A stretch of 64,000 nt of DNA from NCBI RefSeq assembly GCF_018882215.1, contig NZ_JACVOX010000001.1, forward strand, positions 124,001-188,000. Reading direction: 5' to 3'. The position numbers were made by a program, and so were the translations under genes. The notes beneath the pieces are model-generated. The model was not told where the DNA came from. It saw nothing but the letters and a program-made list of their open reading frames with translations, and did not search any database. The stretch comes from Polynucleobacter sp. AP-Kaivos-20-H2 (lineage in GTDB: Bacteria; Pseudomonadota; Gammaproteobacteria; Burkholderiales; Burkholderiaceae). How positions within the stretch are numbered: the first letter of the stretch is position 1; every line of letters begins with the position of its first letter. Below are positions 1 to 64,000 of the stretch, in pieces.

Positions 1-341
1 GTATCTCTGAATTAGCTAAAGAGACTTCAGATTTAGCAGCTCTTGCCCGTGATGGCAAGTTAAAGCCAGATCAAATGCAAGGCGCTAGCTTTACGATCTC
101 ATCACTAGGCGGTATCGGTGGAACGTATTTCTCCCCAATCGTGAATGCTCCTGAAGTAGCGATTATGGGCGTGAGCAAAGCGGCTATGAAGCCAGTCTGG
201 GATGGTAAGCAGTTTGTGCCACACCTCATTTGCCCATTGTCTCTCTCTGCAGATCACCGTGTAATTGATGGCGCCTTAGCTACTCGCTTCAATGTATACA
301 TTGCTCAGCTCTTAGCCGACTTCCGTCGCGCTAGTCTGTAA
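1..341 (+). CDS. aceF: Dihydrolipoamide acetyltransferase (PDH E2), C-terminal part
   Basis: This is the 3' end of the E2 subunit of pyruvate dehydrogenase, which moves the acetyl group from lipoyl-lysine to CoA. The frame is open from base 3 to the stop at 339-341. About 112 residues of the catalytic acyltransferase domain are visible. They include the conserved strand [12 protein letters not shown] and the active-site motif DHRVIDG, whose His and Asp drive acetyl transfer. The start and the lipoyl domains lie outside the window. lpdA follows after 9 bases, so the two are surely cotranscribed. Assignment to PDH rather than 2-oxoglutarate dehydrogenase rests on this neighbour, whose E3 carries its own lipoyl domain as in PDH clusters of Burkholderiales. 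Confidence 0.93.
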
Positions 342-350
342 GGGGGATCT

Positions 351-2135
351 ATGGCTAAGAAAACGATCCTCGTTCCGGATATTGGTGACTATGCAGATGT
401 ACCGGTCATTGAAGTACTGGTTAAAGTAGGCGACGTGATTGAAAAAGAGCAGCCGCTATTAGTTCTTGAATCCGATAAAGCAACCATGGAAGTTCCAGCC
501 GATGCTGCAGGTACTGTTACTAGTATTGCAGTCAAGCTTGGAGATAAAGTGAGTAAAGGTTCTGTGATTGCGGAGATTGAGGCTAGTGGTGCAGCGCCTG
601 CGCCTCAACCAGCTCCAGCAGCAAAACCTGTAGAACCAACCACACCTGCTGCTGCTATTGCTCCTGCCCCAGTAGCAGGGCAGTACAGCGGTCAGGTTGA
701 TCATGAGTGTGAAGTGTTGGTACTCGGCGCTGGCCCTGGCGGTTATAGCGCAGCGTTTCGTAGTGCCGATTTGGGTATGAATACCGTTTTAGTTGAGCGT
801 TACCCCACTTTAGGCGGAGTCTGCTTGAACGTAGGTTGCATTCCATCTAAAGCATTGCTGCACACCACCTCAGTCATGGATGAAGTCAAAACGATGGCGA
901 AGCACGGCATCACTTTTGGAGCGCCGAAGATTGAGATTGATCAGCTCCGTGGTTACAAAGAATCCGTCATTGCTAAATTGACCGGTGGGCTTGCTGGTAT
1001 GGCAAAGGCTCGTAAAGTAAAAGTAGTACGTGGTCTAGGTAAGTTCTTGGATGTAAACCACGTCGAGGTTGAATTAACTGATGGTACCGGTCAGGATCTC
1101 ACTGGTAAAAAAGAAGTGGTGCGCTTTCAGAAGGCCATCATTGCCGCTGGTAGTCAGCCAGTGAAGCTGCCATTCTTACCAGAAGACCCGCGCATTGTAG
1201 ATAGTACCGGTGCTTTATTGCTCAAGAGCATTCCAAAGCGGATGCTTGTTATTGGTGGCGGCATTATTGGCCTAGAGATGGCTACGGTTTACAGCACATT
1301 AGGCTCACGCATTGATATCGCCGAGATGATGGATGGCTTGATGGCGGGTGCTGATCGTGATTTAGAAAAGGTCTGGGAGAAGTTCAATGCCGGACGTTTT
1401 GAAAAGATCATGCTTAAGACTCGTGCTGCTAAGGCAGAAGTAAAGCCTGACGGAATTCAAGTTTCTTTTGAGGGCGAGAACGCGCCAGCTGAACCACAAA
1501 CGTATGACTTGGTATTGGTTGCAGTAGGCCGTACTCCGAATGGCAAAAAGATTGATGCCGGTAAAGCGGGTGTGCAGGTGGATGAGCGCGGCTTTATTCC
1601 AGTTGATAAACAAATGCGGACCAATGTCTCTAATATTTTTGCAATTGGCGACTTGGTTGGCCAGCCGATGTTGGCTCACAAGGCAGTACATGAAGGTCAC
1701 GTTGCTGCGGAAGCTGCTGCTGGAGAAAAATCCTACTTCGATGCCAAGCAGATTCCATCGGTTGCCTACACTGATCCTGAAGTGGCATGGGCTGGCTTGA
1801 CAGAGGAGCAATGTAAAGCTCAAGGTATTACTTATGAGAAGGGTTTATTCCCATGGGCAGCTAGTGGACGCGCGATCGCTAATGGACGTGATGAAGGTTT
1901 CACAAAACTCATTTTTGATGCTACTACCCATCGCATTATTGGTGGCGGTATTGTTGGCACGCACGCTGGCGATTTAATCGGCGAAGTGTGTTTGGCAATT
2001 GAGATGGGTGCTGATGCGGTGGATATCGGTAAAACGATTCATCCACACCCAACCCTTGGTGAGTCAGTCGGTCTTGCGGCTGAAGCAGCTCATGGCCATT
2101 GCACTGATTTACCGCCAGTGAAAAAGAAATCTTAA
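351..2135 (+). CDS. lpdA: Dihydrolipoyl dehydrogenase with N-terminal lipoyl domain
   Basis: E3 of the pyruvate dehydrogenase complex: an FAD enzyme that reoxidises dihydrolipoamide with NAD+. The 594-residue protein has an N-terminal biotinyl/lipoyl domain (about 1-78) with the lipoylation motif ESDKATM (Lys43). An Ala/Pro-rich flexible linker follows (about 80-112). The E3 core begins near 118 with the FAD-binding motif GAGPGGY and the redox-active pair Cys158/Cys163 in GGVCLNVGCIPSK. It ends with the HPHPTLGES motif, whose His is the catalytic base. Plain E3 is about 470 residues, so the extra length is the lipoyl arm and linker. The start is supported by AGGGGGATCT just upstream. It sits 9 bases after aceF and is followed by a shared terminator. 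Confidence 0.96.
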   Translation: MAKKTILVPDIGDYADVPVIEVLVKVGDVIEKEQPLLVLESDKATMEVPADAAGTVTSIAVKLGDKVSKGSVIAEIEASGAAPAPQPAPAAKPVEPTTPAAAIAPAPVAGQYSGQVDHECEVLVLGAGPGGYSAAFRSADLGMNTVLVERYPTLGGVCLNVGCIPSKALLHTTSVMDEVKTMAKHGITFGAPKIEIDQLRGYKESVIAKLTGGLAGMAKARKVKVVRGLGKFLDVNHVEVELTDGTGQDLTGKKEVVRFQKAIIAAGSQPVKLPFLPEDPRIVDSTGALLLKSIPKRMLVIGGGIIGLEMATVYSTLGSRIDIAEMMDGLMAGADRDLEKVWEKFNAGRFEKIMLKTRAAKAEVKPDGIQVSFEGENAPAEPQTYDLVLVAVGRTPNGKKIDAGKAGVQVDERGFIPVDKQMRTNVSNIFAIGDLVGQPMLAHKAVHEGHVAAEAAAGEKSYFDAKQIPSVAYTDPEVAWAGLTEEQCKAQGITYEKGLFPWAASGRAIANGRDEGFTKLIFDATTHRIIGGGIVGTHAGDLIGEVCLAIEMGADAVDIGKTIHPHPTLGESVGLAAEAAHGHCTDLPPVKKKS

Positions 2136-2154
2136 GTAGCGCTTGAGGTGTAAA

Positions 2155-2183
2155 AGAAAAAGCCCCGAGCAATCGGGGCTTTC
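2155..2183. terminator. Bidirectional terminator between lpdA and the phasin gene
   Basis: A perfect 8-bp stem, AGCCCCGA / TCGGGGCT, with a GCAA tetraloop occupies 2161-2180. An A-rich tract lies on its left, which becomes a U tract for minus-strand transcripts, and a short TTTC lies on its right. It separates the convergent lpdA and phasin genes and can serve both, better on the minus strand. Confidence 0.85.
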
Positions 2184-2206
2184 GCAGTCAAGACACTCTC
2201 TCAGAA

Positions 2207-2761
2207 TTATTTCTTCTTCGTCGCCTTACTAGCTTTCTCTGCAGTCTTCAATACAGTTTCTGTTGCGTCGCTAAGATTGGTTTGTGCAACTTCAACTGCG
2301 TGCTTAACCGCTTTTTGACTAGTTTCAAATACATTGTTTGCAGAAGCAATTGCTTGCTTCATTGCTTGCATAGCTGCATCTGATCCAGCCGGTGCATTTT
2401 TTGTCCACTCTTCTACCAAAGAGTTAATTTTCTTTTGGCCAGCTTGAAATTCTTTTTCAGCGGATTGTGTGAAGCTATTTTGTGTCTCATGTGCCAACTC
2501 ATATAAATGACGGCTATAGGCCATAATTTTTTCTGCCATTGGTTGCACTGCTTCGGCTTGATGGGCTAGCAACTGTTGAATGTCTTTCACTTCCAGTGCT
2601 TTCTTAGCGCTATTCATGCTATCGCTCAAGCTTTGTTTCGCAATATGCATATTAAGCTCAACCAACTTTTTAATGCTTTGCAATGCTTGATTGGTCAATC
2701 CACTCAAAGTCTCTAAATTTGCTTTCTGTGCCGCTGCAATTTGTTCTGGAGTTAAGTTCAT
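2207..2761 (-). CDS. phaP: Phasin family protein (PHB granule-associated)
   Basis: A 184-residue phasin, an amphipathic helical protein that coats polyhydroxybutyrate granules. The sequence is almost all helix-forming, with many Ala, Lys, Glu and Gln, no signal peptide, and a Lys-rich tail (KASKATKKK). It begins MNLTPEQIAAAQKAN, typical of betaproteobacterial phasins. Two ATGs are close together (2767 and 2761). The second is chosen because AAAGAG lies six bases before it. The open frame extends further upstream but those residues look non-coding. A palindrome and a -10-like TACAAT lie upstream (2835-2865). Location beside PDH genes fits acetyl-CoA-derived storage. The granule role is inferred from the family. 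Confidence 0.9.
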   Translation of the reverse strand: MNLTPEQIAAAQKANLETLSGLTNQALQSIKKLVELNMHIAKQSLSDSMNSAKKALEVKDIQQLLAHQAEAVQPMAEKIMAYSRHLYELAHETQNSFTQSAEKEFQAGQKKINSLVEEWTKNAPAGSDAAMQAMKQAIASANNVFETSQKAVKHAVEVAQTNLSDATETVLKTAEKASKATKKK

Positions 2762-2834
2762 CTGCATCTCTTTCCGTTTCACTGTTTTGTGTCTTTTGAT
2801 CTTAAGCTTTTTCTTAATGTACTCTCTTTGCGAC

Positions 2835-2840
2835 ATTGTA
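2835..2840 (-). promoter_or_regulatory. Candidate -10 box of the phasin promoter
   Basis: Read on the minus strand this is TACAAT. A weak -35-like TTGCAT lies 16 bases upstream, inside the inverted repeat at 2849-2865. A protein bound there would block RNA polymerase. Confidence 0.4.
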
Positions 2841-2848
2841 TGGTGTAG

Positions 2849-2865
2849 ATGTTGCGATGCAACAT
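2849..2865. promoter_or_regulatory. Inverted repeat, candidate PhaR-type operator
   Basis: ATGTTGC-GAT-GCAACAT is a perfect inverted repeat with a 3-base centre, about 90-105 bases before the phasin start and overlapping its likely -35 region. The TGC-N3-GCA core resembles sites reported for PhaR, the repressor of phasin genes. Binding by PhaR is inference; phaR is not in this window. A 14-of-16 match lies upstream of sdhC (21341-21356). Confidence 0.55.
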
Positions 2866-2960
2866 AAATGGCTTGCCATGTAGATGAATAGTTCAAACAA
2901 GAAAAGAGCCTAAAATCAGGGGGCTCAGTAAAAAATCTCAATACTTTCAGTAAGTTACCC

Positions 2961-3848
2961 ATGAAGCTTTCGCTTGATAACGCCATTGCACCGATCTTTG
3001 TCCTCATATGGAGTACCGGCTTTGTGATTGCGCGTATGGCAATGCCATATGTAGAGCCAGCCACCTTTCTGTTTTGGCGTTTTGCAGGGGTTCTAGCGGC
3101 TATGGCAGCGCTCAGTCTCGTGTGGAGAATTACCTGGCCTAGCTGGTCGCAAATCAAGCACATCGCCATTGCTGGGATCTTGCTGCAGTTTGGCTATTTA
3201 CTGGGAGTATGGTTTGCTGTTCGTCTTGGAATGACGGCAGGGTTGGTGGCCATAATAGTTGGTCTGCAACCCATCGTTACTGCTTGGTTTGCTGCTTGGA
3301 TTTCTGAGAAGGTCAGCTCACGTCAATGGATAGGTCTAGGATTCGGATTTGCGGGTGTTGCGCTTGTGGTTGCCGAGAAGATTGGCTTTAACCACATTCC
3401 ATTGCTTAGTTATGTTTTGGCATTTATTGCACTTCTATCTATTACCTTTGGCACCCTATATCAGAAGAAATTCTGCCCCGTATTTGATCTGCGTGCTGGA
3501 TCCTCTATTCAGTTTGGGGTATCGGCAGTTTTGTGTTTCTTTTGTATGTATTTCTTTGAGTCTGGCGTGATGGTTTGGAATCCATCTGTTATTGGCGCCT
3601 TACTGTGGGCTATCTTTCCTCTGTCAATTGGATCGATTAGCTTGCTATTTATGATGATTCGCAAGGGGGCAGCCACTAAAGTCACCAGCTTTCTTTATTT
3701 AGTGCCACCAACTACTGCTGCAATGGCTTGGCTCTTATTTGATGAGCCATTTACATTGCTGATGGCGGTAGGTTTATGTTTGACGATGACTGGCGTAGTG
3801 CTAGTGAATGCCCGTCAGACCAATACAGTAGCGACTATTGCCGAGTAG
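2961..3848 (+). CDS. EamA/DMT-family permease
   Basis: A 295-residue inner-membrane protein with about ten hydrophobic segments arranged as two EamA halves (roughly 10-140 and 150-285), as in drug/metabolite exporters of the DMT superfamily. The N-terminal stretch IFVLIWSTGFVIARMAMPY and the second-half segment VPPTTAAMAWLLFDEP are typical of the family. The substrate cannot be told from sequence. The ATG start has no strong Shine-Dalgarno sequence but matches the usual N-terminus. The gene is divergent from the phasin gene, with about 200 bases between them, so the region 2762-2960 holds both promoters. No operon partner is evident. Confidence 0.85.
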   Translation: MKLSLDNAIAPIFVLIWSTGFVIARMAMPYVEPATFLFWRFAGVLAAMAALSLVWRITWPSWSQIKHIAIAGILLQFGYLLGVWFAVRLGMTAGLVAIIVGLQPIVTAWFAAWISEKVSSRQWIGLGFGFAGVALVVAEKIGFNHIPLLSYVLAFIALLSITFGTLYQKKFCPVFDLRAGSSIQFGVSAVLCFFCMYFFESGVMVWNPSVIGALLWAIFPLSIGSISLLFMMIRKGAATKVTSFLYLVPPTTAAMAWLLFDEPFTLLMAVGLCLTMTGVVLVNARQTNTVATIAE

Positions 3849-3957
3849 GGCATTCATTTAGTGGAATAAATTACCTGGATTGGGGCGAATAAAACCGCTT
3901 TGTCTTCAGAAATTAATTATCATTCCGTATGTTGAAAGTTTTGGAAGGTATTTTGGG

Positions 3958-4962
3958 ATGCGTTTGAATCGATTTTGGCCCCTAGTTATTGCATTGCTCT
4001 TTTGGCTGGGAGTGCTGGGTAACGCACCTGTTCAGGCCGCAACAAAAGATAAGCAGAAGCAAGTAAAGTCAACAAAAGTGGTGACTAAGTCACCCAAAAG
4101 AGCCAAGACTGTCCGCGTCACTGTTACTAGATCATCTGCACCCGTAGTTGCAGGACCTCCATCATTAGCTACTGCATTAGGTTTGCGTGGTCAGCGCGAT
4201 GAGCTCAATCTTAAATCCACTGTAGTGATGGTGGTCAATCAAGACACAAAGGAAGTCTATTACGAGAAGAATCCTTCTGTCAGTTTGCCTATTGCCTCTA
4301 TTACCAAACTCATGACTGCCATGGTGACGCTCGATGCAAAATTGCCAATGGATGATGTCATCGTTATTAATGCAGAAGACGCGCATATTTATCGGCACTC
4401 TCGTTTGGCTGAAGGCACTTCACTTACCCGAGAAGATGCGCTGCATTTGGCTTTGATGTCCTCTGAGAACCGCGCCGCATATACCCTAGCCAGAAACTAT
4501 CCCGGCGGCCTACCTGCATTTGTTGCTGCCATGAACCGTAAGGCAAAAGATCTCGGCATGGAGCACTCTCACTTTGAGGATCCCACTGGACTGACTAGTG
4601 AGAATGTTGCTTCAGCAGAAGATCTCACACGCATGCTCAATGCTGCCTATCAGTACAAAACTATTCGTGAGTTCTCAACCTGGCCTGATTTAACTATGGT
4701 GATTGCCAATCGCCCGCAAAAGTTTTTGAACACAAACCGTTTGGTACGTTCCGGGGATATGGATATTGGATTGCAGAAGACTGGCTTCATTAACGCTGCA
4801 GGTCGATGCTTGGTCATGCAGGCAAGGGTAAACAACACGCCATTGCTATTGGTCTTTTTGGATTCTGTAGGAACGCAATCCCGTTTTGCCGATGCAGTGC
4901 GGGTGCGCGATTGGTATGAGCGCATGCCATCTGGCGCGCAACCCATTCGTCGCTTGATGTAA
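3958..4962 (+). CDS. pbpG: D-alanyl-D-alanine endopeptidase (PBP7-like)
   Basis: A periplasmic serine peptidase of the S11 family that cuts peptidoglycan cross-links. The 334-residue protein starts with a signal peptide ending near APVQA (about residue 27), then a basic linker (28-60). The catalytic domain has the three penicillin-binding motifs in order: SITK (Ser114, Lys117), SEN (169-171) and KTG (274-276). It lacks the long C-terminal membrane-anchoring domain of PBP5/6, which favours the PBP7 (PbpG) type. The ATG at 3958 is chosen because GGAAGG precedes it and the signal peptide begins there; upstream in-frame codons look non-coding. It converges with the IclR gene, leaving 8 bases and no visible terminator. 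Confidence 0.88.
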   Translation: MRLNRFWPLVIALLFWLGVLGNAPVQAATKDKQKQVKSTKVVTKSPKRAKTVRVTVTRSSAPVVAGPPSLATALGLRGQRDELNLKSTVVMVVNQDTKEVYYEKNPSVSLPIASITKLMTAMVTLDAKLPMDDVIVINAEDAHIYRHSRLAEGTSLTREDALHLALMSSENRAAYTLARNYPGGLPAFVAAMNRKAKDLGMEHSHFEDPTGLTSENVASAEDLTRMLNAAYQYKTIREFSTWPDLTMVIANRPQKFLNTNRLVRSGDMDIGLQKTGFINAAGRCLVMQARVNNTPLLLVFLDSVGTQSRFADAVRVRDWYERMPSGAQPIRRLM

Positions 4963-4970
4963 CTGATGAA

Positions 4971-5804
4971 TTAAGCTGCTGAGCCTGGCTCGGCAGACTT
5001 GGGTTTAAAACCCATGCCTTTGGATATCTGTAGGGCAGTCTCTAGTAGGGCGCGGAGCCAATCTGCTTGTATACGATCCGTTGGGGCGCTTAAAGACAAG
5101 CCGGCAACCAATTTTCCAGTGTCATCCAAAATGGCTGCAGCTAAACAGCTCACGCCTAACTCTAATTCTTCGTCATCGCGAGCGTTACCCACTTTACGCA
5201 CATGATTGAGTTCGGTTTCGAGTTTGCCTAATTCGGTAATGCTGTTACGAGTGTGTCCAGATAAACCTGTGCGAGTGACATAGGCACGCACTTGTCCAGG
5301 GTCGTCGCTCGCGAGGAAGAGTTTGCCAACCGAGGTGAGATGCAAAGGTGCACGACCACCAATGGCACGAACTACCTGCATGCCTGAGCGTTCACTATAA
5401 GCGCGATCAACGTAGACAATTTCATCGCCTTGACGTACGGATAGGTTAACGGTTTCACCAGTGAGCTTATGCAGAGTACGCATTGGTAGTTGCGCAGCCT
5501 CACGCACAGATAAGCGTGCCTTCACCAAATTACCTAGCTCTAAAAGTTTTAAGCCAAGGCGATAGGTTCCTCCATCGCCACGCTCAACCAATCGGCAAGC
5601 AACGAGGTCATTCAAAATTCGGTGGGCAGTAGAAGGGTGCAGACCCGTTGTCTCTGCGAGATTCTTCAGGCTACTGGATTCTTCTTGCTCGGCAAGGGCG
5701 TCTAGCAAATTCATCATGCGCTCCACTACCTGGATGGCTGTCTTGCCAACCTCGCCGGTAGATTTGGGGGTTTTGATGGTCTTGCTGGTGTTCATAGGTC
5801 TCAT
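4971..5804 (-). CDS. IclR-family transcriptional regulator
   Basis: A 277-residue DNA-binding regulator. The N-terminal winged helix-turn-helix spans about 23-85, with recognition region TTGLHPSTAHRILNDL. The IclR effector-binding domain follows (about 95-265), including the conserved SVGKLFLA and CLAAAILDD stretches. Family members usually repress or activate catabolic genes in response to small organic acids; neither ligand nor target can be read here. It is not cotranscribed with an obvious catabolic operon. A palindrome, ATTTCG-GA-CGAAAT, lies 8-21 bases before the start (5812-5825) and may be its own operator. Confidence 0.9.
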   Translation of the reverse strand: MRPMNTSKTIKTPKSTGEVGKTAIQVVERMMNLLDALAEQEESSSLKNLAETTGLHPSTAHRILNDLVACRLVERGDGGTYRLGLKLLELGNLVKARLSVREAAQLPMRTLHKLTGETVNLSVRQGDEIVYVDRAYSERSGMQVVRAIGGRAPLHLTSVGKLFLASDDPGQVRAYVTRTGLSGHTRNSITELGKLETELNHVRKVGNARDDEELELGVSCLAAAILDDTGKLVAGLSLSAPTDRIQADWLRALLETALQISKGMGFKPKSAEPGSAA

Positions 5805-5811
5805 TGTAGCG

Positions 5812-5825
5812 ATTTCGGACGAAAT
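5812..5825. promoter_or_regulatory. Palindrome before the IclR-type gene, candidate operator
   Basis: ATTTCG-GA-CGAAAT is a perfect inverted repeat 8 bases upstream of the IclR-family start codon. IclR proteins often repress themselves through palindromes of this length at the promoter. No bound protein is known from sequence alone. Confidence 0.4.
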
Positions 5826-5906
5826 TGCATATTATGAAATCCTATATTACAAAGGCATCTGCTGAAAATATCCCCTTTTATAGGGACACAGGGGATTAAG
5901 GCTCTT

Positions 5907-6941
5907 TTAGGCTTGCCTTAAAGCAGCAGCACACTCATTGACTAAGTCAGGCCCTCGATAAATCAGGCCGCTATAGAGTTGCACTAAGCTGGCGCCTGCC
6001 ATGATCTTTTCACGGGCATCTGCGCCACTCATGATGCCGCCCACGCCGATGATGGGTAGTTGATTACCCAATCTCGCCTTTAAAGCTTTGATGACAATAT
6101 TAGAGGCATTACGCACGGGCGCGCCAGATAAACCGCCAGCCTCTTCACCAAATTCCATTCCCTTGACTACATCACGAGAGATGGTTGTATTGGTGGCGAT
6201 GACAGCATCAATGCCAAACTCGAGCAGGAGATCGGCAATGAGATGAATGTCGCTATGGTCTAGATCGGGTGCAATTTTCAAAAAGAGTGGTTTGCGTACG
6301 CCATAACGATCGCTTAAGCGCTTTCTGGCTTCATCAAGACTTCCCAATAATTCGCGGAGCATTTCTTCGCCTTGTAAGGCACGCAGATTTTTGGTGTTCG
6401 GTGAAGAAATGTTGACAGTGATATAAGCGGAGATTTCATAAACGGCTTCCATTGCCAGGATGTAATCTCGAGAAGCCTCTTCAATCGGGGTGCTGGCGTT
6501 CTTGCCAATATTTAAACCAAGTACACCACCACTTTGCCAAAACTGAGAGCGACGCACTCTGGCAACGCAGGCATCAACGCCATCGTTATTAAAGCCCATG
6601 CGATTAATAATGCCCTGAGCTTGCGGTAAACGAAACATGCGTGGCTTAGGATTGCCAGGCTGTGACCGTGGCGTGACTGTGCCGATTTCTAAAAATCCAA
6701 ACCCTAATGCAGCGAGTGCATCGATATGCTTACCATCTTTATCTAAGCCTGCCGCTAATCCAACTGGGTTAGAAAAATCAATGCCACAGAGTGTTTGTGG
6801 ATCATTAATGGGCTTGCTTACTAAACGCTCCAATAAACCCCAGCGCTGCGCACGGTCCATATTGCTTAAGGTGAGGTTGTGCGCCTTTTCTGGGTCTATA
6901 GAAAACAGCCAGGGGCGGAGGAGGGAGTAACGACCGATCAT
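5907..6941 (-). CDS. pyrD: Dihydroorotate dehydrogenase (quinone), class 2
   Basis: Oxidises dihydroorotate to orotate in pyrimidine synthesis, passing electrons through FMN to membrane quinone. The 344-residue length and the N-terminal amphipathic region ([18 protein letters not shown]) are those of membrane-associated class 2 enzymes. The [11 protein letters not shown] motif carries the catalytic Ser (class 1 enzymes have Cys). [11 protein letters not shown] near the C-terminus binds the FMN phosphate. It is the last gene of a long minus-strand run, 9 bases after bpt. Confidence 0.96.
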
Positions 6942-6950
6942 GGGTAGATA

Positions 6951-7697
6951 TTATGACTCAGGGAGCTCTTGCCAATGATCGTCAATCAAACCTTCCATGG
7001 GTTGATATTTCACCTTATACGACATCTTGTCGCTTTCCTTAATGAAGTAGCCAAGGTAAAGGTAAGGCAAACCCAATATGCGAGCTTGTTCAATTTGCCA
7101 CAGAATGCTATAGCTACCATAACTGGCCGCAGAGCTTGTGGTGTCGTAAAAGGTATAAACAGAAGAGATTCCCTGTTCCAGAATATCGATCATGCTCACC
7201 ATACGTAATCGACCGGGGTGCGGGTCATGTGGACCATCCCGAAACTCCACAATACGGGAGTTCACTCGGCTTTGTAATAAGAACTGCATGTATTGATCTT
7301 GATCATCGCTATCCATGTCACCACCTGCGTGCCGCTCAGTTTGATAACGTTGATAGAGTTGGTAGTGTTCCTCTTGGTAACCTAGATTGAGGACTGAGGC
7401 CTGAAGATCAGAGTGTTTTTTTTGGGCGCGGCGCTGGCTGCGAGAAGGCGTAAATTGGTTTACCAAAATACGCGTAGAAATACAGGCTTTACATTCGTCG
7501 CAATATGGTCGATAGGTATACAAACCACTTCGACGAAAGCCAGCATTAAGTAAATCGTTATACACATCCGCATGAATCAGATGCGATGGTGTGGCTACTT
7601 GTGAGCGAGCTGTTTTATTGGGTAGGTAGCTACAAGCATAGGGAGCAGTTGCATAGAACTGCAGGGTGGTTAGGGGAAGTTCTTTAAGCTGAGTCAT
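6951..7697 (-). CDS. bpt: Aspartate/glutamate leucyltransferase
   Basis: Transfers Leu from Leu-tRNA to proteins with N-terminal Asp or Glu, marking them for ClpS/ClpAP degradation. The 248-residue protein resembles eukaryotic arginyltransferase ATE1. Its N-terminal part has the cysteines Cys22, Cys66, Cys69 and Cys72 (the last three in YCDECKAC). The C-terminal part carries the acyltransferase fold with [17 protein letters not shown]. Its start overlaps the aat stop by 4 bases, so the two N-end-rule transferases are translationally coupled. Confidence 0.93.
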
Positions 7698-8431
7698 AAC
7701 CAGTGATGCAAAATTGCTTTGTCAAAAGTCCAGGATTTCTCAATCTTAGTTTGATTTAAGGATATTTGCAGTTGCTCTAAAAAGACCTGCCTGGGTATTG
7801 GGCTGGCGCCTAAGGACAACAGGTGAGCCGTTTCTTGCTGGCAGTCGATCATCTGGACTTCATTCATCAGGCACCATGCACTCAGGGCTGCTAAAGAGAT
7901 TTTTGATGCATTGGTCTTACGACTAAACATAGACTCACCAAACACCATTCCTCCAAAGGCAACACAATAAAGTCCGCCAGTAAGCTGGCCATCTTCGATT
8001 ACGGCAATACTGTGGGCGTTGCCTGCTTCGTGAAGTGCGGTGTAGGCATCAATGATTTCATGGGTAATCCAAGTACCATCCTGATCTTTGCGAGTGCTCG
8101 TGGCACAGGAGCGTATGACCGCACCAAAATCGGCATCAACCAATATCTGTGACTGCGTGCTTTGACAAAAGAGTCGAATATTCTTTTGCAAAGATTCACT
8201 GCACTTAAAGGCGCTGGGCTTTAACACCATTCTAGGGTCCGGCGACCACCAGAGAATAGGTTGGTTATCCGAGTACCACGGAAAAATACCTTGTTGATAG
8301 GCGCGAGCTAGTTGACCGGGGTATATCTGCTCACTGACGGCAATGAGCCCAGGAACGCTGGGATCGGGATCTGCCTCAAGCAGCGGATTTGGGAAAGGGT
8401 CGTTGGGCCCTAGCCAGGCAATCTGACCCAT
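7694..8431 (-). CDS. aat: Leucyl/phenylalanyl-tRNA--protein transferase
   Basis: Adds Leu or Phe to proteins starting with Lys or Arg, creating N-degrons for ClpS. The 245-residue protein has the signature [20 protein letters not shown] near residues 49-68 and the later GGLYGVAFG-like stretch (here [18 protein letters not shown]). The overlap with bpt by 4 bases links primary and secondary destabilising-residue branches. It begins 10 bases after the NUDIX gene. Confidence 0.95.
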
Positions 8432-8440
8432 ATTGACTCT

Positions 8441-9001
8441 TTAGATTCTTTCGGAAGGTAGAACGTCACGACTGCGCACATGAAATTCCTTACCAGCCTC
8501 TAAGTTGCCAGCAGCGCGGTCTGCAAAGAACCATTCAAGGGTTTGCTTGACAGTGGGAAAGGCCAATTCTTCCCACGGAATATCATGCTCATGAAAAAGG
8601 GCTACTTCAAGACTTTCTTCACCAGCAGAAAATTCTGGATGGGTCATCGTGGCTAAATAGAATAGGTGCACCTGTTCTGCGTGAGGCACATTCAGCAAAG
8701 AATAGAGTGGTCCAATTTCCACGGCGGCACCAGCTTCTTCCAGAGTCTCGCGGGCTGCGCCGTGGCTAGTGCTTTCACCTAACTCCATAAAGCCCGCAGG
8801 TAAAGTCCAAAAGCCATGACGAGGTTCAATCGCACGACGACATAAGAGCACTTGCTTGCCGTATACCGGAATACTTCCCACTACGTTGCGAGGATTTTGA
8901 TAATGAATGCTGCCGCACGCTTCACAGACATGACGCTCACGAGAGTCATCTGCTGGAATTTTGATAGTTAATACTGAGGCGCAGTTAGAGCAATACTTCA
9001 T
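8441..9001 (-). CDS. NUDIX hydrolase with N-terminal zinc ribbon
   Basis: A 186-residue hydrolase of nucleoside-diphosphate-linked compounds. The N-terminus has a zinc-ribbon pattern, Cys4/Cys7 and Cys26/Cys29. The NUDIX box runs from about 70 to 92: G-x5-E-x7-RETLEEAG, with all metal-binding acidic residues present. The zinc ribbon plus NUDIX layout is shared with NudC-like NADH pyrophosphatases, but the protein is shorter and lacks their middle domain, so the substrate is uncertain. It lies in the minus-strand run between pabBC and aat, with gaps of about 10 bases on both sides. Confidence 0.9.
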   Translation of the reverse strand: MKYCSNCASVLTIKIPADDSRERHVCEACGSIHYQNPRNVVGSIPVYGKQVLLCRRAIEPRHGFWTLPAGFMELGESTSHGAARETLEEAGAAVEIGPLYSLLNVPHAEQVHLFYLATMTHPEFSAGEESLEVALFHEHDIPWEELAFPTVKQTLEWFFADRAAGNLEAGKEFHVRSRDVLPSERI

Positions 9002-9010
9002 GCTGACTTT

Positions 9011-10837
9011 CTAAAAATGGGCTTTGATGGCGCCGCGTAATGCATTGCTAAGCATAATCTCATCTGCCATTGAAACATCATTAATAGTCAGGTTGGCTTC
9101 ACGGGCATTTAGAGTGGGATCTGTAAGTAGGGCGGCACGCATTACCCCAGGCAAGAGACCGGCCGATACTGGTGGCGTAAGCCATTCAGAGCTACCCTGA
9201 GGTTTAACAAAAATGCTAGTCCTTCCGCCCTCAGTAACAAAGCCTTGTTCATTGACAAATAAGGCATCAAATCCACCTAAGTTCACGGCTTCTTGCCAAG
9301 CTTGGTCATAAAGAGATCGATTGCTCATTTTGTGACGCAGTAAAGCATCCCCAGAAAACATCGTCACATCACCTTGAAGAATATCTTTAGCCCAGAATAG
9401 TTTGACTGGTTCATTGATCAAATCCATCGCAGCATTCGTAACTAATAGTTCGCCAGTAGGCGTGAGATCCAACCTTAATCGATAGGACAAGTTTTTATCA
9501 AATGAGGCACAGGTGCTCAGAATCAATTTCTTGGCAGTCTCCAGTTGAAAGGGGATTCTTAAAGCTGCTGCAGATGCAAACAGACGGTGTAAGTGGGCGT
9601 GCAATCTTTGGGGTTCGCCATTCAGAACCGCAATGGTTTCAAATAAGCCTGTAGCGCTTGGAAGATCCACTAGGAAGGCAGATTTAATGCGGCACTCTTG
9701 CCATTCTTGGCCTGCATCTGAGTCATTGGTGATTCCAGCGCCAACCCCTAGGGTAAAGCTTGATACATGAGAGTCGTGATCTTGCCTAATTTCAACAGTG
9801 CGGATGGGAACACTAAAGGCAAAGTTCCCATTGGGGTCAAGCCAGCCTAAGGCGCCGCAATAGTAGCCGCGATCTTCGGGTTCTAGTTCTTGAATAATTT
9901 CCATACTACGCTTTTTAGGGGCCCCTGTAACTGAGCCACATGGAAATACCGCTTTGAAAATATCGAATAGAGCAACATCAGGTTTGATCTGACCTTGCAC
10001 GGTAGAAGTCATTTGCAATACATCACCGTGTCTTGCCACTTCAAATAGATTGGGCACTAGTACCGTGCCCGGAAGAGAGATGCGACTGAGATCATTACGT
10101 AGCAAGTCCACAATCATGACATTCTCAGCTTGATTCTTTGGGTCATCCGATAAGGTGCTCGCAACGGCAGATAGGGCACTTGCAGTACCCTTCATTGGCA
10201 TAGCTTTTATCGTATCGCCATCTCGCGCAATAAATAGTTCAGGTGATTGCGACAGTAAAAAGTTGCCATCATGTTCAATAAAAGCACCAAAGCGCCCAGG
10301 CTGGCGATCCCTTAAGCGGCTATATAAGGCGAGTGGAGCACCATAAGTCTTGCCTGTGATTCGATAGGTGTGGTTAATCTGGTAGCTATCACCGCTGCGG
10401 ATGTATTCCTGTATCGCTGCAATATCGGCAGTAAATTGCTCCTCGTTCAAGGATTCCTGAACATCCATCACTCCGGCGCTTGCTTGAGCTAGATCTAGCG
10501 AAGCCAACCTCTGAGCAATGCAGATGTCGACATCCTGCTTGGATAGTTTTTTGAATTCTTCAAAAGACCAGGCTTCAATGAGCGGATGGTGATGATCTGA
10601 TTGATTGACTCGCTCAGGTAGATTATGAATTTGTCTACCCAACTCATAAGCAAAGGCAGCAACAATAAATTCACCCTTTGCAAGCGCGGCAGAAATTTCA
10701 GTAAGGCACTGCTGGGTAGCGGTTAAATCTAACGCATGATCGCCGCTCGGAAGAACGCACCAGTAGTGCAGCGCGTTTTCATATTGGCGACTAGTGGGTA
10801 AGGCCGCGGTGCTTTGCGCATCATCGAGCAAAATCAT
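9011..10837 (-). CDS. pabBC: Fused aminodeoxychorismate synthase component I / 4-amino-4-deoxychorismate lyase
   Basis: One 608-residue protein makes p-aminobenzoate for folate. The N-terminal two thirds (about 1-390) is the chorismate-binding PabB domain, with AMPMKGTAS carrying the active-site Lys and FPCGSVTGAPKKRSMEII near the C-terminal end of the domain. The remainder (about 395-608) is a class IV PLP lyase (PabC). Its expected PLP Lys is in LLRHKMSNRSLYDQ, and VTEGGRTSIFV is the fold-type IV signature. The glutaminase PabA is not in the window. It is 24 bases downstream of ppiA. Confidence 0.93.
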   Translation of the reverse strand: MILLDDAQSTAALPTSRQYENALHYWCVLPSGDHALDLTATQQCLTEISAALAKGEFIVAAFAYELGRQIHNLPERVNQSDHHHPLIEAWSFEEFKKLSKQDVDICIAQRLASLDLAQASAGVMDVQESLNEEQFTADIAAIQEYIRSGDSYQINHTYRITGKTYGAPLALYSRLRDRQPGRFGAFIEHDGNFLLSQSPELFIARDGDTIKAMPMKGTASALSAVASTLSDDPKNQAENVMIVDLLRNDLSRISLPGTVLVPNLFEVARHGDVLQMTSTVQGQIKPDVALFDIFKAVFPCGSVTGAPKKRSMEIIQELEPEDRGYYCGALGWLDPNGNFAFSVPIRTVEIRQDHDSHVSSFTLGVGAGITNDSDAGQEWQECRIKSAFLVDLPSATGLFETIAVLNGEPQRLHAHLHRLFASAAALRIPFQLETAKKLILSTCASFDKNLSYRLRLDLTPTGELLVTNAAMDLINEPVKLFWAKDILQGDVTMFSGDALLRHKMSNRSLYDQAWQEAVNLGGFDALFVNEQGFVTEGGRTSIFVKPQGSSEWLTPPVSAGLLPGVMRAALLTDPTLNAREANLTINDVSMADEIMLSNALRGAIKAHF

Positions 10838-10861
10838 CGCGGCTTACCTAGCAATGTCTAC

Positions 10862-11437
10862 TTATTTCAGAATCGTGGCAGATTCGATGATGACAGTCTT
10901 AGTAGGAACGTCAGACATTCTGCCCATGCGTGGGGCTGGAGCAACCATGGTTGGTACTTTGCGAATGGCATCTATGGTTTGTGTCCCAGAGATCACTTTG
11001 CCAAACACGGTATAGCCATTACCCATCGCATTAGGGTAGTCGAGCGCCGCATTGTCTTTCACGTTAATAAAGAACTGCGAAGTTGCGGAATCAGGATCAG
11101 AGGTGCGAGCCATCGCAATCGTGTAAACGTTATTCTTCAAGCCATTTTGCGCTTCAGAAACTACTGGGGAATCGGTTGGCTTTTGATTTAAGTCTGGCGT
11201 AAACCCACCACCTTGAATCATGAAGCCATCAATCACACGATGAAAGATCGTGCCGTTATAGAAACCGCTCTTAACGTAGTTCAAAAAGTTAGCAGTGCTC
11301 TTGGGTGCTTTCACATCATCTAATTCAACGACGAAGTTGCCCATCGTAGTTTTGAATTCAACCTTAGGGCCTGCAAACGCTGCTTGACTAGTAAAACAAG
11401 AAACAGCAACAACAAGGGCGGCAAATAGCTTACGCAT
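10862..11437 (-). CDS. ppiA: Periplasmic peptidyl-prolyl cis-trans isomerase, cyclophilin type
   Basis: A 191-residue cyclophilin that speeds prolyl isomerisation during protein folding. The signal peptide ends at AFA (about residue 22), placing it in the periplasm. The fold shows the classic elements: FHRVIDGFMIQGGG with the catalytic Arg, then QFFINVKDN and GYTVFGKVISG. A good Shine-Dalgarno sequence (AAGGAG) precedes the ATG. The upstream gap (11438-11514) is AT-rich and may hold a promoter. Confidence 0.93.
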   Translation of the reverse strand: MRKLFAALVVAVSCFTSQAAFAGPKVEFKTTMGNFVVELDDVKAPKSTANFLNYVKSGFYNGTIFHRVIDGFMIQGGGFTPDLNQKPTDSPVVSEAQNGLKNNVYTIAMARTSDPDSATSQFFINVKDNAALDYPNAMGNGYTVFGKVISGTQTIDAIRKVPTMVAPAPRMGRMSDVPTKTVIIESATILK

Positions 11438-11514
11438 AAGAACTCCTTAAATAAGATAAAAATAGCTTGTATTTGATTGTATTGCCCAAGACCGCCGGAG
11501 GGTTAAATGATCCT

Positions 11515-12141
11515 TTAGGCTAGCCCATTGGGAACATTTCCGGCATAAGCATAGGAAGCCTCATCAAACATGCCCGGTCTTGCAAGGTAGTCCAGTGTCC
11601 AGTCAATAGTGTCAACACCCCAAAAGCAATGTTGATTCACTATCAGGGCCGGCACTCCAAAGGCGCCATCGGCTTTTGCTTGATTGGTATTAGCGATCAG
11701 CTTTGCCTTCACTTCTGGATTTTCAGGTTTAGGTGTATCTGCGGGAAGCCCTAAATGACTACAAAATTCTGGCCAAGATAGGTTGGGGTCTTTACCTTCC
11801 GCCCAAACATAATCAAAAGCACGCTCAACCATCACCCAATCGGCATTCTGTTCAACGAGAAGACGTTGTGCAGCAACTGTCATAAAGGGGTGATGTTCTG
11901 GAAAGCGAAACGGAATACCTAACTTCTCCGCCTGCCATACACAAAACTGATAGGTGTGTGGGCGTTTGGCAGCAACTTCTCCTGGACCCTTATTTTCAGA
12001 AGCTCTGAGCAGGCCACCCAGCAGAATAGAAATAGGTTTAATCTCTAGCTTGCTTTCAAGACGCTGTCTTTGCTTGGTGTACAGATAAGCAAACGGGGAA
12101 ACAATATCGTAATAAAAAGTAGCTGCAATCTTTGTACTCAT
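11515..12141 (-). CDS. 2-hydroxychromene-2-carboxylate isomerase family protein (DsbA-like fold)
   Basis: A 208-residue cytoplasmic protein of the thioredoxin-fold DsbA/HCCA-isomerase family, related to kappa-class glutathione transferases. The motif YYDIVSPFAYLY holds Ser15 in the position where HCCA isomerases have a catalytic Ser instead of a CxxC pair. FGVPALIVNQHCFWG near the C-terminus holds the cis-Pro region of the fold. No naphthalene-degradation genes are nearby, so the true substrate is unknown. It lies 6 bases after rarA in the minus-strand run. Confidence 0.85.
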   Translation of the reverse strand: MSTKIAATFYYDIVSPFAYLYTKQRQRLESKLEIKPISILLGGLLRASENKGPGEVAAKRPHTYQFCVWQAEKLGIPFRFPEHHPFMTVAAQRLLVEQNADWVMVERAFDYVWAEGKDPNLSWPEFCSHLGLPADTPKPENPEVKAKLIANTNQAKADGAFGVPALIVNQHCFWGVDTIDWTLDYLARPGMFDEASYAYAGNVPNGLA

Positions 12142-12147
12142 ATCGCC

Positions 12148-13461
12148 TTATTTTTTCTTGTGCTCTTCATCGAGCTTCTTTAAGAATGCTAGTTTTTCTT
12201 TGATCTGCGACTCTAGGCCACGCTCAACTGGTTCGTACCAATGCGGCTCCTTCATGCCTTCTGGCAGATAGGTTTCACCAGCGGCATAGCCATGCGGCTC
12301 ATCATGGGCATAGCGATATTCCTTGCCGTGACCAAGCTCTTTCATTAACTTAGTGGGTGCATTGCGCAGATGATTCGGAACGGGTTTGGATTGATCTTTT
12401 GCTACATAAGCGCGAGCAGCATTAAAAGCGTTGTAGCTTGCATTGCTTTTTGAGGCAACGGCAAGATAGACTACTGCTTGCCCAAGAGCTAACTCACCCT
12501 CAGGGGATCCTAGTCTTTCATAGGTCTGCGCTGCATCGTTAGCCAATTGCATCGCTCTTGGATCTGCCAGGCCAATATCTTCCCATGCCATCCGAATAAT
12601 GCGTCTGGCTAAGTAACGGGGATCAGCACCGCCATCTAGCATGCGGCAAAACCAATATAAGGCCGCATCGGGGTTAGATCCGCGAACAGATTTGTGTAGA
12701 GCAGAGATTTGATCGTAGAAGTGATCGCCACCTTTGTCAAAACGCCGTGCTTGAGCACTCAGCGCATTCTCTATAAATTGCTGATCAACGATTTTTACTT
12801 CCGCATTTGGTGTGAGGACCGCATTGCGCACTTGTTCAACTAAATTGAGAAGGCGTCGCGCATCACCATCAGCGTTAGAGATAAGGGTGTCGATTGCCGT
12901 TGATTCAAATTGCACATCGGGCATCGCATGCTGATGAGCTCGATTAAAGAGTAATTTCAGCTCCTCGGGGGTGAGCGATTTCAAGACATAGACTTGAGCA
13001 CGCGACAGAAGTGCAGAGTTCACTTCAAATGATGGGTTCTCAGTAGTGGCGCCAATAAAGGTAAATAAACCTGACTCCACATGGGGTAGCAGTGCGTCTT
13101 GCTGGCTTTTATTAAAGCGATGGATCTCGTCAACAAATAAAATCGTTTGCTTGCCGTACTGAGCCATATTTTGTTGGGCTTGCTCAATGGATTCCCGGAT
13201 TTCTTTAACGCCCGCTAGGACTGCAGAGATCGCAATGAACTCACGATCAAATGCTTTGGCGGAGAGACGCGCTAGCGTAGTCTTGCCAACGCCCGGAGGA
13301 CCCCAGAAAATCATCGAGTGAGGCTTGCCGGAGGCAAATGCTAGATTGAGTGGCTTACCACTTGCCAATAAATGCGCTTGTCCAATGACTTCTTCAATCA
13401 TTTTTGGGCGCAGTGCCTCTGCTAAGGGTGGAGGCGGTGCGCTATCAAAAAGACTGCTCAT
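12148..13461 (-). CDS. rarA: Replication-associated recombination protein A (AAA+ ATPase)
   Basis: A 437-residue AAA+ ATPase related to clamp loaders, acting at stalled forks and gapped DNA. Walker A is GPPGVGKTT (about 54-62). Walker B with the sensor region is [19 protein letters not shown], and [20 protein letters not shown] is the family sensor-1/Arg-finger stretch. The C-terminal third carries the tetramerisation domain. The short gap of 4 bases after the DUF3429 gene suggests cotranscription. Also called mgsA. Confidence 0.95.
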
Positions 13462-13465
13462 TGCA

Positions 13466-13945
13466 TCAGGCTTGAATAAAGAGAATAACTAAGGATGCCC
13501 AGGTGAGGCAGGCTGCTGCAACATAGGTCAAGCGATTGCGCATGGTCATAAAAGCAGAGCGGGCGGCTTCGTCGGCAAAATAATATTGATAGGTGTTCTG
13601 ATCAATATTGCGCTGAATGATTAGAGTGGAAGCCAAAATAAGTAAGCCCACTGGAATATAAATGTGAAGCGCTAACCAAGCCACTAAAGCGGGGATGACA
13701 CCCCAGATCCATGCATTACGGTCTTCCCAGCGATCACCAGCAGGTGCCTTACCTAGAAGATGTAAATTGGCACCCCAATGCAAAGCCCCCATAAAGGAAG
13801 TAATCACGGCACCATAACCCGCCAAAGATTCAGCGCTTAAATAATTTACGGGTGTTGGCGCTAATTGCACCATGAGGGCTAGCCCAATAAATGGAATAAG
13901 ACCAGCATAGCCAAGTTTGCGAACTAAAGGTGGGATGGGGTTCAC
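13466..13945 (-). CDS. DUF3429 inner-membrane protein
   Basis: A 159-residue integral membrane protein with about five hydrophobic segments (near 13-30, 40-56, 82-98, 98-112 and 138-156). The conserved central sequence SFMGALHWG and a Trp-rich region match the DUF3429 family, whose function is unknown. It has no signal peptide beyond the first membrane helix. It sits between hbd and rarA in the minus-strand run, but neither neighbour hints at a role. Confidence 0.8.
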   Translation of the reverse strand: MNPIPPLVRKLGYAGLIPFIGLALMVQLAPTPVNYLSAESLAGYGAVITSFMGALHWGANLHLLGKAPAGDRWEDRNAWIWGVIPALVAWLALHIYIPVGLLILASTLIIQRNIDQNTYQYYFADEAARSAFMTMRNRLTYVAAACLTWASLVILFIQA

Positions 13946-13981
13946 GATGACGATATCTAGGTTAAGGGGTTGTGAATGAAA

Positions 13982-14836
13982 TTATTTATCGTAGGTGTAT
14001 ACGCCGCGACCTGTTTTGCGACCGAGATATCCAGCGGCAACCATTTCACGAAGCAACGGGCAAGGGCGGTATTTGGAATCGCTGAAGTTTTCAAAATAGA
14101 CTTCCATCACTGCCAAGCAAGTATCAAGACCAATGAGATCTGCTAAGGCTAGTGGGCCAATCGGTTGATTGCAGCCTAACTTCATGCCAGCATCAATATC
14201 TTCTGGACTAGCAAGACCTTCTGATAAAACAAAGAAAGCCTCATTAATCATGGGTAGCAAAATGCGATTCACCACAAAGCCAGGTGAGTTTTTAACAGTA
14301 ATTGGCTCTTTGCCAACACGCTTAGCCATCTCAATAATGGCAGCGTGGGTAGCGTCACTAGTTTGCAAGCCACGAATGACTTCCACTAAGGCCATTAGGG
14401 GTGGTGGGTTGAAGAAGTGCATGCCAATAAAGCGGGCAGGGTTTGAGTCAAGTGCCGCTAGCTTGGTAATCGATAGGGAGGAGGTGTTTGTGGCAATGAT
14501 AGTGTCTTTGCTCACGATCTCGTCTACTTGCTTGAGAATCTTTTCTTTAATTGCTTGGTTCTCGGTTGCTGCTTCAATCACCAATCCCAAGCCTTTAAAG
14601 TCAGCATAAGAAGTGCTTCCTTTAATACGTTTGAGTGCAGCTTCCTTTGCTTCAACAGTTAGCGTTTCTTTTTTGACAAGACGATCCAAACTCTTGCTGA
14701 TTTGCTCAAGACCGCGTTGTACTGCTGCCTCATTAATATCAACCATCACGACATCAAGGCCTGCAACCGCACACACTTGTGCAATTCCATTGCCCATAGT
14801 GCCCGCACCAATGACGCCTACTGATTGAATACTCAT
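13982..14836 (-). CDS. hbd: 3-hydroxybutyryl-CoA dehydrogenase
   Basis: A 284-residue NAD(P)-dependent enzyme that interconverts 3-hydroxybutyryl-CoA and acetoacetyl-CoA. The Rossmann motif is GVIGAGTMGNGIAQV (7-21). ATNTSSLSIT and GMHFFNPPPLMALVE, holding the catalytic His, follow, then the C-terminal helical domain. The length matches the stand-alone Hbd type (PaaH/FadB2), not the fused FadB. The start at 14836 is supported by AGAGGAAATAAG upstream; an in-frame extension to 14893 overlaps gst and is rejected. It fits with the phasin, the CoA-transferase genes and PHB turnover elsewhere in the window. Confidence 0.94.
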   Translation of the reverse strand: MSIQSVGVIGAGTMGNGIAQVCAVAGLDVVMVDINEAAVQRGLEQISKSLDRLVKKETLTVEAKEAALKRIKGSTSYADFKGLGLVIEAATENQAIKEKILKQVDEIVSKDTIIATNTSSLSITKLAALDSNPARFIGMHFFNPPPLMALVEVIRGLQTSDATHAAIIEMAKRVGKEPITVKNSPGFVVNRILLPMINEAFFVLSEGLASPEDIDAGMKLGCNQPIGPLALADLIGLDTCLAVMEVYFENFSDSKYRPCPLLREMVAAGYLGRKTGRGVYTYDK

Positions 14837-14837
14837 C

Positions 14838-15569
14838 TTATTTCCTCTTTTGATATTGGGTGGAACCAAATAACTGCTCTCTAGCCTTGTCATCGTGCAA
14901 GGGTTTGCGTAATGCGGTTAATACCTCGCAACCACGTATTACTGCTTGCCGTGAACCAATCTTTTCAAACCACTTTTTGAAATGCGGGTAATCATTGATT
15001 TCAATGCCTTGATTTTTCCAATTACGAGTCCATGGATAAATCGCAATATCAGCAATGGAATAGCTTTTGCCTGCAATATAGGGATTATCTTTCAGTTGAC
15101 CATCCAATACACCATAGATACGCTTGGCTTCATTGGTGTAACGATTAATGGCGTATTCAATTTTCTCAGGTGCGTAGAGTCTGAAGTGGTGGTTTTGCCC
15201 AAGCATGGGGCCAAGGCCACCCATTTGGAACATCAGCCATTGCAGCACCTCGTACTTACCGCGGGTGCTCTGGGGTAAGAACTTGCCAGTCTTACCTGCT
15301 AAATAGAGAAGGATGGCGCCAGACTCAAAGACATTGATCGATTTTCCGTCTGGACCATCTGGGTCAACGATTGCTGGAATCTTATTGTTGGGGCTAATCC
15401 TGAGGAACTCAGGCGTAAATTGATCGCCGGCGCCAATATCAATCGGATGAGCAATCCAGTCGCGACCTAGGCGGTAGCCGCATTCTTCCAACATGATGTG
15501 GACCTTATGGCCATTTGGGGTTGGCCAACTGTAAACATCAATCACCTGTTTTGATTTTGGGGTTGCCAT
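14838..15569 (-). CDS. Glutathione S-transferase, Nu-class (YghU/YfcG-like)
   Basis: A 243-residue glutathione transferase. The N-terminal thioredoxin-like domain starts VYSWPTPNGHKVHIMLEE, the hallmark of the YfcG/YghU (Nu) class, which shows disulfide-bond reductase activity with glutathione. NNKIPAIVDPDG holds the cis-Pro and FESGAILLYLA binds glutathione. The C-terminal all-helical domain has YSIADIAIYPW. It ends one base before the hbd start, so the two are likely cotranscribed. Which of the two E. coli homologues it matches best cannot be decided by eye. Confidence 0.88.
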   Translation of the reverse strand: MATPKSKQVIDVYSWPTPNGHKVHIMLEECGYRLGRDWIAHPIDIGAGDQFTPEFLRISPNNKIPAIVDPDGPDGKSINVFESGAILLYLAGKTGKFLPQSTRGKYEVLQWLMFQMGGLGPMLGQNHHFRLYAPEKIEYAINRYTNEAKRIYGVLDGQLKDNPYIAGKSYSIADIAIYPWTRNWKNQGIEINDYPHFKKWFEKIGSRQAVIRGCEVLTALRKPLHDDKAREQLFGSTQYQKRK

Positions 15570-15581
15570 TTTTTTTTTCCT

Positions 15582-16778
15582 CTATAAATTTTGTAAGCGC
15601 TGTAAGGCATTGGCGAGTGTTTGCTCTTGCTTTGCAAAACAAAAACGAATGACGCCAGACTCGGTAGGTTGTTCATAAAAAGCAGAAACTGGAATGGCAG
15701 CTACCCCAACTTCGCTGGTAAGCCATTTACAAAAATCCGCCTCGTTCAATTTAGTCTGAGGTATTCCCAGCGCGGAGTAATCAGCGCATTGAAAATAACT
15801 ACCGGGACTAGGAAGCAATTTAAATTTGGTTTTACTTAAACCAGCCCTAAAAAAGTCTCGCTTAGCTTGATAAAAGGCGGGAAGATTTAAATAATGTTTT
15901 TCATCTGCAAGATAAGTAGCTAAGCCATATTGCATGGGAGTATTAACCGCAAATACATTGAACTGATGCACCTTGCGGAACTCTTTTGTTAGCGCAGATG
16001 GCGCAGCTACATAACCCACTTTCCAACCAGTGACGTGATAGGTCTTGCCAAAGCTAGAAACTAGAAAGCTCCTAGCTGCTAACTCTGGATGAGAGGAGAT
16101 GCTATGGTGCTTGGTGCCGTCATAGACCATATGCTCATAGACTTCGTCACTCAGAATCAAAGCGGAAGTATCGCGAACTAAGGCTGCTAGGTGATCAAGA
16201 TCTGATGTATCCCACACCATGCCAGTCGGATTATGCGGAGTGTTAATCAAAATGAGTCGCGTTTTAGGGTTGATAGCATTTGCTAATACATCCCACGGAA
16301 TTTGATACGAAGCCACTTGTCCTGATTCATCACGCACAACCTGCAATGAAATGGCAATCGTTTTACCCCCAGCTAAATCTATTGCAGGTCGGTAGCAGTC
16401 AAAGGCAGGTTCGATGATGATGACTTCATCGCCAGGACCAACGCAAGAGAGTATGGCTGTAAATATGGCCTGTGTGCCACCTGCAGTAATCGTGATTTCA
16501 GTATCAGCGTCGTAGTGGTGACCATATAAACGGCTGATCTTCTGACTAATGCCATGACGAAGCTCTGCAACTCCAGCCATAGGTGGGTATTGATTGTGAT
16601 CTGCCATCATGGCGGCATTCACATCAGCAATCAGTTTTCTGTCGCATGGAAAATCCGGAAAGCCTTGCCCAAGATTAATAGCCTGATGCTCTGCGGCCAG
16701 GGAGGACATCACCGTAAAGATGGTGGTTCCAACTTTTGGTAGGCGACTTGGAAAAGAGGGTGTCTCTAGCGGGTTCAT
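15582..16778 (-). CDS. Methionine aminotransferase / PLP aminotransferase class I (YbdL-like)
   Basis: A 398-residue fold-type I aminotransferase. The start MNPLETPSFPSRLPKVGTTI and the stretch INLGQGFPDFP match the YbdL (methionine aminotransferase) and KAT-like group. NTPHNPTGMVW binds the PLP ring region, LSDEVYEHMVYDG follows, and SSFGKTYHVTGWKVGY carries the PLP Lys. The C-terminal Arg in VIRFCFAK binds the substrate carboxylate. Methionine or a related amino acid with a 2-oxoacid acceptor is the likely reaction; kynurenine or aromatic activity is possible. It is the first gene of the long minus-strand run. Confidence 0.87.
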   Translation of the reverse strand: MNPLETPSFPSRLPKVGTTIFTVMSSLAAEHQAINLGQGFPDFPCDRKLIADVNAAMMADHNQYPPMAGVAELRHGISQKISRLYGHHYDADTEITITAGGTQAIFTAILSCVGPGDEVIIIEPAFDCYRPAIDLAGGKTIAISLQVVRDESGQVASYQIPWDVLANAINPKTRLILINTPHNPTGMVWDTSDLDHLAALVRDTSALILSDEVYEHMVYDGTKHHSISSHPELAARSFLVSSFGKTYHVTGWKVGYVAAPSALTKEFRKVHQFNVFAVNTPMQYGLATYLADEKHYLNLPAFYQAKRDFFRAGLSKTKFKLLPSPGSYFQCADYSALGIPQTKLNEADFCKWLTSEVGVAAIPVSAFYEQPTESGVIRFCFAKQEQTLANALQRLQNL

Positions 16779-16809
16779 GAGGGCAGGGGTAATGATCGGT
16801 CTTTTACAG

Positions 16810-16821
16810 CGGATATATCCG
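16810..16821. promoter_or_regulatory. 12-bp palindrome in the divergent region before yaaA
   Basis: CGGATATATCCG is a perfect palindrome in the 84-base gap between the divergent aminotransferase and yaaA genes. A -10-like TAGAAT follows at 16830-16835. Either a regulator site or chance; no matching copy was noticed elsewhere in the window. Confidence 0.25.
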
Positions 16822-16862
16822 GTAGTCGCTAGAATGGTAAAAATACATAAACAAATTGTGCC

Positions 16863-17639
16863 ATGCTGATCGTTCTTTCACCTGCTAAATCCTTGGATTA
16901 CAAGACCCCCGTCAAGGTCAAGGCACCGACTTTGCCCGAGTTTGTCTCGGAATCAGCCAAGCTTATTGCTGATCTCAAGAAGCTAGCACCGCAAGACATT
17001 GCCAAATTGATGGGTTTATCCGATCAATTGGCCATTCTGAATGTCGGTCGCTATCGGGATTGGTCCAAGAAATTCACAGAAGAAAACAGTAAGCCGGCGA
17101 TCTATGCCTTTGATGGGGATGTCTATGATGGTTTTGACGTTAAAACCCTGAATGCCAAAGCAGTAGAGTTTGCCCAAGATCACATCCGAATTTTGTCCGG
17201 CCTTTATGGTGCGCTGAAGCCTCTGGATTTGATGCAGCCTTATCGCCTAGAAATGGGCACCTCATTCAAAAACGCCAGAGGTAAGGATCTTTATGCATTC
17301 TGGGGGAGTCGCGTAACTGATTCCATCAAGAAGGTTCTAGAAAAGCAAAAGAAGCCAGCCCTACTTAATCTGGCTTCAGAAGAGTATTTCAAGGTGCTCC
17401 AACCTAAAGAATTGGATTGCCAGGTCATTTCCCCGGTGTTTCAGGATGCTAAGGATGGCAAGTACAAGATTATTTCTTTTTATGCCAAGCGAGCCCGAGG
17501 CTTGATGGCTCGCTATGTGGTTGAGAATCGTATTACTGATCCCGCTGATTTAAAGGGCTTTAATTTAGATGGTTACAAGTACTATGCCGCTGAATCAAAA
17601 GTAGATAAGCCTGTATTTAGAAGGGCAGAAAGAAAATAA
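16863..17639 (+). CDS. yaaA: Peroxide stress protein YaaA
   Basis: A 258-residue cytoplasmic DUF328 protein. In E. coli YaaA lowers free iron and limits DNA damage during hydrogen peroxide stress; the mechanism is thought to involve DNA or iron binding. The N-terminal [13 protein letters not shown], the middle [22 protein letters not shown] and the later [11 protein letters not shown] are diagnostic. The length matches the family. Its stop overlaps the start of the next gene by one base (TAATG), so the DUF2863 gene is coupled to it. Confidence 0.95.
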
Positions 17640-18850
17640 TGGCCGTGCATCGCACTAAAGCATCGCAACGAAATTCTCCAGAAGTGGAGAAGATGGTAGC
17701 TGACGCTATTTCTTTGGCCGCATCTGGCAGTCAGATCGAGGATCGCTTCTGGGAAGAGCGTCTGAACATGCGCTTAATGCGCTTGCTCAAAAGTCAAAAT
17801 CAAAACGTGATTGATGCCGCCTTAGATCAAACCTTTCGTATCAATACGGTAGCCTTTGAAGTGCTTGCCGATATTGCCGAAACGTTGGCTGAGTCATTGA
17901 GGGTTGAGCATGAAGGGCAGGAGTGGGATGTGTTGTTACTAGCAATGCCGATCGTTGCGCATACTCGTTATCAGATTCCATCTGGGCCATTGCCTGTCAA
18001 TATTATTGAGTCAACTGCTCAGGCCCTACAAAGCGCTATCGCTTCAACTGACACGCGCATAGCCATTGTTCCTTGGCTTTACAGCATTGATCAAATGCCG
18101 CATTCCCATTGTCAAACGCGCGTATTGACTGAAGCATTGGCAACCGCGGCAATTTCCGGAAAAGATGTCAAGCTTGAGTTGCGCAATATGTCGGAAACGA
18201 TTGCCGTATTGGCGGATCCGCGTTTTATTATTGCCGCCTTAAGTGCGCCGAGCGGCTCCCCCATTTTTCGTTGGCAGGCTGAGCCACCAGCTCGCCAAGA
18301 GCGGGGCGTGAGTTTGATTGGTTGGCAAACTGCTATGCAGGAGCCGATTGCATCTCTACTCCCTGGTTGTGAGTTTGAGTTGCTCTTACCAGAGGCCTAT
18401 TTCACAAACTGTCGGTTGGCTGATAAGCATGTGCGACCTTTGAGTATTCGCGCAGCAGTCAATTTCTTAGAGAGCACTATAGGGATACTGCCAGCTGGTT
18501 TATCTTGTGTGGTCGGAGCCTTTGGAGAAGAGCAGGCAGATGAGTATCGAATATCGTTCAGTGTAAAAGGTTCATCCGATGTAATGTATGGGGTGATCTG
18601 GCCACTGTATGACAGGGAAAGCGTGGCAAACGACGCTTTAAACGACCTGTCAGATGATGAGAGTCCAATTAAGAAGATTTGTGATGCCTTGCATGACGCA
18701 GGAGTAGAGGATGTATTCCGACATGCCATGCTGTTTGATCCAGAGCTCTGCGATGACTGTGGGGCACCTTTATTTCCAGATCGCTCAGGCGAGGCAGTAC
18801 ATGCTGAAATGCCAGACGATGCACCATCACAGCAACCTCTGTTTCACTAA
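17639..18850 (+). CDS. DUF2863 family protein
   Basis: A 403-residue protein that matches the DUF2863 family, which I know only from betaproteobacteria and which has no assigned function. There is no signal peptide or membrane segment. The C-terminal part is acidic and contains CDDCGAPLFPD (about 376-386), a single CxxC knuckle that could bind metal as half a site. Translation is coupled to yaaA through a one-base overlap, which hints at a stress-related role, but that is inference only. The gene is followed by an A-rich repeat and a bidirectional terminator. Confidence 0.8.
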   Translation: MAVHRTKASQRNSPEVEKMVADAISLAASGSQIEDRFWEERLNMRLMRLLKSQNQNVIDAALDQTFRINTVAFEVLADIAETLAESLRVEHEGQEWDVLLLAMPIVAHTRYQIPSGPLPVNIIESTAQALQSAIASTDTRIAIVPWLYSIDQMPHSHCQTRVLTEALATAAISGKDVKLELRNMSETIAVLADPRFIIAALSAPSGSPIFRWQAEPPARQERGVSLIGWQTAMQEPIASLLPGCEFELLLPEAYFTNCRLADKHVRPLSIRAAVNFLESTIGILPAGLSCVVGAFGEEQADEYRISFSVKGSSDVMYGVIWPLYDRESVANDALNDLSDDESPIKKICDALHDAGVEDVFRHAMLFDPELCDDCGAPLFPDRSGEAVHAEMPDDAPSQQPLFH

Positions 18851-18852
18851 AT

Positions 18853-18885
18853 AAAACAAAGAAGCAAAACAAAGAAGCAAAAGAA
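18853..18885 (+). repeat. A-rich tandem repeat after the DUF2863 gene
   Basis: Two exact copies of the 13-base unit AAAACAAAGAAGC (18853-18865, 18866-18878), then a partial copy. It lies just after the stop codon at 18850 and before the terminator. The same coding strand carries almost no T. A similar but not identical repeat follows leuB (29823-29846). Confidence 0.8.
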
Positions 18886-18921
18886 AAATATATCGATGAA
18901 ACAAAAGAAGCGCTAAGCAAT

Positions 18922-18949
18922 AAAAAAGCCGAGAAGTCTCGGCTTTTTT
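18922..18949. terminator. Bidirectional terminator between DUF2863 and the MliC-like gene
   Basis: AAAAAAGCCGAGA-AG-TCTCGGCTTTTTT: a strong GC stem flanked by six A and six T, so it can end transcripts from both convergent genes. Confidence 0.92.
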
Positions 18950-18969
18950 ATTTGATGCAGTGTGAGAAA

Positions 18970-19344
18970 TTAATTCTGCACAAAAGGTTCCGTGCCAGCA
19001 AACAAGTGTGGCAACTTACCAGATTTCATATCTGCTGTTTGGCAAAAATCGGCAAGACGTACACCCGCTTTAATGTTGAATAACATTGCTTTGTTACCCA
19101 ATACCACTAGGTCGAAGCCAGAGTTGGTATTTTTGTAACGAAGACTGCCCGGCAATGAAGTTTGGCGATCCAAATCATACGTTTTGGATTCCCAAGTTAA
19201 GCGGATCTTTTCAGTTGAGCCAGCAGTTTTGAACTGCTTGCTTTCTTGACAGGTCCAAGTAAATGCTTCTTCATCAGCAAATGCATTTGCAGCACCTAAA
19301 GTGCTAGCAAGTACAAGGCTAATGGCGAGAAGGTTTTTCTTCAT
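18970..19344 (-). CDS. Small secreted protein, MliC-like (lysozyme inhibitor type)
   Basis: A 124-residue protein with a clear signal peptide (MKKNLLAISLVLASTLGAANAFA, cut near residue 23). The mature part has two cysteines, Cys32 and Cys101, placed for a disulfide, and a run of beta-forming segments. The pattern C...I.L.W....Y.L......GS.RY....G.....G..AML resembles the MliC/PliC family, periplasmic inhibitors of c-type lysozymes. There is no lipobox Cys, so it would be soluble. The similarity is by eye and moderate; another small beta-barrel protein is possible. It lies 10 bases after mdh on the same strand. Confidence 0.55.
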   Translation of the reverse strand: MKKNLLAISLVLASTLGAANAFADEEAFTWTCQESKQFKTAGSTEKIRLTWESKTYDLDRQTSLPGSLRYKNTNSGFDLVVLGNKAMLFNIKAGVRLADFCQTADMKSGKLPHLFAGTEPFVQN

Positions 19345-19354
19345 CTAGTTTTCC

Positions 19355-20344
19355 TTATGAGAGCAAGTGCTTAACGCCAGCCTGCTCTTCGAGTAATTCA
19401 TTCAGGGTGTGGGTCATGCGCTCACGGGAGAATGCATCGATCTCTAAACCCTCGATCATTTTATATTCGCCGTTTTCGCAAACTACTGGGAAGCCATAAA
19501 TCACTTCAGCAGGAATGTCGTATTCGCCTTTAGAAGGAATGCCCATCGTTACCCACTTACCGTTAGTGCCGAGAACCCAATCATGAATATGATCAATCGC
19601 CGCATTGGCTGCAGAAGCTGCAGAAGACAGGCCACGCGCTTCAATGATGGCTGCACCACGCTTACCAACAGTTGGAATAAATACATCTTTGTTCCAAGCT
19701 GCATCGTTGATAGAGTCTTTGACTGACTTGCCATCGATCGTTGCAAAGCGATAGTCTGGATACATTGTTGGGCTGTGGTTGCCCCATACAACCAATTTCT
19801 CAATATCAGCTACCGGCTTGTTTAACTTGCTAGCCAATTGTGAGAGGGCGCGGTTGTGATCCAGGCGCAACATGGCTGTGAAATTCTTCGCAGGAATATC
19901 TGGAGCAGATTTCATGGCGATGTACGCATTGGTATTTGCTGGATTACCAACAACCAATACTTTTACAGTCTTCTTAGCAACGGCATTCAATGCTTTGCCT
20001 TGAGCTGTGAAAATTTGTGCGTTAGCGGAGAGCAAGTCTTTACGCTCCATGCCGGGACCACGTGGACGTGCGCCAACTAAAAGGGCAACGTCGATATCTT
20101 TAAAAGCGGTCATTGGGTCAGAGTGCGCTGACATACCTGCCAATAGCGGGAATGCGCAGTCTTCCAACTCCATCATGACGCCAGTTAAGGCTTTTTGAGC
20201 TTTTTCATCAGGAATCTCAAGTAATTGCAGGATGACGGGCTGATCTTTGCCCAGCAGGTCGCCATTGGCGATGCGGAATAAAAGGGAATATCCGATTTGA
20301 CCGGCTGCACCGGTTACAGCGACACGCATTGGGGCTTTTGCCAT
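19355..20344 (-). CDS. mdh: Malate dehydrogenase
   Basis: A 329-residue NAD-dependent malate dehydrogenase of the TCA cycle, of the type shared by betaproteobacteria and eukaryotic cytosol. [19 protein letters not shown] is the NAD-binding loop. [15 protein letters not shown] holds substrate-binding Arg residues, GNPANTNAY follows, and [14 protein letters not shown] carries the catalytic His. The ATG at 20344 is preceded by GGAG; an upstream TTG in frame is rejected. The gene is divergent from the GntR regulator, and the region between (20345-20502) contains a 14-bp palindrome that could control both. Confidence 0.96.
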
Positions 20345-20442
20345 TACTGAGAACTCCAAAGGAAGGTTAATTGGGTTAAATAAAGAAAACTTTTCTATTA
20401 TCCATTCAAGTGTAGGGACTTTAGCTTTACACTGTCAATGAT

Positions 20443-20456
20443 GTCTTATATAAGAC
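20443..20456. promoter_or_regulatory. 14-bp palindrome between mdh and gntR, candidate GntR operator
   Basis: GTCTTATATAAGAC is a perfect palindrome. Its GT-N-TA-N-AC character fits the general operator form of HutC-type GntR regulators. It lies 47 bases before the TTG start of the GntR gene and about 100 bases before mdh. Confidence 0.5.
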
Positions 20457-20502
20457 TAGAATTACCTTGAATTTTATCCAATTGACACGGCCTGGAGTTA
20501 AT

Positions 20503-21240
20503 TTGTCTGATGTGAATTTGCCTGTTGCCTCATTTAGCCCTCTGTACGAACAGATCAAGGCGATGATTTTGGCTAGTTTGCAAGCCTCGGAATGGCTTCC
20601 AGGGATGGCTATTCCCAGTGAAATGGAGCTCGCAGCCCGTTATGCCGTGAGTCAAGGGACTGTCCGTAAAGCCATTGATGAACTAGCTGCCCAAAATTTA
20701 CTGGTTCGCCGCCAAGGCAAGGGCACCTTTGTCGCCACCCATCAAGAAGACGACTGGCAATATCGTTTTTTACGCTTAGCCCCGGATTCTGGTGAGAAAT
20801 TTCACCTGACCAACCAGTTTTTGACCTGCGAAAAGATTAAAGCTACGGCTTACGTGGCTAATTTGCTCAAATTAAAGGCAGGTGACTCGATTATTCATAT
20901 CGACCGGGTTCAGAGTTTTGCAGGAAAGCCCATTGTTTTTGAAGAGATTTTTCTACCCGGAGCTCGTTTTAAGGGCTTAGATCTTGAGGCGCTGAATGCA
21001 TGGCATGGTCCTGTATATGCATTCTATGAGGGGCACTACGCCACCCATATGGTGCGCGCAGAAGAAAAAATTAAGGCAGTAGCTGCTGATGAAATGCTGG
21101 CAAAACATCTGCATCTGGAAGAAGGCGCGCCAATCCTTTCTGTAGAGCGGGTAGCTTTCACCTACGGGAATAAGCCAGTAGAAATTCGTCACGCTAGATA
21201 CGACACTTCAGAGCAGCATTACGAAAACAAATTGAACTAA
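20503..21240 (+). CDS. GntR-family regulator, HutC subfamily (UTRA domain)
   Basis: A 245-residue regulator. The winged helix-turn-helix spans about 13-78 (PLYEQIKAMILASL, then IPSEMELAARYAVSQGTVRKAIDEL). The UTRA ligand-binding domain fills most of the rest (about 90-235). The start is set at TTG 20503 because GGAG lies 5 bases before it; a TTG at 20467 in the same frame is possible but lacks a ribosome-binding site. Placement between mdh and sdhCDAB-gltA suggests that it senses a TCA or related organic acid, which is inference. The upstream palindrome (20443-20456) may be its own operator. Confidence 0.88.
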   Translation: MSDVNLPVASFSPLYEQIKAMILASLQASEWLPGMAIPSEMELAARYAVSQGTVRKAIDELAAQNLLVRRQGKGTFVATHQEDDWQYRFLRLAPDSGEKFHLTNQFLTCEKIKATAYVANLLKLKAGDSIIHIDRVQSFAGKPIVFEEIFLPGARFKGLDLEALNAWHGPVYAFYEGHYATHMVRAEEKIKAVAADEMLAKHLHLEEGAPILSVERVAFTYGNKPVEIRHARYDTSEQHYENKLN

Positions 21241-21264
21241 GTGCGTTGATGAACATATCCGTTA

Positions 21265-21297
21265 AAACCCCTATTAAACCCCTATTAAACCCCTATA
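21265..21297 (+). repeat. 11-bp tandem repeat upstream of sdhC
   Basis: Three head-to-tail copies of AAACCCCTATT (21265-21275, 21276-21286, 21287-21297; the last ends in A), followed by a degenerate AACCCG. The 11-bp period places each copy on nearly the same DNA face. It lies about 50-80 bases before the likely sdhC transcription start. Confidence 0.85.
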
Positions 21298-21334
21298 AAC
21301 CCGTAAAAATCCCCACCAGACTTAAGGTTTCCAA

Positions 21335-21340
21335 TAGAAT
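21335..21340 (+). promoter_or_regulatory. Candidate -10 box of the sdhC promoter
   Basis: TAGAAT, five of six matches to consensus, 56 bases before the sdhC start. No good -35 lies 16-18 bases upstream, as often seen at activator-dependent promoters. Confidence 0.35.
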
Positions 21341-21356
21341 ATGTTGCGACACAACA
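21341..21356. promoter_or_regulatory. Inverted repeat before sdhC, related to the phasin operator
   Basis: TGTTG-CGACA-CAACA (21342-21356) is an imperfect-spaced inverted repeat. With the preceding A it matches 14 of 16 bases of the palindrome upstream of the phasin gene (2849-2865). It directly follows the candidate -10 box, a typical place for a repressor. Confidence 0.5.
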
Positions 21357-21395
21357 AAACCACAATGAACCTCCACCTAAAGATAGAGATTACCC

Positions 21396-21815
21396 ATGGT
21401 TGATTCACAGCAAAATGTAAAAAAAGATAGACCGGTTTACCGAAATATTGGTCTTGCCCAGTTGATTAAATACCGTCTCCCTTGGGCGGGTAAGGTGTCG
21501 ATTCTTCACCGTATTAGCGGAGCAGCATTGTTTTTAATGTTACCTTTCTTGCTTTATCTTCTAGACCAAAGCTTAGCCTCAGAATTGAGCTATCAAAAGT
21601 TCCAAGCAATTACTGGTCATATGCTGGTGAAAATTATTTGCCTTGGATTGATTTGGTGTTTCTTGCACCATTTCTGCGCTGGTATTCGCTATCTCCTATT
21701 GGACTTAGAAATTGGTGTTGAAAAAGTGGATGCAAACCGCTCAGCTATCTTTGTGTTTTGCTTGGGCCTGGCTTTGACCGCAGTTGTTGGTCTCAAATTA
21801 TTCGGCTTGTACTAA
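21396..21815 (+). CDS. sdhC: Succinate dehydrogenase cytochrome b556 subunit
   Basis: A 139-residue membrane subunit of complex II. It has three transmembrane helices (about 38-58, 74-95 and 115-137). SILHRISG (35-42) carries Ser and Arg residues of the quinone site. The His pair at 91-92 in FLHHFCAGIRYL lies where the haem b ligand is expected. It is the first gene of sdhCDABE, followed after 24 bases by sdhD. The upstream region has a -10-like box, an inverted repeat and a tandem repeat. Confidence 0.94.
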   Translation: MVDSQQNVKKDRPVYRNIGLAQLIKYRLPWAGKVSILHRISGAALFLMLPFLLYLLDQSLASELSYQKFQAITGHMLVKIICLGLIWCFLHHFCAGIRYLLLDLEIGVEKVDANRSAIFVFCLGLALTAVVGLKLFGLY

Positions 21816-21839
21816 GCGCACATCATTTAAGGAAATTTC

Positions 21840-22205
21840 ATGCCTATTTATCAAATTGGACCAAAGCGCTTAGTTGTGGGCGCGCACTACGGCCTTAAAG
21901 AATGGATCATCCAACGTGCTACTGCGATAGTGATGGTGGTATTTACGATTGTTTTGCTAGTGGACTATTGCATTACTGGCAGCGCTACTTATGAAGGTTG
22001 GTCTGCTTTGTTCAGCAACCAATTTATGAAGTTGTTGACGCTCTTGGCGTTCATCAGTCTGTTTTACCACGCCTGGATTGGTATCCGTGATATCTGGATG
22101 GATTACATCAAGCCCGTTAGCATTCGTTTGACACTGCAAGTGTTAACCGTTTTGTATCTAGTAGCCTGTGCAGCCTATGCTGTGCAAATTTTGTGGAAAG
22201 TGTAA
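21840..22205 (+). CDS. sdhD: Succinate dehydrogenase membrane anchor subunit
   Basis: A 121-residue protein with three membrane helices (about 24-44, 57-78 and 93-115). The segment ISLFYHAWIGIRDIWMDYIK carries the His-x-x-x-Gly-x-x-Asp pattern of SdhD, with residues near haem and ubiquinone. Together with SdhC it anchors SdhAB to the inner membrane. It ends 4 bases before sdhA. Confidence 0.94.
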   Translation: MPIYQIGPKRLVVGAHYGLKEWIIQRATAIVMVVFTIVLLVDYCITGSATYEGWSALFSNQFMKLLTLLAFISLFYHAWIGIRDIWMDYIKPVSIRLTLQVLTVLYLVACAAYAVQILWKV

Positions 22206-22209
22206 TTCG

Positions 22210-23988
22210 ATGACTGCAATTAAAAAATCATTGCCACGCCGCCGTTTTGATGCGGTGATTATTGGGGCAGGTGGTTCCGGTATGCGTGCATCTTTACAGT
22301 TGGCTGAAGCCGGCTTGAATGTTGCTGTATTAACTAAGGTATTCCCAACACGTTCACATACAGTTGCTGCCCAAGGGGGTATCGGTGCTTCATTAGGCAA
22401 TATGAGTGAAGACAATTGGCACTATCACTTCTATGACACCATCAAGGGATCTGACTGGTTAGGTGACCAAGACGTGATCGAGTTCATGTGTCGCGAAGCT
22501 CCAAAAGTTGTTTATGAGTTAGAGCACTTCGGCATGCCATTTGACCGTAACCCAGATGGCACGATTTATCAGCGTCCATTCGGTGGTCACACAGCAAACT
22601 ATGGCGAGAAGCCTGTGCAACGTGCTTGTGCTGCTGCTGACCGAACTGGCCATGCCATGTTGCATACCTTGTATCAACGTAACGTGCGCGCTAAAACAAA
22701 CTTCTTTGTAGAGTGGTTGGCGCTAGATTTAATTCGTGATGATGCAGGTGATGTTGTTGGCGTTACTGCACTCGAAATGGAAACAGGCCAGGTCTATATT
22801 TTGGAAGCCAAGATTGTGATGTTGGCAACTGGTGGTGCAGGACGTATTTGGGATGCATCGACTAACGCGTTTATTAATACCGGTGACGGTATGGGCTTAG
22901 CAGCTCGCGCAGGTATTCCATTGGAAGATATGGAGTTCTGGCAATTTCACCCAACTGGCGTAGCTGGTGCAGGCGTGTTGTTGACAGAAGGTTGTCGCGG
23001 TGAAGGCGGTATCTTGCGTAACAAAGATGGCGAGCGTTTCATGGAACGTTATGCGCCAACCTATAAAGATTTGGCCCCACGCGATTTCGTATCCCGCTGT
23101 ATGGACCAAGAAATTAAAGAAGGGCGCGGTTGCGGTCCTAACGGTGACTATGTTGTACTCGATCTGACACACATTGGTGCCGAGACCATCATGAAGCGTT
23201 TACCTTCTGTTTATGAGATTGGTATTAACTTTGCGAACGTTGATGTCACTAAAGAACCAATTCCAGTAGTGCCTACGATTCACTATCAGATGGGCGGCAT
23301 TCCAACGAACATCAATGGTCAAGTGGTTGTTCCTGCAAATGGTATCCACAATGAAATCGTCAATGGTTTGTATGCAATTGGTGAGTGTTCATGTGTATCC
23401 GTACACGGTGCGAACCGCTTAGGCACTAACTCATTGCTCGACCTCTTGGTATTCGGTCGCGCAGCCGGTAACCACATTGTTGGCCTAGATCTTAAAAATC
23501 GCGAGTTCAAGCCCTTACCTGCGAATGCTGGTGAGCAAACATTGGAGCGTATTGCGAAGCTGGATAACTCAACTTCAGGTGAGTACGCGCAAGACGTTGC
23601 AAATGATATTCGTAAGTGCATGCAGAAATATGCTGGTGTGTTCCGTAATCAAGAGTTGATGGACGAAGGTGTTCGTCAAATGGCTAAATTGACAGAGCGC
23701 GCCAATAACTTGTGGCTTAAAGACAAATCCGAGATTTTCAATACAGCACGTATTGAGGCTTTGGAAGTGGCTAACTTGGTCGAAACTGCAAATGCAACCA
23801 TGATTTCTGCTGCAGCTCGTAAAGAGAGTCGTGGTGCACATTCGCATGATGACCATCAAGAGCGCGATGATGAGAATTGGATGAAGCACACCCTTTGGTA
23901 CAGCGAGGGAAATAAGCTTTCTTACAAGCCGGTTGTCTTGAAGCCCCTCACTGTTGAGTCCTTCCCTCCTAAAGAACGTACTTTCTAA
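22210..23988 (+). CDS. sdhA: Succinate dehydrogenase flavoprotein subunit
   Basis: The 592-residue catalytic subunit of complex II; it oxidises succinate to fumarate with covalently bound FAD. The FAD-binding IIGAGGSGMRA is near the N-terminus. His50 in RSHTVAAQGG is the expected FAD attachment site. HPTGVAGAGVLLTEGCRGEGG and the active-site Arg stretch in LAPRDFVSRCMD follow, then HGANRLGTNSLLDLLVFGRAAG. The ATG at 22210 is chosen since it follows the sdhD stop by 4 bases; an in-frame start inside sdhD is rejected. Confidence 0.97.
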   Translation: MTAIKKSLPRRRFDAVIIGAGGSGMRASLQLAEAGLNVAVLTKVFPTRSHTVAAQGGIGASLGNMSEDNWHYHFYDTIKGSDWLGDQDVIEFMCREAPKVVYELEHFGMPFDRNPDGTIYQRPFGGHTANYGEKPVQRACAAADRTGHAMLHTLYQRNVRAKTNFFVEWLALDLIRDDAGDVVGVTALEMETGQVYILEAKIVMLATGGAGRIWDASTNAFINTGDGMGLAARAGIPLEDMEFWQFHPTGVAGAGVLLTEGCRGEGGILRNKDGERFMERYAPTYKDLAPRDFVSRCMDQEIKEGRGCGPNGDYVVLDLTHIGAETIMKRLPSVYEIGINFANVDVTKEPIPVVPTIHYQMGGIPTNINGQVVVPANGIHNEIVNGLYAIGECSCVSVHGANRLGTNSLLDLLVFGRAAGNHIVGLDLKNREFKPLPANAGEQTLERIAKLDNSTSGEYAQDVANDIRKCMQKYAGVFRNQELMDEGVRQMAKLTERANNLWLKDKSEIFNTARIEALEVANLVETANATMISAAARKESRGAHSHDDHQERDDENWMKHTLWYSEGNKLSYKPVVLKPLTVESFPPKERTF

Positions 23989-24004
23989 GCAAAAGAGATA
24001 GAAG

Positions 24005-24709
24005 ATGAGTGATATCCGTATATTCGAAATTTACCGCTACGATCCAGATGTCGATGCTGCTCCACGCATGCAACGTTATGAGTTAGAACTCACTGGTGAG
24101 CGTATGTTGTTGGACGCTTTGATTTCTTTGAAGAAGCAAGATGAGACGATTTCTTATCGTCGCTCATGCCGTGAAGGCGTCTGCGGTTCAGACGCTATGA
24201 ACATCAATGGTAAAAATGGTTTGGCTTGTTTGACTAATATGTTGACTTTGCCTAAGGTCATCACATTGCGCCCATTGCCTGGCTTGCCAGTCGTGCGCGA
24301 TTTAATTGTCGATATGACTTTGTTCTTCAAGCAGTATTTGTCAATCAAGCCTTACTTGGTAAACGAAAATCCACCTCCTGAAAAAGAGCGTCTTCAGAGT
24401 CCTGAAGAGCGTGAAGAGTTGAACGGCTTGTATGAGTGCATCTTATGCGCATCATGCTCAACTTCATGCCCATCTTTCTGGTGGAATCCAGATAAGTTCG
24501 TTGGCCCAGCTGGTTTACTGCAGGCTTATCGCTTTATTGCGGATAGCCGTGATGAAGATACCAATCAGCGTTTGGATAATTTAGAAGACCCATACCGCCT
24601 ATTCCGTTGCCACACGATCATGAATTGCGTAGATGTATGTCCTAAGCACTTGAATCCAACGAAGGCAATTGGCAAGATCAAGGAGTTGATGGTTCGTAGG
24701 GCAGTATGA
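24005..24709 (+). CDS. sdhB: Succinate dehydrogenase iron-sulfur subunit
   Basis: A 234-residue electron-transfer subunit. The [2Fe-2S] site lies at SCREGVCGSDAM (Cys55, Cys60, Asp63) plus Cys75; Asp in the third position is normal for this family. The [4Fe-4S] and [3Fe-4S] sites lie in CILCASCSTSCPSFW and CHTIMNCVDVCPKHLNP. Its stop overlaps the sdhE start by 4 bases. Confidence 0.97.
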   Translation: MSDIRIFEIYRYDPDVDAAPRMQRYELELTGERMLLDALISLKKQDETISYRRSCREGVCGSDAMNINGKNGLACLTNMLTLPKVITLRPLPGLPVVRDLIVDMTLFFKQYLSIKPYLVNENPPPEKERLQSPEEREELNGLYECILCASCSTSCPSFWWNPDKFVGPAGLLQAYRFIADSRDEDTNQRLDNLEDPYRLFRCHTIMNCVDVCPKHLNPTKAIGKIKELMVRRAV

Positions 24710-24975
24710 CCCTCGGCAATGCAGAGTTATATCGTTTAAAGAGTGATGCTCGTAGGGGCTTGCTAGAGAACGATTTAATTCTGCAGCGTTTCTTTGAGCG
24801 TTACGGCACTCAATTAAGCGTAGAAGATGGAAAAGTTTTAAGCCAGTTATTAGCTTTAGATGACAACGACTTGATGGATTTATTGATTGGTCGTAAAGAC
24901 TCTATAGCCAGCCTGGAGAAAGAGATGCAAACAGACTCTTTCAAGATGGTTTTACAAAGGCTGAGAGAGAAGTAA
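24706..24975 (+). CDS. sdhE: FAD assembly factor SdhE
   Basis: An 89-residue small helical protein needed for covalent flavinylation of SdhA. The diagnostic motif is ARRGLLEND (residues 15-23; usually RRGMLE/RRGLLE). It overlaps sdhB by 4 bases, so expression matches the complex it matures. Also called CptB or YgfY. Confidence 0.93.
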   Translation: MTLGNAELYRLKSDARRGLLENDLILQRFFERYGTQLSVEDGKVLSQLLALDDNDLMDLLIGRKDSIASLEKEMQTDSFKMVLQRLREK

Positions 24976-25057
24976 TTCAGCTTTTTGGTGCAGTAGCGTT
25001 ATAGACGCATGGTTGAATAGTGTATTAATCATAATTTTGAATGACTAAGGATTAGAA

Positions 25058-26371
25058 ATGATTGAATCGGACATCAAAGCAAAACTCTCGTTTTCGGATG
25101 GCACACCAGATATTGATCTGCCAATTTATAAAGGGACAGTGGGTCCTGATGTAATCGACATTCGTAAGCTCTATGGTCAGACTGGTAAGTTCACTTATGA
25201 CTCAGGCTTCTTATCTACTGCGTCATGTAATAGCAAAATTACCTACATCGATGGCGATAAGGGTGAGTTGCTCTATCGCGGCTACCCAATCGAAGATTTA
25301 GCTAATAACTGTGACTTCTTGGAAGTATGCTACCTGTTGATCAATGGTGACTTGCCAAACCCTGCCGAGAAAAAAGCTTTTGATGAAATGGTGATTCACC
25401 ACACCATGGTTCATGAGCAAATGCAATTCTTCTTGCGTGGCTTCCGTCGTGATGCACATCCAATGTCTGTATTAACTGGCCTGGTTGGTGCAATGGCTGC
25501 GTTCTATCATGACGAGATCGACTATGCCGATGAAAAGGCGCGTGAAGTGGCGCAAATTCGTTTGATCGCAAAAATGCCAACCCTAGTTGCAATGTCTTAT
25601 AAGTATTCCGTAGGGCAACCGTTTATTTATCCAGATAACTCGTTGTCATACACTGCAAACTTCATGCGTATGATGTTTGCAACGCCATGTGAGCAGTACA
25701 AAGTAAATCCAGTATTGGTACGCGCCTTAGATCGTATCTTTATCTTACATGCAGACCATGAGCAAAATGCGTCTACATCAACTGTACGTTTGTGTGGTTC
25801 TTCAGGCACGAATCCATTTGCTGCTATTTCTGCTGGTATTGCTTGCCTCTGGGGCCCTGCACACGGCGGTGCTAACGAAGCCTGCTTGCAAATGTTAAAT
25901 GAGATCCAGGCTAGTGGCGGTGTAGATAAGATTCATGAATTCATCGCTCAAGTAAAAGATAAGAACTCAAGCGTTCGCTTGATGGGCTTTGGTCACCGTG
26001 TTTACAAAAACTTTGATCCACGTGCAAAGTTGATGCGTGAAACTTGCTACGAAGTATTGAATGAACTTGGTCTGCAAGATGACCCATTATTCAAGTTGGC
26101 AATGACTCTTGAGAAGATTGCTTTGGAAGATGAGTACTTTGTTAGCCGTAAGCTCTATCCAAACGTTGACTTCTACTCTGGCATCGTTCAACGTGCTCTA
26201 GGGATCCCAACAGAAATGTTCACCTGTATTTTTGCTTTGGCAAGAACAGTAGGTTGGATTGCTCAGTGGGAAGAAATGATTACTGATCCTGAATACAAAA
26301 TTGGTCGTCCACGTCAGTTATACGTAGGCGAAACAACGCGTAAGGTTCCAAACATCTCTGTTCGTAAATAA
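25058..26371 (+). CDS. gltA: Citrate synthase (type II)
   Basis: A 437-residue hexameric-type citrate synthase joining acetyl-CoA and oxaloacetate. The N-terminal beta domain (about 1-60) is typical of NADH-sensitive Gram-negative enzymes. [15 protein letters not shown] and [15 protein letters not shown] carry two catalytic His residues, and the catalytic Asp lies in NVDFYSGIV. It follows sdhE by 82 AT-rich bases, where an extra promoter is possible, and precedes leuC by only 17 bases. Confidence 0.97.
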
Positions 26372-26388
26372 GGTATCTAAGGCCTCTC

Positions 26389-27798
26389 ATGTCTCGTACG
26401 CTTTATGACAAATTGTGGGATGACCACGTTGTTTACTCTGAAGAGGATGGCACAGCCACGATTTATATTGATCGTCAATTGCTGCATGAGGTAACTAGTC
26501 CTCAGGCATTTGAAGGTTTGAATTTGGCTGGTCGTCCAGTTTGGCGTATCTCCGCTAATTTGGCAGTTTCTGATCACAACGTACCAACGACTGATCGCTC
26601 CGAAGGAATTACTGATCCGATATCCAAGTTGCAAGTAGATACTTTGGATCAAAACTGCGATGCCTTCGGGATTACCCAATACAAGATGAACGACACCCGC
26701 CAAGGGATTGTTCATGTCATCGGACCAGAGCAGGGTGCAACTTTGCCTGGCATGACCGTGGTTTGTGGTGATTCGCATACTAGTACGCATGGTGCTTTTG
26801 GTGCTTTGGCGTTTGGTATTGGCACTTCGGAAGTCGAGCACGTATTGGCAACCCAAACTTTGCTCATGAAGAAGAGCAAAAATATGCTGGTGCGTGTTGC
26901 TGGTCGCTTGCAACCAGGCTCTACTGCTAAGGACATCGTTCTCGCTGTGATTGGCAAGATTGGTACTGCAGGCGGTACGGGTTACACCATTGAGTTTGCT
27001 GGCGAAGCCATTCGCAACCTTTCAATGGAAGGTCGTATGACTATCTGCAATATGGCGATTGAAGCTGGCGCGCGCGCTGGTTTAGTTGCTGTAGATGAAA
27101 CTACAATTGAATATATTCAGGGTCGTCCATATGCGCCTAAGGGCCCAGCGATGTTGCAAGCTTTGCAATATTGGAGAACCTTGCATTCAGATCCTGATGC
27201 AAAGTTTGATGCCGTAATTGAATTGCGTGCAGAAGAAATCGCTCCACAGGTTACCTGGGGAACTTCACCAGAAATGGTGCTTGCGATTAGTGAGCGTGTT
27301 CCTGACCCAGAAAAAGAACGTGATCCAAACAAGCGCTCCGCAATGGAACGTGCTTTGGAGTACATGAACCTTACGCCAAACACTCCTCTAAGCAGTATCT
27401 CTGTGGATAAAGTATTTATCGGCTCATGCACTAACAGTCGCATTGAAGATATGCGTGCTGCTGCTAAGGTGGTCGATCGTCTAGGTAAGAAAGTAGCTGC
27501 TAATGTGAAGTTGGCGTTAGTTGTTCCTGGTTCTGGCTTAGTCAAAGCGCAAGCAGAGCGTGAAGGTCTGGATCGTATATTCAAGGCTGCTGGTTTTGAA
27601 TGGCGTGAGCCTGGTTGCTCAATGTGCTTGGCGATGAATGCCGATCGCTTGGAGCCAGGAGAGCGTTGTGCCTCAACATCGAATCGCAACTTCGAAGGTC
27701 GTCAAGGCAATGGTGGCCGCACACATTTGGTTAGCCCTGCGATGGCAGCTGCTGCAGCGATCGAAGGTCACTTTGTTGACGTACGTAAGATTTCATAA
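26389..27798 (+). CDS. leuC: 3-isopropylmalate dehydratase large subunit
   Basis: A 469-residue aconitase-family subunit that isomerises 2- to 3-isopropylmalate in leucine synthesis. [30 protein letters not shown] and GCSMCLAMN carry the three Cys ligands of the [4Fe-4S] cluster. It pairs with LeuD (28050). The 17-base gap after gltA with no terminator implies read-through from the citrate synthase gene. Confidence 0.97.
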
Positions 27799-27810
27799 GG
27801 AAACTAATTA

Positions 27811-28017
27811 ATGAAATTTTCTTCACTTTGTTTAATTTCTAGACTCGCAATTATTGGCATCGCTGGATTCATTATTTCTGCATGTAGCAGCACTATGGAA
27901 GGTGTTGGTAAAGACTTGCAGAACATGGGAACTTCCATGGGTGGATCAAGTAATACACAGCAAAACAATCAATCTCAAACCAAGGGTAAGGATGTTGTTA
28001 TTACCCCTGTGAAGTAA
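27811..28017 (+). CDS. Entericidin EcnA/B-family small lipoprotein
   Basis: A 68-residue lipoprotein set between leuC and leuD. The signal sequence ends in a lipobox, IISAC (Cys25). The mature start SSTMEGVGKDLQNMG matches the entericidin core (GxGxDxxxxG). A polar, Gln/Asn-rich tail follows. In E. coli entericidins form a membrane antidote-toxin pair under stress, but many family members have unknown roles. The gene starts 12 bases after leuC on the same strand and is likely cotranscribed. The placement inside the leucine genes is known for Burkholderiales. Confidence 0.85.
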   Translation: MKFSSLCLISRLAIIGIAGFIISACSSTMEGVGKDLQNMGTSMGGSSNTQQNNQSQTKGKDVVITPVK

Positions 28018-28049
28018 ACATTCAGAGTAAATAGAGTAAAAGTCGAATC

Positions 28050-28697
28050 ATGGAAAAATTTACGGTATACAAAGGTTTAGTTGCTCCGCTTAATCGCGAG
28101 AACGTGGATACCGATGCCATTATTCCGAAGCAGTTTCTAAAATCAATCAAGAAGACTGGCTTTGGTCAAAACCTGTTTGATGAATGGCGCTACCTCGATC
28201 ATGGTGAACCTGGTCAAGATTGCAGTACACGTCCCATTAACCCAGACTTTGTTCTCAATCAACCCCGTTACAAAGGTGCTGGCATTCTGTTGGCTCGTAA
28301 GAACTTTGGCTGCGGCAGTTCCCGTGAGCATGCACCCTGGGCCTTGGATCAATTTGGCTTTAGAGCGGTGATTGCGCCTAGTTTTGCAGATATCTTCTAC
28401 AACAATTGCTTCAAAAACGGTGTTTTGCCGATTGTCTTGACTGAAATGCAGGTTGATCATCTTTTTAATGAAACCCAAGCGTTTAACGGCTATCAATTAA
28501 CAATTGATCTAGCGGCACAGCAGGTTATTGCCCCCGATGGCACTGCTTATAGCTTCGAAGTGGCCCCATTTAGAAAGTATTGCCTTCTTAACGGCTTAGA
28601 CGATATTGGCCTAACCCTGCAACATGCAGATAAAATCAAGGCTTATGAAGCCGAGCGCATTCTAAAAATGCCTTGGCTTGCGACACAATTGCCGTAA
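28050..28697 (+). CDS. leuD: 3-isopropylmalate dehydratase small subunit
   Basis: A 215-residue partner of LeuC, holding the swivelling aconitase domain. [17 protein letters not shown] is the N-terminal signature, and [15 protein letters not shown] contains substrate-binding residues. The protein ends as expected for the proteobacterial type. leuB follows after 23 bases. Confidence 0.97.
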
Positions 28698-28720
28698 TTT
28701 AGTTGATTTAAGGGCCTTTC

Positions 28721-29791
28721 ATGAAAATTGCAGTTCTACCGGGCGATGGTATCGGCCCGGAAATCGTTGCTCAAGCTGTTCGAGTGCTCCAAGCGCTTGG
28801 CCCAAAGTTTGATTTAGAAGAAGCTCCCGTAGGCGGAGCAGCTTATGACGTCGCTGGACATCCTTTGCCACCAGCCACCCTAGAGCTCGCTAAAAAAGCG
28901 GATGCTATTTTGTTTGGCGCAGTAGGTGATTGGAAATACGACACGCTTGCACGTGAACTACGTCCGGAGCAGGCTATCTTGGGTTTACGTAAACACCTCG
29001 AGTTGTTTGCTAATTTCAGGCCAGCCATTTGTTACCCAGAGCTCACTGCTGCATCCAGCCTTAAGCCAGAAATCATTGGCGGCTTGGATATCTTGATTGT
29101 GCGTGAGCTCAATGGCGATATTTACTTTGGTCAGCCACGCGGTATTCGCACTTCAGAGTTGCCCTTGTTCAAGGGCGCTCGTGAAGGTTTTGACACTATG
29201 CATTACAGCGAGCCAGAAGTAGAGCGCATTGGACATGTTGCTTTTGAGGCAGCACGCAAGCGCGGTAAAAAAGTGTGCAGCGTAGACAAGGCAAACGTAT
29301 TAGAGACTTCTCAGCTTTGGCGTGAAGTCATGATTCGGGTTTCTAAAGACTACCCAGATGTTGAGTTATCGCATATGTATGTGGATAACGCTGCAATGCA
29401 GTTAGTTAAAGCGCCTAAAGCATTTGATGTGGTGGTAACCGGCAATCTATTTGGCGACATCTTGTCTGATGAAGCTGCGATGTTGACTGGCTCTATCGGC
29501 ATGTTGCCATCTGCATCTTTAGATAAGAACAATAAGGGCTTGTATGAGCCTAGCCATGGTTCTGCGCCGGATATCGCTGGTAAGGGTATCGCCAATCCAT
29601 TGGCAACCATTTTGTCTGCAGCAATGATGTTGCGTTATTCATTAGGTATGCCTGCAGAAGCAGATCGCATTGAAAAAGCAGTGCAAAAAGTCTTAGCGCA
29701 AGGTTTAAGAACAGCAGACATCTATACCGAAGGCACGAAAAAAGTATCAACGGTTGAAATGGGCGATGCTGTAGTTGCAGCGCTTGCGTAA
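28721..29791 (+). CDS. leuB: 3-isopropylmalate dehydrogenase
   Basis: A 356-residue NAD-dependent oxidative decarboxylase forming 2-oxoisocaproate. [10 protein letters not shown] is the N-terminal signature. [15 protein letters not shown] and SVDKANVL hold substrate and catalytic residues (Arg, Lys), [12 protein letters not shown] binds the divalent metal with its Asp residues, and [14 protein letters not shown] binds NAD. It ends with no terminator; an A-rich repeat lies in the gap before asd. Confidence 0.97.
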
Positions 29792-29822
29792 GATATTGAC
29801 TTGAAATAAGCAGAAGCAAAAA

Positions 29823-29846
29823 AAGAAACAAAACAAGAAACAAAAC
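29823..29846 (+). repeat. A-rich tandem repeat between leuB and asd
   Basis: Two exact copies of the 12-base unit AAGAAACAAAAC, within a longer T-poor tract (about 29810-29852). It resembles the A-rich repeat after the DUF2863 gene. The tract would be an unstructured leader for asd translation or a spacer within a leuB-asd transcript. Confidence 0.75.
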
Positions 29847-29871
29847 AAACACATTCACTAGATAGTTCATC

Positions 29872-31029
29872 ATGGCAAATTCAAAAACACCTTTGGTTGG
29901 TTTAGTTGGCTGGCGCGGTATGGTTGGCAGTGTTCTCATGGAGCGCATGCTCGCTGAAAAAGACTTCGACCTAATCGAACCTGTATTTTTTAGTACCAGC
30001 CAAGCGGGTGGTGAAGTGCCTTTGCTTAATGGTCAAAAAGTGACTAAAAGCGAAAGCACTTTGCAAGATGCAAACGACATTAAGGCACTTTCACGCTGCG
30101 ACATCATTTTGACTTGCCAAGGTGGCGATTACACCAATGACATCTTCCCTAAGCTTCGTGCAGCAGGGTGGAATGGTCATTGGATTGATGCTGCTAGTGC
30201 ATTGCGTATGAAGGATGACGCAGTATTGGTTTTAGATCCTGTTAACCGCCCGGTGATTGATAAGGCTTTGGCTTCTGGTGGGAAGAATTGGATCGGCGCT
30301 AATTGCACTGTGAGTTTGATGATGATGGCTATGGGCGGCTTGGTTAAGGCTGACATGGTTGAGTGGATAAGCGCTATGACTTATCAAGCAGCTTCTGGTG
30401 CTGGCGCTCAAAACATGCGCGAGCTATTGCTGCAGATGGGTGCTTTGCGTGACAGCGTAGCTACTGAGTTGGCTGATCCATCCTCTTGGATTCTCGATAT
30501 TGACCGCAAGGTTACTGAGACATTGCGTTCTGCTGATTTTCCGAAAAAGAATTTCCGTAACACCGCTTTAGCGGGTAGCCTGATTCCATGGATCGATGTA
30601 CCTGTTGAAAATGGTCAAACTAAAGAAGAGTGGAAGGGTGGCGCTGAGTTCAATAAGATCTTAGGTCGTCCTGCATTCCGCACACCTGGCAGTATTCCAA
30701 TCGATGGTTTGTGCGTTCGTGTGGGTGCGATGCGTTGCCATTCACAAGGTTTGACTGTGAAGCTCAAAAAAGATATTCCACTGAAAGAAATCGAAGCGAT
30801 TTTGGCTGCAGATAATCAGTGGGTCAAAGTAGTTCCGAATGATCGTGAAACTACCGAGCGTGATTTATCTCCTGCTGCTGTCAGCGGTACATTGACTGTA
30901 CCTATTGGCCGTTTACATAAGATGGCAATGGGCCCAGAGTATTTGGGCGCTTTTACTGTTGGCGACCAACTCTTATGGGGTGCTGCTGAGCCATTGCGCC
31001 GCATGCTTTGCATTCTGCTTGAGAAGTAA
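29872..31029 (+). CDS. asd: Aspartate-semialdehyde dehydrogenase
   Basis: A 385-residue enzyme reducing aspartyl phosphate to the semialdehyde for Lys, Thr, Met and diaminopimelate. The N-terminal [13 protein letters not shown] binds NADP. Cys145 in GANCTVSLM is the nucleophile. [13 protein letters not shown] and [21 protein letters not shown], the latter with the catalytic His, follow. The longer ASADH length of the Gram-negative type is met. fimV begins 10 bases after the stop. Confidence 0.97.
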
Positions 31030-31039
31030 TCCACCGTTT

Positions 31040-32422
31040 ATGTTTACGACAAACCACCTCGGCTTAAAGCTCCTATGTGTTGTTTTGCTTGGCTGGACAT
31101 CCGTTGCTAACGCTATTACCTTAGGCGTTCCGCAACTTCAGTCCCGCCCTGGTGAGCCATTACGAGTAGAGATCCCTATTCGAGTTAGAGCGGATGAGCA
31201 AGGTGCTTTATCTAGCCTGAATGTGGTAATGCCTAACAAGGCATCTTATGAGCGCTTAGGCATTTCCCAAAAGATTCTAGAATTGAATCCACAGGCGATG
31301 GTTTACCGTAATCGCCAAGAACAACTCATGGTGTTGGTCGAGACTGTGAATTCAGTTCCGATGGCCGATGATCCATTTTTGGATGTATTGGTCAATCTGA
31401 ATTGGTCCAGCGGTAGCCTTACTAAGACATTTACATTGTTACTCGGTGACGTGCAGAAGGTAACAGTAAAGCCTGGGCAGGCCTTATCTGAAATTGCTGT
31501 TATATTTGCGCCCCAATTGGATGGTGCAACCTTAGATCAAACCATGATGGCTTTGTATAAAGCTAACCCCGATGCGTTTGCCAGTGGAAGTATCAATCGC
31601 TTAGCTGCTGGCGTTGAGTTATCTAAGCCAAGCCAAGCGCTGCTACGCTCCATTAGTCCGGCAGAGGCAAATCAGTTTGTTACAGATGCTAATCAGCAAT
31701 GGCGTCAAGAGCGCGAGGACAAGGACGGGGTCTCAAGCGTATCAAAATCTACGAACTCTAAAACGACTGAAGCATCTCCTAAGGATCGTCTGAAGATTGG
31801 TTCAAGCGCTGAGGGCAATGAGCAAGAACGTCGCTACACGGAAGAGTTAGTAGCCCAAGAGAAGATGCTGGAGCAGACTAAAGCTCGTGTTGCTGAGTTA
31901 GAAAAGAATATTACCGACTTGCAAAAACTCTTGGACAAATCTAAGGGGAAAAAAGCAGTCGACAATAACTTTGGCCTAGGTGGCTTGGGACCAGCGATAC
32001 TGGCTGTAACCTTAATAGGTTTCACTGGTTTATTGCTCTGGGGCTTAGCTCGTAATGCGCGTCGCTCAGAGACGCCAAGCTTTCATGCGGATGTACATCA
32101 TGCTGTTAAAGATGAGAAACCTGCAACCAGCGCTCATTTTGAAATGCCAGCTCGCGCAAAGGCATTGTTTGATGGTATTGATCTTGATCTTTCAAAACCC
32201 GCAGAAGAGGTCCCCGTAATAACTGCTACCCCAGCGTCAAATCCACTTGCAGATACCTTGCGTGTCAAATTGAATTTAGCGCGTGCTTACATCACGATTG
32301 AAGATTTCTCTGCAGCTAAAAATTCTTTGGATGAAGTGCTTCGTATTAGTAATTCTGTTGATCCGGAAATCACCATTGAAGCGCAAGGCTTGTTGGCAGA
32401 GATCTCGCACCGCAATACCTAA
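31040..32422 (+). CDS. fimV: FimV-family protein with LysM-like domain
   Basis: A 460-residue cell-envelope protein. A signal-type N-terminus ends near SVANA (residue 25). The FimV N-terminal domain follows (LGVPQLQSRPGEPLRVEIPI onward), then a LysM-like peptidoglycan-binding region (about 137-200, VTVKPGQALSEIA). Next come a coiled coil near 275-315, a transmembrane helix (about 322-342), and a C-terminal TPR-like segment. In Pseudomonas FimV positions type IV pili and activates cAMP signalling. This copy is about half the length of the P. aeruginosa protein and has a short cytoplasmic part. The in-frame extension into asd is rejected; ATG 31040 gives the signal peptide. truA starts 3 bases after it. 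Confidence 0.85.
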   Translation: MFTTNHLGLKLLCVVLLGWTSVANAITLGVPQLQSRPGEPLRVEIPIRVRADEQGALSSLNVVMPNKASYERLGISQKILELNPQAMVYRNRQEQLMVLVETVNSVPMADDPFLDVLVNLNWSSGSLTKTFTLLLGDVQKVTVKPGQALSEIAVIFAPQLDGATLDQTMMALYKANPDAFASGSINRLAAGVELSKPSQALLRSISPAEANQFVTDANQQWRQEREDKDGVSSVSKSTNSKTTEASPKDRLKIGSSAEGNEQERRYTEELVAQEKMLEQTKARVAELEKNITDLQKLLDKSKGKKAVDNNFGLGGLGPAILAVTLIGFTGLLLWGLARNARRSETPSFHADVHHAVKDEKPATSAHFEMPARAKALFDGIDLDLSKPAEEVPVITATPASNPLADTLRVKLNLARAYITIEDFSAAKNSLDEVLRISNSVDPEITIEAQGLLAEISHRNT

Positions 32423-32425
32423 ACC

Positions 32426-33277
32426 ATGCGCATAGCCCTTGGCCTTCAGTATGACGGCAGCCCCTATTCCGGCTGGCAAACCCAAGTTAATCACAACACA
32501 GTACAAGATGAATTAGAAAAGGCGATTACAGCCTTTGTTGGTGAGCAGGCTTGTGCAGAACATCCCATTCATACAATTACTGCAGGAAGAACCGACACCG
32601 GTGTTCATGCCTTAGGGCAGGTTGTGCACTTTGATACTAATGTTGAGCGTGAAGACTTTTCATGGGTAAGGGGTGTGAACTCATTCTTGCCGCCATCGAT
32701 TGTTATTAACTGGGCAAAGCCAGTTTCTGATCAGTTCAGTGCGCGCTTCTCTGCTTATGAGCGCGAATATATTTATGCCTTGCAAGCGGGGCCCTGTCGT
32801 TCGCCGATGTCGCACTCACGCGCAGGTTACTTACTGGTACCCCAAAATCAATGGCTTGATGTCGAGGCTATGAAAAAATCAGCTGAGTGCTTGATTGGCG
32901 AACACGACTTCAGTTCTTTTCGCTCATCCGAGTGCCAGAGCAAAACACCGGTTAAAACGATTTACTCCATTGAGATTATTTCTGAGCAACCATGGCTGTA
33001 TTTCCGAATTCGGGGAAATGCTTTTTTGCATCACATGATCCGCAATGTAGTCGGCTGTTTTTTGCAAATTGGTCAGGGTAGACAAAAGCCGGAGTGGATG
33101 GCCGAAGTCTTGGCTGCTAAGAATAGACAAATCGCCGCTCCTACTTTTATGGCCGATGGCCTGTATTTGGCAAAAATCACTTATCCGGACGAATTTGCCA
33201 TCCCCCAGCCTTGGTTGGAAAACTCCTGGCTGCCAGATCAGGTCATTGGGAAACAAAAGAGAGCGCAAGGGAAATAA
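32426..33277 (+). CDS. truA: tRNA pseudouridine(38-40) synthase
   Basis: A 283-residue enzyme that modifies the anticodon stem-loop. [13 protein letters not shown] holds the catalytic Asp57. [15 protein letters not shown] near the C-terminus is the second family motif. The fimV-truA-trpF order is typical of Burkholderiaceae. It is followed by a short hairpin before trpF. Confidence 0.96.
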
Positions 33278-33291
33278 AGGCCCTTGGCCTT
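33277..33291 (+). other. Small hairpin between truA and trpF
   Basis: AAGGCC-CTT-GGCCTT forms a 6-bp stem with a 3-base loop, directly at the truA stop codon. It lacks a clear U run (ATCATTCATTT follows), so it is at best a weak terminator or a processing site at the truA/trp border. Confidence 0.45.
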
Positions 33292-33302
33292 ATCATTCAT
33301 TT

Positions 33303-33980
33303 ATGGGCTTACTGACATATTCTCCGGACCGAACTAGGGTCAAAATCTGTGGCTTAAAAACGGCTGCTGACATCGATTCCGCTGTTTCTGCGGGGGTGGA
33401 CGCTGTTGGCTTCGTCTTTTATCCCCCTAGCGTGAGGGCTGTGAGCCCCAATATCGCAGCCCAACTTATCTCTAGGCTCCCAGCAGGGGTAGATGCCGTT
33501 GGATTGGTTGTAAATGCTACAGATGAGCAATTTGCCGCAATTCGGGCTGCCGCCTCGATCACCTTATGGCAGTTTCATGGGGATGAGACCCCAGAGCGCT
33601 GTGCCCAGCTTGCTGCAGGCGAGCCTTGGATGAAGGCTGCTCGTGTAGGAACTGGCTTCGCTTTTGACGATTTTTCCCTACAATATGGGGATGCAAACGC
33701 TTTTCTGCTGGATGCCCTGGTTGAGGGATACGGTGGCGGGGGCGTTCCTTTTGATTGGCAGGGGATTCCACAGACATGGGTAAGCGAAAACGCGCCTCGG
33801 GTCGTTTTGAGTGGTGGATTGAACACGCACAACGTGGGCGAGGCCATTGCACGCCTGCATCCTTGCGCGGTTGACGTCAGTAGTGGCGTAGAAAGCAGCA
33901 GGGGTGTTAAAGATCCTGCGCTCATGGCCCAATTTGTTCAAGCAGTGCGCGCAGCGGATGCCAAAGCATCATCCCAATAA
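33303..33980 (+). CDS. trpF: Phosphoribosylanthranilate isomerase
   Basis: A 225-residue TIM-barrel enzyme of tryptophan synthesis. VKICGLKT near the N-terminus holds the general base Cys. GFVFYPPSVRAV follows, and VDVSSGVESSRGVKD near the C-terminus binds phosphate. The ATG at 33303 is chosen because alignment begins there; the open frame runs back into truA. It leads trpF-trpB-trpA; the other trp genes are not in the window. Confidence 0.95.
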   Translation: MGLLTYSPDRTRVKICGLKTAADIDSAVSAGVDAVGFVFYPPSVRAVSPNIAAQLISRLPAGVDAVGLVVNATDEQFAAIRAAASITLWQFHGDETPERCAQLAAGEPWMKAARVGTGFAFDDFSLQYGDANAFLLDALVEGYGGGGVPFDWQGIPQTWVSENAPRVVLSGGLNTHNVGEAIARLHPCAVDVSSGVESSRGVKDPALMAQFVQAVRAADAKASSQ

Positions 33981-34010
33981 TTTGCTGTAGATAAATCAAA
34001 AGAGGTAGCT

Positions 34011-35204
34011 ATGTACGACAAGCCAGATGCACGAGGACACTTCGGTCCTTACGGCGGCGTGTTTGTTTCTGAGACATTGATGTTTGCCTTAGATGAGCTT
34101 AAAGAAGCTTATGCAAAGTATCAACACGATCCAGAATTCATTGAAGAGTTTCATTACGAGCTTAAACATTTTGTTGGTAGACCTTCACCGGTTTATCACG
34201 CTAAGCGTTGGAGCGAAATGCTGGGTGGTGCACAAATCTACCTGAAGCGTGAAGATTTAAATCACACTGGCGCACACAAGATTAATAACGTGATTGGTCA
34301 AGCGATGTTGGCCAAGCGCATGGGTAAGCCTCGCATTATTGCTGAGACAGGGGCAGGGCAGCACGGTGTTGCTACAGCAACGATCTGCGCTCGCTTTGGC
34401 TTAGACTGCACGGTCTATCAAGGCTCTGTGGACGTAGCCCGTCAGGCGCAAAACGTATTCCGCATGAAGTTACTTGGCGCAAAGGTAGTTCCAGTGGAAT
34501 CTGGTACCAAGACCCTGAAAGATGCGCTCAATGAAGCGATGCGCGATTGGGTGACGAATGTGGATAACACCTTCTACATCATCGGCACCGTCGCAGGACC
34601 ACATCCTTATCCAATGATGGTGAGAGATTTTCAGAGTGTGATTGGTGAAGAGTGCAAAGTACAGATGCCAGAGATGACCGGTCGTCAACCTGACTATGTT
34701 TTAGCTTGTGTTGGCGGCGGCTCTAATGCGATGGGTATTTTTTATCCTTATATTGATTTCCCGGAAGTGAAACTCGTTGGTGTTGAAGCTGCAGGACATG
34801 GTCTGGGAAGTGGTTTGCATTCAGCAGCTTTGTGCGTTGGTACGCCTGGCGTGTTACACGGCAACCGTACTTATTTATTGCAAGATAAGAATGGCCAGAT
34901 CTCTGAAACACATTCTGTTTCTGCTGGCATGGATTACCCAGGCGTTGGCCCTGAGCATGCATGGCTAAAAGATTCTGGTCGCGCAGACTATGTGGCGATT
35001 ACAGATGAAGAGGCGCTCCAAGCATTCCATGATTGCTGTCAGATTGAAGGCATCATTCCCGCGCTCGAGTCATCTCATGCTATTGCCTATGCCTGCAAGC
35101 TTGCTAAGACTTTGCCTAAAGACAAGACGATCTTGGTCAACCTCTCTGGCCGTGGTGATAAGGATATGCATACCGTTGCGCAGGCAACAGGTTCAGAAGG
35201 TTAA
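34011..35204 (+). CDS. trpB: Tryptophan synthase beta chain
   Basis: A 397-residue PLP enzyme joining indole and serine. Lys90 in [10 protein letters not shown] is the PLP Lys, GGGSNAMG binds the PLP phosphate, and the N-terminal [12 protein letters not shown] is standard. AGAGGTAG before the start is a good ribosome-binding site. trpA follows after 9 bases. Confidence 0.98.
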
Positions 35205-35213
35205 GAAAGAGTT

Positions 35214-36011
35214 ATGTCAAAAATTACTGCGCTCTTCAAGGAGCTAAAAGCAACAGGTAAGAAAGGATTGATTCCTTTTATTACTGCTGGTGATCCAGAT
35301 CCTAAACAAACCGTTGAACTCATGCATGCATTGGTTCGTGGCGGCTCAAGTGTGATTGAATTAGGTGTGCCGTTTTCAGATCCAATGGCTGATGGTCCTG
35401 TCATTCAGAGATCATCGGAACGCGCACTGACTCAAGGCGTCACTTTGCATAGCTGCTTAGAGATGGTGAAAGAGTTTCGCAAACAGGATGCTAATACACC
35501 AGTTGTTTTGATGGGTTATGCAAACCCAGTAGAGCAAATGGGGGCAGAGCGTTTTGCAACCGAAGCGAAGGCTGCTGGTGTCGATGGTGTTCTCGTAGTA
35601 GATTACCCGCCAGAAGAGTGTGTGGACTTTGCCGCTCGTATGCGCGTTGCCGGTATTGACCCGATTTTCTTATTAGCGCCTACTTCATCACATGAGCGCA
35701 TTAAAGAGGCGGCCAAAATAGCTTCTGGTTATATCTATTATGTTTCTATGAGAGGGGTTACTGGCGCCTCAAACCTCAATACTCAGGATGTGGCCAGCAT
35801 CATCCCAAAAATTCGTGAAGAGACGGATATTCCGATTGCTGTAGGCTTTGGAATTAGCGATGCAGCTAGCGCGAAGGCGGTGTCGGTAAGTGCTGATGCA
35901 GTGGTGATCGGCAGCCGAATCATTCGTCTTTTAGAGGATGCGCCCCCTGGGCAGGCGGTACAATCACTGGAAATCTTCATTCGTGAGATACGCGACGCAT
36001 TGGATAGCTAA
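35214..36011 (+). CDS. trpA: Tryptophan synthase alpha chain
   Basis: A 265-residue TIM-barrel subunit that releases indole from indole-3-glycerol phosphate and tunnels it to TrpB. Glu49 and Asp60 in [18 protein letters not shown] are the two catalytic residues. [14 protein letters not shown] binds phosphate near the end. accD follows after 6 bases, a common order in betaproteobacteria. Confidence 0.98.
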
Positions 36012-36017
36012 AAACTA

Positions 36018-36905
36018 ATGAGCTGGATAGATAAATTACTCCCACCCCAAATACAACATACTGATCCTGCAAATCGCAAGTCGGTACCTGAGGGATTGTG
36101 GGTTAAGTGCCCCAGTTGTGAAACTGTTCTGTACAGCACCGACATTGAAGCTAATTTATCGGTATGCCCAAAATGTAGTCATCACATGCGTATCGGAGCG
36201 CGTCTACGCTTAGATAGCTTGTTGGATGAAAAAGGCCGCTACGAAATCGGTGCTGATATCTATCCAATTGACCCGCTTAAATTTAAAGACTCAAAAAAAT
36301 ACCCAGATCGTATTAAAGAAGCGAATGATGCTTCTGGTGAATCTGAAGCCTTGATTGTGATGGGCGGCAAGATTGAAGCCATTCCTGTAGTAGCTGCTTG
36401 TTTCGAATTCCAATACATGGGTGGTTCGATGGGCTCTGTAGTGGGTGAGCGTTTTGCCCGCGGAGTACAAGAGGCAATTAATAAGAAGTGCGCCTTCATT
36501 TGTGTCACTGCTACTGGCGGTGCGCGTATGCAAGAAAGCTTGTTATCACTTTTCCAAATGGCGAAGACTAACTCGATGTTGACCTTGTTAGCTAAAAAAG
36601 GCTTGCCTTACATTAGCGTGCTTACTGATCCGACGATGGGCGGCATTTCTGCCAGCTTTGCCTTCATGGGTGATGTAGTCATGGCTGAGCCAAAAGCCTT
36701 GATTGGATTTGCTGGCCCACGCGTGATTGAACAAACTGTTCGCGAAAAATTGCCCGAAGGATTCCAAAGATCTGAGTTCCTGATGCAAAAGGGCGGTATC
36801 GATATGATTGTTGATCGTCGTCAGATCCGCGGTGAAATTGCGCGTTTACTTGCATTGTTGCAAAAGCTTCCTGAGCCTGCTATCGCGGGTAGCGCAGTCG
36901 TTTAA
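36018..36905 (+). CDS. accD: Acetyl-CoA carboxylase carboxyltransferase subunit beta
   Basis: A 295-residue subunit that moves carboxyl from biotin to acetyl-CoA for fatty-acid synthesis. The N-terminal zinc ribbon is Cys31, Cys34, Cys50 and Cys53 (CPSC...CPKC). The carboxyltransferase core includes [10 protein letters not shown] and [19 protein letters not shown]. It works with AccA, which is not in the window. Confidence 0.98.
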
Positions 36906-36909
36906 GCGC

Positions 36910-38235
36910 TTGAGCTCAGCATACCAAGCCCCCATATTATTTCCTAGCCTAGAGGCTTGGCTTAGCCACCTCGAAACTGCTCACCCCGTTGGCATAGACA
37001 TGGGGCTTGAGCGCATCAATCGCGTGAAGGCTGCATTAGATCTCCATTTTGATTGCCCAGTAATTACGGTTGCCGGCACAAATGGCAAAGGCTCGACCTG
37101 TGCATTTCTGGAGAGCATTCTGTTGGCTTCTGGCTATAGAGTCGGTTGCCATACCTCTCCACATTTACTCAAATTCAATGAGCGTGCTCGCATCAATGGT
37201 GAAGATGTCAAAGACAATCTCTTGCTTGAGCATTTTGCTGCTGTCGAAGAGGCTCGGGTGAGTCTAGTCGATGCGCCAACCTTAACGTATTTTGAGTTCA
37301 CCACCTTAGCCATCATGCATCTGTTTGCTAAGTCCAATTTAGATGCGGTTGTCTTGGAAGTGGGAATGGGTGGTCGCTTAGATGCTGTCAACATCGTTGA
37401 TGCTGATTGCGCAATCGTGACTAGTATCGATATCGATCATGCGGATTTTTTGGGTGGCACACGCGAAGCCATTGGCCTAGAAAAGGCCGGTATTTTCCGT
37501 CCAGGACATATCGCGGTGTGCGGTGATCCTGTACCACCACAATCACTAATTGATCATGCTGAAAAGTTAGGATGCGATCTCTGGTTACAGGGGCGTGACT
37601 ACAACTTCCAGGGCGATAAACAGCAATGGGGTTGGGCAGGGCGCAAGAAGCGCTTTAGTGGGCTCGGGTACCCAGCGCTGCGAGGTGCCAATCAGATTCT
37701 GAATGCCTCGGCAGTAATAGCTGCCTTGATGGCCTTACATCAGCGCTTACCAGTGAGTGCCCAGGATATTCGTAATGGTTTTGCTTTGGTCGAGCTACCA
37801 GGCCGATTCCAGGTTCTCCCGGGTCAGCCTAGCGTGGTATTGGATGTTGCTCACAATCCCCATGCTGCTGCTACCCTGGCTCAGGGGCTCGATAAGATGG
37901 GTTACCACCCCTACACCTATGCCATTTTTGGGGTTATGGCTGACAAGGATATTGAGGGGGTGATTAAACCCCTCTTAAGCATCGTAGATTTCTGGTTTTG
38001 TACTGATTTACCAACCCCCAGAGCTGCCAGTGCCAAAGTCCTGGCCGAGAAGCTTGAATCTATGGGAGTAAAGCCAAAAAATGGGTCAGACGGGGGGATT
38101 GAATGCCTCCCAGAACCTGCTTTAGCGTATCAAAAAGCGCTATCTTTGGCGGGTGAGGGTGATAGAATTGTGATCTTCGGATCCTTCTATACCGTTGCAG
38201 GCGTAATGACTTACCGAAACAACCAGGCCCACTGA
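36910..38235 (+). CDS. folC: Bifunctional folylpolyglutamate synthase / dihydrofolate synthase
   Basis: A Mur-ligase-family enzyme of about 442 residues that adds Glu to dihydropteroate and folates. ITVAGTNGKGSTCAFLESIL is the P-loop near the N-terminus, SIDIDHADFLGGT follows, and VVLDVAHNPHAA is in the C-terminal domain. The start is not certain: no ATG is suitably placed, and TTG 36910 gives an N-terminus that matches the family (SLEAWLSHLE soon after). It begins 4 bases after accD; upstream in-frame codons overlap accD. Confidence 0.93.
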   Translation: MSSAYQAPILFPSLEAWLSHLETAHPVGIDMGLERINRVKAALDLHFDCPVITVAGTNGKGSTCAFLESILLASGYRVGCHTSPHLLKFNERARINGEDVKDNLLLEHFAAVEEARVSLVDAPTLTYFEFTTLAIMHLFAKSNLDAVVLEVGMGGRLDAVNIVDADCAIVTSIDIDHADFLGGTREAIGLEKAGIFRPGHIAVCGDPVPPQSLIDHAEKLGCDLWLQGRDYNFQGDKQQWGWAGRKKRFSGLGYPALRGANQILNASAVIAALMALHQRLPVSAQDIRNGFALVELPGRFQVLPGQPSVVLDVAHNPHAAATLAQGLDKMGYHPYTYAIFGVMADKDIEGVIKPLLSIVDFWFCTDLPTPRAASAKVLAEKLESMGVKPKNGSDGGIECLPEPALAYQKALSLAGEGDRIVIFGSFYTVAGVMTYRNNQAH

Positions 38236-38238
38236 TCC

Positions 38239-39051
38239 ATGATTCGTTTACCAAGCTTTTTTAAGCGAAAAACCCAGTTTGATGACCTTGAAATAGGTTC
38301 AAGGGGTAGTCGCACCGCCAAACGAGCAGCCCCACGCAGTTTTCAGCGCGCAGCAGAAGCTGAAGAACTTGCCCTCACAGAAGATCCAGAACAACAAAGA
38401 GCGCGCCATCGCCTGATTGGTTCCGCTGTCCTCGTATTAATTGCTGTTATTGGCTTGCCTCGTATTTTGGATAACAAACCAAAGGCGTCATATAACGACA
38501 TCGCAGTAAACATTGTTACCAGCTTACCTATTCCTGGTACGGAGCCTAAGGCTGAAGAAAAACCTAAAGCCGAATTTCCTGTTGAGCCCGCTAAAGAAGC
38601 TCCTAAGGTTGCCGCTGCACCTGCGCCAGAAGTAAAGCCAGAAGCAAAAGTAGAAACTAAGGCAGACACTAAACCAGCAGCGCCTGCAGCAAACAAATCT
38701 GGCACGTTAGGTTTGGCGGCGGGTGAAGAAGTAGTTGCTGCTAGCACCCCTAAGGCAGACGCTAAGCCTAAGGCAGAGGATGCTCCAAAATCTGCCGCCT
38801 CAAATGATTCCGGTAAATATTTTATTCAAATAGGGGCCTTTGCATCGGAAGAACGCGCTAAGGGTTGGATTGCTAAACTCAAAGATCAAAAGATTCCAAA
38901 CTACGTCCTAAATAAGACGGGTAGTGATGGCATAAAGCTGTATTTATTGCGCGCAGGGCCTTACACCGACAAAGATGCTGCAGAAGCGGCGGAAAAGAAA
39001 ATTAAGGCGATGGGTCTTACACCAAGACTCGTCGAATCCGGTAAGCAGTAA
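38239..39051 (+). CDS. SPOR-domain inner-membrane protein (DedD-like)
   Basis: A 270-residue single-pass membrane protein. A short cytoplasmic part is followed by one helix (about 58-75). A long periplasmic Lys/Pro/Ala/Glu-rich spacer (about 100-188) comes next, then a C-terminal SPOR domain (about 192-267, starting GKYFIQIGAFAS). SPOR domains bind denuded glycan strands at the division site. The order folC-SPOR-cvpA-purF matches E. coli folC-dedD-cvpA-purF. The stop overlaps the cvpA start by one base. Confidence 0.9.
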   Translation: MIRLPSFFKRKTQFDDLEIGSRGSRTAKRAAPRSFQRAAEAEELALTEDPEQQRARHRLIGSAVLVLIAVIGLPRILDNKPKASYNDIAVNIVTSLPIPGTEPKAEEKPKAEFPVEPAKEAPKVAAAPAPEVKPEAKVETKADTKPAAPAANKSGTLGLAAGEEVVAASTPKADAKPKAEDAPKSAASNDSGKYFIQIGAFASEERAKGWIAKLKDQKIPNYVLNKTGSDGIKLYLLRAGPYTDKDAAEAAEKKIKAMGLTPRLVESGKQ

Positions 39052-39617
39052 TGGAATATTTATCCACCCTCAAGCTAACATCGGTGGATTACTTCACCCT
39101 AGTTGTACTCTTGGTTTCTGCCCTGGTAGGTATCTCACGCGGCTTGTTTAAAGAGGTGCTTGCTTTAGCTTCTTGGGTTGCAGCTTCTTGGGTTGCTTAT
39201 CACTACAGCAGTTACCTCTCCACCGAATGGCTGTCTACATTTCATCTGGATGAGTTGCTGAGTCTTGGTGTGAGCTTCCTCATCCTCTTTGTCCTTACGC
39301 TGATTGTTTGTGGATTGTTTGGCGGGGTAGTGCAAAAAATTATTTTGTCGGTTGGTCTGAGTTTGACTGACCGTTTTTTGGGTTTGATGTTTGGTTTGAT
39401 TCGTGGCGGGTTAATCGTAGTGGTTCTCGCCACCTTAGCTGCACTCACCCCCATTCCACAAAGTATTGCCTGGAAGAATGCCGTTACCAGACCAGCAATT
39501 GATACGGCAACCGGTTTAATTAAAGGTTGGCTTCCTGCCGACTGGGCAAAGCAATTGGGTGATGCTATGCCTAAAGTTGCCCCTACCATTACTCCTAAAA
39601 TAACAATAGGAATCTAG
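39051..39617 (+). CDS. cvpA: CvpA family membrane protein
   Basis: A 188-residue inner-membrane protein with four hydrophobic helices (about 15-32, 38-52, 66-90 and 104-127). SALVGISRGLFKEVLALASW matches the CvpA signature; DRFLGLMFGLIRGGL is also conserved. It is required for colicin V production in E. coli and linked to envelope stress, with an unclear biochemical role. Start is coupled to the preceding gene by TAATG, and purF follows after 4 bases. Confidence 0.93.
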   Translation: MEYLSTLKLTSVDYFTLVVLLVSALVGISRGLFKEVLALASWVAASWVAYHYSSYLSTEWLSTFHLDELLSLGVSFLILFVLTLIVCGLFGGVVQKIILSVGLSLTDRFLGLMFGLIRGGLIVVVLATLAALTPIPQSIAWKNAVTRPAIDTATGLIKGWLPADWAKQLGDAMPKVAPTITPKITIGI

Positions 39618-39621
39618 AAAT

Positions 39622-41160
39622 ATGTGCGGCGTCGTCGGAACTGTTTCTCACTCACCAGTAAATCAACTTCTCTATGATGCCTTGTTGCTCTTGCAACATC
39701 GTGGTCAAGATGCGGCAGGCATTGCAACCATGAACGGTAATTCGTTCACTATGCATAAGGCGAATGGCTTAGTCAGAGACGTCTTTAGAACCCGCAATAT
39801 GCGTAGCCTAGTAGGTAGTGCTGGCATTGGCCAAGTGCGCTATCCAACAGCTGGCTCTGCTAGTAGCGAAGAAGAGGCACAGCCATTTTATGTTAGCGCA
39901 CCATACGGCATTATCTTGGCGCATAACGGCAATCTCACCAATGCACCAAGTCTGCATGTGGAGATGGCTTATCGTGACCGTCGTCACATCAACACCAGCT
40001 CAGATACGGAAGTATTGCTCAACGTCTTGGCTGATGAATTGCAAAAAGAAACCAACAGCGCCGCTCTCGATGAGGGTGCGATGTTTAATGCGGTTACTGG
40101 AGTAACTAATCGCGTTAAAGGTTCGTATGCAGTAGTTTCTTTGATTGCAGGCTATGGCTTATTAGCCTTCCGCGATCAATACGGTATCCGCCCTTTATGT
40201 ATTGGGCGTATCGATACTCCTCAAGGGCCCGAGTGGATGATTGCATCTGAGTCTGTAGCGCTTGAGGGCTTAGGCTTTACATTTGTTCGTGACGTCAATC
40301 CGGGCGAAGCAATTTACATTGACTTGGATGGCAACTTCTATTCGCGTCAATGTGTACCAAACGCAGTGTTAACACCTTGTATTTTTGAATACGTCTACAT
40401 GGCTCGTCCAGACTCCACCATTGATGGGGTGACTGTCTACAACGTACGTATGCGTATGGGCGATTACTTAGCTGAAAAGATTCGTAAAGAAACCAATGTA
40501 GATGAGATTGATGTAGTGATGCCAATTCCGGACTCAAGTCGTCCAGCAGCAATGCAGGTAGCTAAGAACTTAGGCGTTGATTACCGTGAAGGCTTCTTTA
40601 AGAATCGTTATATCGGCCGTACTTTTATCATGCCAGGCCAAGCCGTTCGCAAGAAGTCTGTGCGTCAAAAATTGAATGCCATGCGCATTGAGTTTAAAGA
40701 TAAGACCGTATTAATTGTGGACGACTCCATTGTTCGCGGGACAACATCCTTTGAGATTGTGCAGATGGCTCGTGAATCTGGTGCCAAGAAAGTGATCTTT
40801 GCATCGGCTGCGCCACCAGTACGCTTTCCAAATGTCTACGGTATTGATATGCCCACTCGCAGCGAATTGGTGGCCTATGGCCGTACTGATGAAGAAATCA
40901 ACAAGATGATTGGCGCAGATCAACTGATCTATCAAAGTGTTGAAGATATGAAGCAGGCTGTGAGAGATATCAATCCCAATATCAAGCAGTTTGAAGCCTC
41001 TTGTTTTGATGGCTTTTACGTCACAGGCGACATCACTGAATCCTATCTTGATGCATTAGAGGCTGCCAGAAATACTTCCGACGCTAAGGCAGATCGCCAA
41101 AAGGATTCGAGCGACTTCGCCCGTTCACAGCTCCACCTGCATTTGGCCACCGAAGACTAA
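39622..41160 (+). CDS. purF: Amidophosphoribosyltransferase
   Basis: A 512-residue enzyme making 5-phosphoribosylamine, the first step of purine synthesis. Cys2 (MCGVVG) becomes the N-terminal glutaminase nucleophile after Met removal. LLQHRGQDAAG and AHNGNLTN belong to the glutaminase domain. VLIVDDSIVRGTTS is the PRPP-binding loop of the C-terminal phosphoribosyltransferase domain. An 11-bp hairpin follows the stop. Confidence 0.98.
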   Translation: MCGVVGTVSHSPVNQLLYDALLLLQHRGQDAAGIATMNGNSFTMHKANGLVRDVFRTRNMRSLVGSAGIGQVRYPTAGSASSEEEAQPFYVSAPYGIILAHNGNLTNAPSLHVEMAYRDRRHINTSSDTEVLLNVLADELQKETNSAALDEGAMFNAVTGVTNRVKGSYAVVSLIAGYGLLAFRDQYGIRPLCIGRIDTPQGPEWMIASESVALEGLGFTFVRDVNPGEAIYIDLDGNFYSRQCVPNAVLTPCIFEYVYMARPDSTIDGVTVYNVRMRMGDYLAEKIRKETNVDEIDVVMPIPDSSRPAAMQVAKNLGVDYREGFFKNRYIGRTFIMPGQAVRKKSVRQKLNAMRIEFKDKTVLIVDDSIVRGTTSFEIVQMARESGAKKVIFASAAPPVRFPNVYGIDMPTRSELVAYGRTDEEINKMIGADQLIYQSVEDMKQAVRDINPNIKQFEASCFDGFYVTGDITESYLDALEAARNTSDAKADRQKDSSDFARSQLHLHLATED

Positions 41161-41170
41161 AAAGCGACAG

Positions 41171-41196
41171 GAATTTGCCTCACTCGAGGCAAATTC
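41171..41196 (+). other. Strong hairpin between purF and metZ
   Basis: GAATTTGCCTC-ACTC-GAGGCAAATTC is a perfect 11-bp stem with a 4-base loop, 10 bases after the purF stop and 24 bases before metZ. It is not followed by a U run (GTAATTCGG), so it is not a standard intrinsic terminator. It could be a processing or stability element, or a weak terminator. Confidence 0.75.
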
Positions 41197-41220
41197 GTAA
41201 TTCGGTGTCAAAATAGCAGT

Positions 41221-42429
41221 ATGAAGAGCAAAACTATCCGTAAAAAACCCGATTTTTCTAAGCTAGCGCTCGAGACCTTGGCGGTTCGCGCCGGTACTCG
41301 TCGCACCGCTGAATACCAAGAACATTCAGAAGCCATGTTTCTGACTTCTAGCTTCTGTTTTGATAGTGCAGAGTTAGCAGCTGATGGTTTTGCGCATGCT
41401 GACCAAGGCTTTATCTATTCTCGCTTTACTAATCCAACCGTAAGCATGTTCCAAGATCGCCTGGCTGCTTTAGAGGGTGGTGAGGCTTGTATTGCTACCG
41501 CTTCCGGAATGTCAGCCATTCTGACAATGGCGATGGCGCATCTGCAAGCAGGTGACCACGTGGTTTGCTCACGCTCGGTATTTGGCGCAACGATTCAGTT
41601 GTTCACCAATATCTTGGGTCGCTTTGGCATCACAACAACATATGCTGATTTGGCGGATACTAAGTCATGGCAGGCAGCTGTCCAGCCAAACACTAAACTT
41701 TTTTATCTAGAGACGCCTTCCAATCCTTTAACTGAGATTGCTGATATCAGGGCGATATCAAAGATTGCTAAAAAAGCAGGCGCCTTATTCGCAGTGGATA
41801 ACTGCTTCTGTACGCCTGCTTTGCAAAAACCATTGGCGCTTGGTGCTGATGTTGTGATTCATTCGGCCACTAAGTACTTAGATGGACAAGGCCGAGTAGT
41901 GGGTGGAGCAATTGTCGGCAGCAAAGATTTCATCATGGGTAAAGTCTTCCCATACGTGCGTACCGCAGGCCCAACCCTATCCGCGTTTAATGCCTGGGTC
42001 TTCCTCAAGGGTCTGGAGACTTTAGAGCTTCGCATGAAGCAGCAGAGTCAGAATGCGCTTGCCTTGGCTCAATGGCTTGAGAAGCAATCTGGAGTAGAGC
42101 GCGTTTACCATCCCGGCCTGAAATCGCATCCTCAACATGCGTTGGCAATGCGCCAGCAAAAAGAGGGTGGGGCGATTGTGTCTTTCACATTGAAGGGTGG
42201 CAAGAAGGCTGCGTTCAAACTTATCAACCAAACTAAGCTTTGCTCGATTACTGCAAACTTGGGTGATACCCGCACGACTATTACTCACCCAGCCACAACA
42301 ACGCATTGCCGTGTAACGCCTGAGGCTCGTAAAGCCGCCGGTATTTCGGATGGCTTGGTGCGCATTGCGGTTGGCCTTGAAAACATTAACGACTTAAAGA
42401 ATGATCTTGTTGGTGGACTCAAAAAATAA
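41221..42429 (+). CDS. metZ: O-succinylhomoserine sulfhydrylase
   Basis: A 402-residue PLP enzyme of the Cys/Met metabolism family that makes homocysteine directly from O-succinylhomoserine and sulfide. HSATKYLDGQGRVVGGA carries the PLP Lys; the DGQGRVVGG sequence is typical of MetZ rather than MetB or MetC. SRFTNPTVSMFQ and YLETPSNPLTEIAD follow the family pattern. The use of free sulfide ties it to the sulfur-handling genes about 4 kb downstream. purF-metZ order is common in betaproteobacteria. Confidence 0.94.
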   Translation: MKSKTIRKKPDFSKLALETLAVRAGTRRTAEYQEHSEAMFLTSSFCFDSAELAADGFAHADQGFIYSRFTNPTVSMFQDRLAALEGGEACIATASGMSAILTMAMAHLQAGDHVVCSRSVFGATIQLFTNILGRFGITTTYADLADTKSWQAAVQPNTKLFYLETPSNPLTEIADIRAISKIAKKAGALFAVDNCFCTPALQKPLALGADVVIHSATKYLDGQGRVVGGAIVGSKDFIMGKVFPYVRTAGPTLSAFNAWVFLKGLETLELRMKQQSQNALALAQWLEKQSGVERVYHPGLKSHPQHALAMRQQKEGGAIVSFTLKGGKKAAFKLINQTKLCSITANLGDTRTTITHPATTTHCRVTPEARKAAGISDGLVRIAVGLENINDLKNDLVGGLKK

Positions 42430-42451
42430 TCAAGTTCATCAAGATAAGCCC

Positions 42452-43069
42452 ATGGGTTTCTCCGATGCCACGCAATTTTGGAATGAACGCTTCGATAAAG
42501 AAGAGTTCATTTTTGGCAAAGAGCCAAATGAATATCTGGTTGAAAAAACAAAGCAATACCTAAGGCCGCAAGATAAAGTACTGTGCATTGCCGATGGCGA
42601 AGGTCGCAATGGCGTCTGGCTTGCTAAACAAGGTATGCAAGTAGTTGGATTTGATGCATCGGATATCGCTCTAGCCAAGGCAAAGCAATTCGCGAAAGAC
42701 AATCAAGTCGAGGTTGATTATTCATTCTCTGATACTGATAGCTACGCTTGGCCCGAAAATACTTATGACGCAGTGATTGGAATCTTCATTCAATTTGCCG
42801 ATCCAGCAATGCGCGCTAGAATCTTTGAGCAAGCTTACAAGGCGACAAAATCAGGCGGCCTTTTTATCTTGCAGGGCTATACCCCAAAGCAACTAGATTA
42901 CAAAACTGGCGGCCCATCATTAATAGAGCATCTCTATACAGAAGAGTTAATTAGAGGTCTCGTCAAAGACTTTGAAATACTCGAGCTTGTAAGTTACGAG
43001 AAAGAGCTTTCTGAAGGCCCAAGACATACCGGTATGTCTGCTCTTCTAGGGCTTGTTGCTAAAAAGTAA
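42452..43069 (+). CDS. Class I SAM-dependent methyltransferase
   Basis: A 205-residue cytoplasmic methyltransferase. VLCIADGEGRNGVWLAKQG is the SAM-binding motif I (about 47-65), followed by VVGFDASDIAL and a later YDAVIGIFIQF. The N-terminal FWNERFDKEEFIFGKEPNEYL matches a family of small methyltransferases often annotated as tellurite-resistance or thiopurine-type; the substrate is unknown. The ATG at 42452 is chosen over an in-frame start inside metZ. It converges with modC, leaving 8 bases. Confidence 0.82.
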   Translation: MGFSDATQFWNERFDKEEFIFGKEPNEYLVEKTKQYLRPQDKVLCIADGEGRNGVWLAKQGMQVVGFDASDIALAKAKQFAKDNQVEVDYSFSDTDSYAWPENTYDAVIGIFIQFADPAMRARIFEQAYKATKSGGLFILQGYTPKQLDYKTGGPSLIEHLYTEELIRGLVKDFEILELVSYEKELSEGPRHTGMSALLGLVAKK

Positions 43070-43077
43070 TTAATTTC

Positions 43078-44184
43078 TTAGCTGGCAAAGCGACGTGGAT
43101 CATTAATCGGGCGCAAAGGCATGATGTGAATCTTGCCGCTATCCATTTCGAGATAAGCTTCTTTGCCTATATCCAAGGCAAGGCGCTTAACCTCTGCAGC
43201 AGAGGCCTCCCAAGTAATCGCATGATTGCCTTCAGTTGTGCGAAGTTGGATAACAGCAATCTGCCCTAATGCGCTAAGCTGTTCAACCTTAGCTTCAATC
43301 GATGTCGAGCTAGATGATGCATGAAGACTAATTCCGTCTGCTGGGATAACCCAAGCGACAGGCGTATTTGGCGGGATCTTGCCTTTGTCGATGACGTTAA
43401 AGATGCGCTGGCAACCGTGCCAACTGAGTTTTCCGGCAGAAAAGACGCCCTCAAACTTATTGCTTATCCCAACGAGTTCGGCGACCCTCGAATTTCTCGG
43501 TCTTTCAAACAGCACTTGCGGAGGTGCAGTCTGTAATCCCACGCCTTGGTCAATCACGGTGATGCGATCCGCCAATAAATCAGCCTCTCTTAAATCGTGA
43601 GTAACTAGCAGAATAGGAATATTCAAATCTTTGCGAAGTTCAGCGAGTGTCTTGTAAAGGCCTTGACGCGTAGGGGCATCAATCGCAGAGAAGGGTTCAT
43701 CAAGCAGTAATATTTTTGGAGATCGCGCTAATGCCCTGGCAAGTGCAACCCGTTGCTGTTGACCGCCTGAGAGTTGATTGGGCATGCGTTTGGCTAACTC
43801 ACCGATTCCCATGCGATCTAACCATTGCTGAGCCTGCGCCTTGCGCTCCGAGAGATCAACGGCTGAGTTGTAAAGAGGGATGCATACATTCTCTAACGCA
43901 GTGAGATGCGGAAACAGAGCGTACTGCTGAAATAAGAACCCACATGAGCGATTGGCAGGACTTAGTGAGGTGGTAATGCCATTCGCTTCATTTGCTTCAA
44001 ACCATAGCTTGCCATCACATTCAATTTTTCCGCTATCAGCATTATTTAGGCCAGCGATTGTGCGCAGGGCGGTTGTCTTACCGCTGCCAGAGGGGCCCAC
44101 TAAGGCATGCAATTCACCGGGGATGCATTCAATATTGAGCTGCAGGGGGTTTGGGTTGACTTGGGAGAGTTTTACTTTAAGCAT
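43078..44184 (-). CDS. modC: Molybdate ABC transporter ATP-binding protein
   Basis: A 368-residue ATPase of the molybdate importer. Walker A is GPSGSGKTT (30-38), the signature NQLSGGQQQRVALARAL, and Walker B ILLLDEPFSAID. The C-terminal part (about 245-365) is a molybdate-binding TOBE/Mop-type domain, which separates ModC from sulfate (CysA) ATPases. The start at 44184 overlaps the modB stop by one base (TAATG) and has GGAG six bases upstream; an earlier GTG in frame is less likely. Confidence 0.92.
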   Translation of the reverse strand: MLKVKLSQVNPNPLQLNIECIPGELHALVGPSGSGKTTALRTIAGLNNADSGKIECDGKLWFEANEANGITTSLSPANRSCGFLFQQYALFPHLTALENVCIPLYNSAVDLSERKAQAQQWLDRMGIGELAKRMPNQLSGGQQQRVALARALARSPKILLLDEPFSAIDAPTRQGLYKTLAELRKDLNIPILLVTHDLREADLLADRITVIDQGVGLQTAPPQVLFERPRNSRVAELVGISNKFEGVFSAGKLSWHGCQRIFNVIDKGKIPPNTPVAWVIPADGISLHASSSSTSIEAKVEQLSALGQIAVIQLRTTEGNHAITWEASAAEVKRLALDIGKEAYLEMDSGKIHIMPLRPINDPRRFAS

Positions 44185-44840
44185 TAGCGACTCCACCGAT
44201 TGGCATGCGATGGGCTACGACCAAAGAAGCCGTAGGAAAGCGCTATCGCTACAAGGGAGGTACAAAGTAATATCAATGACAGCGCGCCAGCACCAGAGGT
44301 ATCAAAGCTTTGCACTTTGTCATATATAGCAATGGAGACTGTTTTTGTTTCTCCTGGGATTGCGCCACCAACCATGAGGATGACGCCAAACTCTCCAAGG
44401 GTATGTGCAAAGGTAAGAACGGCTGCACTCGTAATACCGCGCCAAGCAAGGGGTAATTCAATCAAACGAAAGATCTGCCACTTGGATAGCCCGCTTACCT
44501 GAGCCGCCTCCCGAATCTCAGGGTTAATTGCTTCAAAGGCACGCTGTATTGGCTGAATGGCGAATGGCAAATTCACAATCAAGGATGCAATCAGGATTCC
44601 TGTGAAGGAAAACACCAGCGGGATTCCAAAAATCGTTTTTCCTCCAAGGCCTACGAGGAGGTAATAGCCCAAAACGGTAGGGGGAAGGACCAATGGTAAT
44701 GCTAGGGTCGCCTCTATCCAGGACCTGCCTTTGCCCATGCTTTGAAGCGAATGCGCCATCCAAACTCCAAAAGGGAGGATCAGGACCAGAGTCCAAATAG
44801 CTAGCTTTAGCGAGAGGATAAGTGCCTCTAGATCAAACAT
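44184..44840 (-). CDS. modB: Molybdate ABC transporter permease
   Basis: A 218-residue inner-membrane permease with about five helices. The EAA loop, REAAQVSGLSKWQIFRLIELPLA in part, contacts ModC. LALPLVLPPTVLGYYLL and TLGEFGVILMVGG are typical of ModB. It is cotranscribed with modC. The binding protein gene modA is not next to it and does not occur in the window. The gene is divergent from soxY, with 166 bases between the starts. Confidence 0.93.
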   Translation of the reverse strand: MFDLEALILSLKLAIWTLVLILPFGVWMAHSLQSMGKGRSWIEATLALPLVLPPTVLGYYLLVGLGGKTIFGIPLVFSFTGILIASLIVNLPFAIQPIQRAFEAINPEIREAAQVSGLSKWQIFRLIELPLAWRGITSAAVLTFAHTLGEFGVILMVGGAIPGETKTVSIAIYDKVQSFDTSGAGALSLILLCTSLVAIALSYGFFGRSPSHANRWSR

Positions 44841-44928
44841 CAGGTTAAGTCGCCTTCAGGTTAATAATTACCCTCATTTTCACCTATCTTGAGTTGAGTC
44901 AGGCTATTGGCGGCTTTGGTTAGGGACA

Positions 44929-44940
44929 GATTGGGCAATC
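44929..44940. promoter_or_regulatory. Palindrome in the modB-soxY divergent region
   Basis: GATTG-GG-CAATC is a perfect inverted repeat about 66 bases before soxY. The whole gap 44841-45006 should hold both promoters; no strong -35/-10 pair stands out. No sox regulator gene is present in the window. Confidence 0.3.
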
Positions 44941-45006
44941 CCCTTTAAAGTAGAGGTTTGTAACAATTTTTAATGACCCAGATCGAGGGTATTCGAAGGG
45001 ATGGAT

Positions 45007-45459
45007 ATGAATCAGCAGCGTCGCGACTTATTGAAATATTCGACGGTATTTGGACTTATGGCATCTGCAGGCTTAATTACCACTGCTCAGGCTGAAGAGT
45101 GGAATAAGGCGGCTTTTGAAGGAAAGAGCCTTGATGATGTATTTAAGGCTTTGGGAACAAGTACTCCAGATAAGTCAGGTGCAGTCGTTATCAACGCACC
45201 CGATATTGCAGAGAATGGTGCTGTAGTGCCAGTAGGAGTCACCACCAGCTTAAAGGCCAATCAGTTAGCAATTTTGGTTGAGAAAAATCCAAGCCCATTG
45301 GCTGCCCAATTTTTTATTCCAGCTGGCACAGAGCCGGTAGTCACTACTCGAATCAAAATGGCCCAAACTTCAAATGTATACGCATTGGTAAAGGCAGATG
45401 GAAAGTGGATGATGGCTGTTAAAGAAATCAAAGTGACTTTGGGTGGTTGTGGCGGCTAA
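45007..45459 (+). CDS. soxY: Thiosulfate oxidation carrier protein SoxY
   Basis: A 150-residue periplasmic subunit that carries sulfur intermediates on a C-terminal Cys. The protein ends in GGCGG, the swinging arm with Cys148 as the attachment site. The N-terminus NQQRRDLLK plus a hydrophobic stretch is a twin-arginine signal, so SoxYZ is exported folded. ATG 45007 is preferred over 45001 because AAGGG lies six bases before it. It starts soxYZAXB. Confidence 0.95.
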   Translation: MNQQRRDLLKYSTVFGLMASAGLITTAQAEEWNKAAFEGKSLDDVFKALGTSTPDKSGAVVINAPDIAENGAVVPVGVTTSLKANQLAILVEKNPSPLAAQFFIPAGTEPVVTTRIKMAQTSNVYALVKADGKWMMAVKEIKVTLGGCGG

Positions 45460-45518
45460 TACGTTATCTAACATACTTACAGAATCATTAATTAGAAATA
45501 AAAGATAAAGGAACTACG

Positions 45519-45827
45519 ATGGGTGATCCAATGCGCATTCGGGCAGCCGAATCAAACGGAATTGTGGATGTCAAAATTTTGATGAAGCATGACATGGAAT
45601 CCGGTCAACGCAAAGATGCTTCCGGCAAATTAATTCCAGCATGGTTTATTTCTACAGTATCGGTTAAGGCTCAGGGTAAAGAAGTCTTCTCCGCAGACTT
45701 TGGCTCAGCTATTTCTAAAGACCCGTTCTTGAACTTTAAGTACAAAGGCTCCAAGGGCGATAAATTGGTTGTGAGCTGGGTTGATACTAAAGGCGATAAA
45801 CGCAGTGATGAAGCCACAGTTTCTTAA
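45519..45827 (+). CDS. soxZ: Thiosulfate oxidation carrier complex protein SoxZ
   Basis: A 102-residue beta-sandwich partner of SoxY. VDVKILMKHDMESGQRKDASG is the recognisable N-terminal strand region. There is no signal peptide; SoxZ rides with SoxY through the Tat system. AAGGA precedes the start. soxA begins 7 bases after its stop. Confidence 0.95.
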   Translation: MGDPMRIRAAESNGIVDVKILMKHDMESGQRKDASGKLIPAWFISTVSVKAQGKEVFSADFGSAISKDPFLNFKYKGSKGDKLVVSWVDTKGDKRSDEATVS

Positions 45828-45834
45828 GCAGACC

Positions 45835-46647
45835 ATGAGAAAAAATCTAAGCCCTTTGTTTGGTCTGCTTCTAGTAGGCGGGGCAATATTTTTTGCCTCT
45901 ACTGGTTTTGCCCAATCAACTGCAGATGAAATCGCCAAATATCGCCAGATGATTGCCGATGGCAATCCTTCTGAGCTCTATGAGGATGCTGGGGCTGAAT
46001 TATGGAAGAAACCAGCAGGGCCTAAAAATGCCACACTTGAAAAGTGTAATTTAGGTCTTGGTCCTGGGGTTATCAAAGGTGCCGCAGCACAGTTGCCAAG
46101 ATATTTTTCCGATACCAATAAAGTGCAGGATTTGGAGTCTCGTTTAATCACTTGCATGTCTGCCCTGCAAGGTATTTCAGCTCAAGAGATTGTAGATGCG
46201 CCATTTCAAAAAGGCTTGAAGAAAGATATGGATGCTTTAGTTGCATATGTAGTTACTGCATCCAAAGATCAAAAAATCAAAGTCAGTACGCAGCATCCAA
46301 AAGAAAAAGAAGCTTACGAATTAGGTAAGCGTGCTTTTTATTATGAAGGTGGTCTAATGGACTTTTCCTGCGCAACTTGCCATGGGTCAAGCGGCAAGAG
46401 AATTCGCTTGCAAGATCTTCCCAATTTAACGACCCAAGCAGGAGCTGCTGCAGGCTGGGGTTCTTGGCCCGCCTACCGCGTTTCCAGCGGACAATTTTGG
46501 ACCATGGGCTTGCGCTTAAATGATTGCTATCGCCAGCAACGATTCCCTTTCCCAATATATGGCTCCGATCTATTAACGGCAGTGTCAATGTATATGGCAG
46601 TTAATGCGAATGGCGGCACGATGCAAACTCCAGGCTTGAAACGTTAA
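45835..46647 (+). CDS. soxA: Sulfur oxidation c-type cytochrome SoxA, mono-haem type
   Basis: A 270-residue subunit of SoxAX, which couples thiosulfate to SoxY. A Sec signal peptide ends near FAQ (residue 27). Only one haem motif is present, CATCH (179-183). The N-terminal domain has Cys71 and Cys107, which in mono-haem SoxA form a disulfide where di-haem proteins have another haem. Cys231 in LRLNDCYRQQR is the expected persulfide-bearing active-site ligand. ATG 45835 gives a clean signal peptide; earlier in-frame starts overlap soxZ. Confidence 0.93.
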   Translation: MRKNLSPLFGLLLVGGAIFFASTGFAQSTADEIAKYRQMIADGNPSELYEDAGAELWKKPAGPKNATLEKCNLGLGPGVIKGAAAQLPRYFSDTNKVQDLESRLITCMSALQGISAQEIVDAPFQKGLKKDMDALVAYVVTASKDQKIKVSTQHPKEKEAYELGKRAFYYEGGLMDFSCATCHGSSGKRIRLQDLPNLTTQAGAAAGWGSWPAYRVSSGQFWTMGLRLNDCYRQQRFPFPIYGSDLLTAVSMYMAVNANGGTMQTPGLKR

Positions 46648-46652
46648 GGCCA

Positions 46653-47276
46653 ATGATGATGAAAATAAAATTACTGTTATCGGCAGCGTTTCTCACTGCA
46701 TTCTCTTTCACTGCCTTTGCTCAATCTAGCTTTGATGCTAAGTTTCAAAAAATGATGACTGAAGGCTTTAGGGCTGAAGGTATTGCTGGTTTGGATCGCA
46801 TCAAGCAGGATGAAACACAAAAGTTTTGCTCTGATCCAAAGCTGATGAATACAAAGCAGGGTGCTGCCAAGGCAATTGAAATTCAAAAGCTGAATATGGC
46901 ATCCATCGTTCAGCCTGCTGATGGTAAATATATTGGCGACTGGAAAAATGGTGAGGCAATTGCTCAGAGTGGCCGTGGTGCAACTTGGACTGACAAGCCT
47001 GACACCATCAATGGCGGTGGCTGCTATAACTGTCACGAGATCAATAAAAAAGAAATCTCTTATGGCAACTTGGGCCCAAGTCTTTGGAACTACGGTAAAG
47101 ATCGCGGATACTCCCAAGAGGTAATGGTTTACACGTGGAATCGCATCAACAATTCAAAGGCGTATAACGCTTGCAGTAATATGCCGCGCTTTGGTCATTT
47201 CAAATTATTGACGCAAGAGCAAATGCAGGATGTGATGGCTTTACTCTTGGACCCGCAATCTCCCGTTAATCAATAA
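46653..47276 (+). CDS. soxX: Sulfur oxidation c-type cytochrome SoxX
   Basis: A 207-residue haem subunit of SoxAX. The signal peptide ends near AFAQ (residue 24). One haem motif, CYNCH (124-128), lies in the C-terminal cytochrome domain, and Met177 in NMPRFG is the likely axial ligand. The N-terminal extension before the haem domain is longer than in the shortest SoxX proteins. Three ATGs in tandem (46653, 46656, 46659) follow AAGG; any could be used. Confidence 0.93.
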   Translation: MMMKIKLLLSAAFLTAFSFTAFAQSSFDAKFQKMMTEGFRAEGIAGLDRIKQDETQKFCSDPKLMNTKQGAAKAIEIQKLNMASIVQPADGKYIGDWKNGEAIAQSGRGATWTDKPDTINGGGCYNCHEINKKEISYGNLGPSLWNYGKDRGYSQEVMVYTWNRINNSKAYNACSNMPRFGHFKLLTQEQMQDVMALLLDPQSPVNQ

Positions 47277-47285
47277 TCGATCAGC

Positions 47286-49019
47286 ATGTCGCTTAATCGC
47301 CGGGAATTTATACAAGCCCTAGCCATTGCCTCCGTTGGCGGCATGAGCCTGCAATCTGATTTGGCTTCGGCGCAAACGCAAGCACGATCTTTTTATGATT
47401 TGCCTCGCTTTGGTAACGTGCATTTATTGCACTTCACGGATTGCCATGCCCAACTTCTGCCAGTATATTTTCGTGAGCCTAATGTCAATATCGGGGTAGG
47501 GCCGCAAGCAGGAAAAACACCACACTTAGTTGGCAATTATTTTTTGAAGGCCAATAAGATTGCATCTGCCACGCGTGATGCCCATGCATTTACCTATTTA
47601 GATTTCACAGCTGCAGCTCATCAATACGGTCAAATGGGTGGTTTTGCGCATCTATCGACTCTCATCAAGCAGTTGAAAGCGTCAAGGCCTGGTGCCTTGC
47701 TTCTGGATGGTGGAGATACTTGGCAAGGATCTGGAACTGCACTATGGACGCAGGGCCAGGATATGGTGGATGCAGCCTTGGAGCTTGGTGTAGATGTCAT
47801 GACCGCGCACTGGGAAATGACTCTGGGCGAGAAGCGGGTGATGGAGATTGTGCAAAATGATTTCCAGGACAAGATTTCATTGATTGCGCAAAACATTATC
47901 ACCACAGATTTTGGAGATGAAGTTTTTGCTCCATACGTGATACGCGAGATGAATGGAGTACCAGTAGGGATTATTGGTCAAGCATTTCCTTACACTCCAG
48001 TTGCAAACCCAAGATATTTCACGCCAAATTGGACGTTTGGAATACAAGAGCAGAATCTTCAAAAAACAATTGATCAAGTTCGCCAAAAAGGGGCTAAGGC
48101 AGTTGTATTGCTATCCCATAATGGCATGGACGTTGATCTCAAGTTAGCGTCCAGAGTCAGAGGTTTGGATGCAATTCTTGGTGGCCATACACATGACGGT
48201 GTTCCGGTGCCTGTCAAAGTAAGGAATGCAGGCGGTATTACTCTGGTTACCAACGCAGGATCAAATGGCAAATTTTTGGGCGTCCTTGATTTTGATGTGA
48301 AGGGCGGGAAGGTGGTTGATTTTCGCTACAAACTTCTTCCTGTGTTCTCAAGCCTGATTACGCCGGATGCCAAAATGAGTCAGCTCATTACGAAAATTCG
48401 TCAACCATTCGAAGTGCGCTTAAATGAAAAACTGGCAATGACGGAGGATCTTTTGTATCGTCGCGGTAATTTCAATGGCAGCTTTGATCAACTCATTCTG
48501 GATGGTCTAATGACGCAAAAGAATGCAGAAATTGCGTTCTCGCCTGGCTTCAGGTGGGGTACCTCATTATTGCCCGGTGAAGCGATTACGACAGAGCATC
48601 TAATGGATCAGACGGCCATCACCTATCCATACACTACGGCCTCCAACATGACTGGCGAAAATATCAAGACTATCTTAGAAGATGTGGCTGATAATTTATT
48701 TAATCCTGATCCGTATTATCAGCAGGGCGGCGATATGGTTCGGGTTGGCGGCTTGCAGTACACCATTGATCCTAACGCCACCATGGGTAAGCGCATCTCT
48801 GAAATGAGGCTCAATGGAGTACTTATAGAGGCCGATAAAAACTATCGCGTTGCAGGCTGGGCTCCAGTGAGCGAGGAGGCGAAGGCATTAAATTCAGAGC
48901 CAATCTGGGATCTGATGTCTCGGCACTTAAAAGAGGTGAAGTTGATTAAGCCCAAAAAATTAAATGAGCCAATCATCAAAGGCCTTGCTAATAATCCTGG
49001 CATTGAAGCTATCAAATAA
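47286..49019 (+). CDS. soxB: Thiosulfohydrolase SoxB
   Basis: A 577-residue periplasmic enzyme that hydrolyses the terminal sulfone from SoxY-bound intermediates, releasing sulfate. The Tat signal contains NRREFIQ. The calcineurin-like metal site includes Asp52 and His54 (HFTDCHAQL), then LLDGGDTWQGSG and GGHTHDGVPVP. The C-terminal half is the 5'-nucleotidase domain. It is the last of five core sox genes; soxC and soxD do not follow. Confidence 0.96.
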   Translation: MSLNRREFIQALAIASVGGMSLQSDLASAQTQARSFYDLPRFGNVHLLHFTDCHAQLLPVYFREPNVNIGVGPQAGKTPHLVGNYFLKANKIASATRDAHAFTYLDFTAAAHQYGQMGGFAHLSTLIKQLKASRPGALLLDGGDTWQGSGTALWTQGQDMVDAALELGVDVMTAHWEMTLGEKRVMEIVQNDFQDKISLIAQNIITTDFGDEVFAPYVIREMNGVPVGIIGQAFPYTPVANPRYFTPNWTFGIQEQNLQKTIDQVRQKGAKAVVLLSHNGMDVDLKLASRVRGLDAILGGHTHDGVPVPVKVRNAGGITLVTNAGSNGKFLGVLDFDVKGGKVVDFRYKLLPVFSSLITPDAKMSQLITKIRQPFEVRLNEKLAMTEDLLYRRGNFNGSFDQLILDGLMTQKNAEIAFSPGFRWGTSLLPGEAITTEHLMDQTAITYPYTTASNMTGENIKTILEDVADNLFNPDPYYQQGGDMVRVGGLQYTIDPNATMGKRISEMRLNGVLIEADKNYRVAGWAPVSEEAKALNSEPIWDLMSRHLKEVKLIKPKKLNEPIIKGLANNPGIEAIK

Positions 49020-49043
49020 CCTATAAAGAAATCGCCTAAAAAA

Positions 49044-49499
49044 ATGAATCGACCAAATTATTTCTCAAAGTTGTTAAAACAGGTTTTGGCCGCAATCACT
49101 TTTGCATTTATTGGCATGATTTTTTGTGAGCCTGCCTTAGCCCAAACAAAAGTGGTGTATCACATTGATGATGCTCAGGCGCAAGGCTTAAAAGGATTGC
49201 GCAATATTCGCAATCATCTAGATACGGCACCTCAGGCCAAAATTATTGTCGTGACTCATGCGGCAGGAGTGGATCTGCTGATGGAGGGCGCTAAAGATCA
49301 GAAGAATAATATTGAATATGCCCCATTAGTTTCTGCACTCAAATCCCGTGGAGTGGTATTTGAGGTCTGTGAAATTACCCTAAAGAACCGTAATCTTAAT
49401 AAAAACCAATTCCTATTGGATGCTGACTTCACTTCTTCTGGAGTGGTGAAGATTGCCGATCTGCAGTATGTTGATCATTACGCCTATATAAAGCCCTAA
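49044..49499 (+). CDS. Secreted DsrE-family protein
   Basis: A 151-residue protein with a signal peptide ending near ALAQ (residue 34), followed by a DsrE/DsrF-type alpha/beta fold. The conserved Cys lies in GVVFEVCEITLKNR. Cytoplasmic DsrE proteins pass sulfur as persulfides; periplasmic versions are often found with sox genes. It follows soxB by 24 bases and could accept sulfane sulfur left on SoxYZ. The role is inference. Confidence 0.85.
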   Translation: MNRPNYFSKLLKQVLAAITFAFIGMIFCEPALAQTKVVYHIDDAQAQGLKGLRNIRNHLDTAPQAKIIVVTHAAGVDLLMEGAKDQKNNIEYAPLVSALKSRGVVFEVCEITLKNRNLNKNQFLLDADFTSSGVVKIADLQYVDHYAYIKP

Positions 49500-49529
49500 T
49501 TCTTACTGACACGCAAGTAAAATATAAGA

Positions 49530-50651
49530 ATGAACACTGTTGATATTTCCCTTATTAGTCAGCAAGCATTGTGGGCGACTTTTGTTGTGACTTTGCTGCT
49601 TGGCGCAATTATGCAGCGAACCAGTTTTTGTACTATGGGCGCAATTGCCGATCTATTTGTTATGTCGAATTTATCCAGATTGCGTCAATGGTCTTTGGCT
49701 ATTGGCGTTGCTATCTTAGGAGTGATGTTGTTGGCTTCTTTGGGCTTGATAGATGTTTCTAAGTCCATCTATACCTCTAGTAAATTAATGTATCTCTCTA
49801 TTCTGATTGGTAGCACTCTATTTGGATTGGGGATGGTATTGGCCTCAGGTTGTGGGAGCAAGACGCTGGTTCGAATTGGCGGGGGCAATCTTAAATCGTT
49901 AGTGGTATTTTTGGTGCTGGCCCTTGTCGCATATATGACCTTGCGTGGATTCTTGGCGGTGATTCGCATCAATATGCTGGACGCATTCTTTATCACGCTA
50001 AATTCAAATCAAGACCTACCGAGTATCTTGAGTGCTCAGCTTGGACAGAGCCGCTCAAGCTCGCATCTTTTGCTTGGTTTAATTATCGGTGGTGCTTTTG
50101 TTATGTTTGCACTTTTGGATAAATCATTTTGGACCGCTAAAAATCTCCTTGCTGGTTTTGGCGTTGGATTGGCGATCTGTGCTGTATGGTGGATCTCTGG
50201 CTACTTGGCATTTGTTGCGGAGGATCCCAACACCTTAGAAGAGGTGTTCCTGGCAACCAACTCAGGCAAGATGGAGAGTCTTTCATTCGTGGCTCCCTAT
50301 GCTTATTCGTTGGACTGGCTGATGTTCTACAGCGATACCTCTAAGGTTCTTACTATTGGTGTTGTGGCAGTGTTGGGTATGGTTTGTGGTTCAGCTGGCG
50401 TTGCATTGGCAACAAAAACCTTTCGGTGGGAAACGTTTTTAAACGCAGAAGATACAGCCAACCATTTGGTGGGTGGTGCCTTGATGGGTTTTGGTGGTAT
50501 TACTGCTTTGGGCTGCACCATTGGGCAGGGGCTAAGCGGAATTTCAACATTGGCACTCGGATCTTTTTTAGCCATCCCTGGATTTTTCTTGGGAGCTTAT
50601 CTAGGTTTGCGTTACTTGCAGATGCGTCTTGCCCCAAATCCTTGCGCTTAA
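49530..50651 (+). CDS. YeeE/YedE family transporter (TsuA-like, thiosulfate uptake type)
   Basis: A 373-residue inner-membrane protein with about nine to ten hydrophobic segments. Three Cys residues sit in conserved membrane motifs: Cys34 (RTSFCTMG), Cys108 (ASGCGSKTL) and Cys329 (ALGCTIGQG). The first and third are very like the cysteines that relay thiosulfate in TsuA/YeeE of Spirochaeta and E. coli. It would import thiosulfate or sulfane sulfur. It lies 30 bases after the DsrE-like gene. Confidence 0.86.
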   Translation: MNTVDISLISQQALWATFVVTLLLGAIMQRTSFCTMGAIADLFVMSNLSRLRQWSLAIGVAILGVMLLASLGLIDVSKSIYTSSKLMYLSILIGSTLFGLGMVLASGCGSKTLVRIGGGNLKSLVVFLVLALVAYMTLRGFLAVIRINMLDAFFITLNSNQDLPSILSAQLGQSRSSSHLLLGLIIGGAFVMFALLDKSFWTAKNLLAGFGVGLAICAVWWISGYLAFVAEDPNTLEEVFLATNSGKMESLSFVAPYAYSLDWLMFYSDTSKVLTIGVVAVLGMVCGSAGVALATKTFRWETFLNAEDTANHLVGGALMGFGGITALGCTIGQGLSGISTLALGSFLAIPGFFLGAYLGLRYLQMRLAPNPCA

Positions 50652-50669
50652 TTAGACTGGATATAAGAC

Positions 50670-51107
50670 ATGCAAATTGACTGGTACTCTTTTACACCCA
50701 TACCTTCTTTATTGGGTGGAATGATTCTTGGAGTTGCCGCGGCCCTTTACGTGTTGCTTCATGGGCGCATCCTAGGAATCAGTGGCATTGTTTCTGGTTT
50801 ATTGCATCCCAAATTAACGGATACAGCATGGCGACTTAGCCTCGTATTGGGATTAGTATCAGCCCCATTTATGGCGGCACTGTTTTTTGGAATATTCCCT
50901 GTTGTAGAGATTGAATCTGATTGGATCGCCATTGTGATTGCAGGCCTTCTAGTTGGCTTTGGTGCGCACTACGGATCTGGCTGTACTAGCGGTCATGGCA
51001 TCTGCGGGCTTTCTCGCTTATCACCGCGTTCACTTCTGGCTACACTCTTGTTTATGGGGGCAGGTTTTTTGACTGTTTTTGTTTTGCGTCACCTGATCGG
51101 AGTCTAA
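50670..51107 (+). CDS. YeeE/YedE-type half transporter, first half
   Basis: A 145-residue membrane protein with four hydrophobic segments. GFGAHYGSGCTSGHGICGLSRL, in part, holds Cys105 and Cys112, the signature of the short YeeE (PmpA-like) proteins. It ends one base before the next gene, and the two halves together equal a full YeeE. Sulfur-compound transport is a family-based inference. Confidence 0.85.
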   Translation: MQIDWYSFTPIPSLLGGMILGVAAALYVLLHGRILGISGIVSGLLHPKLTDTAWRLSLVLGLVSAPFMAALFFGIFPVVEIESDWIAIVIAGLLVGFGAHYGSGCTSGHGICGLSRLSPRSLLATLLFMGAGFLTVFVLRHLIGV

Positions 51108-51108
51108 G

Positions 51109-51549
51109 ATGAAAAAACATTTTGGTCTTGTGAGTCAGTATGCAATTGGTGTACTTTTTGGCTGGGGTTTAATCATCTCCGGCATGAGTAATCCTGAGAA
51201 GATATTAGGTTTCCTAGATTTGGCTGGCCCGTGGGACCCATCCCTGGCATTTGTTATGTTGGGTGCAGTGTTAGTTGGGCTTGCCGGTTTTTATGTTGTG
51301 AGCAAAAGATCAGAGGCCTTCTTTGGTGGCGCCTTGCATATTCCTACCCGCAGAGACATCACGAAGCCTCTGATTGTTGGTAGTCTTATTTTCGGTGCGG
51401 GCTGGGGAATTGCTGGTTTTTGCCCGGGGCCAGCCTTGGTTGCCTTGGGTGCCGGGCACCTCAAGGCCTTGGTATTTGTTATTGCCATGATTGTGGGTAT
51501 GGAAATTTGCGAGCGTTTCTTCTCGACCCATAAACAGACTCCCAACTGA
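51109..51549 (+). CDS. YeeE/YedE-type half transporter, second half (DUF6691)
   Basis: A 146-residue membrane protein with four hydrophobic segments. GAGWGIAGFCPGPALVALG holds Cys105, the counterpart of the Cys in the last helices of full-length YeeE. It begins one base after the preceding half and so is certainly co-expressed. Such pairs (PmpAB-like) occur near sulfide and rhodanese genes in many bacteria. Confidence 0.85.
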   Translation: MKKHFGLVSQYAIGVLFGWGLIISGMSNPEKILGFLDLAGPWDPSLAFVMLGAVLVGLAGFYVVSKRSEAFFGGALHIPTRRDITKPLIVGSLIFGAGWGIAGFCPGPALVALGAGHLKALVFVIAMIVGMEICERFFSTHKQTPN

Positions 51550-51607
51550 ACCTGATCAGCCTGATTTAGAATCAACTCTATTGCTATTTATCAAATATAG
51601 AGGGTTT

Positions 51608-51952
51608 ATGAGTCTTCCTATTTCTTGCCATAACGATCAGTTCGGCACTATCGGTCAAATTGAGCCAAGCCATTTGGCTGAAATTGCGGCACAAGGTTAT
51701 AAGAGTGTGATTAATAACCGTCCTGATGGTGAGGGCGGTCCAGATCAGCCAACTAATGCCAGCATTCAAGCTGAAGCAGAAAAGTTGGGCTTAAATTACG
51801 CCTACCTACCAGTTGTGCCTAGTGCAATCAATGTTGATCAAGTAAGGGAGATGGCTCGTTTATTGAGGACCATGCCCGGACCGGTATTAGCATTTTGTCG
51901 CTCTGGTGCGCGCTCTACGAATCTGTATCAACTTGCATTGCAAGTGAAATAG
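51608..51952 (+). CDS. DUF442 / TIGR01244-family sulfurtransferase-phosphatase domain protein
   Basis: A 114-residue cytoplasmic protein of the DUF442 type, with a tyrosine-phosphatase/rhodanese-like loop. Cys97 in AFCRSGARS is the expected nucleophile, and NNRPDGEGGPDQP is the N-terminal signature. The family is often fused to persulfide dioxygenase-like hydrolases and is predicted to move sulfane sulfur. The ATG 51608 is chosen; the longer open frame overlaps the transporter gene. It fits as a cytoplasmic receiver of imported sulfur. Confidence 0.85.
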   Translation: MSLPISCHNDQFGTIGQIEPSHLAEIAAQGYKSVINNRPDGEGGPDQPTNASIQAEAEKLGLNYAYLPVVPSAINVDQVREMARLLRTMPGPVLAFCRSGARSTNLYQLALQVK

Positions 51953-51968
51953 TAGGTTACTGACCCGC

Positions 51969-52388
51969 ATGCGCATCACCATTCCCGAAGATAGAAAGCT
52001 AGTACATGAAATGATCATGCCCATTCGTTGGGGTGATATGGATGCGTATGGACATGTCAACAATACCGTGTACTTTCGGTATATGGAGCAAGCTCGCTGT
52101 GAATGGATTACATCTTTGGGTTATGACGTCGCTCCTGGTCGCGAGTCCATGTCGATGATTAATGGCTTTTGTAATTTCTTTCAACAACTCACTTATCCAG
52201 GCGAATTAATCCTGAAGACTTCGATTGGCGCTGTTGGTAGAACCAGCCTAGATCTCTACACCAGCATGGCGTTGACTACTGCGCCTGAGGTGGAGGCTGC
52301 TATCGGTGGTGCAACCATGGTTTGGGTAGATCTCACTACGAATACATCAGCGCCTTGGCCTGAGCATGTTTTGCAACAGTTGCGCTAG
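51969..52388 (+). CDS. Acyl-CoA thioesterase, 4HBT family
   Basis: A 139-residue hot-dog-fold thioesterase. IRWGDMDAYGHVNNTVYFRYME is the 4HBT/YbgC-FcbJ signature (shown in part by the WGDMD and GHVNN motifs, residues 21-32). It hydrolyses acyl-CoA esters; chain preference is unknown. It sits 16 bases after the DUF442 gene and 6 bases before mnmH, so shared transcription is likely though the functional link is not clear. Confidence 0.9.
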   Translation: MRITIPEDRKLVHEMIMPIRWGDMDAYGHVNNTVYFRYMEQARCEWITSLGYDVAPGRESMSMINGFCNFFQQLTYPGELILKTSIGAVGRTSLDLYTSMALTTAPEVEAAIGGATMVWVDLTTNTSAPWPEHVLQQLR

Positions 52389-52394
52389 TCCCTC

Positions 52395-53468
52395 GTGCAG
52401 CCGATTAATCCTCACATCTTAAAATCTGATCAATTTTTATCTGAGCTAGATCAGTTTGATCTCGTAATTGATGTCAGGTCGCCCGCTGAATTTGCCCTTG
52501 ACCATATTCCAGGCGCAGTGAATTACCCCGTTCTGAATAATGAGGAGCGCGCCACTATTGGTACGCTCTACAAAAAAGAGTCTCCCTTTGCAGCTAAAAA
52601 ATTAGGTGCAGCTTTAGTCTCTAAGAATATTGCTGCACACTTAGAAAACCATTTTCTGGAATTCCCACGTGAGTGGCGCCCATTAATTTATTGCTGGCGC
52701 GGTGGTGAACGTAGTGGGGCGTTTACCCATATTCTTAATCGCATTGGTTGGAAAGCCAAGCAGCTCGAGGGCGGGTATCAGGGCTTTAGAAGAACTGTAA
52801 TCGATGGTCTTGATCAAGCTGCAACCCAATTTACATTCCAGGTGATCTGTGGAATGACGGGCAGTGGCAAAACAAAAGTGCTGCAAGAGATCGGCGCGCT
52901 AGGCGCTCAGATTCTTGATCTAGAAGGCTTGGCCGTTCACCGTGGATCTGTATTGGGTAATGAGCCTAATATCGAGCAGCCATCCCAAAAAGGCTTTGAG
53001 ACTGCGCTCTGGAATGCGTTACGTTCGCTCGATCCAGCTAAGCCTGTATTTGTGGAGTCCGAAAGCAAGAAGGTCGGCGGCTTGCATGTACCTGATGCTT
53101 TGATGGAAAAAATTCGTAATGGTGCTTGCTTTGAATTGAGATCAAGTACGAAGACTCGCGTTTCTTGGTTGATTCGTGAATATCACCACTTCTTAACCGA
53201 TACCGATAATTTCAAACAGAAACTGGCTTTGCTTACTGCGCATTATGGGAAAGTACAGATTGCTAAATGGAATGAATCCATTGATGCGGGTAATTTTCCG
53301 GAGTTAGTGGAAGAGTTATTGGTAAAGCACTACGACCCTTCATATCAATCTTCGATCGTACGCAATTTTCCCCAATACAAGATTGAAAATTTTGTACAAC
53401 TGGAAAATGATAGTGACAAGGCCTTTGCCAAAGCAGCAAAGGCCATCATCAGTAAATCAGGTTCTTAG
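52395..53468 (+). CDS. mnmH: tRNA 2-selenouridine synthase
   Basis: A 357-residue enzyme that converts 2-thiouridine at the wobble position of certain tRNAs to 2-selenouridine through a geranylated intermediate. The N-terminal rhodanese domain carries Cys100 in [11 protein letters not shown]. The P-loop is GMTGSGKT (153-160). Selenophosphate from SelD is the donor, but selD is not in this window. The start is GTG, 6 bases after the thioesterase stop. It ends overlapping the convergent gcdH stop by 4 bases. Also known as selU or ybbB. Confidence 0.93.
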
Positions 53469-54649
53469 CTAAAAGCTTGGATACCAGTTTGCGCACGACC
53501 TAGAATCAAGGCGTGAATATCGTGAGTACCTTCATAGGTGTTCACAACCTCTAAATTCAGCATATGACGTACAACGCCATACTCATCAGAGATGCCGTTA
53601 CCACCATGCATATCGCGTGCCATGCGCGCGATGTCTAATGACTTGCCGCAAGAGTTGCGTTTCATGATGGAGGTGATTTCTGGAGCTGCAATGCCTTCAT
53701 CTTTCATGCGACCTAAGCGCAAGCAACCTTGTAGGCCAAGAGTAATTTCGGTTTGCATATCCGCCAATTTTTTCTGAATCAGTTGATTGGCAGCAAGTGG
53801 CTTACCGAACTGCTTACGGTCCATGGTGTACTGGCGGGCAGCATACCAACACCATTCAGCGGCGCCTAGTGCACCCCAAGCGATACCGTAGCGAGCAGAG
53901 TTTAAGCAAGTGAAGGGACCCTTCAGGCCCTCAACTTCAGGGAATTCATTTTCTGCTGGTACAAATACTTCGTCCATGACGATTTCACCAGTGATGGAGG
54001 CGCGCAGACCCATCTTGCCGCTAATTTTCGGGGCGCTTAAGCCCTTCATGCCCTTTTCTAAAATGTAACCACGAATGATGCCTTCATCATTTTTAGCCCA
54101 CACTACAAATACATCAGCAATCGGAGAGTTGGAGATCCACATCTTCGAGCCCGTTAATGAAAATCCGCCAGGCACTTTCTTGGCGCGAGTAATCATGCCG
54201 CCTGCATCAGAGCCATAGTTTGGCTCCGTTAAACCAAAGCAACCAATCCATTCGCCACTCGCTAATTTAGGGAGGTACTTTTGTTTTTGCGCTTCGCTAC
54301 CAAATTCATTTATGGGAACCATGACTAAAGAAGACTGCACGCTCATCATGGAGCGATAGCCAGAATCCACGCGTTCAATCTCGCGCGCAATTAAGCCGTA
54401 AGAGACATAGTTCAAGTTAGCTCCACCATACTGCTCAGGAATCGTGATGCCTAAGAGGCCAAGCTCGCCCATTTCTCGGAAGATGGCTGGGTCGGTTGTT
54501 TCGTTGCGATAAGCATCGTGAATGCGGGGCATCAGGCGCCCTTGAGCGTATTCAGCAGCTGCGTCACGAATCATGCGCTCCTCTTCGGTTAGCTGGGTAT
54601 CCAGAAGAAGGGGGTCCGCCCAGTTAAAGCTGGCCTTACTTTTGCTCAT
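53465..54649 (-). CDS. gcdH: Glutaryl-CoA dehydrogenase (acyl-CoA dehydrogenase family)
   Basis: A 394-residue FAD enzyme that oxidises and decarboxylates glutaryl-CoA to crotonyl-CoA in lysine, tryptophan and benzoate catabolism. The N-terminal [18 protein letters not shown] is typical of Gcd[18 protein letters not shown] binds flavin, and [17 protein letters not shown] holds the catalytic Glu. Electrons leave via ETF to the ETF-quinone oxidoreductase encoded at 59132-60802. Divergent from the queuosine transporter gene with 105 bases between. Confidence 0.92.
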
Positions 54650-54754
54650 TGCTTTGGCATCCTATATTTCATTTTTGTCTTGATTTTTAGCTGCTTCCTG
54701 CGAATTTTCAGGAATGCAGATATTCTTATTTCTATTATCCATTTTTCTTGACTT

Positions 54755-55465
54755 ATGGACTTGCCTAGACCTCGCCACCGCTATTACGACCTGATTTTGG
54801 CTGCCTTTGTGGTGGTCTTGCTCTGTTCAAACTTTATTGGTGCCGGTAAAGCAGCTGTGGTTGATTTGCCTTACTTTGGATCCGTGCCTTTTGGTGCAGG
54901 CATTTTGTTCTTCCCCATCTCCTATTTCTTCGGCGATATTCTGACTGAGGTTTATGGCTATGCCTATGACCGGAGGGCAGTTTGGACTGGATTTGCAGCC
55001 CTTGCATTTGCGGCAATCATGGCTCAGATAGTGATTGCCTTACCAGTGGCGCCTGGAACCTATATGAGCAATTACCAACAGGGGTTAGAAACCGTCTTTG
55101 GAAACTCTTGGCGTATCGCCTTAGCTTCCATGTTCTCCTTTTGGTGCGGCAGTCTGGTGAATAGCTATGTTCTGGCGAAGATGAAAATCATGACCCAAGG
55201 ACGCTTTCTCTGGATGCGGACGATTGGCTCGACAGCGGTAGGGGAGTTGGTCGACTCTTCTTTCTTCTATATGTTGGCGTTCTATGGCATCTGGCCTACC
55301 CATGAAGTCATTCAGGTAGCGCTGGCCCAATATGTCCTTAAGACTACTTGGGAGGTTCTAGCAACCCCCATGACCTATTGGGTTGTGAACTTCCTCAAGC
55401 GCAAGGAAAACGAGGATTTTTACGATATTCATACGAATTTCACCCCATTTAGGGTCAAAGTCTAA
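54755..55465 (+). CDS. yhhQ: Queuosine precursor transporter
   Basis: A 236-residue inner-membrane protein of the VUT family (DUF165) with about six helices. FPISYFFGDILTEVYGY is the family signature; SFWCGSLVNSYVLAKMK and STAVGELVDSSFF follow. The family imports preQ0 or preQ1 for queuosine. I looked for a preQ1 riboswitch in the 105 bases upstream and saw none. Confidence 0.92.
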   Translation: MDLPRPRHRYYDLILAAFVVVLLCSNFIGAGKAAVVDLPYFGSVPFGAGILFFPISYFFGDILTEVYGYAYDRRAVWTGFAALAFAAIMAQIVIALPVAPGTYMSNYQQGLETVFGNSWRIALASMFSFWCGSLVNSYVLAKMKIMTQGRFLWMRTIGSTAVGELVDSSFFYMLAFYGIWPTHEVIQVALAQYVLKTTWEVLATPMTYWVVNFLKRKENEDFYDIHTNFTPFRVKV

Positions 55466-55490
55466 GCAAGACCACGGGCTTCCTGCCAAC

Positions 55491-55539
55491 AAAGACCTCT
55501 AAGCCGTTAAAATAACGGTCTTTGCCCCGAAATTCGGGG
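55491..55539 (+). promoter_or_regulatory. Tandem hairpin leader upstream of ybiT
   Basis: Three pairings are possible: AAAGACC (55491-55497) with GGTCTTT (55517-55523); CCGTTA (55504-55509) with TAACGG (55513-55518); and CCCCGA (55525-55530) with TCGGGG (55534-55539). The first two share bases 55517-55518 and exclude each other. It could be a terminator/anti-terminator switch or an end-of-yhhQ terminator plus a leader hairpin. Confidence 0.5.
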
Positions 55540-55579
55540 GTAACTATCTAATTGAATTTCAGAAAGCTAGAAAACATCC

Positions 55580-57187
55580 GTGCTGTCAGCATCTAATATC
55601 ACCATGCAGTTTGGGGCAAAGCCTCTATTTGAAAACATTTCCGTGAAGTTTGGCGGCGGCAATCGCTATGGCCTGATTGGCGCAAACGGTTGCGGTAAAT
55701 CCACCTTCATGAAAATTTTAGGTGGCGAGCTAGAGCCAACGAGCGGTAATGTGAGCTTGGATCCTGGTATTCGTTTGGGTAAGTTGCGTCAAGATCAATT
55801 TGCTTACGAGGATGTTCGCGTACTCGATGTCGTGATGATGGGTCACGAAGAGATGTGGAAGGCTGCGGCTGAGCGCGATGCTATCTACGCCAATCCAGAT
55901 GCTACTGATGAAGATTACATGAAGGCTGCTGAGCTTGAGGGTAAGTACGCCGAATACGGTGGCTACACCGCAGAAGCAAAAGCAGGGGAGTTGTTGTTAG
56001 GTATTGGTATTCCTATTGACCAACACAATGGTCCGATGAGCAACGTTGCACCAGGTTGGAAGCTGCGTGTATTGCTAGCGCAAGCATTGTTCTCCGATCC
56101 AGATGTATTGCTGCTCGATGAGCCAACGAATAACTTGGATATTCACTCCATTCACTGGCTTGAGGACATCCTCAATCAAATTAAGAGCACCATCGTCATC
56201 ATTTCCCATGACCGTCACTTCCTCAATGAAGTCTGTACGCATATGGCCGATATGGACTATGGCACTTTAAAAGTCTACCCAGGTAATTACGACTCTTACA
56301 TGCTGGCTTCTGTTCAGGCAAGAACACAGCAGCTCAGTAATAACGTGAAAGCCAAAGAAAAAATTGCTGAATTAGCAGCTTTCGTGGCTCGCTTCTCTGC
56401 AAACGCATCTAAAGCACGTCAAGCGACTTCACGTCAGAGGCAACTGGAGAAGATTGAAATTGTTGAAGTAAAACCTTCTTCACGTCAGAACCCATTTATT
56501 CGTTTCGATACTGAGAAAAAATTACACAATATGGCTGTAGAGTGCAATGCACTTACTAAAGCTTATGATCGCGTGATCTTCAAGAATTTCAAGCTAGGTG
56601 TTCGTGCTGGTGAAAAGATTGCGATCATCGGTCAAAACGGCGCCGGTAAGACAACACTTCTCAAAACGATCTTGAGTAAGCGCTTTGATGGTATTGCCGC
56701 TGATAGCGGTGATGTGAAATGGGCTGAGAATGCTAACGTCGGCGTAATGCCTCAAGACAACACCGAAATGTTTGCTAAAGATGAGTTGCTCATGGATTGG
56801 ATGAATTGGTGGCGCAATACTGGTGACGATGACCAAGTCATTCGTGGCACATTAGGTCGTCTATTGTTCTCTGGTGATGATATTGGCAAGTCTGTCAAAG
56901 TTCTATCTGGTGGTGAGAAGGGTCGCATGATTTGGGGCAAACTCATGCTCCAAAAATACAACGTCCTAGCAATGGATGAGCCAACCAACCACATGGATAT
57001 GGAATCGATTGAGAGTTTGCAAATTGCTCTTGAGAAATTCGATGGGACTTTGATTTTCGTATCCCATGACCGCGAGTTTGTTTCCGCATTAGCCAACCGC
57101 ATCTTAGAAGTGAAGATGGATGGTACGGTGGTGGATTACTCTGGAACTTACGAGGAATATCTGCGTAGCCAGGAATTAGCCGGATGA
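55580..57187 (+). CDS. ybiT: ABC-F family ATPase YbiT
   Basis: A 535-residue ribosome-associated ABC-F protein with two ATPase domains and no membrane part. First Walker [10 protein letters not shown] (34-42) and second [27 protein letters not shown] and [16 protein letters not shown] are the Walker B regions. The first signature is the divergent VAPGWKLR typical of YbiT; the second is LSGGEKGRM. The P-site tRNA-interaction linker lies between (about 235-310). ABC-F proteins ease stalled translation. Start codon GTG; the leader has several hairpins (55491-55539). Confidence 0.95.
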
Positions 57188-57215
57188 TAAGGTTAAAACA
57201 ATAAGTTGTTTATAA

Positions 57216-57244
57216 AAATAAGCCCGTTAACTGGGCTTATTTTC
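57216..57244. terminator. Bidirectional terminator overlapping the DUF1289 stop
   Basis: AAAATAAGCCC-GTTAACT-GGGCTTATTTT forms an 8-9 bp stem. It serves ybiT on the plus strand and the convergent DUF1289 gene on the minus strand. The DUF1289 stop codon (57227-57229) lies in its loop. Confidence 0.88.
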
Positions 57245-57490
57245 TTTGGCCTGTCGTTGAAAGCGCGTTGCAGTACCTTCGGCACGGATACGCTTCCATA
57301 CAGAATCTTTTTCTTGTTGGGAAAAGAATACCCAATTACTTACTTCACCTAAAGTGCGACCACAACCTTGGCAGATCTCGTCGTATAGCGTGGTGCACAC
57401 ACCAATACAAGGCGAGTCGGAGTCTGCATCCCCCGTGGAAAGGGAGTGGGAGCCATCTTGCGCAATAGATTTGGTGTCTTCAGAATTCAT
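57227..57490 (-). CDS. DUF1289 small Cys-rich protein
   Basis: An 87-residue protein of the DUF1289 family. The core is DSPCIGVCTTLYDEICQGCGRTLGEVSNW, in which four Cys (about 28, 32, 40 and 43) could bind a metal. A polar N-terminal extension of about 25 residues precedes it. The family function is unknown. The start overlaps the DUF482 gene stop by 4 bases, and the stop codon lies inside a terminator hairpin. Confidence 0.88.
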   Translation of the reverse strand: MNSEDTKSIAQDGSHSLSTGDADSDSPCIGVCTTLYDEICQGCGRTLGEVSNWVFFSQQEKDSVWKRIRAEGTATRFQRQAKENKPS

Positions 57491-58659
57491 GGCTGTACTT
57501 TAGACGATTTCAAAGGACTGTGCTCGGCGAGCTCATCTACATAAGCCCCTATGCCTTGATGTTCACGATCCAGGAAGTGTTGCACAGCTTTAGAAAACTG
57601 AGGATCCGCAATGAAATGGGCGGATTGAATGGTGGTGGGCAAGAAACCGCGCGCCATCTTGTGTTCGCCTTGAGCGCCACCTTCAAAGGTTTGAATCCGA
57701 TTAGAGATGCAATATTCAATCGCTTGATAGTAGGCGGTTTCAAAGTGCAAGCAGGGTATATGTGCGATAGCGCCCCAATACCTTCCATAAGCCTTAGAGC
57801 TTGTGTGGTCAACAACTAGCAAGGATGCTGCAATCGGATTTCCATTGCGCTCTGCAATGATGAGGTGTAAGTTTTCAGGCATACGCTGTGCCCATAACTT
57901 CAAGAATGCCTCATTGAGATAGGGGCTAGATCCATGCTCTAAGTAAGTGTTTGCGTAACAGTGATAAAAGAATTCCCAATCGGCATTGGTTGAAGATATT
58001 CCTGGGACATGTCTAAAAGTAATTAGCTCTCTCGATACCTGTTCTCGTTCGCGTCGAATATTCTTGCGACGCTTCATAGTGAGGGCTGCTAAAAATTGTT
58101 CGAAATTCTCAAAGCCTTGGTTATGCCAATGAAATTGCACCGAGTCTCGCAACATGAAGCCTTGGTCCTTGAGTCCCTTTGCTTCTGAAGTATGGGGAAA
58201 TAAGACATGTGCTGAAGATAGATTATTTTGCAGAACTAAAGTCTTCAAGCCTTTGACTAATTGTTGCTTTACTAAATCAGCGGCTACATTGCTCGCACTC
58301 AAAATCCTTGAGCCTTGAATTGGTGTAAACGGAATGGCGCAAAGCGCTTTCGGAAAATACTGCATACCTTGTTGCTCATAGGCCTGCGCCCATGACCAGT
58401 CGAAGACAAATTCTCCGTAGGAGTGTTGCTTCAAATACAGGGGCATTGCACCAATCAGTTTTTGATCATCCCTTAAAACGAGATGAGCCACTTGCCACCC
58501 AGTATTGCCTCCAACACAGCCAGTTTCCTCTAGCGCACTAAGAAACTCATAGCGAAGAAAGGGTCCTGCATCTGCGGGAAGAAGAGCATTCCACTCCTTT
58601 GAGGAGATATCGCTAAGGCGATCAACTATTTCTAATTGAAATGAATCGGGCTCTGCCAC
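57487..58659 (-). CDS. DUF482/GNAT-like acyltransferase (FemAB-related)
   Basis: A 390-residue cytoplasmic protein of the DUF482 family, predicted to have a pair of GNAT folds related to FemAB peptidyltransferases. The conserved segments MKRRKNIRRERE and YGRYWGAIAHIPCLHFETAYYQ, plus FEGGAQGEHKMARGF, are diagnostic. Reaction unknown. The start is GTG, 2 bases after gloA. Translationally linked to DUF1289 downstream. Confidence 0.86.
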   Translation of the reverse strand: MAEPDSFQLEIVDRLSDISSKEWNALLPADAGPFLRYEFLSALEETGCVGGNTGWQVAHLVLRDDQKLIGAMPLYLKQHSYGEFVFDWSWAQAYEQQGMQYFPKALCAIPFTPIQGSRILSASNVAADLVKQQLVKGLKTLVLQNNLSSAHVLFPHTSEAKGLKDQGFMLRDSVQFHWHNQGFENFEQFLAALTMKRRKNIRREREQVSRELITFRHVPGISSTNADWEFFYHCYANTYLEHGSSPYLNEAFLKLWAQRMPENLHLIIAERNGNPIAASLLVVDHTSSKAYGRYWGAIAHIPCLHFETAYYQAIEYCISNRIQTFEGGAQGEHKMARGFLPTTIQSAHFIADPQFSKAVQHFLDREHQGIGAYVDELAEHSPLKSSKVQP

Positions 58660-58661
58660 AA

Positions 58662-59048
58662 TTAACGCTGAATGAGCTCTATTTTGTAACCATCAGGATC
58701 GGTAACAAATGCAATGATGGTGTCACCGCCAGCTACAGGACCAGCCTCACGGGTCACATTGCCGCCGGCCGCCTTAATGGCAGCACAAGCTGCATAGGCA
58801 TCCGGAACCTCAATTGCAATATGCCCATAGGCTGTGCCTAGGTCATAGGATTGAACGCCATGGTTGTAGGTAAGCTCAATCTCCGATTGGCCATCACCAT
58901 TACCTTTGCCGTATCCGACAAAAGCAAGGGAGTATTTTTGCTCAGGACGCTCAGTTGTGCGCAGTAAATTCATGCCCAAAACTTTGGTGTAGAAATCAAT
59001 CGAGCGATTTAAGTCGCCGACGCGGAGCATGGTATGTTGGATTATCAT
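58662..59048 (-). CDS. gloA: Lactoylglutathione lyase (glyoxalase I)
   Basis: A 128-residue metalloenzyme that turns the methylglyoxal-glutathione hemithioacetal into S-lactoylglutathione. The metal ligands fit His5 ([11 protein letters not shown]), the Glu in [10 protein letters not shown], the His in [10 protein letters not shown] and the Glu in GYKIELIQ. The length is that of the Ni-dependent bacterial type. It precedes the DUF482 gene by 2 bases on the same strand. Confidence 0.95.
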
Positions 59049-59090
59049 GGGTTAAATATAACGCTATTTATTTAATCGTGTTGAGATGAA

Positions 59091-59115
59091 AAACCCCGGT
59101 ATGGAACCGGGGTTT
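59091..59115 (-). terminator. Terminator after the ETF-QO gene
   Basis: AAACCCCGGT-ATGGA-ACCGGGGTTT is a perfect 10-bp stem with a 5-base loop. Read on the minus strand it ends in TTTTT, so it terminates transcripts of the ETF-ubiquinone oxidoreductase gene and shields gloA downstream. Confidence 0.88.
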
Positions 59116-59131
59116 GCTGTATTGCATTTCT

Positions 59132-60802
59132 TTACATGGATGCGTAGTTTGGACCGCCGCCACCTTCTGGGGTAACCCAGACGATATTTTGTGTTGGATC
59201 TTTAATATCACAGGTTTTGCAGTGTACGCAGTTTTGCGAATTGATTTGCAAGCGCGCTTTACCATCGGTTTCGACAAACTCATATACGCCAGCAGGGCAG
59301 TAGCGTTGCTCGGGTCCTGCATAGGTTTCCAGGTTCACGCCTACAGGAATAGATTCATTCTTCAGCGTTAAATGAACTGGTTGATTTTCAGCATGATTGG
59401 TATTGGAGATAAATACTGAAGAGAGGCGGTCAAACGTAATCTTGCCATCTGGCTTAGGGTAGTCAATCGGCTTGTGTTGTGCTGCAGGCTCCAAACATTC
59501 ATGGTCTGCATGTTTTAAATGCACTGTCCATGGCATGTTGCCACCCAAAAGTTTTTGTTCCAATCCAACCATCAGCGTACCAACATAAAGTCCTTTGGAC
59601 ATCCACGGCTTGAAGTTGCGCGCTTGGCTTAGTTCAGTATGCAGCCAGCTATTTTGGAATGCAGTTGGGTACGCAGATAAAACATCCTCAGAGCGATTCT
59701 CATTGATAGCAGCAACTGCTGCTTCAGCAGCAAGCATGCCAGTCTTAATTGCCGCATGACTTCCCTTGATGCGAGATGCATTGAGAAAGCCAGCATCGCA
59801 ACCAATGAGCGCGCCACCAGGAAATACAGTTTTAGGAAGACTATTTAAACCACCAGCAGTCAGTGCGCGTGCGCCATAAGAAATGCGTTTACCGCCTTCA
59901 AACGTTTCACGAATCTTTGGATGTAATTTATAGCGTTGGAATTCTTCAAAAGGAGAGAGGTAGGGATTCTTATAAGACAGGCCCACTACTAGGCCAACGG
60001 CAACCTTGTTATCGCCTAGGTGATAGAGGAACGAGCCACCATAGGTATCGCTCTCTAAAGGCCAGCCAGCGGTGTGCACTACAAGTCCAGGCTTACTCTT
60101 GGAGGGTTCAACCTCCCAAAGCTCTTTAATACCAATGCCATAGCTTTGTGGGTCTGCATCCTTATCTAATGCAAACTTAGCAATCAGTTGTTTGCCAAGA
60201 TGGCCGCGCGCACCCTCAGCAAAGAGGGTGTACTTGCCGCGTAATTCCATACCAAGCTGAAACTGATCCGTTGGATTGCCTTCTTTGTCTAAACCCATTG
60301 AGCCGGTGATGACGCCGCCCACTGCGCCTTGCTCGTTGTATAGAATTTCTGCTGCTGGAAAGCCGGTGAAAATCTCAACGCCGAGATTCTCGGCTTGTTG
60401 CCCTAGCCAGCGAGTGACGTTTGCAAGGCTGACAATATAGTTGCCTTCATTCTTAAAACAGTGCGGCAGCATCCAGTTTGGAACCTGGTATGAGTTATCG
60501 CTAGTTAAGAATAGAAATTGATCTTGTGTGACTGGGGTATCAAGTGGGGCACCCAATTCTTTCCAGTCGGGGAATAATTCAGTGAGTGCTTTAGGGTCCA
60601 TCACGGCACCAGAAAGGATGTGGGCTCCGATTTCAGAACCCTTTTCCAAAACGCAGACGCTAATTTCTTTTCCTGAGGAGCTGGCTAATTGCTTGGCTTT
60701 AATAGCAGCCGACAATCCTGCGGGACCGCCTCCGACAATGACTAGGTCATAGTCCATGGAGTCTCTGGGACCAAATTGCTCTACCAACTCTGCAGAATTC
60801 AT
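59132..60802 (-). CDS. Electron transfer flavoprotein-ubiquinone oxidoreductase
   Basis: A 556-residue membrane-associated enzyme that passes electrons from ETF to ubiquinone. FAD binds at YDLVIVGGGPAGLSAAIKA near the N-terminus. The C-terminal ferredoxin-like part, NCVHCKTCDIKDPTQNI with a preceding YCPAGVYE, holds the four Cys of a [4Fe-4S] cluster. It completes the electron path for GcdH and other acyl-CoA dehydrogenases. It is divergent from scoA, with 158 bases between. Confidence 0.95.
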   Translation of the reverse strand: MNSAELVEQFGPRDSMDYDLVIVGGGPAGLSAAIKAKQLASSSGKEISVCVLEKGSEIGAHILSGAVMDPKALTELFPDWKELGAPLDTPVTQDQFLFLTSDNSYQVPNWMLPHCFKNEGNYIVSLANVTRWLGQQAENLGVEIFTGFPAAEILYNEQGAVGGVITGSMGLDKEGNPTDQFQLGMELRGKYTLFAEGARGHLGKQLIAKFALDKDADPQSYGIGIKELWEVEPSKSKPGLVVHTAGWPLESDTYGGSFLYHLGDNKVAVGLVVGLSYKNPYLSPFEEFQRYKLHPKIRETFEGGKRISYGARALTAGGLNSLPKTVFPGGALIGCDAGFLNASRIKGSHAAIKTGMLAAEAAVAAINENRSEDVLSAYPTAFQNSWLHTELSQARNFKPWMSKGLYVGTLMVGLEQKLLGGNMPWTVHLKHADHECLEPAAQHKPIDYPKPDGKITFDRLSSVFISNTNHAENQPVHLTLKNESIPVGVNLETYAGPEQRYCPAGVYEFVETDGKARLQINSQNCVHCKTCDIKDPTQNIVWVTPEGGGGPNYASM

Positions 60803-60845
60803 TCAATTTCTCCGAAATTTCTTAAAAATGGTGCATTTAAGCCCT

Positions 60846-60862
60846 GTTAGTTTAGTTCTAAC
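60846..60862. promoter_or_regulatory. Inverted repeat in the ETF-QO / scoA divergent region
   Basis: GTTAG-N7-CTAAC is a perfect half-site pair in the 158-base region that must hold the promoters of both genes. Short and possibly chance. Confidence 0.25.
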
Positions 60863-60960
60863 TGGCAAAAACCGAATTAGTGCCAAGACTGCCCAGCTCA
60901 GGGCGCCTTAAGCGTTATGATTGCTTTATTACCCATTTTGGCAATATTAGGACAAAAGTT

Positions 60961-61662
60961 ATGAATAAAACTTACCCATCGGCAGTGGATGCCTTGCGGG
61001 ATATCTTAAAAGACGGACAAAAATTGGCTGTTGGCGGTTTTGGTCTTTGTGGCATTCCAGAGGCTTTGATTCAAGCAGTTAAGGACTTGGGTGTTCAAAA
61101 CCTCACCGCAATTGCTAACAACGCTGGAGTTGACGGCTTTGGTTTGGGTTTATTGCTCAATTCACGTCAGGTAAAGAAAATGGTTGCTTCATACGTGGGG
61201 GAGAACAAAGAATTCGAACGTCAGTATTTGGCTGGTGAATTGGAGTTGGAATTTACGCCCCAAGGTACATTGGCTGAAAAATTACGTGCCGGTGGTTGTG
61301 GTATTCCTGCTTTCTATACCAAAACTGGTGTTGGTACTTTGGTTGCTGAAGGTAAAGAAGAAAAAGAATTCGATGGCGAGAAATACATCATGGAGCGTTC
61401 AATCGTTTCAGATATTTCTTTGGTAAAAGCTTGGAAAGCAGATAAATCCGGTAACTTGGTCTATCGCTATACAGCACGGAACTTCAATCCAGTAGTTGCT
61501 ATGGCTGGCAAGATCACCGTTGCAGAAGTAGAAGAGATTGTTGAGAACGGCAAGCTGCATCCAGATGAAATCCATACGCCTGGTATTTATGTACATCGCT
61601 TGGTGCTACATAAAACACCAGAAAAGCGCATTGAACAGCGCACGATGACTGCAACAGCGTAA
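60961..61662 (+). CDS. scoA: 3-oxoacid CoA-transferase subunit A
   Basis: A 233-residue alpha subunit of succinyl-CoA:acetoacetate CoA-transferase, which activates acetoacetate. [12 protein letters not shown] and [14 protein letters not shown] are typical of Sco[25 protein letters not shown] lies near the end. The start at 60961 follows AGGA; in-frame codons back to 60880 are rejected. scoB follows after 31 bases. With hbd and phasin genes this serves PHB or ketone turnover. Confidence 0.95.
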
Positions 61663-61693
61663 TTCCCAGAACAGAATACTTAGGAAGATCGAA

Positions 61694-62344
61694 ATGCCTT
61701 GGACTAGAGACGAAATGGCAGCACGTGCTGCTAAAGAATTAAAAGACGGTTACTACGTGAACTTGGGCATTGGTATGCCTACTTTGGTAGCGAACCATGT
61801 TCCTAAAGATATGGAAGTATGGCTTCAGTCTGAAAATGGTTTATTGGGTATCGGACCGTTTCCAACGGAAGAAACAATTGATGCGGACTTAATCAATGCC
61901 GGCAAGCAAACGATTACGACTTTGCCTGGTTCATCCATTTTCTCTTCTGCCGATTCATTTGGAATGATTCGTGGTGGAAAAATCAACATCGCGATCTTGG
62001 GTGCAATGCAAGTAAGCGAACATGGTGATTTGGCCAACTGGATGATTCCAGGAAAAATGGTCAAGGGCATGGGCGGTGCAATGGATTTGGTCGCCGGTGT
62101 TAAGCATGTTGTCGTATTGATGGAGCACGTTGCCAAGAAAAAAGATGGCACTGAAGAGCTCAAAATTTTGCCGCATTGCACATTACCTTTAACGGGTGTA
62201 GGCGTTATTAGCCAGATCATTACCGATCTTTGTGTTCTTGATATCACCCCTAAGGGTTTGAAGTTAACTGAATTGGCTCCAGGCGTGACTAAGGAAGAGG
62301 TTATCGCTAAAACAGGAGCCCCTGTTGACACAACAGGTTTCTAA
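61694..62344 (+). CDS. scoB: 3-oxoacid CoA-transferase subunit B
   Basis: A 216-residue beta subunit. Glu47 in [14 protein letters not shown] is the nucleophile that forms the CoA thioester intermediate. [11 protein letters not shown] near the N-terminus and [19 protein letters not shown] follow the family. GAAG-type Shine-Dalgarno (TTAGGAAG) precedes the ATG. Confidence 0.96.
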
Positions 62345-62379
62345 TCAGAGTCATCAATTAATGGAATAATGGGTTCACC

Positions 62380-64000
62380 ATGTCGGGCTCCCATCATTTC
62401 CATTCGAAGCCATCTAAACCCCAGAATCAATCTGGAGTAGATCCTTCTCTACATGCCCATAAGAAGGGTGATGCACGGCATACCCATAGCAAGCAAGCCT
62501 CTAATCAAAACCTACTATTAATTGCCTTAGTACTGACCTTAGGTTTTTCAGGGGTTGAGGGCGCTGCTGCCTATTTCGCAAATTCATTGGCGTTGATTTC
62601 TGATGCGGGTCACATGGTGACTGATGCTGCCGCTTTGGGTTTAGCGCTACTTGCGCAGATTATTTCCCGTCGCCCACCATCTCCAAAGCATTCATTTGGT
62701 TTTGGGCGTGCTGAAGCGCTAGCTGCATTTGTTAATAGCATTGCGATGCTAGCTTTGGTGTTATGGATCGTCATTGAGGCTGTCAGTCGTTTTGCTAATC
62801 CCCATAAAGTGGATGGCTTGACTGTCACGGTTGTTGCTGCAATCGGTCTTCTGATGAACGTCGTCGTAGCATGGGTTTTATCTCGTGATAAGCAAAGTGT
62901 GAATACCCGTGCGGCACTAGTTCATGTCATGGGTGATCTATTGGGTTCAGTTGCGGCATTGATTGCTGGTGTTGTGATTCAGCTTACCGGTTGGATGCCT
63001 ATCGATGCCATTCTCTCTATTTTGGTATCGCTGCTTATTCTGAAGTCCACCATCTCGATTCTGCATGAGTCTTATCACTTCCTGATGGAGGGTGTACCTC
63101 TACATATTGATTACTTACAAGTAGGTACTGATTTAAGAAATATTCCAGGCGTACTCGCGGTGCATGATTTGCATGTGTGGGAAATGACCCCTAGCTTCCC
63201 GGCCTTGATTGGCCATATTGAAATCGCTGAGATGCAGAAGTGGCCAGAAATTATGGCCAGAATCAATACGATGCTCTTGGATAAGCACGGCATCGATCAT
63301 GTGACCTTGCAGCCTGAAGAGGTTGGTGATGACCACGATCATGAGCATGATCATTTACATCATGAAATTCATAACGAAGCTCAGGCAGCAAATGTATTTC
63401 ATGACGGCGATACCTTTTACGTAGAGTGCGCTAGTGGCGATTCCACGCATCGTATGGCCTATCACGCTTGGGGAAACCCTGGCAAAAAAGTATTGCTGTG
63501 TATTCACGGCCTAACAAGACGGGGCAGCGACTTTAAGACGCTTGCGCAGGCAATGTGCAAAGACTATTACGTGGTTTGTCCAGATATAGTTGGAAGGGGT
63601 GATTCGGATCGCTTAAGCAATCCAATGCTCTATGCTGTGCCACAGTACGTTGCTGATATTGCTGCGTTAGTTAAAAAGCTTGGCGTTGCACAAGTGGATT
63701 GGCTGGGAACTTCAATGGGTGGCTTGATTGGCATGGTGTATGCCGCAATGCCAAACTCACCCATACGGAGAATGATCATCAATGATGTGGGCCCCAAGAT
63801 TGAGCCAGAGGCAATTAAACGCCTAGGTTCTTACGTCGGGCAGCCATTTACTTTTGCAGATCGCAGTCACGCACTCCAGCGCTTGAATGAGATCTGCGCC
63901 ACTTTTGGTGAGCACACTTCAGAAGAGTGGGAAATCTATAACGGCCCCATGTTGATTCAGAAAGATGGTAAATGGATCATGCATTACGACCCAGATATCT
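62380..64000 (+). CDS. Cation diffusion facilitator fused to alpha/beta hydrolase (cut by window end)
   Basis: A continuous frame of 540 codons, open to the window edge. Residues about 1-45 are His-rich and cytoplasmic. Residues 46-230 hold about six membrane helices of a CDF metal exporter, with metal-site residues Asp75/His78/Asp82 in SDAGHMVTD and His182/Asp186 in HVMGD. Residues 230-312 are the CDF C-terminal domain. A linker rich in His and Asp (318-341) leads to an alpha/beta hydrolase, with CIHGLTRRG (oxyanion region, about 374-382) and the nucleophile elbow GTSMGG (Ser445). The acid and His of the triad may lie beyond the edge or in the unassigned part. No in-frame ATG, GTG or TTG lies in the linker, so it is a true fusion. 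Export of zinc or similar metals is a family-based inference. Confidence 0.85.
   Translation, partial: MSGSHHFHSKPSKPQNQSGVDPSLHAHKKGDARHTHSKQASNQNLLLIALVLTLGFSGVEGAAAYFANSLALISDAGHMVTDAAALGLALLAQIISRRPPSPKHSFGFGRAEALAAFVNSIAMLALVLWIVIEAVSRFANPHKVDGLTVTVVAAIGLLMNVVVAWVLSRDKQSVNTRAALVHVMGDLLGSVAALIAGVVIQLTGWMPIDAILSILVSLLILKSTISILHESYHFLMEGVPLHIDYLQVGTDLRNIPGVLAVHDLHVWEMTPSFPALIGHIEIAEMQKWPEIMARINTMLLDKHGIDHVTLQPEEVGDDHDHEHDHLHHEIHNEAQAANVFHDGDTFYVECASGDSTHRMAYHAWGNPGKKVLLCIHGLTRRGSDFKTLAQAMCKDYYVVCPDIVGRGDSDRLSNPMLYAVPQYVADIAALVKKLGVAQVDWLGTSMGGLIGMVYAAMPNSPIRRMIINDVGPKIEPEAIKRLGSYVGQPFTFADRSHALQRLNEICATFGEHTSEEWEIYNGPMLIQKDGKWIMHYDPDI

What the first reader, a model, noticed from the sequence alone, without database searches (positions are those of the whole stretch)
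62380..64000. Cation diffusion facilitator fused to an alpha/beta hydrolase through a His-rich linker
One open frame encodes a complete CDF-type exporter (TM metal sites and C-terminal domain) and then an alpha/beta hydrolase with an intact GTSMGG nucleophile elbow. The join is a linker of alternating His and Asp (residues 318-331) that looks able to bind metal. There is no stop and no start codon in the linker, so separate translation is unlikely. CDF proteins normally end after the cytoplasmic domain. A membrane metal exporter carrying a hydrolase suggests metal-gated esterase activity or delivery of an enzyme to the membrane. This is inference.
Basis: partly seen in the sequence, partly recalled or inferred. 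Interest (0 to 1): 0.75.

Follow-up and report, generated by a model that had tools for sequence, protein, structure and literature searches.

The report
Metal exporter fused to storage-polymer esterase
In most Polynucleobacter genomes examined a zinc-type metal exporter and a cytoplasmic esterase, probably one that breaks down fragments of the carbon store PHB, are encoded as one protein; the joint seems to have arisen once, and the histidine-rich linker that looked like a metal switch is not conserved.

Summary
The window cuts the gene at residue 540; the genome continues it to a 624-residue protein: CDF exporter, its cytoplasmic domain, a linker and a complete alpha/beta hydrolase. Of 91 genomes of the genus (Polynucleobacter), 71 carry the fused form, 16 carry CDF and hydrolase as separate genes, 2 have a broken hydrolase half, 2 incomplete ones give no match. 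The fused rows form one clade on a quick tree, so one origin is likely. Both halves are under strong purifying selection with metal-site and catalytic residues (nearly) invariant. The linker is not: 17-42 residues, changing His content, dN/dS about 0.65; metal gating through it is unsupported. In other genera of the family the hydrolase stands free between scoAB and relA, and in 180 genomes of the order it goes with PHA synthase. It is most likely the counterpart of Cupriavidus PhaY2/PhaZc (3-hydroxybutyrate-oligomer hydrolase), judged by position and size, not by comparing that sequence. Unfused congeners often carry a basic amphipathic helix at the hydrolase's N-terminus instead, which hints at membrane tethering. 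One strain's fusion was noted in one sentence in 2010 (PMC2894845). No protein-level evidence was available.

The parts
62380..64000 (+). Fused CDF exporter-alpha/beta hydrolase gene; 540 of 624 codons lie in the window, the stop ends 254 bases beyond it (G000:C5:188252-188254)
62515..63087 (+). CDF transmembrane domain (residues 46-236) with TM2 H78/D82 and TM5 H182/D186
   Evidence: Pfam Cation_efflux; residues present in 67, 67, 66 and 67 of 67 whole fused proteins
63103..63321 (+). CDF cytoplasmic dimerisation domain (residues 242-314)
   Evidence: Pfam ZT_dimer 38.4 bits over cut-off 26.7
63322..63417 (+). Linker (residues 315-346), His/Asp-rich in this copy, variable in the clade, low confidence at 315-335 in a model of the L113 homologue
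63418..64000 (+). Alpha/beta hydrolase domain (residues 347-624, cut by the window end)
   Evidence: last residues in L002
63712..63714 (+). Codon of nucleophile Ser445 (GTSMGG)
   Evidence: sequence; S in 67 of 67
61694..62344 (+). scoB-like gene (CoA-transferase subunit B), 35 bases upstream, same strand
   Evidence: gene name from recalled family knowledge, no family search run on it
60880..61662 (+). scoA-like gene (CoA-transferase subunit A); the ORF start is 27 codons longer than the usual 233-residue form in relatives
   Evidence: name recalled, no family search run on it

Best explanation
A CDF exporter gene came to lie between scoB and a resident hydrolase gene of a 3-hydroxybutyrate/PHB mobilisation cluster, and in the ancestor of most Polynucleobacter species the two reading frames fused once. 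The product is one inner-membrane protein: a zinc-type cation exporter, probably a dimer, whose cytoplasmic C-termini each carry an active serine hydrolase on a flexible tether. The hydrolase most likely cleaves 3-hydroxybutyrate oligomers released from PHB, feeding 3HB dehydrogenase and the CoA-transferase encoded next door. The fusion holds the enzyme at the membrane in 1:1 amount with the exporter; I found no sign that metal switches it. Shown by sequence: the joint frame, its spread, one clade on the tree, selection on both halves, intact active-site residues, gene context. Inferred: translation as one protein, dimer, metal, substrate, membrane location.
For: 624-residue frame with both domains over Pfam cut-offs. 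71 of 91 congeners fused. ScoB+RelA tree of 94 rows: 66 fused and 2 broken rows are one clade, SH-aLRT 100 (4 fused loci lacked one of the two genes and are not on it). Median dN/dS 0.025 (CDF TM), 0.066 (CDF C-domain), 0.041 (hydrolase), 0.649 (linker). In other genera of the family the hydrolase follows scoA-scoB directly in 7 fetched loci (L094, L095, L097, L098, L099, L105, L112) and precedes a relA-type gene, with no CDF hit in the stretch; in L093, L096 and L104 a bdhA-like gene lies beside it. H16_A1335 is PhaY2, D-(-)-3-hydroxybutyrate oligomer hydrolase (PMC3430594, PMC3734047; passages); its Azohydromonas counterpart is an 870-bp 'alpha/beta hydrolase' (PMC11767486, table passage); 12 of 16 free hydrolase ORFs outside the genus are 288-310 residues. 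Hydrolase and PHA synthase: 86 both, 2 hydrolase only, 37 synthase only, 55 neither, of 180 genomes, Fisher p 7e-19, not corrected for kinship. Own genome has PhaC, a PF06850 depolymerase and PHB_DH over cut-offs. In three genomes with a broken hydrolase half scoA is also disrupted, with the CDF fully open in two of them.
Against: No protein, transcript or enzyme data. Identity with PhaY2 rests on size and position (the H16 neighbours are recalled); H16_A1335 itself was not compared, and no NCBIfam equivalog reaches its cut-off for the hydrolase. 37 of 123 genomes with PHA synthase have no hydrolase at the threshold used. Start codons exist at 308 (GTG, 41 of 67), 310 (TTG, 35), 348 (GTG, 25; 4 with a Shine-Dalgarno-like 4-mer; GTA in the own copy) and 359 (ATG, 67 of 67). 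In L188 (P. necessarius PPGSP2) the hydrolase frame is open while the CDF frame is broken, hard to explain if the hydrolase is made only as a fusion, unless the assembly is faulty or decay is recent. Co-decay is three genomes, and in G022 scoA could simply start later. The ZitB equivalog cut-off is not reached (257.7 against 408), so the metal is open.
Confidence: 0.58

Rival explanations
1. Neutral fusion. Two neighbouring genes lost the stop between them in a small-genome lineage; the joint does no harm, and each half works as before. Membrane position of the enzyme has no role.
For: Linker nearly unconstrained; halves decay separately: CDF open with broken hydrolase in G016 and G022, the reverse in L188; separate genes persist in 16 of 91 congeners.
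Against: No member of the fused clade on the tree has split again; many unfused congeners have a membrane-type helix at the same end.
Confidence: 0.25
2. Metal-gated esterase: metal bound by the linker or by the CDF cytoplasmic domain changes hydrolase activity.
For: His/Asp linker in this copy and its near kin; CDF cytoplasmic domains of known members bind metal (recalled); C-domain His262, His265, His279 in 67 of 67.
Against: The His-rich linker is a local feature: L051, L084 and L087 have a single His in linker plus first 14 hydrolase residues; linker dN/dS 0.649; linker of low model confidence.
Confidence: 0.07
3. One frame, two products: the hydrolase is also or mainly made alone from an internal start.
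For: 60 of 72 joint frames (two broken ones included) hold some in-frame ATG/GTG/TTG in or near the linker, 19 with a Shine-Dalgarno-like 4-mer within 18 bases upstream; GTG348 in 25 of 67 and ATG359 in 67 of 67; L188 has an open hydrolase with a broken CDF.
Against: No linker start is shared by all; the own copy has none between codons 310 and 359; ATG359 would cut off the first strand of the hydrolase (strands 341-352 and 355-365 in the model), and such a Met is also in free hydrolases of the genus.
Confidence: 0.1

Closest known systems
CDF protein of Polynucleobacter sp. QLW-P1DMWA-1 (printed QLW-PIDMWA-1) with an MhpC-like C-terminal domain (PMC2894845, 2010; passages seen)
   Same: The same architecture in the same genus, noted as one protein in one sentence.
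   Different: The passage goes no further; spread, origin, gene context, likely enzyme identity and linker drift are added here.
Zinc-type CDF exporters (ZitB model; ZnT/SLC30 structures 9jj3, 8xm6, 6xpe; FieF)
   Same: Cation_efflux and ZT_dimer domains, conserved H/D pairs in TM2 and TM5, six TM helices in the model.
   Different: Carries a whole enzyme after the cytoplasmic domain; ZitB equivalog cut-off not reached.
PhaY2/PhaZc, 3HB-oligomer hydrolase of Cupriavidus necator H16 (H16_A1335)
   Same: Same size class and, by recall, same place beside a 3HB dehydrogenase gene and spoT2; hydrolase goes with PHA synthase in the order.
   Different: Free protein there (recalled: mostly cytosolic); its sequence was not compared here.
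Solved alpha/beta hydrolases 3bwx and 4ose
   Same: Nearest by sequence for the L113 hydrolase (2.2e-45, 5.4e-42) and by fold.
   Different: Listed without a substrate; no exporter attached.

Membership tests
CDF (cation diffusion facilitator) | Cation_efflux domain and superfamily model over cut-off | tested here: met
   PF01545 143.8 bits over 26.6; TIGR01297 265.3 over 82.35
CDF (cation diffusion facilitator) | HD-HD metal site in TM2 and TM5 | tested here: met
   H78, D82, D186 in 67 of 67, H182 in 66 of 67
CDF (cation diffusion facilitator) | Metal transport | not testable with these tools
   needs a transport assay
ZitB zinc exporter (equivalog) | NF002923 curated cut-off | tested here: not met
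   257.7 bits, cut-off 408
Alpha/beta serine hydrolase | Pfam model over cut-off and Ser-Asp-His triad | tested here: met
   PF00561 60.6 over 25.8; S445, D579, H606 in 67 of 67; D579 as the acid is inferred from its place after a strand
Hydrolase equivalogs of NCBIfam (MenH, PcaD, BioH, PHA depolymerase i_nPHAscl and others) | curated cut-off | tested here: not met
   all 22 matches of the hydrolase part alone are below cut-off
PhaY2/PhaZc 3HB-oligomer hydrolase | Orthology with H16_A1335 | tested here: inconclusive
   size and position agree; the sequence of H16_A1335 was not at hand
PhaY2/PhaZc 3HB-oligomer hydrolase | Cleaves 3HB oligomers | not testable with these tools
   needs an enzyme assay; co-occurrence with PhaC is indirect

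The most novel reading that the evidence does not exclude
The exporter is a working part of carbon-store breakdown: movement of the CDF cytoplasmic domains on metal binding positions or gates the tethered 3HB-oligomer hydrolases at the membrane, so that cytoplasmic zinc level and PHB mobilisation are coupled. A weaker form, which I hold more likely (about 0.3), is that selection in this genus keeps this hydrolase at the membrane, by the exporter in one clade and by a basic amphipathic helix in the two others.
Probability: 0.06. Interest if true: 0.75.

Novelty: new variant of a known kind. Interest (0 to 1): 0.42.

Why it matters
In print I found one sentence about an enzyme fused to a CDF exporter, on this genus. 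Here the fusion proves to be widespread in a lineage and probably single in origin, with unfused relatives and natural breakages at hand. That makes the question 'why tie a storage-polymer esterase to a metal exporter' testable in cultured Polynucleobacter by swapping fused and separate forms. It also means that an automatic name for these 600-residue proteins may cover only one half.

Tried and rejected
Sequencing error or frameshift joint: rejected, joint frame in 71 of 91 congeners. Chance open frame: rejected by dN/dS. The '924' to '951' and '687' open-frame lengths for G089, G031, G041, G026, G003 and G024 looked like three-part or long fusions; ORF calling showed separate genes. Fusion elsewhere: in the printed rows for 200 genomes of the family (22 of this genus), 369 of the class (own included) and 398 of the phylum (5 of this genus) no match outside the genus spans both domains (the row lists of 11, 18 and 41 were cut, and only a few candidates per genome were scored). 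His linker as metal switch: not conserved. Paper searches on CDF fusions: one search listed 3 papers and one search listed 25 of 1,975; of these I opened passages of PMC2864759 and PMC11580412 only, nothing on a fusion seen; one search found none; led to PMC2894845. The 2005 PhaZc paper and the 2017 SpoT paper are not held. A search to confirm the gene beside H16_A1335 failed: PMC6011247 names H16_A1334 without its function in the passages seen, one search found no paper. Amphipathic-helix score: 12 of 17 unfused N-termini are matched by at most 25 of 500 shuffles, 5 of 17 by more, and 2 of 6 in the 'adjacent' clade miss the threshold, so that clade is weak evidence; the helix in the second model has low confidence (mean pLDDT of residues 1-10 is 53); the threshold 1.34 is recalled. 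The full-length model is of the 96%-identical L113 protein and poor (mean pLDDT 62.8). dN/dS used only pairs with dS 0.1-1.5 (126 to 641 of 2211). The tree is a quick LG+G4 one with long branches among the 'adjacent' rows.

Full report
What is there. The open frame at 62380 runs off the window. In the genome it continues to a TAA after 624 codons, followed 21 bases later by a relA/spoT-type gene and then genes that I read, by recall, as thrS, infC, rplT and pheS; upstream are scoA- and scoB-like genes on the same strand (names recalled, loci compared with each other by BLAST). Pfam finds Cation_efflux 46-236, ZT_dimer 242-314 and an alpha/beta hydrolase within 371-617, all over their cut-offs. 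NCBIfam gives the CDF superfamily over its cut-off, ZitB as best exporter equivalog but below its cut-off, and no hydrolase equivalog over cut-off.

How widespread. One search covered 150 genomes, 91 of them of this genus (G000-G090, own included). Of the 91, 70 show the joint frame in one stretch (67 whole, 3 cut by a contig end), G066 shows it in two overlapping contig ends (not fetched), 10 have CDF, a bdhA-like SDR gene and hydrolase as three genes, 6 have CDF and hydrolase as neighbours, 2 (G016, G022) have a broken hydrolase half, and 2 incomplete genomes (G056, G074) give no match. One search names the genus: its 78 loci (best 80 of 98 matches kept) are titled Polynucleobacter or are unnamed Burkholderiaceae or beta-proteobacterial MAGs. 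Outside the genus no printed match spans both domains in the family, class or phylum samples.

Origin. In other genera of the family the hydrolase follows scoA-scoB directly in 7 fetched loci (L094, L095, L097, L098, L099, L105, L112), with a relA-type gene next and no CDF hit in the stretch; in L096 and L104 a bdhA-like gene lies between scoB and hydrolase, and L093 shows bdhA-like, hydrolase, relA-type, thrS. Two other genera of the family have scoA-scoB-CDF together with the hydrolase not next to them (L101, L102). A tree of ScoB plus RelA (94 rows) puts the 66 fused rows on it and two broken ones in one clade with SH-aLRT 100; the SDR-between clade (100) and the neighbour clade (99) lie outside (quick method, long branches warned of). 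The simplest course: CDF arrives beside scoB, one fusion, vertical descent.

Selection. On 67 whole fused genes median pairwise dN/dS is 0.025 for the TM domain, 0.066 for the CDF cytoplasmic domain, 0.041 for the hydrolase and 0.649 for the linker (only pairs with dS 0.1-1.5). TM2 H78, D82 and TM5 D186 are in 67 of 67, H182 in 66; S445, D579, H606 in 67 of 67. The linker is 17-42 residues; with the first 14 hydrolase residues it holds 1-9 His. The own copy is at the His-rich end of a drifting range.

One protein or two. The own linker has no ATG/GTG/TTG between codons 310 and 359. Among 72 joint frames (two broken ones included) 60 have some such codon in or near the linker, and 19 have a Shine-Dalgarno-like 4-mer upstream. 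By position in 67 whole genes: GTG308 in 41, TTG310 in 35, ATG at 317 in 16, GTG348 in 25 (4 with a Shine-Dalgarno-like 4-mer), ATG359 in 67. ATG359 is the only one shared by all; it lies inside the hydrolase, in a motif that free hydrolases share. Single translation is likely, not shown.

What the hydrolase does. Nearest solved structures for the L113 hydrolase are 3bwx and 4ose, listed without a substrate; PHB depolymerase 8ynv comes lower. Papers name H16_A1335 as PhaY2, 3HB-oligomer hydrolase (PMC3430594, PMC3734047; passages); PhaY is an alternative name of PhaZb and PhaZc (PMC3556143, passage); an 870-bp counterpart is listed for Azohydromonas lata (PMC11767486, passage). Of 16 free hydrolase ORFs outside the genus 12 are 288-310 residues, the others 332-364 with uncertain starts. 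SpoT2 affects PHB mobilisation in C. necator (PMC9049629, passage). I recall, and could not confirm, that H16_A1334 is a 3HB dehydrogenase and H16_A1337 is spoT2, which would make the loci the same. In 180 genomes of the order the hydrolase (E up to 1e-40) and PHA synthase TIGR01838 (E up to 1e-100) fall as 86 both, 2 hydrolase only, 37 synthase only, 55 neither, without correction for kinship. In the genus, 51 of 55 genomes searched have a TIGR01838 match, G016 and G053 only in pieces. The own genome also has a PF06850 depolymerase and a PHB_DH dehydrogenase, and a second CDF.

Natural breakages. G016: CDF open, hydrolase, scoA, scoB and relA broken. G022: CDF open, one stop in the hydrolase, scoA frame shifted near its start, scoB and relA open. 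G237: hydrolase, scoA and scoB broken, CDF open but with an internal gap, relA open. L188 (P. necessarius PPGSP2): CDF and relA frames broken, hydrolase, scoA and scoB open. Of the 70 fused loci, 67 have scoA and scoB open as far as the stretch shows and 3 stretches lack scoA (whose printed 68 of 73 also counts the broken L106 because of a chimeric frame and lists G022 twice). The hydrolase thus tends to share the fate of scoA, not of the CDF. This is a handful of genomes, some in general decay.

Membrane tether. Unfused hydrolases of the genus carry 41-85 extra N-terminal residues by the longest ORF (the first 11 or so may be untranslated in the SDR-between clade). A basic amphipathic window (score 1.34 or more, threshold recalled) is present in 11 of 11 of the SDR-between clade and 4 of 6 of the neighbour clade, against 0 of 64 scorable fused linkers (6 of 70 not scorable) and 1 of 9 scorable outgroup N-termini (7 of 16 not scorable); that one was not printed by name and must be L111 or L112, of which L112 is an overlong Arg-rich ORF. 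Shuffles of the same residues seldom reach the value in 12 of 17. A model of one unfused hydrolase has a helix at 2-13 with low confidence. The full-length model, of the L113 protein, shows six long helices in the membrane part, a cytoplasmic alpha-beta domain, a low-confidence linker and the hydrolase, at modest confidence, with fold matches to ZnT exporters and to 4ose/3bwx. An even number of TM helices keeps both termini on one side, the cytoplasmic one in known CDF proteins (recalled).

Known or new. The architecture was seen before: PMC2894845 (2010, passages) notes one CDF protein of Polynucleobacter sp. QLW-PIDMWA-1 with a C-terminal domain homologous to MhpC. In the listings of paper searches, and in the other passages I opened, I saw nothing on its spread, origin or function; the library lacks most subscription journals. 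I rate it a new variant of a known kind.

Noticed in passing
L033-L036, L039-L044, L107: In one clade a bdhA-like SDR gene sits between CDF and hydrolase, and the longest hydrolase ORF overlaps its end by 34 bases.
   Followed up: partly
L188:4001-5835: P. necessarius PPGSP2: CDF and RelA frames are shifted while the hydrolase half, scoA and scoB are open.
   Followed up: partly
L049, L052, L106: Hydrolase half and scoA are both disrupted in these three genomes; the CDF is fully open in two.
   Followed up: partly
L101, L102: Two other genera of the family have scoA-scoB-CDF adjacent without the hydrolase next to it.
   Followed up: no
L050:1-18001: In G145 (another family) a 62% identical CDF lies on the other strand just before thrS, 4.7 kb after hydrolase-relA: the CDF may have moved within this neighbourhood.
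   Followed up: no
window 60880-61662: The scoA-like ORF starts with GTG 27 codons upstream of the 233-residue form usual in relatives.
   Followed up: no
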